From assembly GCF_002894645.1 (NCBI RefSeq), contig NZ_NCQY01000030.1, forward strand, positions 655,943 to 702,214: 46,272 nt of DNA, read 5' to 3'. This DNA is from Salinibacter altiplanensis (GTDB lineage Bacteria; Bacteroidota; Rhodothermia; Rhodothermales; Salinibacteraceae). Under the pieces are notes generated by a model. That model was given only the letters and a program-made list of their open reading frames with translations. It did not search any database and was not told the DNA's origin. A program made the translations under genes and the position numbers. This document shows positions 1-46,272 of this stretch, piece after piece. Within the stretch, counting starts at the first letter, position 1. Each line of letters opens with the position of its first letter.

Positions 1-7
1 GGGATCA

Positions 8-832
8 TCAGTAACTCTCCTCGTCGTCGGGAAACGACCGGTCCCGGACGTCCGACACGTATTCCCCAATCGCGTCGACGATGGCCTCGTCGAGGCGGGC
101 ATAGCGACGCACAAATCGGGGCTCGAAGTCGGTTGACAGTCCGAGAGCGTCGTGGGACACGAGAACCTGCCCGTCCGTTTGGTCCCCTGCCCCAATCCCA
201 ATCGTCGGGATGGAGAGAGACGCCGTAACCTCCGCCGCCAGGTCGGCGGGAATCTTTTCCAGTACGAGGGCAAAGCACCCAGCCTCCTCAAGCCGCTTCG
301 CGTCGGCGCGAAGCTCATCGGCCTCGCCTTCGTCGCGGGCCCGCACCTGGTAGGTGCCGTAGTCGTAGATGCTCTGCGGCGTGAGGCCCAGGTGTCCCAT
401 CACCGGGATGCCAGCCGTCACCATTTGTTCCACGGCCTCAGTCACCGGCGCGCCCCCCTCCAACTTCACCGCGTGGGCCCCGGCCTCTTTCATCACCCGG
501 ATGGCCGCGTCGAGTGCCTCCGTCGGCTTGCCCTGGTAGGCCCCAAACGGAAGATCGACGACGACGAGCGATCGGTCAATGCCCCGCACCACGCATTGTG
601 CGTGGTAGATCATCTGGTCGAGGGTCATCGGGAGGGTGGTCTCATGCCCTGCCATCACGTTGGCGGCGGAGTCGCCGACGAGCAGCACGTCAACGCCCGC
701 CCGATCCAGGAGTCGGGCCGAGGTGTAGTCGTAGGCCGTTAGCACGGCAATCGGCACCCCGGCGTCCTTCATCTCCTGAACGGTCTTGGTCGTCACGCGC
801 GGCACGTTCGCAGGAAAAGCTTCGGCACCCAT
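8..832 (-). CDS. panB: 3-methyl-2-oxobutanoate hydroxymethyltransferase (PanB)
   Basis: Transfers a hydroxymethyl group from methylene-tetrahydrofolate to 2-oxoisovalerate, giving ketopantoate for pantothenate and CoA synthesis in the cytoplasm. The 274-residue protein has the usual family length. Metal ligands are visible at D54 (VGDS), D93 (DLPF) and E125 (KLEGG), and the catalytic Glu is E192 (VLEKIP); GHLGLTPQS and IGIGAG are further family signatures. ATG start, TGA stop at 10-8. It is the last gene of the minus-strand dxr-rseP-uppS-bamA-skp-skp run, 145 bases below the second skp gene, so it may have its own promoter. A pantothenate gene is not a usual partner of this envelope cluster; whether panC follows is outside the window. 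Confidence 0.96.
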
Positions 833-977
833 GAGGTCGCAGGATCAAGTGGACGAGACGGTCCGCCCCGACGGCACAATGCGTCGGCGGCCTCCTCCCG
901 GGGCCAAACCGGTTGCACTTCACCGATCCGGCCCGTTCGCAGAGAGGGACGTTCCTTTGGAAACCCGGGCTCCGAGG

Positions 978-1583
978 CTACTGCCCGCCCCCGCCCCCTC
1001 CAGCCGGCGGCGCGTTCTGATCCAGGGTCGGAGACGGCTCGCCGGGCGACTGCGTGAGCGAAATGCCAAGCTCTCCCGCAACGTCACGTGTGATGTCGGC
1101 CACCCGCTCGCTGGTCTCGTCCTCGTAGAGAAGAATTTCGCGGCGCAGTACCATGTCGAGCTCCTGCTGGGCCGCCACCTTGTCGATCGCCCCCTGGAGC
1201 TTCTCCAGGAGCGGCTGCATCATCTCACGGCGCTGTTTCCGCATCTGCTGCTGGCGCTGCTGGGCGGATCGTTGAAGCTCCTGCTGGCGCTGTTGCAGCT
1301 CGCGTTCCCGCTCGGCCCGCGCGGAGTCGTCGAGCAGCGACTGCTGCTGCTGGAACTGCTTGACTTGCTTCTGAAACTGCTGGCGCTGCTGCTGCAGCTC
1401 ACGCTGCTGTTGCTTCATTTTCTGCTGCACCTTCTGCTGCACCTTCTGCATCTCCGGCATGCTCGTTAGGACGGCCTGCTGGTCGACGTACCCAATTTCT
1501 TGGGCCTGTGCCGGCATCGCGACCATCGCCGCGAGGAGGAAAAGAAGGGAAAGGGACCGGGTAACTCGATTTGACATGGCCAT
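978..1583 (-). CDS. Skp/OmpH-family periplasmic chaperone, Gln-rich, Gly tail
   Basis: Predicted periplasmic chaperone that holds unfolded outer-membrane proteins for the BAM complex. 201 residues. A signal peptide (1-27) ends AQA before Gln28. The mature protein opens with the family's EIGYVDQQAVL strand and then has a long coiled coil (about 45-130) unusually rich in Gln and Arg, followed by the second family segment (LDMVLRREILLYEDE). The C terminus is a low-complexity tail ending in six glycines and Gln. ATG start. It lies 66 bases below a second skp paralogue and downstream of bamA. The Gln-rich helix comes from CAG/CTG-type triplet runs, including a doubled 12-base unit that encodes repeated KVQQ. 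The function is inferred from family and context. Confidence 0.88.
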   Translation of the reverse strand: MAMSNRVTRSLSLLFLLAAMVAMPAQAQEIGYVDQQAVLTSMPEMQKVQQKVQQKMKQQQRELQQQRQQFQKQVKQFQQQQSLLDDSARAERERELQQRQQELQRSAQQRQQQMRKQRREMMQPLLEKLQGAIDKVAAQQELDMVLRREILLYEDETSERVADITRDVAGELGISLTQSPGEPSPTLDQNAPPAGGGGGGQ

Positions 1584-1649
1584 AGGACCTGTTCCGAAAG
1601 CTAATTTCCTGATGAGTACAGTGTGTTGGTGCGGACGAGCAACGTTTTG

Positions 1650-2255
1650 TTATTGCCCGTCCGCCCGTTGCCCGGGATTGATCCCAAGTGCCCGAAGCAC
1701 TCGACTGTTGAGGTTGTGCTCCTCCCGGGCGTACATGAAAAGCACCTTCTCACTCTTGTCGAAGACGTAGTCGTACCCCTCCTCCGTGGCGATCTCCTCT
1801 GTGGCGTCAAGAATACGCTTCTGAATGGGGCGCATAAGCTCTTGCTGACGGGCGTAGAGCTGCCCGTCCGGCCCGAAATATCTCTGCCGCAGTTGGTCTA
1901 CTTTCTCCTGGGCCTTCTGGATCTCTGCGCGCTTTTTTCGGCGTTCTTGGTCGGTATACAAAAGCTCCCTCGCCCGGTACTCGTCCCGCAGGGCCTGCAC
2001 CGTCTCCTCCTGGTTTTGAATCTCCGTGCGCCACTCCTGCTCCAACTGGTCGAGCTTTTGCTGGACGGTGGCGTACTCCGGCAGCTCCTCTAGAATGATC
2101 TGCGAGTCAATGTAGCCAATTTTTTGCTGTGCATGGGCCTTCTCTCCCCAAATCCCACACAGCACAATGGCCACCAGAGCCCCCCGAACCAAACGTTGCA
2201 CGAAACCGGTCGCCGCCCGGATGTGCCCTCTTCGGCCGGGGTGCTGATTCTTCAT
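1650..2255 (-). CDS. Skp/OmpH-family periplasmic chaperone, paralogue 2
   Basis: Second Skp-like chaperone directly downstream of bamA. 201 residues from the ATG at 2255. A GTG at 2288 is also in frame, but the ATG gives a more usual leader: basic region, hydrophobic stretch at about 21-34 and an AHA cleavage site before Gln43. The mature start KIGYIDSQIILEELPEY is typical of the OmpH family. A charged coiled coil spans about 60-140, and the C-terminal part has YDYVFDKSEKVLFMY, the usual family ending strand and helix. Unlike its neighbour it is not Gln-rich and has no glycine tail. Two tandem skp genes after bamA is a common Bacteroidota arrangement and suggests divided client sets or hetero-oligomers (inference). 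Confidence 0.9.
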   Translation of the reverse strand: MKNQHPGRRGHIRAATGFVQRLVRGALVAIVLCGIWGEKAHAQQKIGYIDSQIILEELPEYATVQQKLDQLEQEWRTEIQNQEETVQALRDEYRARELLYTDQERRKKRAEIQKAQEKVDQLRQRYFGPDGQLYARQQELMRPIQKRILDATEEIATEEGYDYVFDKSEKVLFMYAREEHNLNSRVLRALGINPGQRADGQ

Positions 2256-2300
2256 GACAGCGGGGTCGATGACTCGGTGCGCCAACACGTACCTTCATTT

Positions 2301-4844
2301 TTATCGGCCGCCTCCACCGCCCCCACCAAAGCCCTGTCCCAGCGAGAACTGGAAGGACCAGCCCGGCTCCTCCACCCCGCCCGTGTCAAGCGAACGATGC
2401 GAGTCGAAATTGTACCCGTAGTTAAACTCAATCATGCCGACGATGGGAAGAAACAGTTTCACCCCAACTCCGCCCGACCGAAACAGGTCGTCGGGGGTGT
2501 ACGCGTTCAGACTGCTCCACGCGTTGGCCGCGTCGAGAAACACATACGGACGGGCCTGCAGCTGCTGCGACTCGACCGCCTTCCACCGAAACTCGGAGGT
2601 GTACTTGTTCATCACCTGTCCCCCTTGTGGCTGCAGGTTCCCCCCCCGAACACGGTTGAGCGGGCCGATCACCCCACGGGGATACCCACGCATGAAGACC
2701 GGGTCCGTCCCGAACGTCCCCCCCTGGTAGTCAAACGGCGTTCCTCCGACCTCAAACGTCTCGAACCGAACCGGATCGCCGGTGATGGAGCCGATGTACC
2801 CGAAGTTGGTTCCCACCCCGAACGAAAAGTTGTCCCCAACTGGAACATTCCAACTGGTGTCAAGACGCCACTTGTGATACTGCACCAGGTCGCCGACCGG
2901 TGGGGCCACCTCTACCGAGAGCGAGACCTCCGATCCCGTGCGGGGGAAGGTGGGATTGTCAACCGAGTTGCGGCTCAGCGACTGCCGAAACGTGATGGAC
3001 TGGTTGGTCCCGAAGGGCACACTGCCGAAGAGCGGGCGCCGCGCCCCTGTGCTCGCATCACGCCCCCGGTTGTCATAGAGCTGAAAGCCCACGCGGGACC
3101 CCACCATGAATTTGTCGTCGGGCCAGTTCAGGCGCTGCCGGACAAAGAGATTGGCCGAGATGTTCTGGAACCGCCCATCGCGAATGCCACGGGACGTACT
3201 GCGGCCCCCAAAGACCGAGCGGGTGTATTTCGAGTACGACACCGATCCCCCAACGGGCGTCGGGCTTCCCCCGAACCAGGGCTCCGTAAAGGAGAGCGAG
3301 TAGTTCTGGAAGAAGGTGCCGTTGGTCCGAACGTTCACGCTCAGTTTCTGTCCATCGCCGGACGGGAGTGGGCGCCAAGCATCTCCCTTGAACAGGTTCT
3401 GGGCCGAGAAATTATTGAACTGGAACCCGAGCTGGAGAACAAGCCCAAACTGTCCAAACGTCCCGGAAAGCTGTAGCTGGTCGCTCCCCACCTCCTCGAC
3501 GCTGTAGCTCACATCCGCCTCCTTGTCCTGCTGGTCAACACTGATGTCGGGCCCCCCGGACAGGGATTCTTGGCTAAAGTAGTCCAACTGGTTGAGCCGA
3601 CGAATCGACTCTTGGATCGCACTCCGACTGAAGCGGTCGCCGGGCACTGTGTACAGCTCCCGACGAATGACGTAGTCTTTGGTCTTCGTGTTGCCGGCGA
3701 TGTTGATATCGCCAAAGTTGTAGACCTCCCCTTCCCGCACGTCCATCGTGATGTCGAGCGAGTCTTCCCCCACGACCCGCACTGTCGGCTGCACGTCCGC
3801 TCGCATGTAGCCGCGGTCCATGTAGAGGCCCAGCACACCGCTCTCCCGCCCGCTGCCGTACAGGTTCTCGTCGAGGGCCTTGCCGTTGTACACCTGCCCC
3901 TCCGCAAGCCCCAGCTGCTCGGACAAGACGCGGTCCGGGTAGACGCTGTTGCCCTCCCACGAGACATCGCTGACGTAATACTGGTCGCCCTCCCGCACCT
4001 CAACGTCAATTCCGAGCCCCCCATCCCCCATGTAGTATACCGAGTCCCGAACGATCTGGGCGTCGTAGTAGCCGTGCTCGCGGTAGAGGTCGATGACAAG
4101 ATCAAGATCATCCTCGTAGGCGTCCCGCTTAAACTGCTCTCCCGTCCAGATGCGCCACCAGCGGTTCTCCCGGGTCTCTTCCATCACTCCCCGCAGATCC
4201 CCGTCGTCAAACCGCTCATTGCCGCGGAACCGGATGCGGTCAACCTCAATCTCGTCCTTCCGGTCGACGTTGAAGGCAAGCCGGACACGATTGTCCCGGG
4301 GGCTCGTCCGCTGCACGTCTACCTCCGTTCGGAGGTGGCCTTCGTCCTGGTAAAAGTTTTTGATGATCTGCTTGGTTCGCTCCACGTCGGAGGGGCGAAC
4401 GGGACCTCCTCTTAAGAGGGGAATTTTCTTTTTTAGGTCTTCGCGATCCCCCCCGTCGATGCCCTGCAGTTCGTAGGCCGTAAGGGTGGGCTCGGGGGTC
4501 ACGTCGATGACGAGCGTCACGTTGCCGCCGGACCGGTCGGCCTGGTGAATGGCGACGTCCGAGAACTGACGAAGGTCGTAGATGGACCGAATGGCCTGGC
4601 CGATGGCTCGGCCGGACGGGAGCGTCACCTCTTGCCCCGTTGCCAAGCCGCTTGACTGGATGACAAACTGGCGCGTCTGCGCATCGTCAATTCCACGCAC
4701 CTGAATGTCTTCGATAACGTACGTGGAGCGCGGCGCGGCCGCACTGCCCGATCCCGGCGCAGGACTCGTCGTCTGGGCTTCTCCTGCGAGAGGCGCGCCA
4801 GCAAAGAGCACAGCGAGAACAAAAGTGAACAGCCGTAGGCGCAT
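2301..4844 (-). CDS. bamA: Outer membrane protein assembly factor BamA
   Basis: Central subunit of the BAM complex, which inserts beta-barrel proteins into the outer membrane. 847 residues. Signal peptide 1-23 with Gln at +1. Five POTRA-type repeats fill roughly 40-450 (for example IEVDRIRFRGNERF and VYNFGDINIAGNTKTKDY); WWRIWTGEQF is typical of Bacteroidota BamA. The rest is an Omp85 barrel with the loop-6 motif MRGYPRG and long aromatic strands. The likely C-terminal beta-signal WSFQFSLGQGF is not terminal: it is followed by seven glycines and Arg. ATG start. The gene sits 169 bases below uppS and 45 bases above the ATG of the first skp gene, so it is probably co-transcribed with the chaperones. 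Confidence 0.96.
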   Translation of the reverse strand: MRLRLFTFVLAVLFAGAPLAGEAQTTSPAPGSGSAAAPRSTYVIEDIQVRGIDDAQTRQFVIQSSGLATGQEVTLPSGRAIGQAIRSIYDLRQFSDVAIHQADRSGGNVTLVIDVTPEPTLTAYELQGIDGGDREDLKKKIPLLRGGPVRPSDVERTKQIIKNFYQDEGHLRTEVDVQRTSPRDNRVRLAFNVDRKDEIEVDRIRFRGNERFDDGDLRGVMEETRENRWWRIWTGEQFKRDAYEDDLDLVIDLYREHGYYDAQIVRDSVYYMGDGGLGIDVEVREGDQYYVSDVSWEGNSVYPDRVLSEQLGLAEGQVYNGKALDENLYGSGRESGVLGLYMDRGYMRADVQPTVRVVGEDSLDITMDVREGEVYNFGDINIAGNTKTKDYVIRRELYTVPGDRFSRSAIQESIRRLNQLDYFSQESLSGGPDISVDQQDKEADVSYSVEEVGSDQLQLSGTFGQFGLVLQLGFQFNNFSAQNLFKGDAWRPLPSGDGQKLSVNVRTNGTFFQNYSLSFTEPWFGGSPTPVGGSVSYSKYTRSVFGGRSTSRGIRDGRFQNISANLFVRQRLNWPDDKFMVGSRVGFQLYDNRGRDASTGARRPLFGSVPFGTNQSITFRQSLSRNSVDNPTFPRTGSEVSLSVEVAPPVGDLVQYHKWRLDTSWNVPVGDNFSFGVGTNFGYIGSITGDPVRFETFEVGGTPFDYQGGTFGTDPVFMRGYPRGVIGPLNRVRGGNLQPQGGQVMNKYTSEFRWKAVESQQLQARPYVFLDAANAWSSLNAYTPDDLFRSGGVGVKLFLPIVGMIEFNYGYNFDSHRSLDTGGVEEPGWSFQFSLGQGFGGGGGGGR

Positions 4845-5013
4845 ACTGAGAAGACGCTCGTTTGAAGACGACGTTGTATGGCAACCAGCTTGGCAAAACG
4901 GGGCTTCGCGCAGGCGGTTTCAGGACAATGGTCGTGCGGAATTCTTTAAACGCACCTTCCCCAGGAATTATTCTCCCCGGCCCGAGGGCCTTCATTCAGG
5001 CCGCAGCGTTCCG

Positions 5014-5844
5014 CTACGTGGTGTGGGGGGCATCTTCGTCGGAGGGATGCTCGATGCGGCCAAACCGGCGGTCCCGGTCCTGATAGCTACGAACCGCCTC
5101 GTACAACTGGGCCCGTCGAAACGCCGGCCAGAACGCGTCGGTGATGTAGAATTCCGTGTAGGCGCTCTGCCATAGTAGGAAGTTGGAGAGCCGGAACTCT
5201 CCCCCCGTGCGGACCAGGAGATCAGGGTCTGGCATGCCCGATGTGTCGAGGTGCTCTTCGAACAGTGCCGCATCGATGTCGTCCGGAGCACACTCTCCGT
5301 CCGCCACCTTCGCGGCAAGGTCGCGGGCGGCCCGCAAAATTTCCCAGCGCCCACTGTAGGAAAGAGCAAGGGTGAGCGTCATGCGGTCGTTCTCGGCCGT
5401 CTCGCACCTGGTCTGGCGGAGGGCGTCTTGACAAGACGCGGGGAGCTCGGACACGTCGCCGATGACTTGGAGCCGCACCCCGTTCTCCATCAGTGTGGCC
5501 CGTTCGTCCTTCACCGTCTGTACCAGAAGCTCCATCAGCGCATTGATCTCAGCGTCGGGCCGCTCCCAGTTCTCCGTGCTGAACGTGTAGAGGGTGAGGT
5601 AGTCGACCCCGAGCTCTGCACAGGCCTCCGTCACGTCTCGCACGGACGCCACGCCCTCATGGTGCCCTACGACCCGGGCCTCGCCCCGCGCCTGGGCCCA
5701 TCGGCCGTTCCCGTCCATGATGCAGGCGATGTGGCTCGGAAGTTCGCCACGGTTCCGAAGGGCCTGCTGCCGCTGGTCGTCGCTGAGCTCAGCGGCCTCG
5801 CACGAGGCCGATCCGTTCGCTGAGGGATGCCGAGACGATGCCAT
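5014..5844 (-). CDS. uppS: Isoprenyl transferase (undecaprenyl diphosphate synthase)
   Basis: Cis-prenyltransferase that extends farnesyl diphosphate with isopentenyl diphosphate to make the C55 lipid carrier for peptidoglycan and O-antigen synthesis. 276 residues with about 35 extra disordered residues at the N terminus. The catalytic Asp is D44 in CIMDGNGRWAQARG, the H-x-x-G that follows is present (VVGHHEGV), and the C-terminal DLLVRTGGEFRLSNFLLWQ and WPAF segments are diagnostic. ATG start. It sits between rseP and bamA, matching the classic uppS-rseP-bamA-skp order except that cdsA is missing. A candidate promoter lies about 75 bases upstream, in the 178-base gap from rseP. Confidence 0.95.
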   Translation of the reverse strand: MASSRHPSANGSASCEAAELSDDQRQQALRNRGELPSHIACIMDGNGRWAQARGEARVVGHHEGVASVRDVTEACAELGVDYLTLYTFSTENWERPDAEINALMELLVQTVKDERATLMENGVRLQVIGDVSELPASCQDALRQTRCETAENDRMTLTLALSYSGRWEILRAARDLAAKVADGECAPDDIDAALFEEHLDTSGMPDPDLLVRTGGEFRLSNFLLWQSAYTEFYITDAFWPAFRRAQLYEAVRSYQDRDRRFGRIEHPSDEDAPHTT

Positions 5845-5918
5845 GGGACTGCGTCGCTCCGTCCGAATGTACGCACGATGGGGCGTTTCTCCCCAGCTTC
5901 AGGAAGTGCAACAGGGTA

Positions 5919-5950
5919 GAAACCTACGAGGCGCCCTCTCGAAGGTCAAC
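5919..5950 (-). promoter_or_regulatory. Candidate Bacteroidota-type promoter for uppS
   Basis: On the minus strand, GTTG (5950-5947), a 20-base spacer, then TAGGTTTC (5926-5919). The Bacteroidota primary-sigma consensus is TTTG-N19-21-TAnnTTTG, so this matches 3 of 4 and 5 of 6 fixed bases. It lies in the rseP-uppS gap, giving a leader of roughly 68 bases. A chance match is possible. Confidence 0.4.
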
Positions 5951-6022
5951 GGTCTCCTCTGCGCATTTTGTGTCAACCGGTCGCGTGGGGGCACGACCGC
6001 GAGCCTCCCTGTGGGCGGCAGC

Positions 6023-7465
6023 CTACAGCCGCAGGATGTCGTTAAAGATGAGGAACGCCATGAATCCGATCAGCAGAATCATGCCCACCTGTTGTGCCAC
6101 GAGCCGGACCCGCACGGACGGCCGTCGTCGGGTGACCGCCTCATAGAGCAAAAACAGCAGTTGTCCACCATCGAGGGCCGGAATGGGAAGGATGTTCATG
6201 ATGGCCAGCGTGATGGACAGCGCCGCGATGAGCCGCCAGTACGCAACCGCGCCGGCAGCCGCCGCTTCGCTGGTCACATCGGCGATCATGACCGGCCCGC
6301 CGAGGCTGTCGGTCAGGCTGTCTCGGCCCTCGACAATCCGCTTTAGGGTAACGACAATGGTTCGGCTGTAGGTCCAGGTGTCCACGACCCCCGCCTTCAG
6401 CGCCGCGAGGGGACCGTACGTCACGGTCTGAATCCCAAACTCATCGAAAAGCGCCTGTCGCGTTACCGGGCTCGCCTCAGGGCTCCGAACGCCGAGCAGG
6501 TACCGGTCCCGATCTGCGTCGTACCGGGCGGCGACCGAATCGGCAAGCACGATGCCCGCATCGGTCCGGCGGACGATGCGGGACGACCGCGATCGGTCGG
6601 ATGCCCCAATGAGTGAGTCTGGGCGGAACCAACGCATCGTCCCCCGCGCGCCCTTGGCTCCCTGCAGCCGTGCGCTCATCTCTCGCCAGAACCGCACGGT
6701 GTCGCCCTGAATCGCGTAGATGCGGTCTCCTGTCTGCAGCCCCGCCGAGTCGGCCGGGCTCTCTGCCTCCACCGCCCCGATGAGCGGGGGCTGAAACCCG
6801 AGCCCGAAGCCCTGCTCGTTGCTGCGGGCGCGGCTCAGCCGCGAAATAAAGTCGGGCGGGCCGGTTAGGGTTTGCTGCGCCCCATCCCGCGCGACGGTTA
6901 TTGTCAACGTATCCGCGGCGATGAGCGACGACGGTTCCACCTGCCTGAAGCGCTCGAAGTCCTTGCCGTTCACCTGTACGATGCGGTCACCCGTTCGCAG
7001 CCCCAGGTCGTGAGCAACCGAGCCCTCCTCCACGTAGACCTGTTCTACATTCTCCGCGGGAATGTAGGTGTCTCCTTCGCTCCAGCTCAGCCCCCCGAAG
7101 ATCAAAATGGCCAGGAAGGCATTGAAGGTCACCCCGGCACTGATGACGATGATGCGTTGCCAGACGGGCTTTCCCCGAAACTCCCACGACTCGGGATCGG
7201 TCTCCATGTCGTCCGTGTCGAGGCTTTCGTCAATCATGCCACTGATCTTGACGTACCCGCCCAGCGGCGTTGCCCCCACCGCGTATTCGGTGTCTCCGTA
7301 CGTCCGCCCGAACAGCGTCGGGGGAAACCCGATCGAGAAACGCTCGACCCGCATGTCGAAGTACTTGGCCGTCAAGAAGTGGCCCAACTCATGGACGAAC
7401 ACCAGAATGGTGAGCGCCAGGAGGACCCAAAGAGTAGACGTGAGAACGCTAATTACAAGCTCCAT
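6023..7465 (-). CDS. rseP: RIP metalloprotease RseP (site-2 protease)
   Basis: Zinc intramembrane protease that cuts membrane-bound anti-sigma factors and signal-peptide remnants. 480 residues. The first membrane helix carries the HExxH zinc motif (H25, E26, H29 in FVHELGHF). Two PDZ-like regions lie in the middle (about 145-215 and 228-300; ADSAGLQTGDRI is a typical PDZ segment). The C-terminal membrane helix has the third zinc ligand in NILPIPALDGG (N424-G434, Asp432), and a last helix closes the protein. It is longer than E. coli RseP because of an insertion around 300-350. ATG start. The gene is 71 bases downstream of dxr, so the two are probably co-transcribed. The matching anti-sigma factor is not in this window. 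Confidence 0.95.
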   Translation of the reverse strand: MELVISVLTSTLWVLLALTILVFVHELGHFLTAKYFDMRVERFSIGFPPTLFGRTYGDTEYAVGATPLGGYVKISGMIDESLDTDDMETDPESWEFRGKPVWQRIIVISAGVTFNAFLAILIFGGLSWSEGDTYIPAENVEQVYVEEGSVAHDLGLRTGDRIVQVNGKDFERFRQVEPSSLIAADTLTITVARDGAQQTLTGPPDFISRLSRARSNEQGFGLGFQPPLIGAVEAESPADSAGLQTGDRIYAIQGDTVRFWREMSARLQGAKGARGTMRWFRPDSLIGASDRSRSSRIVRRTDAGIVLADSVAARYDADRDRYLLGVRSPEASPVTRQALFDEFGIQTVTYGPLAALKAGVVDTWTYSRTIVVTLKRIVEGRDSLTDSLGGPVMIADVTSEAAAAGAVAYWRLIAALSITLAIMNILPIPALDGGQLLFLLYEAVTRRRPSVRVRLVAQQVGMILLIGFMAFLIFNDILRL

Positions 7466-7536
7466 ACAGACACCAGAGAGGACCGGGAGGCCAACATCGC
7501 TTCAGTGGAAAAACAGCGACAAAATCACCTCGACGT

Positions 7537-8742
7537 TCAATTTGATGCTGGCAAGGGGAGTTCCTCGACCCGTCGGCGAGCCTCCGTATCGGCCGCCACT
7601 AGATCCTCCAGGGTGGGATCGGCCTGCACCGGGAGCCGTTCGAGGACGCGCTCGACGGCACGGGGAATGTCGCGAAAGCCCATTTGCTCGTCCAGAAAAC
7701 AGCCCACGGCTGCCTCGTTGGCGGCGTTCAGGATGGCCGGGGCCGTGCCGCCCGCCTCGAGCGCGTCGTAGGCGAGCTGCAGGCACGGAAACTTGTCTAG
7801 GTCCGGGCGCTCAAAATCGAGGCGGGACAGTTCATCCCAATCCAGTCGTTCGTGGGGGGCAGGCCAGCGCGCCGGGTAGCTCAGCGCGTATTGAATCGGC
7901 ACCTTCATGTCGGGCACGCCAAGCTGAGCCTTGACCGCTCCGTCGGCGAACGACACCATCGAGTGCACGATGGACTGTGGGTGAACGAGCACCTGGATGC
8001 GGTCGACCGGCACGTCAAACAGCCACTTCGCCTCGATCACCTCCAGCCCCTTGTTCATCATGGTGGCGGAGTCGATCGTAATTTTCGCCCCCATCGACCA
8101 GTTCGGGTGGTCGAGGGCCTCCTCAACTGTAATCTCGCCGAAGGTCTCGGCCGGACGGTCCCAGAACGGCCCGCCGGAAGCAGTCAGGACGAGGTCCTCG
8201 ACCGACCGCTCGGACTCGCCCGCCAGGCACTGAAAGATTGCCGAGTGCTCGCTGTCGACGGGAAGCAGCCGCCCGTCTCCTGCCTCCAGTGCCTGGGCCA
8301 CCAGCGCGCCCCCCACGACGAGCGTTTCCTTGTTGGCCAGGGCGACCTGCTTCCCGGCCTCAACCGCCCTGAGGACGGGCCGGAGCCCCGCAAAGCCAAC
8401 CACCGCCCCCAGCACCACGTCCACGTCCGACCGTGTGGCGGCCTCGCAGAGCCCCTCCGGTCCGACCAGGACCCGAACGTCCGGCGCATCTGCCGGCAGC
8501 ATTCGCTCAAATGCGTCAGCCCGCTCGACGGAGCCGACGACCACGCACGCGGGACGAAACTCCTGAACCTGATCGGCGAGGCGCTCCACGTTCTGATGGC
8601 AGGTGAGCACCCGGACATCGAACCGGTCCGGGAAGAGCCGCACAACCTCGAGCGTCTGGGTGCCCACCGACCCGGTCGCCCCGAGCAGGGCGAGTCGTCG
8701 CGGCTCGGGGTCCGACGTGCCGTTCTGCAAGAGCGGATCCAT
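7537..8742 (-). CDS. dxr: 1-deoxy-D-xylulose 5-phosphate reductoisomerase
   Basis: Second step of the MEP isoprenoid route: NADPH-dependent rearrangement and reduction of DXP to MEP. 401 residues, normal length. The N terminus has the Rossmann NADPH motif LLGATGSVGTQTLEV. The metal-binding Asp and Glu are in LPVDSEHSAIFQCL, followed by LTASGGPF, the flexible-loop region HPNWSMGAKI, and IDSATMMNKGLEVIEA. Downstream VLVHPQSIVHSMV and the C-terminal helical domain complete the family pattern. ATG start at 8742. It is the first gene of the minus-strand envelope cluster and is divergent from the TPR gene; the 185-base region between them holds a 6-base inverted repeat. Confidence 0.96.
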   Translation of the reverse strand: MDPLLQNGTSDPEPRRLALLGATGSVGTQTLEVVRLFPDRFDVRVLTCHQNVERLADQVQEFRPACVVVGSVERADAFERMLPADAPDVRVLVGPEGLCEAATRSDVDVVLGAVVGFAGLRPVLRAVEAGKQVALANKETLVVGGALVAQALEAGDGRLLPVDSEHSAIFQCLAGESERSVEDLVLTASGGPFWDRPAETFGEITVEEALDHPNWSMGAKITIDSATMMNKGLEVIEAKWLFDVPVDRIQVLVHPQSIVHSMVSFADGAVKAQLGVPDMKVPIQYALSYPARWPAPHERLDWDELSRLDFERPDLDKFPCLQLAYDALEAGGTAPAILNAANEAAVGCFLDEQMGFRDIPRAVERVLERLPVQADPTLEDLVAADTEARRRVEELPLPASN

Positions 8743-8825
8743 AGATACTGTGACACACTGAATGGTGAAGAGCGAGCCCGTCGTCCCGCCGGTCGCCGCT
8801 CCGTCTGACCGTTTCGAGCGGGGAA

Positions 8826-8842
8826 ACGTCCGTCTTGGACGT
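8826..8842. repeat. 6-base inverted repeat between dxr and the TPR gene
   Basis: ACGTCC and GGACGT flank a 5-base loop in the divergent dxr/TPR intergenic region (8743-8927). The site sits about 85 bases before both starts, so an operator is possible. A 6+6 repeat of this kind is expected several times by chance in 46 kb, so this is only a pointer. Confidence 0.3.
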
Positions 8843-8927
8843 GCCGTAGGGTACTATTCATTGCCGGCCGCATTGCTTTGCCCCCAATCCGGGGATTCGC
8901 GCCCCACACGCTGCCCCAACCTTCGAC

Positions 8928-10841
8928 GTGACACAGCTTTTTCGCTCGCGGTCTGGTTCCACTGGAGGTACCGACCTCGTGGCAGTCATTCTCGGACTCG
9001 GGCTCCTGCTCGGGGTTGCCGCGAGTCCCGCCCACGCTCAGCAGTCCGACAGCACTCAATTGAAGAAATTCCAGCGGGCCAACGGGTTCCTCCGTGCCGA
9101 CCAGCCGGAACGCGCCCTTCCCCTGCTCGAGCGCCTCTACGACAACGCCCCCGAGAACACAGCGTTCTACCGTAAACTGAAGGAGGCCTACGAGAGCATT
9201 AAGCGCTACGACGATGCCCTCCGCCTGGTAGACCAGCGCATCGGCTCCACCCCCACCGTTCCTCTTCTCACCGAGAAGGCCCGTCTGTTGTCCCAGAAGG
9301 ACAAGGTGGAGGCGGCCAACGACACGTGGGATCGGGCGGTCGCCCTGGCCCCAGAGGAGACCCAGACGTACCGGACCGTCTACAACACCCTGGCCGAGCT
9401 TCGCCACTTCCGCAAGGCCATCGCGGTCCTCAGAGAGGGCCGCACTGCCCTCGGCCGCCCCGACGCGTTCCGGACCGAACTCGCCCATCTGTACGGCCTG
9501 AACGGCCAGTTTGAAGCGGCCACGCAGGAGTATGTTGCGTTCCTCGGCGAGGCCCCCAACCGGCTCGGCTACGTCCAAAGCCGTCTCCAGACGTTTGTGG
9601 AGCAGGGGCAGGGCCTCGAGGCCAGCAGTCGGGTGCTCCAGCGCACAGTTCAGGAGAACCCCTTGAATGAGGTCTACCGCAAACTCCTGGCGTGGCTCCA
9701 TACGGAACGGAACGACTACGCCGCTGCGTTCGACGAATATCGGGCCCTCGACCGACTCGGAGACCGACAGGGGCAAATCCTCCTTCAGTTTGCCCGCCGG
9801 GCCGCCGACGCACAGCGCTACGACGCGGCCACACGGGCCTGCGAGGCCATCCAGGAGCGGCACCCTGAGTCGGGCGTCGCCCCGGAGGCGCAGAAGCTCC
9901 TCGGCGACCTGTACCGACGGTGGGCCCGCCGGGGCGCCGACTCGACCACGGCCGCGCAAGACTCTGCCCGGTACGCCAAGGCCCGGGCGGCCTACGACAC
10001 ATTCCTTCAAGAGAACCAGGGCCACTCGGGCTACCCAGAGGCCCTCCTCCGGCTTGGGACGCTTCAGATCGACGCCTACCGCGCCCTGGAGGACGCCCAG
10101 CCCCCCCTCGAACGGCTCGTGTCAAACCATGGCGAAACCACGGCGGCCGACGAGGGGCGGTACCAGCTGGGCCGCATTGCGGTGCTCCGGGACTCCCTCG
10201 ACCGGGCCCGCCTTCTCTTCTCTCGCCTGGCGGCCAGCGCGCAGTCAAGCGACCTCGCCGACCAGGCCCAGTACGAGCTGGCACGTCTTCACCTCTACCG
10301 GGCTGAGTTCGACGCCGCGATGGCCCGCGCCACGTCCATCAGCGAAGACCCATCGGCAGACGTGGCCAACGACGCCATCGAGCTAAAGGCCCTTCTGCAG
10401 GAGGCTCGCGGCCCCGACTCGTCGGACACAGCCCTTCGCACCTTCGTCCGGGCTCGGCTCTCTCAGCGACAGCACGCCCACGGCCCGGCCCTGGCCGCGC
10501 TCGATACGCTCCTGCAGCGGCACTCGCGGCACCCCCTCGCCGACGATGCCCGGTTCCGGCGGGGCGACATTCACCGTGCCCGCGGCGACACCGCGGCGGC
10601 GCTCACGGCGTTCCGGGCCCTGGCGGAGCGGCACCCACGCAGTCCCTACGCCGACCGCAGCCTCTTCCGGGCCGCGGCGCTCCTCGAAGCCAGCGGGCGC
10701 TCCGCGGCGGCCACAGAGGCCTATCGGCGACTTCTCACGGAATACCCCACGTCCCTCCTCGCCGGCGATGCGCGGGGGCGCCTTCGCGCACTGAGCACTG
10801 AAACGACCGGAGGGATGAGTGGCCGCGCCGGCCGCCCATGA
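8928..10841 (+). CDS. Exported tetratricopeptide-repeat protein
   Basis: Probable periplasmic or outer-membrane-associated scaffold; the function is unknown. 637 residues from a GTG start chosen because it gives a full signal peptide (hydrophobic 17-31, AHA cleavage before Gln38). The whole mature part is helical repeats of TPR type, clearest at about 50-120 (FLRADQPERALPLLERLYDN), around 345-460 and at the C terminus (ADDARFRRGDIHRARGDTAA, then YADRSLFRAAALLEASGRSA, then the tail). The C-terminal half resembles the outer-membrane-lipoprotein/TolA-type TPRs seen in YbgF/BamD-like proteins. It ends 38 bases before the Tat-signal gene downstream, so the two are likely an operon and may act together outside the cytoplasm. 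Confidence 0.85.
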   Translation: MTQLFRSRSGSTGGTDLVAVILGLGLLLGVAASPAHAQQSDSTQLKKFQRANGFLRADQPERALPLLERLYDNAPENTAFYRKLKEAYESIKRYDDALRLVDQRIGSTPTVPLLTEKARLLSQKDKVEAANDTWDRAVALAPEETQTYRTVYNTLAELRHFRKAIAVLREGRTALGRPDAFRTELAHLYGLNGQFEAATQEYVAFLGEAPNRLGYVQSRLQTFVEQGQGLEASSRVLQRTVQENPLNEVYRKLLAWLHTERNDYAAAFDEYRALDRLGDRQGQILLQFARRAADAQRYDAATRACEAIQERHPESGVAPEAQKLLGDLYRRWARRGADSTTAAQDSARYAKARAAYDTFLQENQGHSGYPEALLRLGTLQIDAYRALEDAQPPLERLVSNHGETTAADEGRYQLGRIAVLRDSLDRARLLFSRLAASAQSSDLADQAQYELARLHLYRAEFDAAMARATSISEDPSADVANDAIELKALLQEARGPDSSDTALRTFVRARLSQRQHAHGPALAALDTLLQRHSRHPLADDARFRRGDIHRARGDTAAALTAFRALAERHPRSPYADRSLFRAAALLEASGRSAAATEAYRRLLTEYPTSLLAGDARGRLRALSTETTGGMSGRAGRP

Positions 10842-10879
10842 CCGCCTCTTTCGTTCCCTTCACTCCACGACGGTGTCCC

Positions 10880-12175
10880 ATGACTCTTGAGGCCTCTTCT
10901 CGCCGCACCTTCTTGAAGCAGGCCGGCACCCTCCTCGCGGCCTCGACCGTCGGCACCCCGAAGCCCCTGGCCGAGGACCTTTTCATCCCCATGGACGAGG
11001 AGCAAGCAAACCACCTGAAGGCCTACGGCGCCGTCTACGCGGCGCTTCAACGGGGGCAGACCGTCGACTGGCTCCTCAATTACCGCGGGGGGGGCTTCCT
11101 CACCGAGGCCAGCCAGACCGTCCGAGAAGAACTGCAGGTTCGCGGCGTGAGCTTCGCGTCCATCAGTGCCGGGCGGGCGTCGACGATCATCGCGGAGGTG
11201 GAGGCCGACGGCAGCAACAAGTCCGTCGTGCCCCTCCAGAAGGCCCCCGAGATCGCCGTCTACGCGCCAGAGGGAGCCGTGCCATGGGACGATGCCGTGC
11301 GCCTGGCATTGGAGTACGCGGAGGTTCCCCACGACGTGATCTACGACGAAGAGGTGCTCGACGGCGACCTTGCCTCCTACGACTGGTTGCATCTCCACCA
11401 CGAAGATTTCACCGGACAGTTTGGCAAGTTCATCCGCTACCGAAACGAGCCCTGGTACATCCAGAAACAAAACAAGGCCGAAGCGGCGGCCAAGGAGTTT
11501 GGGTTCCGCAAGGTGAGCCAGCTGAAACTGGCCGTGACCGAGCGCCTCAAGCAGTACGTCTCACAGGGCGGCTTTCTGTTTTCGATGTGCTCCGGCACCG
11601 AAACGTTCGACATCGCCCTCGCCGCCCACCAAACCGACATCGTGCCCGAGGAGTACGACGGAGACCCTGTGGACCCGAACGCTTTGGAGCAGCTCGACTT
11701 CGCCAACACGCTCGCCTTCCGCAACTTTACCCCCAACCTCAACGCCCAGGAGTACGAGCACTCCAACATCGACGTGGGGCCGCCCGCTCCGGAGATGCGG
11801 GATCCCTCCCTGGACTACTTCACCCTGTTTGAGTTCAGCGCCAAGTGGGACCCGGTCCCCAGCATGCTGACCCAAAATCACGTAGCGACCGTTCGGGGGT
11901 TCGTCGGCCAGACCACCGCGTTCGACAAAGATGCGCTGAAAGAGGACGTGGTGGTGCTCGCGGAGGCCCCGGATCGCCCGCAGGTACGGTATATTCACGG
12001 AGCCCACGGGCAGGGCACCTTTACCTTCTACAGCGGCCACGACCCGGAAGACTACCAGCACTTCGTGGGGGACCCGCCCACGGATCTTTCGCTGCATTCT
12101 CAGTCGCCGGGCTACCGTCTCATCCTGAATAACATTCTCTTCCCCGCCGCCAAAAAGAAAAAGCAGAAGACCTAG
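10880..12175 (+). CDS. Tat-exported GATase1/ThuA-like protein ('asparagine synthetase B' family)
   Basis: Unknown function. 431 residues from the ATG at 10880; an earlier ATG at 10838 overlaps the TPR stop but would bury the signal. The chosen start exposes a twin-arginine signal, SRRTFLKQAG, at 7-16. The mature part begins LFIPMDEEQANHLKAYG and DWLLNYRGGGF, which I recognise from Bacteroidota proteins that databases often call asparagine synthetase B. It has none of the motifs of that enzyme: no Cys2 N-terminal nucleophile and no SGGxDS ATP site. It does have a class-I glutaminase-like elbow, GGFLFSMCSGTETF (C237), LHLHHED around 171-176, and a C-terminal GQGTFTFYSGHDPEDY resembling the ThuA family. 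An exported GATase1-like hydrolase or sugar-binding protein is my best guess. Confidence 0.8.
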   Translation: MTLEASSRRTFLKQAGTLLAASTVGTPKPLAEDLFIPMDEEQANHLKAYGAVYAALQRGQTVDWLLNYRGGGFLTEASQTVREELQVRGVSFASISAGRASTIIAEVEADGSNKSVVPLQKAPEIAVYAPEGAVPWDDAVRLALEYAEVPHDVIYDEEVLDGDLASYDWLHLHHEDFTGQFGKFIRYRNEPWYIQKQNKAEAAAKEFGFRKVSQLKLAVTERLKQYVSQGGFLFSMCSGTETFDIALAAHQTDIVPEEYDGDPVDPNALEQLDFANTLAFRNFTPNLNAQEYEHSNIDVGPPAPEMRDPSLDYFTLFEFSAKWDPVPSMLTQNHVATVRGFVGQTTAFDKDALKEDVVVLAEAPDRPQVRYIHGAHGQGTFTFYSGHDPEDYQHFVGDPPTDLSLHSQSPGYRLILNNILFPAAKKKKQKT

Positions 12176-12225
12176 CGTCTACGGCGGGGCACGTGTTCTC
12201 CCTCCAAGTTTTCCCACGATCGGAC

Positions 12226-12774
12226 ATGAGCTCTTCTCGACCGTCCAGACCGGTCTCGGCCTCCGAATGCAAGATGACCGAGATCGTCCTCCCCAACGAC
12301 ACGAACGGCCTCGGCAACATGATGGGGGGGCGACTGCTGCACCTGATGGACAAGTGTGCGGCCATTTCTGCCCAGCGGCATAGCAATCGCGTGTGTGTGA
12401 CCGCCGCCGTGGACAACGTCGAGTTCCAGTCGGCCATCCGGGAGGGAGAAGTGGTCGTTATTGAGAGTCATGTCAACCGGGCTTTTCGGACGTCGATGGA
12501 GGTGGAGCTCAACGTGTGGGCCGAAAATCCGCTCGAAGAAACGCACCGAACGTGCAACCGCGCCTTCTATACGTACGTGGCCCTGGACGAAGACGGCGGC
12601 CCTGTGCCGATCCCGGATGTAACTCCGGAAACGGAGCAGGAACAGAAACGCTACGAGTCCGCTGCTAAGCGTCGCGACATTCGCCTCGTGCTCGCGGGGC
12701 GCAAGGGGCTTGCGGACGCGGCGAGCCTCAAGGAAGACATGCTGACGGCACTACAAACGGATGCTACTGCGTGA
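12226..12774 (+). CDS. Acyl-CoA thioesterase, hotdog fold (YciA/BACH type)
   Basis: Predicted to hydrolyse acyl-CoA to free fatty acid and CoA in the cytoplasm. 182 residues from the ATG at 12226; an upstream in-frame start at 12193 adds 11 poorly coded residues. The hotdog helix is DTNGLGNMMGGRLLHLMDKC, with the Asn, double Gly and Asp of the YciA-type active site. The second strand set VTAAVDNVEFQSAIREGEVV and SHVNRAFRTSMEVELNVWAE is typical of this family. A charged tail from about 130 may make coiled-coil contacts. It overlaps the next gene by 14 bases, which suggests translational coupling. The chain-length preference cannot be read from the sequence. Confidence 0.9.
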   Translation: MSSSRPSRPVSASECKMTEIVLPNDTNGLGNMMGGRLLHLMDKCAAISAQRHSNRVCVTAAVDNVEFQSAIREGEVVVIESHVNRAFRTSMEVELNVWAENPLEETHRTCNRAFYTYVALDEDGGPVPIPDVTPETEQEQKRYESAAKRRDIRLVLAGRKGLADAASLKEDMLTALQTDATA

Positions 12775-13276
12775 ACGGAGCCGACCTGCACAGGGGCGTC
12801 GTCTGGGCCGGGCGCTCGCCTTCATGGGGTTCTTGGTCCTACTGATTGCCACCATCGGCGGGCCCACTCCGTCGGTGGCCCAGCGACAACCCGGGGCCCT
12901 CGGCACTGGGTTCCAGGTCGGGCGACCTGGTGGACTCGCTCTTAAGTGGTACCGCTCGTTTCCCACTGCGTACGACGGGATCATCAGCACCGACGGCGAA
13001 GACTTCATCGTCGGCCGCCTCCACCGACTCTGGGAACGTCCCGTCCCGAACTCTCCTCTTCACCTCTTTGTCGGGCCCGGCCTGCTGGTCGGCCCGTCGC
13101 GACTTGCCCAATCCCCCCGTCTCCGTCTTGGCCTGAGTGGCGAGGTTGGACTCAATTTTTACGCCGAACGCTTCGAGGTCTTCTTGCATGTGACGCCCAC
13201 CCTCCGGTTCTTGCCAAGCACCCACGTGAGCGTGGACGGCAACGTCGGCCTCCGCTACTACCTCCGGTTTCCCTAG
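12761..13276 (+). CDS. Small exported barrel-like protein of unknown function
   Basis: Not recognised. 171 residues. The N terminus is basic, then hydrophobic (about 18-33), with a likely cleavage at SVA before Gln41. The mature 130 residues have alternating polar/hydrophobic strands with Gly and aromatic residues (LHLFVGPGLLVGPS, LGLSGEVGLNFY, FEVFLHVTPTLRFLPS) and end NVGLRYYLRFP, which resembles a small outer-membrane beta-barrel with a terminal Phe-Pro. Its ATG lies inside the end of the thioesterase gene (14-base overlap), so it is translated from the same message, although the two functions have no obvious link. Confidence 0.7.
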   Translation: MLLRERSRPAQGRRLGRALAFMGFLVLLIATIGGPTPSVAQRQPGALGTGFQVGRPGGLALKWYRSFPTAYDGIISTDGEDFIVGRLHRLWERPVPNSPLHLFVGPGLLVGPSRLAQSPRLRLGLSGEVGLNFYAERFEVFLHVTPTLRFLPSTHVSVDGNVGLRYYLRFP

Positions 13277-13305
13277 CACTACGGGCCTCCCTCAGCTGCT
13301 TCCTC

Positions 13306-14229
13306 ATGCTGTTTAACCGCGTCCTCATCACCGGCGCCAACGGGCTCCTCGGGCAGGCCCTGGTCCGTCGCCTCAGCCAAAACCGCGAGTACGACGTGCT
13401 GGCGACCGCCCGGGACGACGCCCCTCGGTTCGAAGATGCCTCGTGTGGCTACGCTCCCCTCGACGTGACTCAGCCGGACGATGTGGCCCAAATCTTCGAG
13501 GACTTTACCCCCAACGTGGTCGTAAACTGCGCCGCGATGTCCGACGTGGCCGAGTGCGACGAGCAGCGCAGCGAGGCCTGGGCCGTCAATGCCCGCGCCG
13601 TCAAAACGCTGGCGAAGCACTGCCGCACCACCGGGGCCCGCCTCGTACAGGTGTCCACCGACTTCGTCTTCAACGGCAAGCGGGGCCCCTACGACGAAGG
13701 CGCCCGCCCCGACCCCGTCAACTACTACGGGCGCACCAAGTTGGCGGGCGAGAACGCCGTGCGGGAGGCTGGGCGTGCCAACTGGGCCATCGTGCGCACC
13801 GTCCTGCTCTACGGCACGGGCCGGGACCTACGCCACTCGAACATCGTCCTCTGGGTTGCCGACCAGTTGTCCCAGGGCGAATCCCTCCACATTGTCAACG
13901 ACCAACATCGCACCCCCACGCACGTCGACGACCTGGCCGACGGCATCGAGCAGCTGCTTCACCGAGAGGCGACCGGCCTCTACCACGTGTCCGGGGCCGA
14001 CATGGTCTCGATCTACGAGCTTGCCTGCGCCGTGGCGACGGAGTTTGGGCTCGACGCCTCTCTCATCGAGCCTGTGTCGAGCGACTTCTTTGAGGACGCC
14101 GTGGAGCGCCCGCTGCGCACCGGGTTCGTCGTCGACAAGGCCCGGGACGAACTCGACTATGCCCCGCGCCCGCTCGATGACGGCCTCCAGGCCGTCCAGC
14201 AAGCCCTGCAGGGCTTCTCTCCTTCGTAG
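13306..14229 (+). CDS. RmlD-type NAD(P)-dependent sugar-nucleotide reductase (extended SDR)
   Basis: 307 residues from the ATG at 13306; the frame is open for 120 codons further upstream, but that part overlaps the previous gene and does not look coding. The nucleotide-binding loop is LITGANGLLGQ (G10-G16), with AAMSDVAECD after the fourth strand. The catalytic SDR residues are the Ser/Thr of VSTDFVFNG (117-118) and the YxxxK pair in YYGRTKLAGE (Y141, K145). The pattern matches dTDP-4-dehydrorhamnose reductase (RmlD/RfbD) and the related MAT2B-like reductases. No rmlA, rmlB or rmlC is nearby, so a specific rhamnose role is not supported. It is followed 44 bases later by serS. Confidence 0.85.
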   Translation: MLFNRVLITGANGLLGQALVRRLSQNREYDVLATARDDAPRFEDASCGYAPLDVTQPDDVAQIFEDFTPNVVVNCAAMSDVAECDEQRSEAWAVNARAVKTLAKHCRTTGARLVQVSTDFVFNGKRGPYDEGARPDPVNYYGRTKLAGENAVREAGRANWAIVRTVLLYGTGRDLRHSNIVLWVADQLSQGESLHIVNDQHRTPTHVDDLADGIEQLLHREATGLYHVSGADMVSIYELACAVATEFGLDASLIEPVSSDFFEDAVERPLRTGFVVDKARDELDYAPRPLDDGLQAVQQALQGFSPS

Positions 14230-14273
14230 CCTTCGTTTCCCCCCTCCGTCTGTTCCACCCTAACCTCCGTCTT

Positions 14274-15560
14274 ATGCTCAACCTCGACACCGTTCGCAAC
14301 ACCCCCCGCCGCGTCAAAGAAGCCCTCCGGGCCAAAGGCATCGGCTCCCCCGACCTCGTGGACACCCTCCTTGAGATCGACGAGACGCGCCGGTCGACCA
14401 TCACGGAGCTGCAGGACCTGCAGGCCCGCCAGAACGAGCTTTCCCAACAGATCGGCACGCTGAAGCGGGAGGGCAAAGACGAGGAGGCCGAGGCGATCAT
14501 CGAAAAGACCGGCCGGATGAAGGCGGAGATCAAACGCCTCAAGGACGAGGCCCAGACGGTCGAGGATCGGCAGGAGAAGCTCGTGCTACAACTTCCGAAC
14601 ATTCCGCACCCGAGCGTCCCGGTCGGGGCGGACGAGGACGACAACGAGGTCGAAGAGACGGTCGGCGAGCCCCCCACATTCGACTTCGACCCGGCGCCGC
14701 ACTGGGACCTGATTGCCCGGCACAATCTTGCGGACCTTGAGCGGGGCGCAAAGGTCACGGGGAGCGGCTTCCCCTTTTACCTGGGAAAGGGGGCCCGGCT
14801 TCAACGAGCACTCCTCAACTTTTTTCTGGACCGTGCCCGGGAGCGCGGCTATACGGAAATGCAGCCCCCCCTCTTTGTAAATCCGGACAGCGCGGAGGGC
14901 ACCGGCCAGCTCCCGGACAAGGACGACCTGATGTACGAGGTTCCGGGCGATGACTTTTACCCCATTCCCACCGCCGAGGTGCCCGTCACCAACTTCCACC
15001 GGGACGAGATCTTCGCGGCGGACGACCTGCCCCAACAGTACTGCACCTATTCTCCCTGCTGGCGGCGCGAGGCGGGCAGCTACGGCTCGGACGTGCGCGG
15101 CCTCAACCGCCTGCACCAATTCGACAAGGTCGAGCTCGTGCGGATTGTCCACCCCGACGCGAGCTACCGCGCGCTCGACGCACTCCTGGAGGACGCAGAA
15201 AGCGCCCTCGACGCCCTCGACCTTCCCTACCGCCGCCTCCTCATGTGCACCGGGGACATGGGCTTTACGCAGGCAAAGGTGTACGACCTGGAGGTGTGGA
15301 GCGCAGCACAGGAACGCTGGCTGGAGGTGTCCTCCGTCTCCAACTTCGAGGCGTTCCAGGCCCGTCGCATGCAAATCCGCTACCGCCCGGAGCCGGAAGC
15401 CAGCCCCGAACTCGTTCACACCCTCAACGGAAGCGGCCTCGCCTTCCCCCGCGTCGTGGCGGCCCTCCTCGAAAACAACCAGCGGCCCGACGGCACCATC
15501 GAACTGCCGGAGGTGCTACACCCCTACACGGGGTTTGCTCGCATCGGAACGAACGAGTGA
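14274..15560 (+). CDS. serS: Seryl-tRNA synthetase
   Basis: Class II synthetase that charges tRNA-Ser (and tRNA-Sec) with serine. 428 residues. The N-terminal antiparallel coiled coil that grips the long variable arm of tRNA-Ser spans about 30-105. The catalytic core contains motif 2 (SPCWRREAGSYGSDVRGLNR) and motif 3 (ALLENNQRPDGTIELPEVL), plus the serine-site segment PIPTAEVPVTN. The C terminus YTGFARIGTNE is usual for bacterial SerRS. ATG start, normal length. It is the last of the plus-strand genes here and converges with fbp, leaving 51 bases between the two stops with no clear hairpin-plus-T-run terminator. Confidence 0.97.
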   Translation: MLNLDTVRNTPRRVKEALRAKGIGSPDLVDTLLEIDETRRSTITELQDLQARQNELSQQIGTLKREGKDEEAEAIIEKTGRMKAEIKRLKDEAQTVEDRQEKLVLQLPNIPHPSVPVGADEDDNEVEETVGEPPTFDFDPAPHWDLIARHNLADLERGAKVTGSGFPFYLGKGARLQRALLNFFLDRARERGYTEMQPPLFVNPDSAEGTGQLPDKDDLMYEVPGDDFYPIPTAEVPVTNFHRDEIFAADDLPQQYCTYSPCWRREAGSYGSDVRGLNRLHQFDKVELVRIVHPDASYRALDALLEDAESALDALDLPYRRLLMCTGDMGFTQAKVYDLEVWSAAQERWLEVSSVSNFEAFQARRMQIRYRPEPEASPELVHTLNGSGLAFPRVVAALLENNQRPDGTIELPEVLHPYTGFARIGTNE

Positions 15561-15611
15561 TCCGTAATCGATGCGCCGCAACGGGGGGAGACCCGGCGGG
15601 GCGTTCCTGAA

Positions 15612-16718
15612 TCACGCCCCCGCGTTCCGTGACGACGCCGGAAGCGCCTGCTCCGGCTCGCCCTGGAGAAACGCCTCGGCCCGGCGGACCATCGTCTCAC
15701 TGCCGATGAAGAGCGGCGTCCGCTGGTGGAGCTTGTCCGGCTCTTTCTCAAGGATGCGCCGGTGTCCATCCGACGCCGCCCCCCCGGCCTGCTCGGCGAT
15801 GAAGCCCATCGGATTGGCCTCGTACATGAGGCGGAGCTTTCCGGCTGGACTGCTCTCTGTCGCCGGGTACATGTAGATGCCGCCCTCCAACAGGTTGCGG
15901 TGAAAGTCCGAGACGAAGGACCCGATGTAGCGGGACTTTGCGGGCCGGATGGTGTCCGGATCCGGCTGCTGGAGCCAATCGAGGTAGTTGCGGAGGCCCT
16001 CCTCAAAGGAGTGGTAGTAGCCACTATTGATCGAAAAGAGACGCCCCCGGGCCGGGGTCTCGATGTCCGGGTGTGACAGCAAGAACTCCCCGATTGACGG
16101 GTCAAGCGTAAAGCCATTCACCCCGTTGCCGGTGGTGTACACCAGCATCGTCGAGGAGCCGTAGACGACGTATCCGGCGGCTACTTGCTCGGTTCCGGCC
16201 TGCAGGGCCGCCTCCGGGTCCGGCTTCTCCGGGTCGGAGGCCTCCGGCAGCCGGTAGATGCTGAAGATGGTGCCCACCGACACGTTCACGTCGATGTTGG
16301 AGGAGCCGTCGAGCGGGTCCAAGAGAACAATGTACTTTCCATCCCCCTCCTTCGAGACACTGCTCAGGGGGATGGCCTCCGCGTGCTCTTCCGAGCCGAT
16401 GAGGCAGCACTCTCCCCCACGTCGCAGCGCCTGCACGAACTCGCGGTGGGCAAGCGCGTCCATCTTCTGCTGGACCTCCCCCTGTACGTTGCGCTCGCCG
16501 GTACTGCCGTACACGTCGAGGAGCCCAGCACGGCGCATGTCGCGGTTCACAATCTTGGCCGCCAGGCTGATGTCGCGCAGGAGCCGCGAGAATGCACCGG
16601 TGGAGTGGGGGAACGAGTCCTGTCGGTCAAGAATGAACTGCTCGAGGGTTTGGAACGTGCCCAGGTCGTCCTCCGGCGCACCGTCGCCGGCGTGGGGGGT
16701 GTGTTGAGATCCAGTCAT
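15612..16718 (-). CDS. fbp: Fructose-1,6-bisphosphatase, class I
   Basis: Hydrolyses fructose-1,6-bisphosphate to fructose-6-phosphate in gluconeogenesis; Mg-dependent. 368 residues from the ATG at 16718. An in-frame start 54 bases upstream would add a Phe-rich stretch that the family lacks and would run into the candidate promoter. The metal site is LLDPLDGSSNIDVNVSVGT, with EEH(AE) upstream in IGSEEHAEAI; the sugar-binding region includes INSGYYHSF, SRYIGSFVSDFHRNLLEGGI and LRLMYEANPMGFIAEQAGG. This is the type found in proteobacteria and plants. It converges with serS. A good candidate promoter lies 55 bases before the ATG, so it seems to be transcribed apart from the upstream glycosyltransferase gene. 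Confidence 0.96.
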   Translation of the reverse strand: MTGSQHTPHAGDGAPEDDLGTFQTLEQFILDRQDSFPHSTGAFSRLLRDISLAAKIVNRDMRRAGLLDVYGSTGERNVQGEVQQKMDALAHREFVQALRRGGECCLIGSEEHAEAIPLSSVSKEGDGKYIVLLDPLDGSSNIDVNVSVGTIFSIYRLPEASDPEKPDPEAALQAGTEQVAAGYVVYGSSTMLVYTTGNGVNGFTLDPSIGEFLLSHPDIETPARGRLFSINSGYYHSFEEGLRNYLDWLQQPDPDTIRPAKSRYIGSFVSDFHRNLLEGGIYMYPATESSPAGKLRLMYEANPMGFIAEQAGGAASDGHRRILEKEPDKLHQRTPLFIGSETMVRRAEAFLQGEPEQALPASSRNAGA

Positions 16719-16772
16719 GACGTGAGTTGAGAAAAGATACGGAGGGAAGATGTGAAAAAACCTCTTCTGCAC

Positions 16773-16804
16773 ACAAGGTACAAGATTTCGGAAGCGGTTC
16801 CAAA
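16773..16804 (-). promoter_or_regulatory. Candidate Bacteroidota-type promoter for fbp
   Basis: On the minus strand, a perfect TTTG (16804-16801), a 20-base spacer and TACCTTGT (16780-16773), compared with TTTG-N19-21-TAnnTTTG. It falls in the 110-base gap upstream of the chosen fbp start and gives a leader of about 50 bases. Confidence 0.4.
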
Positions 16805-16828
16805 TCCAAGTGGCGGCCCATGTGCCTC

Positions 16829-17497
16829 CTAAGCGAGCGACGCCAGTTCGAGCCGGTCCGCAACGCGCCGGGTGTTCCGGGCCTCCGCGGGACGCTTCTC
16901 AATGTCCGCCAACAGTCGGCCCAGATCGCCCGGTCGGTCCACGTCGTACCACTGCGGGAGCACGGTGAGATCGGCCTCGGTCTGGCCGGCCCGAGACAGG
17001 GTTTCGGCAAACACCCTCGAATGGCTGTAGCTCATGCCGTCGAACAGCTGCGGATAGAAGGCACTCATGCCCAGCGCGTAAAACCCACCATCCTCCGTGG
17101 GCCCGATGCACAGTGATCCAGGGTCGCGAAGGGCCTGCTTCGCCCGTCGCAGAAACGACGGCGGCAGGGTCGGGTGATCGCTCCCCATCACGAGAACCTG
17201 CCCGTGGCCGTCCGCCAGGGTCTCCTGGAAGGCCCGTTTCATGCGTCCCCCCAGCCCCTCGCCCGTCTGTGCATGGACGGAAACACCGGACGGCACCGCA
17301 TCGAGGCCCTCGTCGGGCAGCGGCGGCGCCAGGTAGAGCCGCACGTCGGCCTCCAGCCGCACGACCTGCCGCAGCGTGTCCCGCAAGAACGCCGTGTAGA
17401 GGCGGGCCGCAGACGCGGCACTCAGGGCCGGTGTGAGGCGCGTCTTGACAGTCCCTGGGCGCGGAACCTTGGCAAAGACAAGAAGAGCAGGGTCCAT
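16829..17497 (-). CDS. TIGR04282-family arsenosugar-type glycosyltransferase (DUF2064)
   Basis: 222 residues with a nucleotide-diphospho-sugar transferase fold. N terminus: LLVFAKVPRPGTVKTRL, the family's nucleotide-binding segment, in place of the usual GT-A start. The mid-section VMGSDHPTLPPSFL supplies the acidic metal-binding pair region, and GPTEDGGFYALGM is the most conserved family segment. The family was named from an arsenosugar pathway, but most members, including those in Bacteroidota, have no proven substrate; the same fold is also seen in cofactor guanylyl/uridylyl transferases. It lies 53 bases downstream of the cysteine desulfurase stop-to-start and is on the same strand, so co-transcription is possible. 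Confidence 0.85.
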   Translation of the reverse strand: MDPALLVFAKVPRPGTVKTRLTPALSAASAARLYTAFLRDTLRQVVRLEADVRLYLAPPLPDEGLDAVPSGVSVHAQTGEGLGGRMKRAFQETLADGHGQVLVMGSDHPTLPPSFLRRAKQALRDPGSLCIGPTEDGGFYALGMSAFYPQLFDGMSYSHSRVFAETLSRAGQTEADLTVLPQWYDVDRPGDLGRLLADIEKRPAEARNTRRVADRLELASLA

Positions 17498-17550
17498 GTC
17501 ATTCAGGCATCAAACATGAGATTCGTCGAGACGCCCCACTGCCCCCAACG

Positions 17551-18720
17551 TCAGCGCATGCGTTGGAGCGTAGCGCGAAGGGCATCGAGCGCGTTGTCGA
17601 TGTCTTCCTCGGTCGTCTCCGCCCCCAGCGAGAACCGAACGGCGGCAGAGGCTGTCGGGCGGTCTAGGCCGAGGGCCGTAAGGACATGGCTCGGCTCCAA
17701 GGCGCCGCTGGTACAGGCCGACCCGGCGGAGACGAGCACGCCCTGCATGTCCAGGTTCAGGATCAGCATCTCGCCGTCCAGGGGCTCATCTCCATCCGGC
17801 GGAAAGGCCACGTTCACCACGTGTGGCGCGACGGGCGCCTCGTCCAGCGGCGTGTTGAGGACGTACGGACCGGGGACGGTGTCGTCGAGCCCCTCCACCA
17901 GACGCCGCTGAAGCCGGGACAGCTGCGCCGCCCGTTCGTCTGCCTCCGCCGCGGCCCGCTCCAGCGCCTCGGCCAGCCCAATGGCCCCGGCCACGTTCTG
18001 GGTTCCGCCCCGCCGATCCCGTTCCTGGGAGCCCCCTTCCACGAGCGGCCCGAGGTCGACGCCGTTGCGGACGTACAGCACGCCGCTGCCCTTCGGCCCG
18101 TAGAACTTGTGCCCGGACAGGGAGAGCAGGTCTACACCGAGGTCGTCCACGTCGAGCGGCTGCAGGCCCGCCGCCTGCACGGCATCGCAGTGGAGGCGCA
18201 CGTCGTGCTCGTCGCAGACGGCCGCCACGCCCGAAATGTCGGTCCGCACCCCGATCTCGTTGTTCGTGTGCATGAGGGACACGAGGAGGGTATCGTCGTC
18301 GATTGCATCCTCGACCTGGTCGGGCGTGACGGCCCCCTGGGCGTCCGGCGACAGAAGGGTCACAGGCCGCCCCTGCTCCGACATTCGCCGGGCCGGCTCC
18401 ACAACGGCCTTGTGCTCGGCGGTGGAGGTGACCAGCCTGGCCTCTGGATTCTCCCCCGTTGGCACCGCGCCCAGTACGCCCTTCAGCGCCAGGTTGTCGG
18501 CCTCGGTACCGCCGCTGGTGAAGACAATCTCGCTCGACTCGGCCCCCAGACAGTCCGCGACGCGCGTCCGGGCCTCCTCCATCGCCACGCGCGCCCGCCG
18601 TCCCATCTGGTGCACGGAAGACGCATTTCCGTACTCGTCCAGCAGGTACGGTTTCATGACCTCAAACACCGCGGGATCTAGGGGGGTCGTGGCGGCATGG
18701 TCGAGGTAAACGTGCTCCAT
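17551..18720 (-). CDS. Cysteine desulfurase (NifS/IscS type)
   Basis: PLP enzyme that moves sulfur from cysteine to a catalytic Cys persulfide for Fe-S clusters or tRNA thiolation. 389 residues from the ATG at 18720 (the codon before it is TTG). It opens MEHVYLDHAATTPL. PLP-contact residues are in STAEHKAV (His) and HCDAVQAAG, the PLP-binding Lys is in SLSGHKFYGPKG, and the active Cys is in SAGSACTSGALEPS. Length and loop fit the IscS/NifS group rather than SufS. No iscU or iscA is adjacent; an Nfu-like N-terminal domain gene is 21 kb away. It is divergent from murA, 229 bases apart. Confidence 0.93.
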   Translation of the reverse strand: MEHVYLDHAATTPLDPAVFEVMKPYLLDEYGNASSVHQMGRRARVAMEEARTRVADCLGAESSEIVFTSGGTEADNLALKGVLGAVPTGENPEARLVTSTAEHKAVVEPARRMSEQGRPVTLLSPDAQGAVTPDQVEDAIDDDTLLVSLMHTNNEIGVRTDISGVAAVCDEHDVRLHCDAVQAAGLQPLDVDDLGVDLLSLSGHKFYGPKGSGVLYVRNGVDLGPLVEGGSQERDRRGGTQNVAGAIGLAEALERAAAEADERAAQLSRLQRRLVEGLDDTVPGPYVLNTPLDEAPVAPHVVNVAFPPDGDEPLDGEMLILNLDMQGVLVSAGSACTSGALEPSHVLTALGLDRPTASAAVRFSLGAETTEEDIDNALDALRATLQRMR

Positions 18721-18949
18721 CAAACGCAGGAAGTCGATGCGACGAATGGGGAGGCATCAAGTGCAGGCCTGTTGGGGCTTATGTTCAACGCAGAAGCGGA
18801 ACGGCTGATTCGGACGCGGTGCGGTGGAGCCGCGGCACCTTTTGACGATCGCGTCGACGAACAATTTCGGGGGCGGCGTTTTTATTCGTCTGCGTTTTCA
18901 ATTCCGCATTTGGCTTGGCCTTTTCTTTTCCCACCAGCTTCACTGCATC

Positions 18950-20266
18950 ATGGACAAACTCGTCGTTCGCGGGGACTCCGTCCTCCAGGGTCCCTTGACC
19001 GTGAGCGGATCGAAGAACACGGCCCTTCCGCTCATGGCCGCCACTCTCTTGGCGAAGGGTCCTTCCACCGTCACCAACGTGCCGGACCTGCGAGACGTCC
19101 GCACCTTTTCCAAGGTCATTCGTCACGGGGGGCCGGCGGTGACGTTCGACGCCGACGCCCACACCCTCTCGGTGGACGCGACCCGCATCGAGACGCCGGT
19201 GGCCCCCTACGAGATGGTCAAGAAAATGCGGGCCTCGTTCTACATGCTCGGTGCGCTTCTCGGCCGGTGCGGGACCGCCAAGGTGTCCCTCCCGGGGGGC
19301 TGCGCGTGGGGGCCGCGCCCGGTCGACCTCCACATCGAGGGCATGAAGCAGTTCGGGGCCGAGATTGAGCTGGACGAGGGCTACGTGCAGGCCTCGACCC
19401 CAAACGGCGGCCTCAGCGGCGGCACCTTCCGGCTTGAGCCGGTGAGCGTGGGCGCGACGATCAACCTCCTGCTCGCCGCCGTGACGGCCCGGGGCGGCTC
19501 CAGGATTGAAAACGCGGCCAAGGAGCCCGACGTGGTGGCCTTCGGGCGCGCCCTGCAAGAAATGGGGGCTCAGATCGAGGGCCTCGGCACCCGCACGATC
19601 GAGATTCAGGGCGTCGACGCGCTCAACACGGGCACCTTCCGCAACACGCCCGACCGCATCGAGCTGGGCACCTTCATCCTGATGGCCGCGACGACCGCCG
19701 AGCCCGGCCGCCCCGTTCACATCCACGAGGGCACCCACGAGCACCTGGGCCCCATCTTCAAGGAAAAGCTGGCCGAGACGGGCGTCGACGTGTCCTACGG
19801 CGACGACACCGTGACCGTGACCCGCCCCGACACGCTTCGTCCCGTCTCCATCGAGACAGCTCCCTTTCCCGGCTTTGCCACCGACCTGCAGGCCCAGTGG
19901 ACCGTCCTGTTGGGCCTCGCCGACGGCACGGCCACGGTGACGGACACGATCTACGACGACCGCTTCAAGCACGTCCCGGAGCTGCAGCGCCTGGGCCTGG
20001 AGATCGAGGTGGACGGCAACACGGCCACGGTACATGGGGGCACGCCGCTGAAGGGGGCGAAGGTGATGAGCACCGACCTCCGGGCCGGGGTCTCCCTGGT
20101 CATGGCCGGCATGCTTGCCGAGGGCCGCACGGACGTTCTTCGGGTCTATCACCTCGACCGCGGGTACGAGGCCCTCGAAGACAAACTCCAAAACGCCGGA
20201 ATCTCCATTCACCGCGAAGAGTACGATGAGTTTGCGGAGCCGGAGCGGGCGCCCGCTGAGAAGTAG
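18950..20266 (+). CDS. murA: UDP-N-acetylglucosamine 1-carboxyvinyltransferase (MurA)
   Basis: First committed step of peptidoglycan synthesis: adds enolpyruvate from PEP to UDP-GlcNAc. 438 residues from the ATG at 18950; the frame is open 126 bases upstream, but MDKLVVRG is the canonical start. The substrate Lys/Asn pair is in SGSKNTALPL (K22, N23). The loop that carries the catalytic Cys is LPGGCAWGPRPVDLHI (C118), so the enzyme should be of the fosfomycin-sensitive Cys type. The second half-domain has FPTD-like PGFATDLQAQW and the closing family segment LRAGVSLVMAGMLAEG. Divergent from the cysteine desulfurase. Confidence 0.96.
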   Translation: MDKLVVRGDSVLQGPLTVSGSKNTALPLMAATLLAKGPSTVTNVPDLRDVRTFSKVIRHGGPAVTFDADAHTLSVDATRIETPVAPYEMVKKMRASFYMLGALLGRCGTAKVSLPGGCAWGPRPVDLHIEGMKQFGAEIELDEGYVQASTPNGGLSGGTFRLEPVSVGATINLLLAAVTARGGSRIENAAKEPDVVAFGRALQEMGAQIEGLGTRTIEIQGVDALNTGTFRNTPDRIELGTFILMAATTAEPGRPVHIHEGTHEHLGPIFKEKLAETGVDVSYGDDTVTVTRPDTLRPVSIETAPFPGFATDLQAQWTVLLGLADGTATVTDTIYDDRFKHVPELQRLGLEIEVDGNTATVHGGTPLKGAKVMSTDLRAGVSLVMAGMLAEGRTDVLRVYHLDRGYEALEDKLQNAGISIHREEYDEFAEPERAPAEK

Positions 20267-20283
20267 ACCGGGCCGTCGGTTCG

Positions 20284-23200
20284 TCAGAACGAGGCGTTGA
20301 CTTGAACGCGCACCGTATGGATGGGGTCGGTCGTGGCGGGGGCACGGCCGTCGTAGGACAGCGTGGCACGGAGGCGGTCTGTGAAGGCGTACCGGCCCTG
20401 CAGCCCCCAGAGCGCCGAGGTCCCGGGGCCCCGCCCGTCCGTCAATTCGAACAGGGCCCGCCCGACGGCCGCGCCCGTGAGATCGACGCGCGCCAGCTCG
20501 GCGTTCGCCGTGAGCCGCAGGCGCCCCGCGCGGCGCCACGTCAGCTCCAGGGGCAGTGTGTAGAGGTCGACCCGTCGCCCCTTCGCCCGATCCCGTTTGC
20601 GGGCGTATACACCCGCCACAGTTACACCGAGCGTACGGCGCGGCTGATACGAAACGCTGGGCCGAATCCGGAGTGTGCGGATGTCGAAACTGCGCGCCTC
20701 GTCGAAGGCCTCGCTCTGCACCCGGTCCCGTTCCGCGGTCCCCGTCACCCGGAGATCCCAGGACGAGGCCGGGCGAAGCGTTCCTTCAACCTCCCATCGA
20801 TTCAAAAACTGACGCTCGCCCCCCGCGGCCCGCTCGGTCAGGCCTCGCACCTGCCGCCAGGAGGCCTCCAGTCCGTGGTCCCGCCGGGCTCGGAACAGCT
20901 CCAGGCGCTGCTCGAGGCGCAGCGAGCCGTCGATCGTACGCCCGGGCCGCCGAAAGGCATCAGGGGCTAGCCGGTAGAGGGCCGTGGGCGTGTCGGTGCG
21001 GTTCTGCTCCCGCACCTCGACGCGCGTTTCCGTGGTGATCTGGCGCGCCGCCTGCTTCCACCACTGGTCTCCGTCCGGCCACAGGCGTCGGGGCCGCAGC
21101 GCGAGGCGGGTACGCAGTTCCAGGTCCACGACGGATTCGAGCGTGTCGGACGGCACGAAGCGCTGTACGTACGTGCCCTCGTTGGGCGTCGTCTCGGGGA
21201 CAAACTCGTCGACTTGCTGCACGCCATCGTCGTTGGCGTCGCGCCACACGTACTGGCCCCGGTCGGGGGTCGTCTGGACGTACACCTCCTGCTGAACCGG
21301 GGTGCGCTCGGTCGCCGCGTTGTAGAACATGCGGGCGTCAACCGCCCGGTCCAGCGGCCGTGCACGTCCATCAAGCCGCACAACGACCGACTCGGTCTCG
21401 CGCCGCTGTTCAGTCCGCCGAAAGACATCGGTCACATTCCGGCGACGCAGTCCGCCCCGCACGGACACCCGGTACGGCGCCGACGGATCGAGGGCCACCT
21501 TCGTCTGGGCCGTCCACGTTTGCGACGCCTCCCGAAACGACCCGTCCACCACGCCCTGCTCGGTACGGTGCTCCAGACTGCCGGTCGCTTCCACAGGCCC
21601 CTGGGCGTACGTCAGTCCGGGACGGACCTCCAAGAATTGGAACGACTCGGCCGTCAGGCTGTCGGTGCCGTGCACCCGTTGGCGCCGCCGTTCCCGCTCC
21701 ACCTCGAGGCGGGGTTCCACCCGCCCGTCCCAGAGGGGCTGGCGCAGCGTGGCCGCCTGCCGCCGCCAGGCCCCGTCGACCTGCGCAGGGCGGTCGGTGC
21801 TGGCAATGCGAACGGAGCGCAGCGAGAGCCGGGGCCATCCGGCCTCATCGAGAGAAAGGGCCCCCCGGCGGCGCCACGCCTCAAAGGCCGAGCCAACCGT
21901 TAGCCGCCCGAGCCCTGCCTCCAGGGACGAGCCCTCGCCCCAGTCAACGGTCACCTGCCCCTCGTCCACCGTCTCGTCGCCGCGGTCGCGGAGGCGGCGC
22001 GGCAGCCCCGACCCGCCGCGCGAGAGGTTCCACCGCCGTCCGTACTCAATGGGACGCGTCTGGTCGAACGTCACAAAGTGCTGCCCGCGCTGCCGTCGCC
22101 GAATCCGCCCCGAGACCGTTCCAAGCTCCGTGTCCCCCACGTCCATCGTGATCGGCTCGGCCCGCACCCCAGCCGTATACGCCCGGTCTCGATCGTCGCC
22201 CGCGTCGCGCCCCGAGAACCGATTCTGGTCGTTTAGCGACCCCGCCCACTCCCCAAACACCTCGATGCCCGGCACCGGCTCGACCGCCCCCCTCACATCG
22301 ACGAGCCGCTTCCGAGTCGGCGCGGGAAGCGGCTGAACGGGGGAATAGGCCCCGTCGCCCGGCCCCACGTACTCATACGCGACGCCATTCGTCTCCGCCC
22401 CCGCCCGCCGGTAGTCCCCCCGTCCCGTCCCGACCCGCGTAAAGCGTACCCGGAAGACGGACGTCTCCCGAGACGGCGCCTCGTCCACGGCGACAAAGAT
22501 TGTGTCCTGCGTCCCGTCGGGCGCCGTGATCGGCTCGCGGCGGTAGTGGACGTACGGCGCGTCGGGATCGAAGTCCACACGGCGGGCCCCGCTCCGGACC
22601 GCCGTCTCGTCCCCGGCCCGCACGAGACGGAGCGAGTCTTGGCGGGACAGGTCGAGGGCCGTCTGGAAGTCGCGCCCGTCGGCCTGCCGGACGACCGTAG
22701 CCCCCAGGTGGATCCGGGCGTCGCCGCCGCGTCTCCGCCACATGCCCGCCGTCGCCCGTCCGCCGGCCAAGGTCCGCGTAAACTGCGACGTTGAGTACTG
22801 AAATTCGACGGTGATGCGGCGGTCGTCGGTAATGAGGCGGTTGGCGGTAAACGTGATCTCGGCCTGCGTGTAGTCGATCACATAGTCCTCTGTCTGTCCG
22901 CGCGTGAGGCGTTCCCCGTCCAGAAAGACGCGCTCCGATCCCGCCACGACGATGATGGCCTCCTCCCCGTTGACCCCACGGAGCCGGTACGGCCCCTGCA
23001 CCCCGTCGGTGGACGCGAGGTCCTGGGTGCGGAACTGCCCCCGACTCACCGCCCCGAAGGCCGTGGCGTCCCCTTCCGTGAGCCCGGCCGCCGCGCCCAG
23101 CCCGTCGCTCTCGACCGAGACCCCCTGCACCTTCTGCGAAAACTGGCCAAACGTTCCCCCATCGAGGTCCACGTCCACATCGCCGAGGCGGGCGGTGCCC

Positions 23201-23865
23201 TGGGGGGCGTCGACCGACAGGAAGACACGGTCGAAGTTCTGAAGGCGCTGGGTCGTCCCCTCCGGCTGAAGGGGCGTGTTCTCGTCGGTGAGCAGGGCCT
23301 GGACGAACACGCTGTCGGCCACCTCACCCTGGACCTGTAGGCGAAGCCCCGACTCCACACTCACGTCGCGCTGTGTGCCCCCCACCACGCCCCGCGAGAT
23401 CGACCCGCTGCGCTCAATGTCAATGCCCGCAAAGGGATCAAACCCCGTGGTGTCCGGTCCCGTCTCCTCCACGACGACCGTGGCGGAATCGGCCGCGGCG
23501 CTCGTGTCGGGCGCCCGGCGACGATACACCTCCTCAAATGCAAACGGGTACGTCCGATACTCCACAAAAAGGGTGTCACGGGCCCCAAGGAGGTCATCGC
23601 GATCTACCCACAGGCGTCCCGTCCGCGCCTCGATCCGGTACCCCGACGTGTCGAGCCGCGTGGAGCCGACCCGAATCGTCTCGCTGCCCGGCAGGACAAA
23701 CGGACGCAGCGGGTACGGCTGCGGCTGAAAGGTGTCGATCGTGTCGCGGTCGCGTCCCAGGTTCGTCAAGACCCGCGTCGTGTCCTGTGCCCTCGTCTCG
23801 CCCAGCAGGAGTCCCCCCACGCCACACAGCACCAGCATCCGGACGATCGACGGAGCGTACGACAC
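20284..23865 (-). CDS. Large exported, probable outer-membrane beta-barrel protein
   Basis: Not assigned. 1193 residues from a GTG at 23865; an ATG nine codons in (23838) would leave too short a leader. Signal peptide to about 26, TRA before Gln27. N-terminal soluble part (to about 330) has Ig/SprA-like segments such as SGYRIEARTGRLWV and VFLDGERLTRGQTEDYVIDY, followed by AEITFTANRLITDDRRI; the pattern 'structural sequence, then bound by a Y-x-I-D-Y strand' is seen in Bacteroidota SprA-like cell-surface proteins. From about 380 there are repeated Arg/aromatic, alternating strands. The C terminus ends VQVNASF; a terminal Phe is the usual barrel signal. It is the third gene after purD and the NHL gene. 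Full SprA is over 2000 residues, so this is a relative at most. Confidence 0.75.
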   Translation of the reverse strand: MSYAPSIVRMLVLCGVGGLLLGETRAQDTTRVLTNLGRDRDTIDTFQPQPYPLRPFVLPGSETIRVGSTRLDTSGYRIEARTGRLWVDRDDLLGARDTLFVEYRTYPFAFEEVYRRRAPDTSAAADSATVVVEETGPDTTGFDPFAGIDIERSGSISRGVVGGTQRDVSVESGLRLQVQGEVADSVFVQALLTDENTPLQPEGTTQRLQNFDRVFLSVDAPQGTARLGDVDVDLDGGTFGQFSQKVQGVSVESDGLGAAAGLTEGDATAFGAVSRGQFRTQDLASTDGVQGPYRLRGVNGEEAIIVVAGSERVFLDGERLTRGQTEDYVIDYTQAEITFTANRLITDDRRITVEFQYSTSQFTRTLAGGRATAGMWRRRGGDARIHLGATVVRQADGRDFQTALDLSRQDSLRLVRAGDETAVRSGARRVDFDPDAPYVHYRREPITAPDGTQDTIFVAVDEAPSRETSVFRVRFTRVGTGRGDYRRAGAETNGVAYEYVGPGDGAYSPVQPLPAPTRKRLVDVRGAVEPVPGIEVFGEWAGSLNDQNRFSGRDAGDDRDRAYTAGVRAEPITMDVGDTELGTVSGRIRRRQRGQHFVTFDQTRPIEYGRRWNLSRGGSGLPRRLRDRGDETVDEGQVTVDWGEGSSLEAGLGRLTVGSAFEAWRRRGALSLDEAGWPRLSLRSVRIASTDRPAQVDGAWRRQAATLRQPLWDGRVEPRLEVERERRRQRVHGTDSLTAESFQFLEVRPGLTYAQGPVEATGSLEHRTEQGVVDGSFREASQTWTAQTKVALDPSAPYRVSVRGGLRRRNVTDVFRRTEQRRETESVVVRLDGRARPLDRAVDARMFYNAATERTPVQQEVYVQTTPDRGQYVWRDANDDGVQQVDEFVPETTPNEGTYVQRFVPSDTLESVVDLELRTRLALRPRRLWPDGDQWWKQAARQITTETRVEVREQNRTDTPTALYRLAPDAFRRPGRTIDGSLRLEQRLELFRARRDHGLEASWRQVRGLTERAAGGERQFLNRWEVEGTLRPASSWDLRVTGTAERDRVQSEAFDEARSFDIRTLRIRPSVSYQPRRTLGVTVAGVYARKRDRAKGRRVDLYTLPLELTWRRAGRLRLTANAELARVDLTGAAVGRALFELTDGRGPGTSALWGLQGRYAFTDRLRATLSYDGRAPATTDPIHTVRVQVNASF

Positions 23866-23946
23866 AAACGGAATCGCGGCGACGGAACGAGACGAACGTG
23901 AACAGTTTCTCAGACGCCCTTTGAGCGCGACGCCTGCGCCCGCGCT

Positions 23947-24873
23947 TCACTCCCAGGCCGCCCGCCGAAGCAGGCGCGTTTCGGTCAGCAGGTACACACG
24001 ATTCCCGTGAACCGCCACGTCGACGAGCGGCTCGGAGAGATCGACCGTGTGCTCCGCGACGATCCCTTCTGTTCGGTCCCACACAAGGACGCGGCGGGCA
24101 CAAACGATCCACAGTTGGCCGCGGTGGACGGTGAGGGCTTGCAGGGCGGGAAGGGAGCCCCCGAGCACACGGCGGCGGAATGTGCCGAAGGTGTCGTACA
24201 CGAACACCGCGTCCCCACCGGCGTCCGCTACGTAGAGGCGACCGTCCGCTCCGACGGCCATCGCGACTGGGTCTTGGAGCCGTCCGTCGCGTCCAGGAAC
24301 CAGGGTCTCCGACTGCCCGAGGTCGCTCCACTTCCACACACGACGGCCGTGTGCGTCGAGCACAAACACCGCCCCCTCGTCGTCCCGTGCTACCTCGATC
24401 GGGCGTCCCTGCCCCTGGACCGGCGCCCCGCTTCGTCTCTCCTGAAACGTCCACTCCCCCCCCGTCCGCCGTTCGGTTGGGCCAATGGGCATCGACTCAA
24501 GATACTGTCCTTCCGTCGAGAAGCGCTGGAGGCGCCCGTTGTAGGTATCGGCCACGAGGAGGAGCTGCCCGTTCGTCGGGTCCATGTCGGAGGGCGCGTC
24601 GAACTCTCCCGGCCGCGTCCCCGCCCCTCCCAGTGCGTTCCGGCGAGTGCCATCGGCCTCAAAAATGCCGATCACGTCGCGCCCCGCCTCGGCGACGTAC
24701 AGTCGGCCGCGGGGGTCAACGGCGAGGGCCCGCGCCTCCTCGAACTGCGCGAGGACCATCCCCACCCGGCGGTCTGGCTCCTGTGCACACGCCGAGCCCA
24801 GGGCCCACACGCCTCCGCTCCCCCACAGAAGCAGGAATCCAAGGCCAACACTCAGCCAACAGCGGCACCGCAT
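23947..24873 (-). CDS. Exported NHL-repeat beta-propeller protein
   Basis: 308 residues. Signal peptide to about 30 (ACA before Gln31); the Cys at 29 does not sit in a good lipobox. The mature part is NHL/six-bladed propeller repeats: ARALAVDPRGRLYVAEAGRD, then ADTYNGRLQRFS, then PIEVARDDEGAVFVLDAHGR, then PVAMAVGADGRLYVADAGGD, then LTVHRGQLWIV. Such propellers bind peptides, sugars or partner proteins outside the cytoplasm. It lies between purD (15 bases upstream) and the 1193-residue outer-membrane protein (81 bases downstream), all on the minus strand, so this may be an envelope pair hitched to purD. No enzyme function is claimed. Confidence 0.85.
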   Translation of the reverse strand: MRCRCWLSVGLGFLLLWGSGGVWALGSACAQEPDRRVGMVLAQFEEARALAVDPRGRLYVAEAGRDVIGIFEADGTRRNALGGAGTRPGEFDAPSDMDPTNGQLLLVADTYNGRLQRFSTEGQYLESMPIGPTERRTGGEWTFQERRSGAPVQGQGRPIEVARDDEGAVFVLDAHGRRVWKWSDLGQSETLVPGRDGRLQDPVAMAVGADGRLYVADAGGDAVFVYDTFGTFRRRVLGGSLPALQALTVHRGQLWIVCARRVLVWDRTEGIVAEHTVDLSEPLVDVAVHGNRVYLLTETRLLRRAAWE

Positions 24874-24888
24874 GCACGCAGAAGAATT

Positions 24889-26181
24889 CTAGGACGCATT
24901 CAGGTGACCCAGCCCCTTCTCGCCGATATCGCGCCGGTAGGTCTTGCCCTCGAACTCGACGCGGTCGACGCCGTCGTACGCCCGGCCGAGGGCCGTCGGC
25001 AGGTCTCGTCCGGTGGCCGTGACGCCCAGCACGCGTCCCCCGCCGGTCACGAGCGTGCCGTCCGGTGTAAGCCGCGTTCCGGCGTGGATGACCGATGCGT
25101 CTTCAAGGGCCTCCGCCTCCCCGACCCCGCCAATCTCGACCCCGGTCTCGTACTCGACCGGATATCCGTCCGAGGCAAGCACGACGCAGGCGGCCGCCCC
25201 GGAAGCGGTCCGAAGGTTATGGCCCTGCAGGTCGCCATCGGCAAGATTTCGGAAAACCGCAGCCAGGTCCGACTCCACGAGCGGAAGCACGACTTGGGCC
25301 TCCGGATCGCCGAGGCGACAGTTGTACTCGACCACCTTCGGCCCTTCTTCCGTGATCATGAGGCCGCAGTAGAGCACCCCGCGGTACGGCGTGCCTTCCG
25401 CCTGCATGCCCTGCAGGGTCGGCTCTATAATCTCTCGGCAGATGCGTGCGAGCATCGTTCCGTCCACGATCGGGGCTGGGGCAAACGCCCCCATCCCGCC
25501 CGTATTCGGGCCGGTGCCGCCCTCCCCGATCGGCTTGTGGTCCTGAGACGGGGGAAGCAGAACGTAGTGCGCGCCGTCGGTAAGAGCGAGCACACTCACC
25601 TCCTCGCCCTCCATCTTTTCCTCAATGACGACCCGGTCGCCCGCGCCCCCGAAGGCCCGTCGCTGCACAATTTCGTCCAGTGCGTCGTGAGCTTCGTCCA
25701 GGGTCGAACACACGAACGCTCCCTTCCCCCCTGCCAGGCCATCCGCCTTCACCACAACTGGAGCTCCAACATCGCTGAGGTGGGCCGCCGCCTCGTCGCG
25801 CTCGTCGGCGTCGAACACCCGGAAGGAAGCCGTCGGCACGTCGTGACGCGCCATAAATTGATCGGCGAAGGCCTTGCTGCCTTCCAGCTGCGCGGCGGTC
25901 TCCGTGGGCCCTACAATGGGAAGCCCGGCCGCTTCGAATCGGTTGACGAGGCCGTCCACGAGCGGCCGTTCGGGCCCTACCAGGGTCAAGTCGATGTCCT
26001 CCGACTTCGCAAACTCGACCAGTCCATCGAGGTCGGTCGCCTCCAGGTCCACATTCGTGGCCTGCTGGGCCGTGCCGGGGTTGCCGGGCGCAGCAAACAG
26101 GGCGGACACCCGATTGCTCTGGGAAAAGGACTTGACGAGCGCGTGCTCACGCCCCCCACTTCCGACTACGAGGATTCGCAT
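24889..26181 (-). CDS. purD: Phosphoribosylamine--glycine ligase (GARS)
   Basis: ATP-grasp enzyme of purine synthesis: joins phosphoribosylamine and glycine. 430 residues, normal length. N-terminal Rossmann-like start MRILVVGSGGREHALV, then the ATP-grasp domain with VVKADGLAGGKGAFVC, GPNTGGMGAFAP and the metal site YNCRLGDPEAQVVLP. The B domain and C-terminal domain are intact. ATG start. It is the first gene of a minus-strand run with the NHL and 1193-residue proteins and is divergent from the D15 gene (103-base gap). No other pur genes are near. Confidence 0.96.
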   Translation of the reverse strand: MRILVVGSGGREHALVKSFSQSNRVSALFAAPGNPGTAQQATNVDLEATDLDGLVEFAKSEDIDLTLVGPERPLVDGLVNRFEAAGLPIVGPTETAAQLEGSKAFADQFMARHDVPTASFRVFDADERDEAAAHLSDVGAPVVVKADGLAGGKGAFVCSTLDEAHDALDEIVQRRAFGGAGDRVVIEEKMEGEEVSVLALTDGAHYVLLPPSQDHKPIGEGGTGPNTGGMGAFAPAPIVDGTMLARICREIIEPTLQGMQAEGTPYRGVLYCGLMITEEGPKVVEYNCRLGDPEAQVVLPLVESDLAAVFRNLADGDLQGHNLRTASGAAACVVLASDGYPVEYETGVEIGGVGEAEALEDASVIHAGTRLTPDGTLVTGGGRVLGVTATGRDLPTALGRAYDGVDRVEFEGKTYRRDIGEKGLGHLNAS

Positions 26182-26236
26182 ACGGTTTTTGATGACTGAC
26201 CGGAAAGAAGCAGTTACACTGAAACCTCGCCCTCGC

Positions 26237-26253
26237 CCCGCCGTGCGGCAGGG
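26237..26253. repeat. Hairpin with one bulge in the purD/D15 divergent region
   Basis: The bases CCCGCCG-TG-CGGC-A-GGG can fold as a 7-pair stem with one bulged A. It lies between the two divergent starts, about 55 bases from purD and 32 bases from the D15 gene. Regulatory role unproven. Confidence 0.25.
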
Positions 26254-26284
26254 TGCATTTCAACATAGGTGACGGCTCCCACTG

Positions 26285-27577
26285 ATGCACACGTTTCTGT
26301 CCCGTGTTTTCCACTGGTCGTTCTGGGCGCCTTCTCGCCGACCGGGCTTCCGGGCTGGACTCGGGCTTCTTCTCGTTGCGATGGTGGGGCTGCCGACCGC
26401 CCCGGCGGCCGGACAGGCGTTCCCGGGCGCCCCGGACGAGCCAGGCCTCAACCTACGACTCTATCCTCTCGACACGTGGAGCCCACGGGTCGGCGTGGGC
26501 GTCGGGGCTGGGCTCGTGGTGCACCACCTGGGGCGTCGTCATGCGCAGGCCCTCGTGACTGCGGCCCCGGCCCGGCACGAGCAGGTGGCCACCGCGGCCT
26601 GGGCCAGCGCCCACCCCGAGCAGGTCCGTCAGTACGTGCTCGTAAGCGCGCGAGGCCTCCACACAAACCGCGACTGGTTCTACGGACTCGGGCCCGGGAC
26701 GTCCTCCGACGCCCGGCAGTCCGTCGAGCGCTCCGCCGCCCAGTTCCGGATTCGGGTGGGTCAGCAGTTTCTCGACCGGCACCTGCTGGTCCAGCCGCAC
26801 GTCGGCCTGTCGGCCCATCGGGTCGATCGCGTGCCGTCCCCCACGGCCCCAGATCTGGACGCGCGCTCCCAGGAGCACCTCCGGCAACTGGCAAGCAGTC
26901 AGCTCGGCCCCTTGTCGCCGGCCCACACTGGCCTCCGCATAGGGATCGATGTGGAGTACGACACCCGTCCCTCAGGCCCTCGCCCCACGCGAGGAATGCT
27001 CCTGCGCGGCGGTTGGGCGCGATACGAGTCCACCGCGTCCGTGCAGTTCGATCGCCTGGACCTCAGCGCCCACGGAGTGGTGCCGCTCGGCGGTGCACAC
27101 CGCCTCGTGGGACACCTGTCGCTGGCCCACACCGCCGCGCGGGGCAAGGCCCCCGTGCCCTACTACCTACGCCCGATGTTCGGCGGCACCCGGGTCCCCG
27201 GATGGGCGCGACACCGCTTCGTCGACTCTGATCGCCTGATCGGCAGTGCACTATACCGCTTCCCCCTCGCCCAGCCCCTGAACGTGGTTCGCCTCGACGG
27301 CCACCTAGGCCTTCACGCCGCAAGCGTGTACGACGACGTGTTCTCCAACGCGGCCCTCGACCTGACATTCGACGAGGCCCCGGACGTAGGCGGGGCCTCA
27401 GTTCCCCTGCGACCGGCCGCGTCCGTCGGGCTCCGCGTGGGACTGTCGTTTCGCGAGGTGCCTTCGCTCGACCTTGCGCTTGGGGTCAGCCCGGAGGGGG
27501 TGACGGGCGTTCGGGTTGCCCTTCATCAGGACCTACGCGCCCTGCGCCCGGCCCACCACCGGCTTCGCCGACCGTAA
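26285..27577 (+). CDS. Barrel-only D15/Omp85-family outer-membrane protein
   Basis: 430 residues. Signal region to about 43 (AAG before Gln44). There is no POTRA domain: the mature protein begins almost at once with strands LNLRLYPLDTWSPRVGVGVG. The middle contains the surface-antigen signature GIDVEYDTRPSGPRPTRGML, and further on FGGTRVPGWARHRF, which aligns with the 'GG..LRGY..xRF' turn of Omp85 barrels, followed by strands up to the end. The last residues are HHRLRRP, so the beta-signal is not terminal. Known POTRA-less relatives are cargo or assembly-independent barrels; the role here is unknown. Divergent from purD and upstream of the GT2-like gene (49-base gap). Confidence 0.75.
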   Translation: MHTFLSRVFHWSFWAPSRRPGFRAGLGLLLVAMVGLPTAPAAGQAFPGAPDEPGLNLRLYPLDTWSPRVGVGVGAGLVVHHLGRRHAQALVTAAPARHEQVATAAWASAHPEQVRQYVLVSARGLHTNRDWFYGLGPGTSSDARQSVERSAAQFRIRVGQQFLDRHLLVQPHVGLSAHRVDRVPSPTAPDLDARSQEHLRQLASSQLGPLSPAHTGLRIGIDVEYDTRPSGPRPTRGMLLRGGWARYESTASVQFDRLDLSAHGVVPLGGAHRLVGHLSLAHTAARGKAPVPYYLRPMFGGTRVPGWARHRFVDSDRLIGSALYRFPLAQPLNVVRLDGHLGLHAASVYDDVFSNAALDLTFDEAPDVGGASVPLRPAASVGLRVGLSFREVPSLDLALGVSPEGVTGVRVALHQDLRALRPAHHRLRRP

Positions 27578-27626
27578 AACAGCGTCCTCCCTCCAGCTGG
27601 TCGTTCCCTCGCTCCACGCATCCCCC

Positions 27627-28628
27627 ATGCCGTTCGTCGTCATTACAATTCTCTTCGCCCTCGTCGGAGCGTACGCGCTCGGGGCGGGGGCCGCGGCGCT
27701 GGCCTTTCTCACCGCCCGGAACCGCTCCTTGCCAAGCGCGCCTACAGAGTGGCCCCCCGTGACGGTCGTTCCCTCTCAGGGTGCGGACCCGGGCGCTCTT
27801 CGGGACGCCCTGGCGTCCTGCGAGTATCCGACGGACCGCGTCGAGGTCACACATTCCGACGCCCCCGCCTCGACGGCGAGCGGCAGTGCCCCCACCTCGG
27901 ACAACGTAATCCTGACGCTTCCCCCCGGAGCCGAGGTCCCGCCCGAGTGGCCCCAGTCGATGGTGCGGCCGTGCCAGACCGATGCCTCGGTCGTGGTGGG
28001 CCCTACGCTGGTAAGGCACGACAATCTGTTTCTGCCCCGACTCGAAGCCCTGCAGCATTTGGGCCGCCTGACACGCCTGGGCGGGACTGCGCACCTGGGC
28101 CTTCCCATCGGCCCCGGCACCGCCAACCGTGCCCTCAACGCCGACGCTCGCCCCTCAGCTTCCCCCTCCTCTGAAGGACCTGCCCCGTTGGGCCCTCCTC
28201 CGACCACCTCGGTCACCTTTAATTCCGCGCCGGAGGCAGCCGTAACGCGCCCCGCCGCCGGTTCATTCGTCGACCTCCTCCGCAGACAGGCCGAGCGGTT
28301 CCACCACGCGCTCCGCACCCCGTCCCGGTTCGTACAGGCCCAGGCGATCGGGCGCTGGGGGATCAATGCCGTGCTGCTTGCCTGCAGTGCCGTCGCCATC
28401 ATCCTGCCCGCCTGGCGGCAACCTACGCTTGTCGCCCTCCTCGGCAAGATGGGCGCGGACATGCTGCTTGCCGTTCCGGCCGCGTCCCACTTTGGGGAGC
28501 GCGGCCTGCTTCGATCCATCGTCGCGACCGTTCTGGTGCTCATGGTTTCAACTTCTCTCGCGGGCGGGTGGGCCCTGGTGGGCTCCTCCAAGCCGGACAG
28601 CCTGGACCGGGCGGGGGTGGACACGTAA
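27627..28628 (+). CDS. Degenerate GT2-like membrane protein (probable pseudo-glycosyltransferase)
   Basis: 333 residues from the ATG at 27627. The layout is that of a membrane GT2 enzyme: N-terminal helix (4-29), then EWPPVTVVPSQGADPGALRD and CEYPTDRVEVTHSD (the 'xVTVVxxxRNE...YPxxxxEVxxVDD' part), VILTLPPGAEVPPEWP, VVVGPTLV, and LEALQHLGRLTRLGG. Where active enzymes have T-DAD-C for the DxD metal site, this has TLPPG (97-101). The QxxRW region is replaced by RRQAERFHHAL (219-229). The C-terminal membrane helices remain (about 246-266, 296-317). So the catalytic residues are gone while the architecture stays. The gene is 53 bases upstream of a polysaccharide deacetylase, as active GT2 genes often are in Bacteroidota. 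Confidence 0.75.
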   Translation: MPFVVITILFALVGAYALGAGAAALAFLTARNRSLPSAPTEWPPVTVVPSQGADPGALRDALASCEYPTDRVEVTHSDAPASTASGSAPTSDNVILTLPPGAEVPPEWPQSMVRPCQTDASVVVGPTLVRHDNLFLPRLEALQHLGRLTRLGGTAHLGLPIGPGTANRALNADARPSASPSSEGPAPLGPPPTTSVTFNSAPEAAVTRPAAGSFVDLLRRQAERFHHALRTPSRFVQAQAIGRWGINAVLLACSAVAIILPAWRQPTLVALLGKMGADMLLAVPAASHFGERGLLRSIVATVLVLMVSTSLAGGWALVGSSKPDSLDRAGVDT

Positions 28629-28681
28629 CGGTGTCCGGTCCTCCGAGCTCGTGAATCGACTCTGACCGCACGCCTCCCCCA

Positions 28682-29329
28682 ATGCGCTTCCTCATTCCCT
28701 ATCTCGCCACCCACGGCCTGCGCCCGTTCCACCGTTTCTTTCCGGACCTCCTCTGGCGGATCGAGGCGGAGGCAAAGACCGCGTACCTCACGTTTGACGA
28801 TGGTCCCACCGAGGAAATCACGGACGACCTGCTCGACCTGCTCGCACAGTACAACGCGCAGGCCACCCACTTCCTCGTCGGCCAGAACGCAGACGACCAT
28901 CCGGACCGGACCCAGGCGATCGTCCGGGCCGGCCACCGCGTCGGCAACCACACCTACACGCACGTCGACCCGTGGTCTGTGCCCCACGAGCGGCTGCAGA
29001 GCGAACTCGTCCGCACCACGCGGCGGCTGCGGGCGCTTACACAAACCCGGGTCCGGGCGCTCCGTCCGCCCTACGGCCGCCCCACGCAGGGCCTCCGCCG
29101 GTGGTGCGCAGCCCAGAACCAGCGCATGGTGATGTGGGACGTGATGCCGGGCGACTACCTGAAGACCGCCCGGGCTCGACGGGTGTCAGACTTCGTGGTC
29201 CGCCACGTACGTCCCGGCTCCGTGATCGTCCTGCACGACAACCCCATCTGTGAAGACGTAACCCTCCCAGCCCTGGAGACGATTCTCAGCACGCTCTCCG
29301 CCGAGGGGTGGACATTCGACGCGCTCTGA
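28682..29329 (+). CDS. Polysaccharide deacetylase (NodB homology domain)
   Basis: 215 residues, membrane or cytoplasmic. Predicted to remove N-acetyl groups from a glycan; the substrate is not clear from sequence. All five NodB motifs are present: YLTFDDGP (D39, D40), GNHTYTHVD (H90, H94), RPPYG (128-132), WDVMPGDY, and VIVLHDN (H185, D186). There is no cleavable signal peptide; the N-terminal IPYLATHGLRPF may be a short anchor. It starts 53 bases after the GT2-like gene. In Bacteroidota a GT2 gene followed by this kind of deacetylase is a recurrent pair (from general knowledge of such loci), which makes the loss of catalytic residues in the partner striking. Confidence 0.92.
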   Translation: MRFLIPYLATHGLRPFHRFFPDLLWRIEAEAKTAYLTFDDGPTEEITDDLLDLLAQYNAQATHFLVGQNADDHPDRTQAIVRAGHRVGNHTYTHVDPWSVPHERLQSELVRTTRRLRALTQTRVRALRPPYGRPTQGLRRWCAAQNQRMVMWDVMPGDYLKTARARRVSDFVVRHVRPGSVIVLHDNPICEDVTLPALETILSTLSAEGWTFDAL

Positions 29330-29508
29330 GGGCTCTCAAGGGCGGAGTCTCTTCAATTCCGCGGACGGCACGGAGAAATGCTTGAGGGAGCATGGCGGGT
29401 CCTTCTCACTCGTTCAGCCGACCCGTGCCGGGTCCTCCAGAATGAGAAAGCCCCTGCCCGGCCCACGTTCAGGCCCCTGTTTGCCCCCTCATGGCGTGCG
29501 GCCGAGGG

Positions 29509-29844
29509 CTACTCCTTCAACTGCTCGCGGAGCTCGACAAGGAACGAGCGGAGGGCCCTCAAATCGTCTTCGAGGTCACTCGCAGTCTCCGTGCTTGCGT
29601 CCTTCCGTGCAATAGCCTGCCGTGCTCCCTCGATCGTGTACTTCTCGTCTTTCAGAAGATGGCGGATGCGCTCGACCGTCGCTACGTCCTCCTCCGTGTA
29701 GACGCGCCGCCCGGCCCGGTTCTTCCGAGGACTCAAGACCTCAAACTCCTGCTCCCAGTACCGGAGAACATGGGGCTCCTGATCGACGATCTCGCCAACC
29801 TCCCCGATCGAGTAGTAGAGCTTCTCGATTTCGTCCTCAGGCAT
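29509..29844 (-). CDS. MerR-family transcriptional regulator
   Basis: DNA-binding regulator. 111 residues. A MerR winged-helix fills the N-terminal 70 residues: LYYSIGEVGEIVDQEPHVLR, then YWEQEFEVLSPRKNRAGRRVY and the helix TEEDVATVERIRHLLKDEKY. There is a short coiled dimerisation helix (to about 111) and no effector-binding domain or metal-binding Cys. This short class is conserved in Bacteroidota, target unknown. ATG start. It lies 111 bases below SbcC on the same strand and convergent with the deacetylase gene (179 bases). Confidence 0.9.
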   Translation of the reverse strand: MPEDEIEKLYYSIGEVGEIVDQEPHVLRYWEQEFEVLSPRKNRAGRRVYTEEDVATVERIRHLLKDEKYTIEGARQAIARKDASTETASDLEDDLRALRSFLVELREQLKE

Positions 29845-29955
29845 GGGCTTACGTGCTCAGCAAAAAGAGCATGGGCGAAATGGATATAGGGCCGTACGTC
29901 ACTGCGCCTTCACCGTTCGGCAGATTGGCCGTCGAGCAGGCTCTCGACGCCCAGG

Positions 29956-32900
29956 CTATGCCCCGACGAGTTCGAACGTCGAGCCCACGGACGGGTCCTT
30001 TTCAACCTCAATGCGCACCGGGAATGCCCGCTTGAGCCGTTCGAGGTGGGTGATGACGAGGATTTTGGCAAAGTCCTCGCGGATCGCCTGGATGGCCTCC
30101 ACGAGCCGCTCGATGCCGGCCTCGTCCTGCGTGCCGAACCCTTCGTCGATCACGAGGGTGCGCACCCGCACGCCGCTGCGCTCGGCCAGCAGTTGCGCCA
30201 GCGCGACGCGGAGGGCAAAGTTCACCCGGAAGCTCTCCCCGCCCGAGTACGTCTCGTAGGGGCGCGGGGCCCCGTGCTCATCGGTGATGATGATTTCGAG
30301 CGTTTCCTTGGTGCCCCCGCTTTTCTTCTCTTTAAGAGTCTCGAGCCGCACATGCATCCGGCCGTCGGTAAGGCGGTCCAGAATGCGATTGGCGCGTTCT
30401 TCAATATCGGGAAGCGTCTCTTCGATAATGAGCGACGGGATGCCGTTCTTCCCGAAGGCAGCGCGGAGATGCTTATACCGCTGTCGGTCGGCGACGGCGT
30501 CCTGCCGCTCTTCTCGGGCCTCTTCCAGGGCCTCCCGATCCGCCGCGGCTTGTTCCAACTGCGCGCTCAGCTTGCCGAGGCGCTGCTGCAGCTCGTTGAG
30601 CGTGTTCTCCTCGGCTTCCACCCGCTCCGACACGTCCTCTTGTTTAGCAACCACCTCAGGCTTGTCCTCTAGCGCCGACGTGCACTCCGCGAGGCGTTCT
30701 TCCAGCCCTTGCTTCTCCTCCTCGGCCTCCTCCATTCGCTCTTGCACCCGGGCGCGCTGCTCCACCCACTCGTTGCGGTTTTCTTCGGCGGTGACGAGGG
30801 CGTTGTGGCGGTCCGGCACGTCGCCTAGCTCCTGCAGTCGCTCTCGAATTTCTTGAAAGCGGTCCGGGTCAAAATCAAGGGCCTCCATCTGTTCTCGAAG
30901 GTTCTCCATATCCTCTCGGAGGTCTTCGGCCACCCGGTTCTCCTCCAGTGCCGTTCGGAGCTGCTCGATCTTCTCGTCCCGCTCGTTCAGCGTCTGCGCC
31001 AGCTCCTCGTGCCGCGCCGCCGCCCGTTCGATCTCGTCCAGCCGATCCGCGTACCGGTCGAACTGGGCCGCCCGGTTCTGAAGAGTCTCGAGCGCGTCCG
31101 CATCGACCTCGACGCCCGCGAGGCGCTGTTTGCAGGCCTGCCAGCGCCGCCGCGCCTCCTCGGCGTAACGTCCTTCTGTGAGGCGCTGGCGAAGGCGCTC
31201 GGCCTTCTCGCGGTGGGCGGCGAGCGCCTCCGCCGTCTCCTCCAGCGACCGCTTCTGCTCCTGGGCCGTGGCGAGGGCCTCGCCCACATCGTCCAGCGCC
31301 TCCCGCTTCTCCGCAAGCTGGCGATACGTCCGTCGCAATTTGGCCCGGCGGTCTTTTTCTTCGTCCAGGCGCGCCTGCGCCGACTCGATGGCCGTGTCGA
31401 GCTCGTCGATGTGGCCTCGGAGTGTGGCCGTTGCCTCTTCTCGGTGGGCGTCGGTCAGCTCGGTGCCACAGGTCGGGCACACGTCTCCATCCGCTTCCTG
31501 GAATCGCTGGAGATCCTCGGCCTCTCGCTCGCGTTCATCCCGCAGCGCTTCCAGCTGCCCCGCCTGCTCTTGCACAGCCTGCGACCGGGCGGTTCCTTTC
31601 TTCTCGACCTCCACCATGCGCTCATCCAGGGCCGCCCGCGCCTCCCGCTTCGAGCGCAGCTCGTCGATGCGCGCCTCGATCGTCTCTTTCTGGTCCAGAG
31701 CCTCGGCCTCCTCCTCAATCTGCGCCTGGAGGGTTTCAACCTCGCCCCGGAGCTGCTGCCGGCCCCCCACGATGGCCTCTCGCGCCTCGGCCTTCCGCTG
31801 CTCCAACCGGTCCCGACGCCGGCGCACATGCTTCCGCTCGGGCACCTGCTGCCGAGCGGCCTGCGCCCGACGCAGATGGGTTTCCACCTCGGCCCGCGAG
31901 TCGAGCGTCTCGCGGCAGTCCTCCAGCGACTCCTCGATGCCGGCCCGCTCAGCCCTCAACCGCTCCAGGCGCCGCTCCACGGCACTGCGCCGCTTCTGGA
32001 GAGCGGACGACTTTTCATCGAGCGTTTGCTTGAGGGCCCGATGTCGTTCGCGTGTTTGTTCGAGCGCGTCCCGCTCCTGCACGAGAGACTGATGTTCGTC
32101 GTAGGCCTCCGCGATGGCCGTGCGGTCGTCCAGAAGGGCCTCGGCCTCCTGGATGCGCCCCGTGAGGGACTCGATCTCGTCGCGGTGGGCATCGATTCGG
32201 CTGTCCAGACTGGCCATCGACTCGCGAATGGACTCGGCCTCCCGGGCCGTTGCCTCTAGGTTGGCCCGCTTCTGGGTCAGCGCCTTCTCCCGGTCGCGAA
32301 GATCGGAAAGGGTCTCCGTCTGCGTCTCGATGTCTGCCTGCACGACCTCCCGCTCCTCTTCCCAGTTCGGCACGTCCTCCAGGGCCTTCTCCAGGCGCTC
32401 CACCTCCGCCGCGGCCCGCTGCTGCCGCTCTTTCGCGTCGCGCCAGTGGTCGCGGGCCTTGTCTTCAAGGGCCTCGTACCGGCTAAGGTTGAGAATGCGG
32501 GTGAGGATCTCCTTGCGCTGGCTGGGGCGCTTCTGCGTAAACTCGTCGGAGCGGCCCTGCAGCAGGAAGGCCGAGTTGATGAACGTGTCGTAGTCCAGCC
32601 CCAGGGTGTCTTCGATGCGCGCCTGCGTCTCGCGCTGGGTCGCCCCCGTCAGCGGACGGTACTCCGTGCCCGCGGCGTCGTTGAGCTGAAACTCGAGGTC
32701 GGACGAGGTGGTCTTGCCCGTTTCCGAGCGCGAGAAGGAGCGGACCACCCGGTAGCGCGCGTCGTCCAGGTCGAAGGTGAACGACACCTGCATGTGCCGG
32801 GTCCCGATCCGGATCAGCTCCTCGTCGGGCTTGCGCCGGCCGCTCGACTTGCGGGCCTCCCCCCATACGGCCCACGTCATCGCGTCGAGCAGGGCCGACT

Positions 32901-33015
32901 TGCCCTCTCCGTTGCCGCCGGACAGGCAGGCCACGCTGAAGTGATCAAACTCAAGGGGCGGGGCCTCCGTGCCGTAGCTCAGGAAGTTTTTCAGTTCCAG
33001 GCGAACCGGGACCAT
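29956..33015 (-). CDS. sbcC: SbcC/Rad50-like exonuclease ATPase subunit
   Basis: SMC-like ATPase of the SbcCD nuclease that processes hairpins and double-strand breaks. 1019 residues from the ATG at 33015 (MVPVRLELKNFLSYG); a longer in-frame start adds 22 residues of poor quality. Walker A is GGNGEGKS (33-40), Q-loop SAFLLQGRSDEF, and the ABC signature TYSGGESFRVNFALR (SGGE 924-927) with Walker B TLVIDEGFGTQD (about 953-964). Two long coiled coils flank a zinc hook CPTC (C513, C516). No sbcD/mre11 gene is adjacent on either side: the flanks are MerR and CvpA. ABC spacing and fold are diagnostic; the partner must be elsewhere. Confidence 0.93.
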   Translation of the reverse strand: MVPVRLELKNFLSYGTEAPPLEFDHFSVACLSGGNGEGKSALLDAMTWAVWGEARKSSGRRKPDEELIRIGTRHMQVSFTFDLDDARYRVVRSFSRSETGKTTSSDLEFQLNDAAGTEYRPLTGATQRETQARIEDTLGLDYDTFINSAFLLQGRSDEFTQKRPSQRKEILTRILNLSRYEALEDKARDHWRDAKERQQRAAAEVERLEKALEDVPNWEEEREVVQADIETQTETLSDLRDREKALTQKRANLEATAREAESIRESMASLDSRIDAHRDEIESLTGRIQEAEALLDDRTAIAEAYDEHQSLVQERDALEQTRERHRALKQTLDEKSSALQKRRSAVERRLERLRAERAGIEESLEDCRETLDSRAEVETHLRRAQAARQQVPERKHVRRRRDRLEQRKAEAREAIVGGRQQLRGEVETLQAQIEEEAEALDQKETIEARIDELRSKREARAALDERMVEVEKKGTARSQAVQEQAGQLEALRDEREREAEDLQRFQEADGDVCPTCGTELTDAHREEATATLRGHIDELDTAIESAQARLDEEKDRRAKLRRTYRQLAEKREALDDVGEALATAQEQKRSLEETAEALAAHREKAERLRQRLTEGRYAEEARRRWQACKQRLAGVEVDADALETLQNRAAQFDRYADRLDEIERAAARHEELAQTLNERDEKIEQLRTALEENRVAEDLREDMENLREQMEALDFDPDRFQEIRERLQELGDVPDRHNALVTAEENRNEWVEQRARVQERMEEAEEEKQGLEERLAECTSALEDKPEVVAKQEDVSERVEAEENTLNELQQRLGKLSAQLEQAAADREALEEAREERQDAVADRQRYKHLRAAFGKNGIPSLIIEETLPDIEERANRILDRLTDGRMHVRLETLKEKKSGGTKETLEIIITDEHGAPRPYETYSGGESFRVNFALRVALAQLLAERSGVRVRTLVIDEGFGTQDEAGIERLVEAIQAIREDFAKILVITHLERLKRAFPVRIEVEKDPSVGSTFELVGA

Positions 33016-33391
33016 GCGTGGAGCAGAGGAGCACAGACGAAGAAGCACACCGGAGGTGGACCCGGGAGAAATTCCCGACACAGCCGCCCTGTTTCCGAAA
33101 TGCCCCGCCTCACCGAAATTCCATGGGCGTCACGATCACGGTCGCGTCCACTGCGTCGGTCAGTACTCTCTCGGGGCGTATTCCCTCTCTCCTGCGCGGG
33201 ACCGGGTCCCCGGCGCACGGCACAAGCTACATCGGGCGTGTTGGCCCTTCTTCGCCGACGCTCAGGGCGCACCGCCACGGGCCTCGTTCAGAGGACGGTT
33301 CTTGTCCCGTCCGCTCTTGTTTTAGCGGTCTGTTCCATGGCCACGTACGCAAAGGCAGGCCCGTGGGGCTGCCCCAGGGCCGCCGAACACA
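33016..33391. other. 376-base gap between sbcC and cvpA
   Basis: The only gene-free stretch above 300 bases. I see no convincing short gene: open frames here are Arg/Pro-rich with no family signature. It holds a 6-base inverted repeat (GGACGG/CCGTCC, 33293-33312) and a smaller one (CGGGA/TCCCG, 33063-33077). No promoter match of the TTTG-N20-TAnnTTTG kind was found. Confidence 0.6.
33293..33312. repeat. Inverted repeat below cvpA
   Basis: GGACGG and CCGTCC flank an 8-base loop about 80 bases past the cvpA stop. A T-rich stretch follows on the plus strand only, so as a terminator for the minus-strand cvpA it lacks the expected run. Weak. Confidence 0.25.
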
Positions 33392-33985
33392 TCACTGAAC
33401 GCCGGGCTGGGCGCCCGAGCGGACGTTGTCGGAGCTGGAGGACTCCGGGACAGTATCCATCCGGGAGCGCACCTGCCGACCCAGCTGATCGGCCGCTCGT
33501 TTGGCCGCGGGAAACCAGGCTTCAGTCGCCTCGATCGTCTTGGGCAGAAGCTGTGCAACTGGGCGGTAGAGCGCCGAGTCGTCCCGCGTCTTCTCCTCCG
33601 GAAGCTCCAGGCCGGCGAGCACCAGAAAAAGGAGGCTCAGAAGCAGCGCGGCCTTTGCCCCGCCAACCGCTCCGCCAACCGCCCGGTTCACGAACGAGAG
33701 AGACAGGGTGTCAAACAGCTGCTCCAGGAGCCGGGCGAGGGCGAAAAACAGGAGATACACTCCCAGAAACAACACCGTAAAGCCGGCAAGCGGGGCGACG
33801 GACGCGGCAAGGCCCAGGCTCTCGACGATGAGTGTCCCGACCACCCCCATGAACTCCACGGAGAAGAGAAGCGCGGCCACGAGCCCGAGCAGGCTGGCCG
33901 CCTGGCGCACGGCCCCCACTAGGTACCCACGGATGAGTCCCCCGAGGAGAATGGCGAGGATAAGCCAGTCGAGCACAGTCAGCAT
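33392..33985 (-). CDS. CvpA-family membrane protein
   Basis: 197 residues. Four membrane helices are visible (about 5-20, 27-51, 62-86, 102-123) with the family's LDWLILAILLGGLIRGYLVG N-terminal helix, then FVNRAVGGAVGGAKA. After the last helix comes a soluble tail of about 70 residues with many charged residues. CvpA proteins are linked to colicin V production in E. coli and, more broadly, to envelope integrity; the mechanism is not known. ATG start. It is 376 bases above sbcC and 134 bases below the YqeY gene. Confidence 0.88.
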   Translation of the reverse strand: MLTVLDWLILAILLGGLIRGYLVGAVRQAASLLGLVAALLFSVEFMGVVGTLIVESLGLAASVAPLAGFTVLFLGVYLLFFALARLLEQLFDTLSLSFVNRAVGGAVGGAKAALLLSLLFLVLAGLELPEEKTRDDSALYRPVAQLLPKTIEATEAWFPAAKRAADQLGRQVRSRMDTVPESSSSDNVRSGAQPGVQ

Positions 33986-34119
33986 GTCAACACCGCTGGT
34001 GAGCTGGATACGGGGTCGTGCCCCAAAAGGTGAAGAAAAAGTGCAGCGATGTAAAGCAGCGGGCCGGAACGAGATCCACCGCGGCGGGAATCGCTCTACA
34101 CCGGGGACGTCCCGGCCGA

Positions 34120-34587
34120 CTAATCAGAGAGCCGATCCTGAACCATCTCCCGTACGCGATTTCCATCCACCCGTCCGCGCAGCTCGTCCATGGCGCGCCC
34201 CATGACGGATCCCATGTCCGCCATTGAGGTCGCGCCGACCTCGTCGATGATTGCTTGGAGGCGTTCGGACAGCTCTTCGTCTGCCAGCCGGTCCGGCAGG
34301 TAATGCTCGAGGACCTCGATCTCTTCCCGCTCCTTCTGCGCTAGGTCGTCGCGATCCGCCTCTTCGTACTGCTCGATCGAGTCGCGGCGCTGCTTCACTT
34401 GCTTCTGGACGACGGCCAGCTCCTCCTGTCTCTCCAGGTCAGAGTCGGTTCCGGACCGCCGCTTCGCAATCTCCTTGTTGGCGAGGGCGGCCCGGAGGGA
34501 GCGGAGGGCGCGTCGGCGCACGTCATCCTGCGCCTTCATGGCATCGGTGAGGTCCTGCTTTACGCGGTCGAGGATGGAGTCGGACAT
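34120..34587 (-). CDS. YqeY/GatB-domain protein
   Basis: 155 residues from the ATG at 34587. The frame is open 201 bases further upstream, but that part is ptsI antisense and unlike any YqeY start. MSDSILDRVKQDLTDAMKAQ, RALRSLRAALANKEI, and the tail KEREEIEVLEHYLP with GSVMGRAMDELRGRVDGNRV are diagnostic. The fold is the tRNA-contacting C-terminal domain of GatB, on its own. A link to tRNA or amidotransferase is inferred from the fold; no role is proven. It follows ptsI by 85 bases on the same strand. Confidence 0.92.
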   Translation of the reverse strand: MSDSILDRVKQDLTDAMKAQDDVRRRALRSLRAALANKEIAKRRSGTDSDLERQEELAVVQKQVKQRRDSIEQYEEADRDDLAQKEREEIEVLEHYLPDRLADEELSERLQAIIDEVGATSMADMGSVMGRAMDELRGRVDGNRVREMVQDRLSD

Positions 34588-34672
34588 GAGGTTGAAGTTC
34601 GAAGTGACTGGGAGAATCGTGATACGTGAGTTGGGGGGAGCGGCCCCGGCGTGCGTCCATCGCCGCTGCGGG

Positions 34673-36505
34673 TCACCGATCCGACGCGTCCGGGCCCCGG
34701 ACGTCTGCGCCCCCCGAGCCAGCCGTCTCGGCCGGCGGCAGGTGGGTGTCGATCCACGTCCGGGCCCGACGGCGCACGGCCGGGGCATCGTCTTCTTGCA
34801 ACACGTCGCGGGCGAGGCCTTTTGCCGCGTCGTACTCGATCGCCCGAACGACTCGGCGGACGGTGGGCAGCGACTGGGGCGAGACGCTCAGGGTGTCCAC
34901 CCCCAGTCCCAGGAGCACCGGCACCGCCTGCACGTCGCCCGCAATCTCCCCACAGACCTCCACCGGGCACCCCGACATCCGGCCCGTCTCGACGACGCGC
35001 AGGATCAGGCCGAGAACCGCCGGGTGCAACGCGTCGTGCCGCGCCCCGACCGGGCCGGCAGCCCGGTCCACCGCCAGCACGTACTGGGTGAGGTCATTGG
35101 TGCCGACGGAGAAGAAGTCCACGAACTCGGTAAAGGCGGGGGCCTGCAGGGCCATCGCGGGCACCTCTACCATCGCGCCGAGGGGCAGGGTCGGATCATG
35201 GGGCACGCCGTTCTCCGCAAGGCGAGCGCTCTCCTCATCCAGAATTCGCCGTACGCGCCGCACCTCCGTCACGTCCGTCACCATCGGAAGCAGGACCCGG
35301 AGCTCCCCCTGACGGTTCGCCCGCAGGAGGGCCCGCAGCTGGGGACGCAGGTGCTCATCGGGGCGGTTCAGAAGCCGCCGCAGCCCCCGCTCTCCCAGGG
35401 ATCGGCTGCCCTCGTGCTCCGCCGCGGCGTGACGGGGCCCACGGCCATCGCCGCCCAGATCCAGGAGACGGATCGTCGCTCCCTCCTCGCCGGCGGCCTC
35501 GGCGACCTCCCGGTACGCCTCCACCTGCCGTTCTTCGTCGACGGCGTGGGGATCGCCGTCGGCGAGCAAGAAGAGCTCGGTGCGAAGAAGTCCGATGCCG
35601 CCCGGCGGGTCGGGCCGGAGCAGATCGAGCTCGGCCTCCAGCCCCACGTTGACCCGAAGGGTCACGGCGTGGCCGTCGGTCGTTCGGGGAGGGCGCCCGG
35701 CCCTCTCCTCTTCACGCTCCGTCGGGGACGGCGCCTCCGTCTCTCGCTGCCGGTAGTCCTCCACGGTGGCGGGGTGAGGATGAGCGATCAGACGTCCCTC
35801 AGTCCCGTCAACGACGACCCGATCCCCGGACGACACGGCCTCCAGTGTCTCTCCAGCCCCAACGAGGAGCGGCAGCCCGAGCGCCTTGGCGACGATGGCC
35901 GCGTGCGAGGTGGGCCCGCCCCGGGCCGTAACGGCCCCCAGCGGCCCCTGCCGACGAACGCGCAGCAGGTCCGTCGGGGTCAGCTCTTGGGCCACCACCA
36001 CCGATTGCGTATCGATATGAGCTGCGGCCGCCCGCCGACGCAGTGCCCGGAGGAGTCGCCGTTCGAGCTCCACGAGGTCGTCGGCCCCGGTGCGCAGGTG
36101 CGCGTCGTCGCTGTCGTCGAGTCGTTCGCGGTGGGCCGCCAGGACCGTCCGCACCGCCGCCGCCGCGGGTTCTTTCCGCGCCCGAATGCGCTGCCGGATG
36201 GCCCGCAGGACCTCCTCGTCGCGCAGCATGAGGGCCTGGGCCTCAAAGATGGCGTCGGTGTCCGCCCCCAGAGCGTCTGGGGCCAGCGTTCGAACAGTCT
36301 CCAGCTCCTGTTCGGCCCGTTGCACAGCGTTGGCCAGGCGGTCCACCTCCGCGTCCACCTCGTCCGGCGAGATGGGCGCACGCCGCCGGTCGGGGGCAGA
36401 GGCGTCGTACCGGTACGCGGTGCCCATCGCGATCCCGGGCGCCGCACCGGTGCCCGAAATGACCAATTCGTCGTGGGACGTAGATTCCGGAGGCGACTCT
36501 TCCAT
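34673..36505 (-). CDS. ptsI: PTS enzyme I (phosphoenolpyruvate-protein phosphotransferase)
   Basis: Takes phosphate from PEP and passes it to HPr. 610 residues from the ATG at 36505; an upstream in-frame start overlaps ptsH. The phosphorylated His is H201 in ARGGPTSHAAIVAKALGLP. The C-terminal PEP-binding barrel has VEVPAMA and FFSVGTNDLTQYVLAVDRAA, and the active Cys is in VCGEIAGD. Full length, all key residues intact. It lies 44 bases downstream of ptsH. There is no EII gene in the window, so the pair may act as a regulatory relay or feed an EII coded elsewhere. Confidence 0.95.
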   Translation of the reverse strand: MEESPPESTSHDELVISGTGAAPGIAMGTAYRYDASAPDRRRAPISPDEVDAEVDRLANAVQRAEQELETVRTLAPDALGADTDAIFEAQALMLRDEEVLRAIRQRIRARKEPAAAAVRTVLAAHRERLDDSDDAHLRTGADDLVELERRLLRALRRRAAAAHIDTQSVVVAQELTPTDLLRVRRQGPLGAVTARGGPTSHAAIVAKALGLPLLVGAGETLEAVSSGDRVVVDGTEGRLIAHPHPATVEDYRQRETEAPSPTEREEERAGRPPRTTDGHAVTLRVNVGLEAELDLLRPDPPGGIGLLRTELFLLADGDPHAVDEERQVEAYREVAEAAGEEGATIRLLDLGGDGRGPRHAAAEHEGSRSLGERGLRRLLNRPDEHLRPQLRALLRANRQGELRVLLPMVTDVTEVRRVRRILDEESARLAENGVPHDPTLPLGAMVEVPAMALQAPAFTEFVDFFSVGTNDLTQYVLAVDRAAGPVGARHDALHPAVLGLILRVVETGRMSGCPVEVCGEIAGDVQAVPVLLGLGVDTLSVSPQSLPTVRRVVRAIEYDAAKGLARDVLQEDDAPAVRRRARTWIDTHLPPAETAGSGGADVRGPDASDR

Positions 36506-36549
36506 GACGTGGATGGCTGACGATGACGGCGGCCCGCGCTGAGTCCGGC

Positions 36550-36819
36550 CTACAATTCTTCCCCAAACCCATCTTCGAAAAGGGCCTCGATCGCGTCGGC
36601 GGCCTCGGTTTCGTCTTCCCCCTCTACCACAAGGGTGAGCACCGCTCCCTGCTCGGCGGCCAAGGTCATGACCCCAATGACACTTTTTCCATTGATCTCG
36701 TAGTTGTCCCGGCACAGGTAGACGGCCGACTCGAATCGAGACGCGGTCTTGACGAGCATCGACGCCGGCCGCGTGTGCAGCCCGGCACGGTTGCGAATGG
36801 TAACCTCACGCTCGATCAT
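36550..36819 (-). CDS. ptsH: HPr phosphocarrier protein
   Basis: 89 residues. The active-site His is H15 in NRAGLHTRPAS. The regulatory Ser is S46 in INGKSVIGVM, where HPr kinase/phosphorylase acts in organisms that have it; an hprK gene is not in view. The C-terminal helix is intact (ADAIEALFEDGFGEEL). ATG start; 39 bases downstream of the polyprenyl synthase and 44 bases upstream of ptsI. Confidence 0.95.
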   Translation of the reverse strand: MIEREVTIRNRAGLHTRPASMLVKTASRFESAVYLCRDNYEINGKSVIGVMTLAAEQGAVLTLVVEGEDETEAADAIEALFEDGFGEEL

Positions 36820-36858
36820 GGAAACGCTGAAAAGCGGGACGACGGACGGCGGGGGCGA

Positions 36859-37857
36859 TCAGTGCTCGCGCGCCTGGAGACGATCCAGAAACCAGTGAAG
36901 CGCCTCCGCCGCGCCCGTGTCTGGAAGGAGGTGCAGATGGTCGTAGGCCTTCTCCGTGTAGGCACGGACCGCCGCTCGGGCCTCCTCGAAGACGCCGAGG
37001 TCCGCCATCCGCGCACGGGCCTTCGGCACATCGTCTCGGGAAAGCCCCCCATCGGCCACGAGGCGCTCGACCCAGTCCTGATCGGCTCCGTCGGCGCGCT
37101 CCAGGGCGCACAGGGTTAGGAACGTTTTCTTTCCCCGCACAAGGTCTCCCCCCACCCCTCGTCCCCACTCCTCATCCTCGGCGATGAGGTCGAGCAGGTC
37201 GTCCTGGATCTGGAAGGCCCGCCCCACCAGCCGGCCGGCCGTGCCGAGGCGATCGCACTCGGGCGCCGGGGCCCCTCCAATGACGCCCCCCAGCTCGAAC
37301 GCCGCCGAGAGGAGCGCCCCGGTCTTGCGGTCGATCATGTCCAGATACGCCTCCACCGTCACCGCGTCGTCGGTCTCAAACGATGCGTCGAGGGCCTGGC
37401 CGGCACAGAGCTTCTCCACCATCGGGTGATACACCGCGTAGAGCGCCTCCGCGTCGGTCCCGTCCACCTGGCCCAGCAGGTCGTAGGACAGGCCCATCAT
37501 GAGGTCTCCCGTGAGGATTGCCGTGCCGGGGTCCCACTTCGTGTGCACGGTTGCTCCGCCCCGTCGCTCGTCGTCCTCGTCCATTAGGTCGTCGTGGACG
37601 AGCGTAAAGTTGTGAAAGACCTCCACGGCGAGAGCGGCCGGCAGCGCCCGGTCGACGGACGTGCCGTACGACTCGGCCACCAGCAGGAGCAGGATGGGAC
37701 GCACACGCTTTCCCCCGGCCCGCAGCACGTGCTCTACGGCATCGTAGAGGGAGGCAGGAGCCCGCCCGTCGACGACCGCCGGCAGGGCCTTGTCGATGCG
37801 CGCCCGGAGCGCCGCCACGCGCTCACCAGACGACACGCTTTGCGCAGAGGAAGCCAT
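36859..37857 (-). CDS. Polyprenyl synthetase, short-chain type (FPP/GGPP)
   Basis: Trans-prenyltransferase that couples isopentenyl diphosphate to an allylic diphosphate. 332 residues from the ATG at 37857; an ATG at 37878 adds 7 residues and cannot be excluded. First Asp-rich motif: VHDDLMDEDD; second: QIQDDLLD; GGKRVRP near the N terminus binds IPP. The residue five before the first Asp is Phe (FTLVHDD), and bulky aromatics there usually stop growth at C15-C20, while the motif has no two-residue insertion as bacterial FPP synthases do, so GGPP is more likely (inference). It lies 68 bases below adk, and HPr follows after 39 bases. Confidence 0.9.
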   Translation of the reverse strand: MASSAQSVSSGERVAALRARIDKALPAVVDGRAPASLYDAVEHVLRAGGKRVRPILLLLVAESYGTSVDRALPAALAVEVFHNFTLVHDDLMDEDDERRGGATVHTKWDPGTAILTGDLMMGLSYDLLGQVDGTDAEALYAVYHPMVEKLCAGQALDASFETDDAVTVEAYLDMIDRKTGALLSAAFELGGVIGGAPAPECDRLGTAGRLVGRAFQIQDDLLDLIAEDEEWGRGVGGDLVRGKKTFLTLCALERADGADQDWVERLVADGGLSRDDVPKARARMADLGVFEEARAAVRAYTEKAYDHLHLLPDTGAAEALHWFLDRLQAREH

Positions 37858-37925
37858 CGGTAGATTGGAGTGAACCAACGTCGTCGACGATCGTGCTCGG
37901 TGCAGTTTCGATCGGTCAGGGGCTT

Positions 37926-38564
37926 CTAGCGGTCAAGGGCGCCGAGCGCCGCCTCAACACGTCCGAAGACCTCTTCGATCTCTCCGGTCCCGTCGACCGA
38001 GACAAGCAGGCCTCGCTCTTCGTAGTAGGCGGCCAGCGGCTCGGTCTCTTCGCGGTAGACGTCAAGCCGGTTCTGGATGGTTTCGGGCTCGTCGTCGGAG
38101 CGTTGGACGATGAGGTCCGCGTCCACGTCGTCGGGGGGCGGGTCGTGGTCCAGGTGGTAGGTTTCGCCTGTCTCCTCGTGTACCCGGCGCCGACTCAGCC
38201 GACGCACGAGCACGTCGTCGGGCACCTCCATGCTGAGGACGGCGTCAAGGGGCGTGTCGTTCGACTCCAAGAACGCAGTGAGCCATTCGGCCTGCTGGTC
38301 GGTACGCGGGTACCCGTCCAGCACAAAGTCGTCGTGGCCCTCATCGGCAATGGCCTGTTCGGACAAGTCCCGGACCAGTGCATCCGGCACCAATTCGCCC
38401 GCGTCGATGTACGACTTTGCCTTTTTGCCCAAATCAGTCTCTTGTGCCATGGCGTCTCGAAGGATGTCCCCCGTTGAGATCTGGGTAATGCCATGACGCG
38501 TTTCTAGCAGCCCAGCCTGCGTGCCCTTTCCGGCACCTGGGGGCCCAAAAATAATCAGTCGCAT
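37926..38564 (-). CDS. adk: Adenylate kinase
   Basis: Balances AMP, ADP and ATP. 212 residues from the ATG at 38564 (MRLIIFGPPGAGKGTQ). P-loop residues 7-16. AMP-site segments STGDILRDAM and DGYPRTDQQA are intact. The LID region (SRRRVHEETGETYHLDHDPP) has no Cys4 zinc site, so this is the zinc-free long type. ATG start. Downstream of the DUF883-like gene (52 bases), upstream of the polyprenyl synthase. It converges with nothing; all neighbours are on the same strand. Confidence 0.96.
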   Translation of the reverse strand: MRLIIFGPPGAGKGTQAGLLETRHGITQISTGDILRDAMAQETDLGKKAKSYIDAGELVPDALVRDLSEQAIADEGHDDFVLDGYPRTDQQAEWLTAFLESNDTPLDAVLSMEVPDDVLVRRLSRRRVHEETGETYHLDHDPPPDDVDADLIVQRSDDEPETIQNRLDVYREETEPLAAYYEERGLLVSVDGTGEIEEVFGRVEAALGALDR

Positions 38565-38616
38565 CTGTGTTGGTCGGTCGTGCAAAAGAGTCGTTGGACG
38601 GGAACTGACACAGCCC

Positions 38617-39138
38617 TCACTCGGAGAGCTCCTCCTCCAGTCCCGCTACGTCGGTGTCGCCAAGCCAGGAGAGAATCTGATCACGAATCACCTCACGGGC
38701 CACGAGGCGCACCACAAACCCGAGACTGTCCCCCAGGACGCCCCCGCCGGAACGGTGTGCCTGGGACTCCCCAGCCCCGTTCTCTCGGTAAACCACGAGG
38801 GGAGCGCGTCCGCGCAGGGCCTTCTCCACCGCCTCCCCCGGCGTATCGCCCGTTTCCATCGCCTCTTCGACCTCCGTGCGGAGCGCGTCGACGTACTGGT
38901 CCAGGAGCGCCGCGTGCCGGGGCCGCCGCGATCGGCCGCCCCCAACGAGCGCCCCCACCGCCACGCCGGCCGCCAGCATGCCCCCAACGCTCTTCAGCGG
39001 GTTTTGCACAACCCAGTCGCGCAGCGATGAGCCGGTGCTAGATACCTCCTCCTGAAGCGAGTCGAAGCGATCGGCCATGGCGTCCGCCGTTTCTCGGAGG
39101 CGTGCCTCCACGTCCGCTCTGCTTGGGTTCGAGTCCAT
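38617..39138 (-). CDS. DUF883/YqjD-like membrane protein
   Basis: 173 residues from the ATG at 39138. The frame is open 149 codons further upstream, but that stretch is out of family and overlaps the next gene. The N terminus is an amphipathic helix (ADVEARLRETADAMADRFDS), then NPLKSVGGMLAAGVAVGALVGG (about 49-71), the kind of membrane helix that ends DUF883/ElaB proteins. The C-terminal 100 residues add a second helical part that the family lacks, with ALLDQYVDALRTEVEEAMET. In E. coli YqjD sits with YqjE; here the holin-X-like gene lies 95 bases upstream on the same strand. Function unknown. Confidence 0.7.
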   Translation of the reverse strand: MDSNPSRADVEARLRETADAMADRFDSLQEEVSSTGSSLRDWVVQNPLKSVGGMLAAGVAVGALVGGGRSRRPRHAALLDQYVDALRTEVEEAMETGDTPGEAVEKALRGRAPLVVYRENGAGESQAHRSGGGVLGDSLGFVVRLVAREVIRDQILSWLGDTDVAGLEEELSE

Positions 39139-39233
39139 GGGGCAAAAGGGGTCGTAGAACAGAATGATCGAAAAGGCCTGGGGCCAGGACTCCTCCCCGC
39201 GGGCACAGACGCGCGGCCACCACTGCGCGGGCT

Positions 39234-39710
39234 TCACGAAGCATTTTCGTCCACCACGGCCGAGGCAGGGCGGGCCGGGCTCTCGTCCCCAGAGACGTCC
39301 TGTTCTCTGCGAAGGGACTCCAGCAGGTTGGACGGCGGCATCAGGGCGGGCTTCGCAACACGAAGGGCCACGATGATCAGGATGAGTGCCACCGACACCG
39401 CGAGAAAGCCCCAGAACGGATGCCCAAGCAGCCATCCCACCCCCAGCGCCACGGTCGTTAGCGAGAAGAACGCAGCGAGGGCGGCAAACACGGCGATCGT
39501 GAGCCCGAGGGCCACGTCGTTCTTGAAGGCGTCGAGCCGCTCTTCCATCTCCAAGATGGCGAGGTCGACCCGCAGGTCGATCCACTCCCGAAGGTCCGTA
39601 AAGAGCCCCTGCGTATGGGCCGCAATGCGACTCACCTTCCCGCCTTCGGGGGGCTTCTCCGTGGGGCGTTCGGCGTCCGGGGCCGACGAACGGTCGTCAA
39701 GGGACTCCAT
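39234..39710 (-). CDS. Phage-holin-X/YqjE-like membrane protein (DUF1469)
   Basis: 158 residues. Two membrane helices (about 68-92, 95-117) with the family segment WIDLRVDLAILEMEERLDAF before them, as in DUF1469 / actinobacterial holin-X / YqjE proteins. The Pfam name says holin, but there is no lysis cassette and the chromosomal copies are thought to be envelope proteins. It is the first gene of the minus-strand run to MerR. A candidate promoter lies 40-70 bases before the ATG. Confidence 0.82.
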   Translation of the reverse strand: MESLDDRSSAPDAERPTEKPPEGGKVSRIAAHTQGLFTDLREWIDLRVDLAILEMEERLDAFKNDVALGLTIAVFAALAAFFSLTTVALGVGWLLGHPFWGFLAVSVALILIIVALRVAKPALMPPSNLLESLRREQDVSGDESPARPASAVVDENAS

Positions 39711-39749
39711 GACCTAGTTGGAGGCATGCAGTTTGAAAGGTGGAGGGCG

Positions 39750-39780
39750 GAAAGATACCACATTTTGCGGAAGACGCAAG
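39750..39780 (-). promoter_or_regulatory. Candidate Bacteroidota-type promoter for the DUF1469-adk run
   Basis: On the minus strand, CTTG (39780-39777), a 19-base spacer and TATCTTTC (39757-39750), compared with TTTG-N19-21-TAnnTTTG. It lies 40 bases before the first ATG of a long same-strand run. Confidence 0.4.
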
Positions 39781-39898
39781 TGAATTCACCGTACAACCCC
39801 AGCGGACGTTCCGCCCTGAACTCGCCCGCACGGTCTACGTTTTGCGTTGCCTAGTGCTCATTGTCCTTTCTCCATTGATCTGCCCCCTCCGAACGCCC

Positions 39899-40174
39899 AT
39901 GGCCACCACGCAGGCGGAGTCGACCCCGAACCCAAACAGCCTCAAGTTTACGACGGACGACGGTGCCTTTCTCGACGGTGGCGTGGCCGCCTATGCCTCG
40001 GCGGACGAGGCGGACGATGATCCCCTCGCCCGCCGCCTCTTCACGATCGCGGGCGTCGACGACGTGTTCATCACCCCGCAATTCGTCACCGTGTCGAAGG
40101 CCCCCGCCGTCGACTGGGGCAGCGTGAAGCCGGACGTGGAGGCCATCCTCACCGAGCACCTGAGCGGGCGGTAG
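39899..40174 (+). CDS. Nfu N-terminal-domain protein (Fe-S scaffold-type)
   Basis: 91 residues from the ATG at 39899; the open frame starts 159 bases earlier but has no coding character. The whole protein is the Nfu/NifU N-terminal domain: TPNPNSLKFTTDDGAFLDGG, then LARRLFTIAGVDDVFITPQF, VTVSKAP. The C-terminal CxxC scaffold domain is absent, so it cannot hold a cluster by that motif itself. Strongly acidic. Its stop is 2 bases from the stop of the convergent LuxC-like gene. Confidence 0.88.
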   Translation: MATTQAESTPNPNSLKFTTDDGAFLDGGVAAYASADEADDDPLARRLFTIAGVDDVFITPQFVTVSKAPAVDWGSVKPDVEAILTEHLSGR

Positions 40175-40176
40175 CG

Positions 40177-41268
40177 TCAGCGCAGGGCCCGAAGAAAGTC
40201 AGCCAGGGCCCGTCCCGCGTCGTTTGCAAGCGGCGGGAGGTGAAGGTCCCCCGGCGTGCGGAGGGGCCACGACGCGGGCAGTTGGTCGTGCAGGGGCTCA
40301 CGGGCCACGACCGCAGCGAGGGCCGACCGGTGGGTGGTGATCCACTCATCGACCGCGTCAAGGGCCGTGTATTGCGTCCACCGGAGATGACCGTCGGGGC
40401 GTGGGACCTTCGGCTCGCCCCGGCTCATGAGAAACTCAAGGCCCTCGGCGTACGCCCGGGGTTCGTCGCGGGCCTCGAGGAATGCCTTCTGCATCTGGAG
40501 AGCGCCCGGCGTGTCCTCGTGCGCCGGAAAGACGCCGCGGAAGCGTGCCATGGCTTCGAGGTATGCATCCGGCGACAGGTCGCCCGGGGCCCACAGGAGC
40601 GCGAGCCGCCGGTGCCCACCGCCGTCGTAGAGCAGCGCGTCCTCCGCCAGTCCGCCCAGGGCATCGTCGCCCTCGTGCCCGTCGAGGACCGCCACGGCGA
40701 GCCGGGCGGGGCGCACGAGCCGGCGGTCGTCGGCGATGCCGTGATCATCGCACGCTGCGCGGACCGCCGCGGCGTCGTCCCGGACCGGCTGCGCCGTTAC
40801 CGCGGCGGCGCGCTCAAGAAGCGGCTCCTGTTCCACAAACTCCGCGTCGATACTGTCGGTCCGGTCCGACACGGCCCGCCCAAATGCGGGAAGCAGAGCG
40901 GGAGAGGCCTCCGCCGTATGCCCGAGATACGTATGCCCGTCGGCCCAGATTGCCACGGCGTCTCGGAGGCCCACAAGCGGCCCAGAGGAGCCGTGCAGGA
41001 CGCCCACGGTCGTCGGGGCCGCCGGGACCGCGTCGCCGAGCCAGTCGGTAAGAGCCTCCGGTGTGAGGCGCTGCATCCACCGGTTCAGGGCGTAGTCGAT
41101 CGCCTCCTTGGTCCAGCGGTTGGGCGCCGCCAGGGTGTCCGCGACGGCCGCTTCGCGCGGCGGATGGTCCGGCGCTCGCCAGTCTGCGGCGGCGGCGGCA
41201 ATGGCATCGATGCGGGCTTGTCTTCTCGCGCTCACGTGGGCATGGGGGTCGGGAGAGGAGGCGTGCAT
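40177..41268 (-). CDS. LuxC-like acyl-CoA reductase homologue lacking the catalytic Cys
   Basis: 363 residues from the ATG at 41268; in-frame starts at 41295, 41316 and 41400 are possible. The segment TVGVLHGSSGPLVGLRDAVA and the later RLAVAVLDGHE with APGDLSPDAYLEA align with the Bacteroidota acyl-CoA reductase (LuxC, PF05893), which reduces acyl-CoA through a Cys thioester. The reductase signature Y-F-G-L-G-C-R-N-V-S reads Y-D-G-G-G-H-R-R-L-A here, so the catalytic Cys is His219 (codon at 40614-40612, confirmed from the bases). The downstream HLRWTQYTALD is kept. The family usually sits next to ferredoxin or serC; neither is here. A binding or altered chemistry is possible. Confidence 0.75.
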   Translation of the reverse strand: MHASSPDPHAHVSARRQARIDAIAAAAADWRAPDHPPREAAVADTLAAPNRWTKEAIDYALNRWMQRLTPEALTDWLGDAVPAAPTTVGVLHGSSGPLVGLRDAVAIWADGHTYLGHTAEASPALLPAFGRAVSDRTDSIDAEFVEQEPLLERAAAVTAQPVRDDAAAVRAACDDHGIADDRRLVRPARLAVAVLDGHEGDDALGGLAEDALLYDGGGHRRLALLWAPGDLSPDAYLEAMARFRGVFPAHEDTPGALQMQKAFLEARDEPRAYAEGLEFLMSRGEPKVPRPDGHLRWTQYTALDAVDEWITTHRSALAAVVAREPLHDQLPASWPLRTPGDLHLPPLANDAGRALADFLRALR

Positions 41269-41423
41269 TTCGCCCGCCCTGCACGCGCACCCCATCACCG
41301 GTTGTTCCTCCTTCATGCCCTTCACATGTCCTCCCGTCGCCCCCGGTCCCCCCGAATCACCGGCGGCTCCCTCCCGTACCACCGGAAGGAACGACAGCAT
41401 TCTTCCGCGACCCCTGACTGCCC

Positions 41424-42665
41424 ATGCGCCAGTTCGACGTTCCTACGTTCTACAAGAGTCCCATCATCTCGACGGTCACGGATGCGCGGCAGGCCACCGA
41501 TCCCCGCAAGAACGACTTGTCCCCGTCGGTGATCGACTTTGGGCCGGTGCGCTTCAAAATCGCGCGACACTTTGGCTTTTGCTTCGGCGTGGAGCAGGCC
41601 ATCGAGATCGCGTACGAGGCACTGGAGGAAAACCCCGACAAGCGGATCTTCCTCCTCTCCGAAATGATCCACAACCCGCACGTGAACGAGGACCTGCGGG
41701 ACCGGGGCATTCGATTCCTGCGCACCACGCAGGGAGAGCAGCTCATCCCGTTCGACGCGCTGGAGCCGGACGACGTGGTCATCATTCCGGCCTTCGGCAC
41801 CACACTGGAGGTGGAACAGGAGCTCGAGCGACAGGGCGTCGACACCGAGGCCTACGACACCACCTGTCCGTTCGTCGAAAAGGTATGGCGCAAAAGCTCC
41901 CAGATTGGGGACGACGACTACTCGATCGTGGTCCACGGCAAGCGCTACCACGAGGAGACCCGCGCGACCTTTTCTCACGCGAAGGAGGAGGGCCCCGTCG
42001 TCGTCGTGCGGGACCCGGACGAGGCCCGGGAGCTGGCGAAGGTAATCCGGGGAGAGAACGGCCCTGATTTCTTCTACGACTACTTCGAGGACAAGTACTC
42101 GGAAGACTTTGACCCGGAGCGGGACCTGCGGCGGGTGGGCGTGGTGAACCAGACCACCATGCTGGCGGAAGAGACCGCCGCCATTGCCGACCTGATGCGC
42201 GACGCCATGATGGATCGCTACGGCGAGGCCGACGTGGAGGAGCGCTTTGCGGACACAAGCGACACGCTCTGCTACGCCACCAACGAGAACCAGAACGCCA
42301 CGCAAGCGCTCATCGAGGATGGAGCCGACCTTGGAATCATCGTGGGCGGCTACAACTCCTCCAACACGAGCCACCTCGTGGAGCTCTGCGAGGAGCACAT
42401 GCCCACATACTTCATTCGGGACGCCGACGAGTTCGACGCCCCCTCGGAAATTCACCACTTCGACGTTCACGCACAAGAAGAGGTCACGACGAGGGACTGG
42501 TTCCCCGCCGAGGACACGCCGGTCGACGTGCTGATCACCTCCGGGGCCTCCTGTCCCGACGCCCTGCTCGACGAGGTGGCCCGCAAGATCGTGAACTGGT
42601 ACCCGGACGCGCGTCCCGTGGAGGAGGTCCTCGCTCCCTTTAAAGAGGAGATAGGGGACGACTGA
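41424..42665 (+). CDS. ispH: 4-hydroxy-3-methylbut-2-enyl diphosphate reductase (IspH), long type
   Basis: Last step of the MEP route, giving IPP and DMAPP from HMBPP; uses a [4Fe-4S] cluster. 413 residues, about 100 longer than E. coli IspH and close to the cyanobacterial/plant form. The three cluster Cys are C53 (FGFCFGVEQAI), C148 (TTCPFVEKVW) and C377 (SGASCPDALL). Substrate His are in MIHNPHVNED and VVHGKRYHEET. Very acidic. ATG start, divergent from the LuxC-like gene (155 bases) and followed by a methyltransferase 71 bases later. Confidence 0.95.
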   Translation: MRQFDVPTFYKSPIISTVTDARQATDPRKNDLSPSVIDFGPVRFKIARHFGFCFGVEQAIEIAYEALEENPDKRIFLLSEMIHNPHVNEDLRDRGIRFLRTTQGEQLIPFDALEPDDVVIIPAFGTTLEVEQELERQGVDTEAYDTTCPFVEKVWRKSSQIGDDDYSIVVHGKRYHEETRATFSHAKEEGPVVVVRDPDEARELAKVIRGENGPDFFYDYFEDKYSEDFDPERDLRRVGVVNQTTMLAEETAAIADLMRDAMMDRYGEADVEERFADTSDTLCYATNENQNATQALIEDGADLGIIVGGYNSSNTSHLVELCEEHMPTYFIRDADEFDAPSEIHHFDVHAQEEVTTRDWFPAEDTPVDVLITSGASCPDALLDEVARKIVNWYPDARPVEEVLAPFKEEIGDD

Positions 42666-42736
42666 GGCTCTCCTCTCGCCTGCCGCATCAGGGGCTGCGG
42701 TCACTACGTCTTCTCTCTCGTTTCTCCCCTTCGGAT

Positions 42737-43480
42737 ATGTCCTGGTACGAAGAATGGTTCTGGAGCGACGCGTACACCCGCGTCTACGACCACCGAGACG
42801 ACACGGACGCCGAACGGTTGGTCGACCTGATTGAGCAGAACCTCGCGCCGGCCTCGGGGAGCCACCTCCTCGACATTGGCTGCGGGCGAGGCCGGCACGC
42901 CCGGGCCCTCGCCCGTCGCGACTGGCAGGTGACGGGCCTCGACCTCTCGGAGGACGCCATTGCGGCGGCCCGTTCGCAGGCGGCAGACGAGGGCCTCGAC
43001 GAGACGGTTTCTTTTCAGGTTGGCGACATGCGCACCCCGGTGTGCGACGGGTGTGCAGACGGGGTGATCAACCTGTTTACCTCGTTCGGCTACTTCGACG
43101 CGGACGCCGAGAACGAACGCGCCCTTGCGGCTATGGCAACGGCGCTCCGGCCTGATGGATGGTTCCTCCAAGACTTTCTCAACGCCCCCCAGGTCGCCGC
43201 GTCGCTGGGGGCCTCCGAGTACGAGACCGAGGACGGGCACACCATCCACCAGGACCGCTGGATCGAGGATGGTCGCGTCAACAAACAGATTACCGTCCGC
43301 CGGAACGGGCACACGGAGACCTTTCAGGAGAGTGTGCGCCTGTACACCCTGTCCGACCTGACGGCGATGTACGCACGGGTGGGCCTCGACGTTGTGGACC
43401 TGTTCGGGGACTACGACGGGGGCGACTACGTGCCCGACGAGAGTCCGCGCCTGTTGCTTCACGCCGTCCCGGCATCGTGA
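42737..43480 (+). CDS. Class I SAM-dependent methyltransferase
   Basis: 247 residues. The SAM motif is LLDIGCGRGRHARALAR (about 46-62), acidic loop VTGLDLSEDAI, then VGDMRTPVCDGCADGV and GYFDADAENERALAAM. It matches the broad Ubie/Methyltransf_11/25 group and shows no substrate-specific motif. The N terminus SWYEEWFWSDAYTRVYDHR is typical of a Bacteroidota/Chlorobi subgroup with unknown substrate. ATG start; a 12-base palindrome covers the stop codon region, which I consider chance. Confidence 0.85.
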   Translation: MSWYEEWFWSDAYTRVYDHRDDTDAERLVDLIEQNLAPASGSHLLDIGCGRGRHARALARRDWQVTGLDLSEDAIAAARSQAADEGLDETVSFQVGDMRTPVCDGCADGVINLFTSFGYFDADAENERALAAMATALRPDGWFLQDFLNAPQVAASLGASEYETEDGHTIHQDRWIEDGRVNKQITVRRNGHTETFQESVRLYTLSDLTAMYARVGLDVVDLFGDYDGGDYVPDESPRLLLHAVPAS

Positions 43481-43554
43481 GAAGGCCTTCTGTCGGCGTC
43501 CGGGCAGCCGGATGGCCCACGGAACGCACTGTCCGATTTGTGACCCATTCGGCC

Positions 43555-43568
43555 TGTCCGCCCGGACA
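43555..43568. repeat. 6-base inverted repeat before the dipeptidase
   Basis: TGTCCG-CC-CGGACA in the 172-base gap before the M20 gene. No T-run follows, so it is not a clear terminator. Chance occurrence is likely. Confidence 0.2.
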
Positions 43569-43652
43569 TGCTCTCTCCACTCTCGTATCCTCTCGTTCGC
43601 CGCGCCCCTTCTTTTTCTTTCCAACGACGCCCCACGCAAGTTGACCTCGCCT

Positions 43653-45023
43653 ATGAACACCGCGCTCACCTACGCCGACGCCCACGCCGACCGCTTCGTC
43701 AGCGAGCTCGAAGAGCTTCTCCGCATTCCGTCGGTCAGCACCGATTCCGCCTACGACGACGAGGTGGAACGGGCCGCCGAGTGGCTTGCCGACCACTTCG
43801 ACGCCATTGGGATGGAGCACACCGAGATCATCGAGACCGACGGCCATCCCCTCGTCTACGCCGAGCACATCAGCGACCCTGACAAGCCGACTGTCGTCGT
43901 GTACGGCCACTACGACGTGCAGCCGCCCGACCCCCTGGAGGAATGGTCCACCGACCCCTTCGACCCGACCCGGCACGACGGGGCCCTGTACGCCCGCGGC
44001 GCGTGTGACGATAAGGGGCAGATGTTTATGCACGTCAAGGCCGCCGAGGCCTACCTGTCGGCCGAGGGCGACCTCCCCGTCAACCTCAAGTGCATCATCG
44101 AGGGTGAGGAAGAGACCGGCTCGATGGCCATCGAGACGTACGTCCGTGACCACGGCACCCGGCTCGACGGCGACGTCGTCCTCGTCTCAGACACGGCCAT
44201 GTTTTCGCCGGAGACGCCGTCCATCACGTACGGCCTGCGCGGGCTGGCCTACGCCGAGATCACCCTGGAGGGCCCAAACCGCGACCTCCACTCCGGCAAC
44301 TATGGCGGCGCCGTGGACAACCCGGCCAACGCGCTCAGTCGGCTGATCGCCGGCCTGCACGACGACGATCACCGCATCGCGATCCCTGGATTCTACGAGG
44401 ACGTGCGCGCCCTGACGGCGGCCGAGCGCGACACCTACGCCGACCTTCCGTTCGACGAGGCGGCCTGGCGGGACGCCATTGGCATCGACGATGTGCGGAC
44501 CGAGGGGGACTACACGACGCTCGAATGCCTCTCGGCCCGCCCCACGCTCGACGTGAACGGGATCTGGGGGGGCTACACCGGTGAGGGCGCCAAAACGGTC
44601 CTCCCGTCGCGGGCCCACGCCAAGATTTCGATGCGCCTCGTGCCCGACCAACAGGTGGCGGACATCTACGACAAGCTTGAGGCCCATCTGGAGGCAGCGG
44701 TGCCGGCCACCATGGACCTTTCGGTGCGACGGCTGCACGGGGGCGATCCCGTGCTCGTTGACCGGGCCGCCCCGTCGATGCAGGCCGCGAAGGAGGCCAT
44801 GGGCGAGGTGTGTGGAACCGAGCCGGTCTTTGTGCGCAACGGCGGGTCGATTCCCGTGGTGGCGGACTTTCAGAATCACCTGGGCCTCGACAGCGTGCTC
44901 ATGGGCTTCGGGCTCGACTCCGACGCCATTCACTCTCCCGACGAGCACTTTGGCCTCGACCGCTTTCAGCAGGGCATTCAGGCCATCATCCGCTTCCACG
45001 ACCACTACGCCGCGACGACCTGA
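43653..45023 (+). CDS. M20-family dipeptidase
   Basis: Zinc peptidase acting on dipeptides or short peptides in the cytoplasm. 456 residues from the ATG at 43653; an in-frame stretch upstream is non-coding. Zinc and catalytic residues: VVYGHYDVQPPDPL (H86, D88), RGACDDKG (D119), CIIEGEEETGS (E150-E154), with DLHSGNYGGAVDNP in the dimer domain and RNGGSIPVV near the end. The overall layout is that of the CNDP/DapE-like dipeptidases (carnosinase-type M20A). No signal peptide. Followed by 242 bases before tRNA-Leu. Confidence 0.93.
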   Translation: MNTALTYADAHADRFVSELEELLRIPSVSTDSAYDDEVERAAEWLADHFDAIGMEHTEIIETDGHPLVYAEHISDPDKPTVVVYGHYDVQPPDPLEEWSTDPFDPTRHDGALYARGACDDKGQMFMHVKAAEAYLSAEGDLPVNLKCIIEGEEETGSMAIETYVRDHGTRLDGDVVLVSDTAMFSPETPSITYGLRGLAYAEITLEGPNRDLHSGNYGGAVDNPANALSRLIAGLHDDDHRIAIPGFYEDVRALTAAERDTYADLPFDEAAWRDAIGIDDVRTEGDYTTLECLSARPTLDVNGIWGGYTGEGAKTVLPSRAHAKISMRLVPDQQVADIYDKLEAHLEAAVPATMDLSVRRLHGGDPVLVDRAAPSMQAAKEAMGEVCGTEPVFVRNGGSIPVVADFQNHLGLDSVLMGFGLDSDAIHSPDEHFGLDRFQQGIQAIIRFHDHYAATT

Positions 45024-45215
45024 CTCTCCTGAACAGACGAACACGCCCTGTCCCTCCATTCTCACACTCCTCTGATCGTCCTCCTTGTGGCCCGGACGCC
45101 CCGGGTACAGGTTCCACCACGTGACGACGGCCCCGAGTGCTGTCGGTGCGACTGAGCAACGCCCCCACGGAACCTGAGGGTTGAACTACGAATTGGGAGC
45201 TTTCGGATTGAACAC

Positions 45216-45232
45216 GGACGCGCCGCGCGTCC
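45216..45232. repeat. 7-base hairpin upstream of tRNA-Leu
   Basis: GGACGCG-CCG-CGCGTCC, 33 bases before the tRNA 5' end. It could be in the tRNA leader or be a chance GC stem. No tRNA promoter of the expected type was recognised. Confidence 0.25.
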
Positions 45233-45265
45233 CCCGCCGGTCCAGGAAGGCCTGGCCCCGACGCG

Positions 45266-45349
45266 GCCCGAGTGGCGGAATTGGCAGACGCGACGGATTC
45301 AAAATCCGTTGTCCGCAAGGACGTGAGGGTTCAAGTCCCTCCTCGGGCA
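45266..45349 (+). tRNA. tRNA-Leu (anticodon CAA)
   Basis: 84-base class II tRNA. The 7-base acceptor stem GCCCGAG pairs with CTCGGGC (45342-45348), with A as discriminator. The anticodon stem ACGGA/TCCGT closes loop TTCAAAA, anticodon CAA at 45300-45302, reading UUG. A long variable arm (TGTCCGCAAGGACG) and the T-arm GGTTCAAGT are present. The CCA end is not encoded. It is followed by an integrase gene on the same strand, so its 3' end is a likely attachment site. Confidence 0.95.
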
Positions 45350-45454
45350 CTCCTGTCTTGATCGACGCTGAACAACGCTGGACGTCAGTTCCCTCTGCGG
45401 AAACGACGCTTGATACCGCTTCGTCTCTCGGGAAGTTAGTCATCCAGCCGCTAC

Positions 45455-45478
45455 CTGTGTACAGAGCTGTGTACAGAG
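45455..45478 (+). repeat. Perfect tandem 12-base repeat before the integrase
   Basis: CTGTGTACAGAG occurs twice in tandem (45455-45466 and 45467-45478), 44 bases before the integrase ATG and just after the tRNA. Each contains the palindrome TGTACA. A nearby TGTGACACA (45481-45489) is also self-complementary around its centre. This arrangement fits arm-type sites bound by integrase or an excisionase (inference). Confidence 0.6.
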
Positions 45479-45521
45479 AGTGTGACACAGCAGCTATCGG
45501 TGCCGCAATCCAAGCACCGAC

Positions 45522-46232
45522 ATGGCTTCTCTTTACAAGCGAGACAGCGGCACCTACTACGCTCAGTTCTACGACTCGGAGCGTTCTCCATCCCGCAAGC
45601 GGTTCAGCCTCCGAACGTCCACGAAAAGTACAGCCCGCCGGAAACTGACGGAGTTGGAAGATGCGTTCGTGGAAGGCAAATTTGACCCGTGGGCTAACAG
45701 CGGGCGCAAGACGGACCCTTTCAACTACAACCGACCAGAGGCCAGCCGTAATGCTTCCCTCTCGGATGCAATCGAGCAGTTTGCAGAGGCGAAGCGGAAG
45801 CAGGGACGCTCCGATCGAACCATCAGCACGTACCGCAACCTCTGGGAGCGGTTTACCGACCGATTCCGAGAAGGAACTAAGCTTTCGGGCATCTCGCCTT
45901 CGGACGTTGAGGCGTTCTGCTACGACGACAGCGTAAGCAGTGCCACCCGTCACAAGCGGTACCGTCACCTCCACGCAATCCTCAGCTGGGCAGAGGAAGA
46001 GGGACTGACCACTCAGTCGCCCGTTGAGGACGTATCAGCGCCTCAGAAAGAGAAGAAACTTCCGACCCCGGTACGGAAGGAAGACCTACCAAAGCTCTGC
46101 TCAGCGGTTGCTAAGCGGTACCGTAAGCTCCGGCGGGAACGCAAGTGTCGCCCCCGTCAGATCGTTTGGGTGATCCCAGTTTTCCGGTGGGCCTTCTACA
46201 CTGGAATGCGGGCTACGGAGATAGTGGAGTGA
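45522..46232 (+). CDS. Tyrosine recombinase/integrase, C-terminally truncated
   Basis: 236 residues to a TGA at 46230-46232. N-terminal SLYKRDSGTYYAQFYDSERS resembles the arm-binding domain of tyrosine integrases; the core-binding SAM-like domain is about 85-170 (GRSDRTISTYRNLWERFTDR, then TRHKRYRHLHAILSWAEEEG). The catalytic domain begins FRWAFYTGMRATEI, which holds the first catalytic Arg, then stops. The H-x-x-R and the Tyr nucleophile, which should follow within about 150 residues, are missing. The next 40 bases in frame give no match. So the gene is truncated, or the rest lies past the window after a frameshift or insertion. Base use is more AT-rich: three counted lines are 55-62% GC. 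Confidence 0.8.
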   Translation: MASLYKRDSGTYYAQFYDSERSPSRKRFSLRTSTKSTARRKLTELEDAFVEGKFDPWANSGRKTDPFNYNRPEASRNASLSDAIEQFAEAKRKQGRSDRTISTYRNLWERFTDRFREGTKLSGISPSDVEAFCYDDSVSSATRHKRYRHLHAILSWAEEEGLTTQSPVEDVSAPQKEKKLPTPVRKEDLPKLCSAVAKRYRKLRRERKCRPRQIVWVIPVFRWAFYTGMRATEIVE

Positions 46233-46272
46233 ACCCGATATAACGGACAGGTGACCGCTTTCACACTGCGGC

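Follow-up and report, generated by a model that had tools for sequence, protein, structure and literature searches.

A LuxC-like protein without the acylation cysteine in Salinibacter altiplanensis, probably a maintained and catalytically disabled relative of the fatty acid reductase

A study on the LuxC fatty acid reductase of P. phosphoreum gives the acylation site as Cys286, located in the motif YDQQACFSTQ (PMC8301110). Dead aldehyde dehydrogenases are a known kind of protein, and the protein described here appears to resemble them. One example is human ALDH16A1, which is described as an ALDH-fold pseudoenzyme without catalytic residues, retained in evolution and thought to act via protein interactions (PMC10650815). 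In GRM1 microcompartment loci a second AldDH occurs with the catalytic Cys changed to Ser or Pro, for which the authors suggest a role as scaffold or regulator (PMC4207490). A description of a LuxC without its cysteine was not found in our literature search, the coverage of which left out most subscription journals.

The window analysed here, that is the whole stretch of 46,272 nucleotides, contains a gene for a LuxC-like protein (Table 1), the start codon of which is uncertain, with a further in-frame ATG at 41400. The window protein agrees with the LuxC reductase (PF05893; P. phosphoreum, PDB 7xc6) in the whole fold and in the position of the Cys column, and many related genomes have a relative with the cysteine (Cys-type) in this same chromosomal neighbourhood. 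In contrast to the reductase, it is devoid of the acylation Cys, the Gly-Asn and Ser motifs, Gln318, Gln343 and a PF05893 score, and LuxE was not found in its genome. With ALDH16A1 it would share an ALDH fold that was retained without catalytic residues, whereas ALDH16A1 belongs to another ALDH branch, is an animal protein and has no tie to the loss of a LuxE partner. Similarly, the second AldDH of GRM1 loci is a bacterial ALDH fold with a replaced catalytic Cys; it sits there beside an active paralogue, whereas none of the genomes typed in our study has a second full-length LuxC-like copy. By its modelled fold, the missing Cys and the selection on it, the window protein would belong to the pseudoenzymes of the ALDH superfamily, meaning an ALDH fold without the catalytic Cys which is kept by selection.

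Table 1. Features of the LuxC-like gene and its neighbours (window coordinates)
Feature	Position	Strand	Basis or remark
Cys-less LuxC-like gene, 363 aa + stop	40177-41268	minus	ORF read, AlphaFold2, PDB match
Codon CAC, His219, column of the LuxC acylation cysteine	40612-40614	minus	profile alignments, codon read
Ser94-Ser95 replacing Gly-Asn (invariant in 18/18 sampled Cys-type sequences)	40984-40989	minus	
Ala119 replacing Ser of the SSxSP motif (invariant in the same 18)	40912-40914	minus	
Ala318 replacing Gln (invariant in the same 18)	40315-40317	minus	
His343 replacing Gln (invariant in the same 18); marker residue of the Cys-less group	40240-40242	minus	
Cofactor-domain region, residues 86-195, diverged in decayed group	40684-41013	minus	boundary approximate, set by us
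Catalytic-domain region, residues 196-305, conserved; holds D210, H250, H294, R296, W297	40354-40683	minus	boundary approximate, set by us
Stand-alone Nfu N-terminal domain gene	39800-40174 (stretch scanned; ORF from 39740)	plus	PF08712, E 3.5e-26
ispH (LytB), divergent neighbour of the LuxC-like gene	41424-42665	plus	PF02401, E 6.7e-71

An earlier note, made from the sequence of this DNA alone, had proposed LuxC-like ancestry and structure prediction as a way to check it. The AlphaFold2 model of the window protein reached a mean pLDDT of 91.9, and its top match among solved structures was the LuxC of the LuxC-LuxE complex (PDB 7xc6; Foldseek E 2.9e-14). With VIA-align, 347 residues were aligned to 7xc6 at Z 32.6 and rmsd 3.1 (runner-up entry Z 26.5), and by both methods the protein has the LuxC/ALDH fold. 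On its own it gave no match in Pfam, NCBIfam and PDB sequence searches up to E 10. The note had regarded a missing PF05893 score as evidence against the assignment; no score was indeed obtained at E up to 10 and the curated cut-off was not reached, a result overruled by the structure and by intermediate sequences. These comprise 12 of the 30 aligned family members, which match PF05893 at E up to 1. None of nine Cys-less members scanned singly passed the cut-off (for two of them the N-terminal part matched weakly, E 0.1 and 0.27), and the single Cys-type control did (E 1.6e-7). NCBIfam returned for the 30 members just two matches of one member each, to a phage head-tail joining family and to piperidine-6-carboxylate dehydrogenase. 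A profile of 18 Cys-bearing members aligned to 7xc6 (E 7e-7) with the cysteine of the GCR motif on the C of FYDQQACFS, and in the weak match of the window-family profile (E 0.14) residue 219 falls on the C of YDQQACFS. Hence the exchange of Cys to His219 that the note had read from the codon CAC at 40614-40612, within TAC GAC GGC GGT GGG CAC CGG (Y-D-G-G-G-H-R), was confirmed.

The first search for relatives gave matches in 52 of 60 genomes, the own genome included. The final typed set comprises 104 genomes: 99 LuxC-like matches among 114 genomes of the order and five from outside. Many orthologues read GxGCR in the column of interest. Within the first 72 genomes (67 in the order, five outside) the residue is Cys in 37 and another one in 35, and within 32 later genomes of the order it is Cys in 30, Ser in one and Arg in one. 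Outside the order, Cys was present in all 15 loci that were read, out of 157 matching genomes (a tally of 197 less 40 counted within the order). The note had also suggested to look for a paralogue with intact Cys in the same genome; a protein search of the window genome at E up to 1 delivered a single copy. Two PF05893 matches in this genome turned out to be ordinary aldehyde dehydrogenases (PF00171), and the PF05893 genome search also gives matches in 11 of 14 control genomes. Apart from this, two short second fragments were seen in other genomes: G012 contains elsewhere (L279:2143-2265, minus strand) a stretch of 41 codons that is 51% identical to the N-terminal portion of its own LuxC-like protein and resembles the remnant of an earlier copy or of a related gene, and G001 has a shorter one with a stop.

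The cysteine is not the only residue that was lost. We compared 17 columns that show no variation among 18 selected Cys-type sequences, of which 13 come from outside the order, with 35 Cys-less rows. A separate comparison, used below for residue 343 in the first set, for C173 and for the positions conserved in both groups, leaves out G111, the partial G013 and the five genomes from outside the order. In the numbering of the first A3 row, Cys and Asn107 are kept in no row, Asp347 in one, Gln321 and Gln338 in two each, Ser174 in three, Ser131 in four, Gly106 in eight and Gly173 in 12. Partly kept are Arg193 (14), Arg227 (23), Pro340 (25), Gly225 (27) and Leu214 (30), and retained are Gly223 (34), Pro109 and Pro235 (35 each). 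The window protein lacks the invariant Gly-Asn, Ser, Gln, Gln and Asp, residues for which a role in cofactor or substrate binding may be assumed. At the sequence level, the cysteine is thus one part among several of a decayed site. In two further genomes, G111 and G434, the Cys is present, yet the Gly-Asn motif and LuxE are missing and residue 343 is His, so that the Cys alone does not define the decayed group. Gly-His at positions 94-95 (G275, G376, G442) was scored as an intact motif. Taken together with the typing of the Cys column and the fold, the lost motifs lend good support to the non-reductase derivative which the note had postulated; the loss on the cofactor side, the absence of LuxE and the switch at residue 343 go beyond it.

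The cysteine state is associated with the partner LuxE. In the 104 typed genomes we counted 61 with Cys and LuxE, six with Cys and no LuxE match, 37 with neither and none with LuxE in a Cys-less background. Since the search with the Pfam model PF04443 is insensitive (alone it found LuxE in 9 of 80 genomes, and G317, G126 and G033, in all of which hmmscan detects the gene, were not among them), a LuxE profile of relatives was used. It detected LuxE in 34 of 37 Cys-type and 0 of 35 Cys-less genomes of the first set, and in 27 of 30 and 0 of 2 of the later one, which stems from the same order, was analysed with no written prior prediction and is thus a replication on further members rather than an independent test. 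Neither the insensitive PF04443 search nor the profile revealed a LuxE gene in the window genome, which is 99.75% complete. The absence of LuxE is not just a matter of missing sequence, since 24 of the 37 Cys-less genomes reach 90% completeness or more with no more than 5% contamination. Directly upstream of several Cys-type genes LuxE genes (PF04443) are located, in some cases with matches that overlap by a few bases (G305, G388), and in other Cys-type genomes LuxE is found on another contig.

Of the six Cys-type genomes without a LuxE match, G111 and G434 have decayed motifs, and G034, G041, G444 and G446 are motif-intact, with a completeness of 97%, 85%, 62% and 91%, respectively. G034 and the decayed G055 are sisters in the rpoB tree, the pattern expected if LuxE was lost first. 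Two other genomes are irregular: G031 (77% complete) has a LuxE stretch and no LuxC-like match, and in G013 the LuxC-like gene and the LuxE match are both partial and lie at contig ends. An uncorrected Fisher test of Cys against LuxE gives p 2e-17, which treats related genomes as independent and is no proof. In a phylogenetically independent comparison, all three informative supported pairs agree and one or two more show no difference (p 0.25), a test of low power because the events are few.

How often the decay took place was addressed with trees that are all quick searches without bootstrap. The rpoB tree covers the 60 of 76 genomes with an rpoB match, of which 56 carry both traits. The fewest changes on it are seven for the Cys state, six for the motif state and six for LuxE, and forcing the 28 decayed genomes into one clade was rejected, with a log-likelihood 442 worse. 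In the LuxC tree with the decaying columns masked (the near-duplicates G293 and G042 as well as G013 left out), 33 of 34 Cys-less sequences group with G111 (support 86), and a single clade which also includes G055 was not rejected by the test (p 0.725). That the gene tree allows one clade and the rpoB tree speaks against it could be due to shared relaxed selection, to gene transfer or to an old duplication with differential loss. Because many loci of both types share downstream neighbours and none of the typed genomes has two full-length copies, we favour, with moderate confidence, decay in place in several lineages. A further-going idea, that LuxE loss repeatedly freed LuxC for a parallel conversion at the original locus, with the same exchange of Gln343 to His, decay of the NADPH domain and preservation of the catalytic one, and thus for a convergent pseudoenzyme or new enzyme, is put forward as a tentative one to which we would give less than even odds.

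The decay is confined to a part of the protein. In the cofactor region (residues 86-195) the mean pairwise identity is 0.461 among 58 motif-intact and 0.293 among 38 decayed proteins, compared to 0.548 and 0.580 in the catalytic region (196-305), 0.432 and 0.424 in the N-terminal helices and 0.356 and 0.343 at the C-terminus; the two groups differ in breadth, so that the contrast between regions is to be weighed and not the absolute identities (the five genomes outside the order and the partial G013, G460 and G055 were left out). Forty residue positions are conserved at 85% or more in both the Cys-type and the Cys-less group. Pairwise dN/dS in the decayed group ranges from 0.07 to 0.41 (33 pairs, three of which include the Cys-bearing G111), the lowest value belonging to a pair in which synonymous change is saturated. 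Within the window's subclade dN/dS is 0.16-0.41; in the intact groups 8 of 12 pairs yielded a value, and these lie at 0.12-0.21. The LuxC-like gene is therefore kept by selection under somewhat relaxed constraint.

Our best explanation, to which we assign a probability of roughly 0.6, is that the window gene encodes a maintained and catalytically disabled LuxC, in which the catalytic domain is kept and most likely binds an acyl ligand or a protein partner. In the ancestor, the LuxC cysteine would have received a fatty acyl group from LuxE, and reduction with NADPH would have led to the aldehyde. After the loss of LuxE the reductase chemistry would no longer have been kept, and the NADPH site as well as the nucleophile would have decayed. 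The LuxC-like protein would then have been retained for the remaining work of its catalytic domain, most likely the binding of an acyl ligand (fatty acid, acyl-CoA, acyl carrier protein) or of a protein partner, in the manner of a scaffold or sensor. The binding or sensing of acyl-CoA suggested in the note is a possibility. Presumably no acyl-enzyme is formed and no NADPH is used, and hence no aldehyde would be synthesised.

The replacement at residue 343, which corresponds to Gln338 of the first A3 row, is not random. In the first set, 32 of 35 Cys-less proteins have His, two have Gln and one ended at a contig end; in both sets together, His343 is found in 34 of 36 scorable Cys-less proteins, as well as in the two Cys-bearing decayed ones, and Gln in all 63 motif-intact ones. 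H250, H294 and R296, which are conserved, and the newly acquired H343 might just as well point to a new enzyme activity. A neofunctionalised enzyme, in which the ALDH catalytic domain performs another, NADPH-independent reaction such as hydrolysis or acyl transfer with conserved polar residues including His343, would fit to a catalytic region at least as well conserved as in the intact group and to the near invariance of H250, H294, R296 and W297. However, these four residues are conserved in the Cys-type members of the order too and need not mark a new active site, the Cys-less G001 and G012 retain Gln343, and no known catalytic constellation could be recognised in the sequence. On balance we consider such an enzyme unlikely, albeit the strongest of the alternatives.

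Less probable still is a relic with no present function, drifting under relaxed selection after LuxE loss towards loss of the gene. Some points are in line with it: families with decayed copies include genomes without a LuxC match (G203 as one of seven in f3, eight of nine in f13), all three genomes of family f4 have none, dN/dS in the window's subclade tends above that of the intact pairs, and G001 and G012 carry the second fragments mentioned above. However, the dN/dS values are well below 1, identity in the catalytic region is not reduced in the decayed group, the 40 shared conserved positions persist, and the main LuxC-like matches of the Cys-less genomes listed came without a reported internal stop.

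That His219 stands in for the cysteine in a protein that is still an acyl-CoA reductase is hardly credible, as His, fixed in the window's subclade (7/7) and confined to these close relatives, is one of ten different residues seen at this position among the 37 Cys-less proteins (ten of which have Pro) and thus not special, the cofactor-side motifs are gone too and LuxE was not found. Across the group, His is accordingly not a meaningful replacement. In the 35 Cys-less proteins of the first set the column contains Pro (10), Arg (8), His (7), Ala (3), Asp (2) and Val, Asn, Ser, Glu and Thr (one each). Another candidate was C173, the sole cysteine of the window protein. It belongs to a helix predicted at residues 163-175, within the cofactor region. 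Among 30 Cys-type orthologues its column shows Ala in 17 and Cys in 6, and among 35 Cys-less ones it is Cys in 22. Its position in the sequence is outside the active-site segment, and a relocated nucleophile is not apparent from sequence.

With a maintained, disabled LuxC as the preferred reading, reductase and pseudo-reductase forms would occur in the same neighbourhood of related bacteria, and the switch between them tracks the presence of LuxE. This amounts to a natural experiment that asks for what purpose an enzyme is retained after the loss of its chemistry. For annotation, a LuxC-like gene in these bacteria without Cys and LuxE is no evidence of fatty aldehyde synthesis.

The note had furthermore drawn attention to the Nfu N-terminal domain gene (Nfu_N). 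It is convergent to the LuxC-like gene, ends at 40174 and is separated from it by 2 bases, as stated there; the significance of this adjacency was not upheld. Beyond the Nfu_N gene follow a holin-like gene, an ORF to which no Pfam family could be assigned, adk and a polyprenyl synthetase gene. At many loci of the order the cluster of Nfu_N adjoins LuxC-like genes of the Cys and the Cys-less type alike (29 of 57 loci clustered). A functional tie to Nfu_N, ispH or other neighbours was considered and rejected: many downstream neighbours are common to both locus types, so they do not account for the Cys loss. The comparison of locus neighbourhoods revealed no conserved new gene partner around the Cys-less genes. 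Nfu_N is a syntenic neighbour and not part of a demonstrated system, and the adjacency looks like ordinary synteny. In the window the Nfu N-terminal domain forms a separate protein, with PF08712 as the only match.

Near the window end a tRNA-Leu(CAA) gene (45266-45350) is followed on the same strand by an ORF (45522-46232), the translation of which, read by eye, we take to resemble a phage-type integrase; together they possibly mark the edge of an integrated element. Outside the order, the Cys-type LuxC-like gene of several members of the phylum adjoins a divergent 4Fe-4S ferredoxin-like gene. In a context unlike that of the window's order, one locus (L118:3288-7961) shows a LuxC-like gene followed by genes for an aminotransferase class V and a 2-hydroxyacid dehydrogenase, presumably serC and serA, and for a DUF6146 protein.
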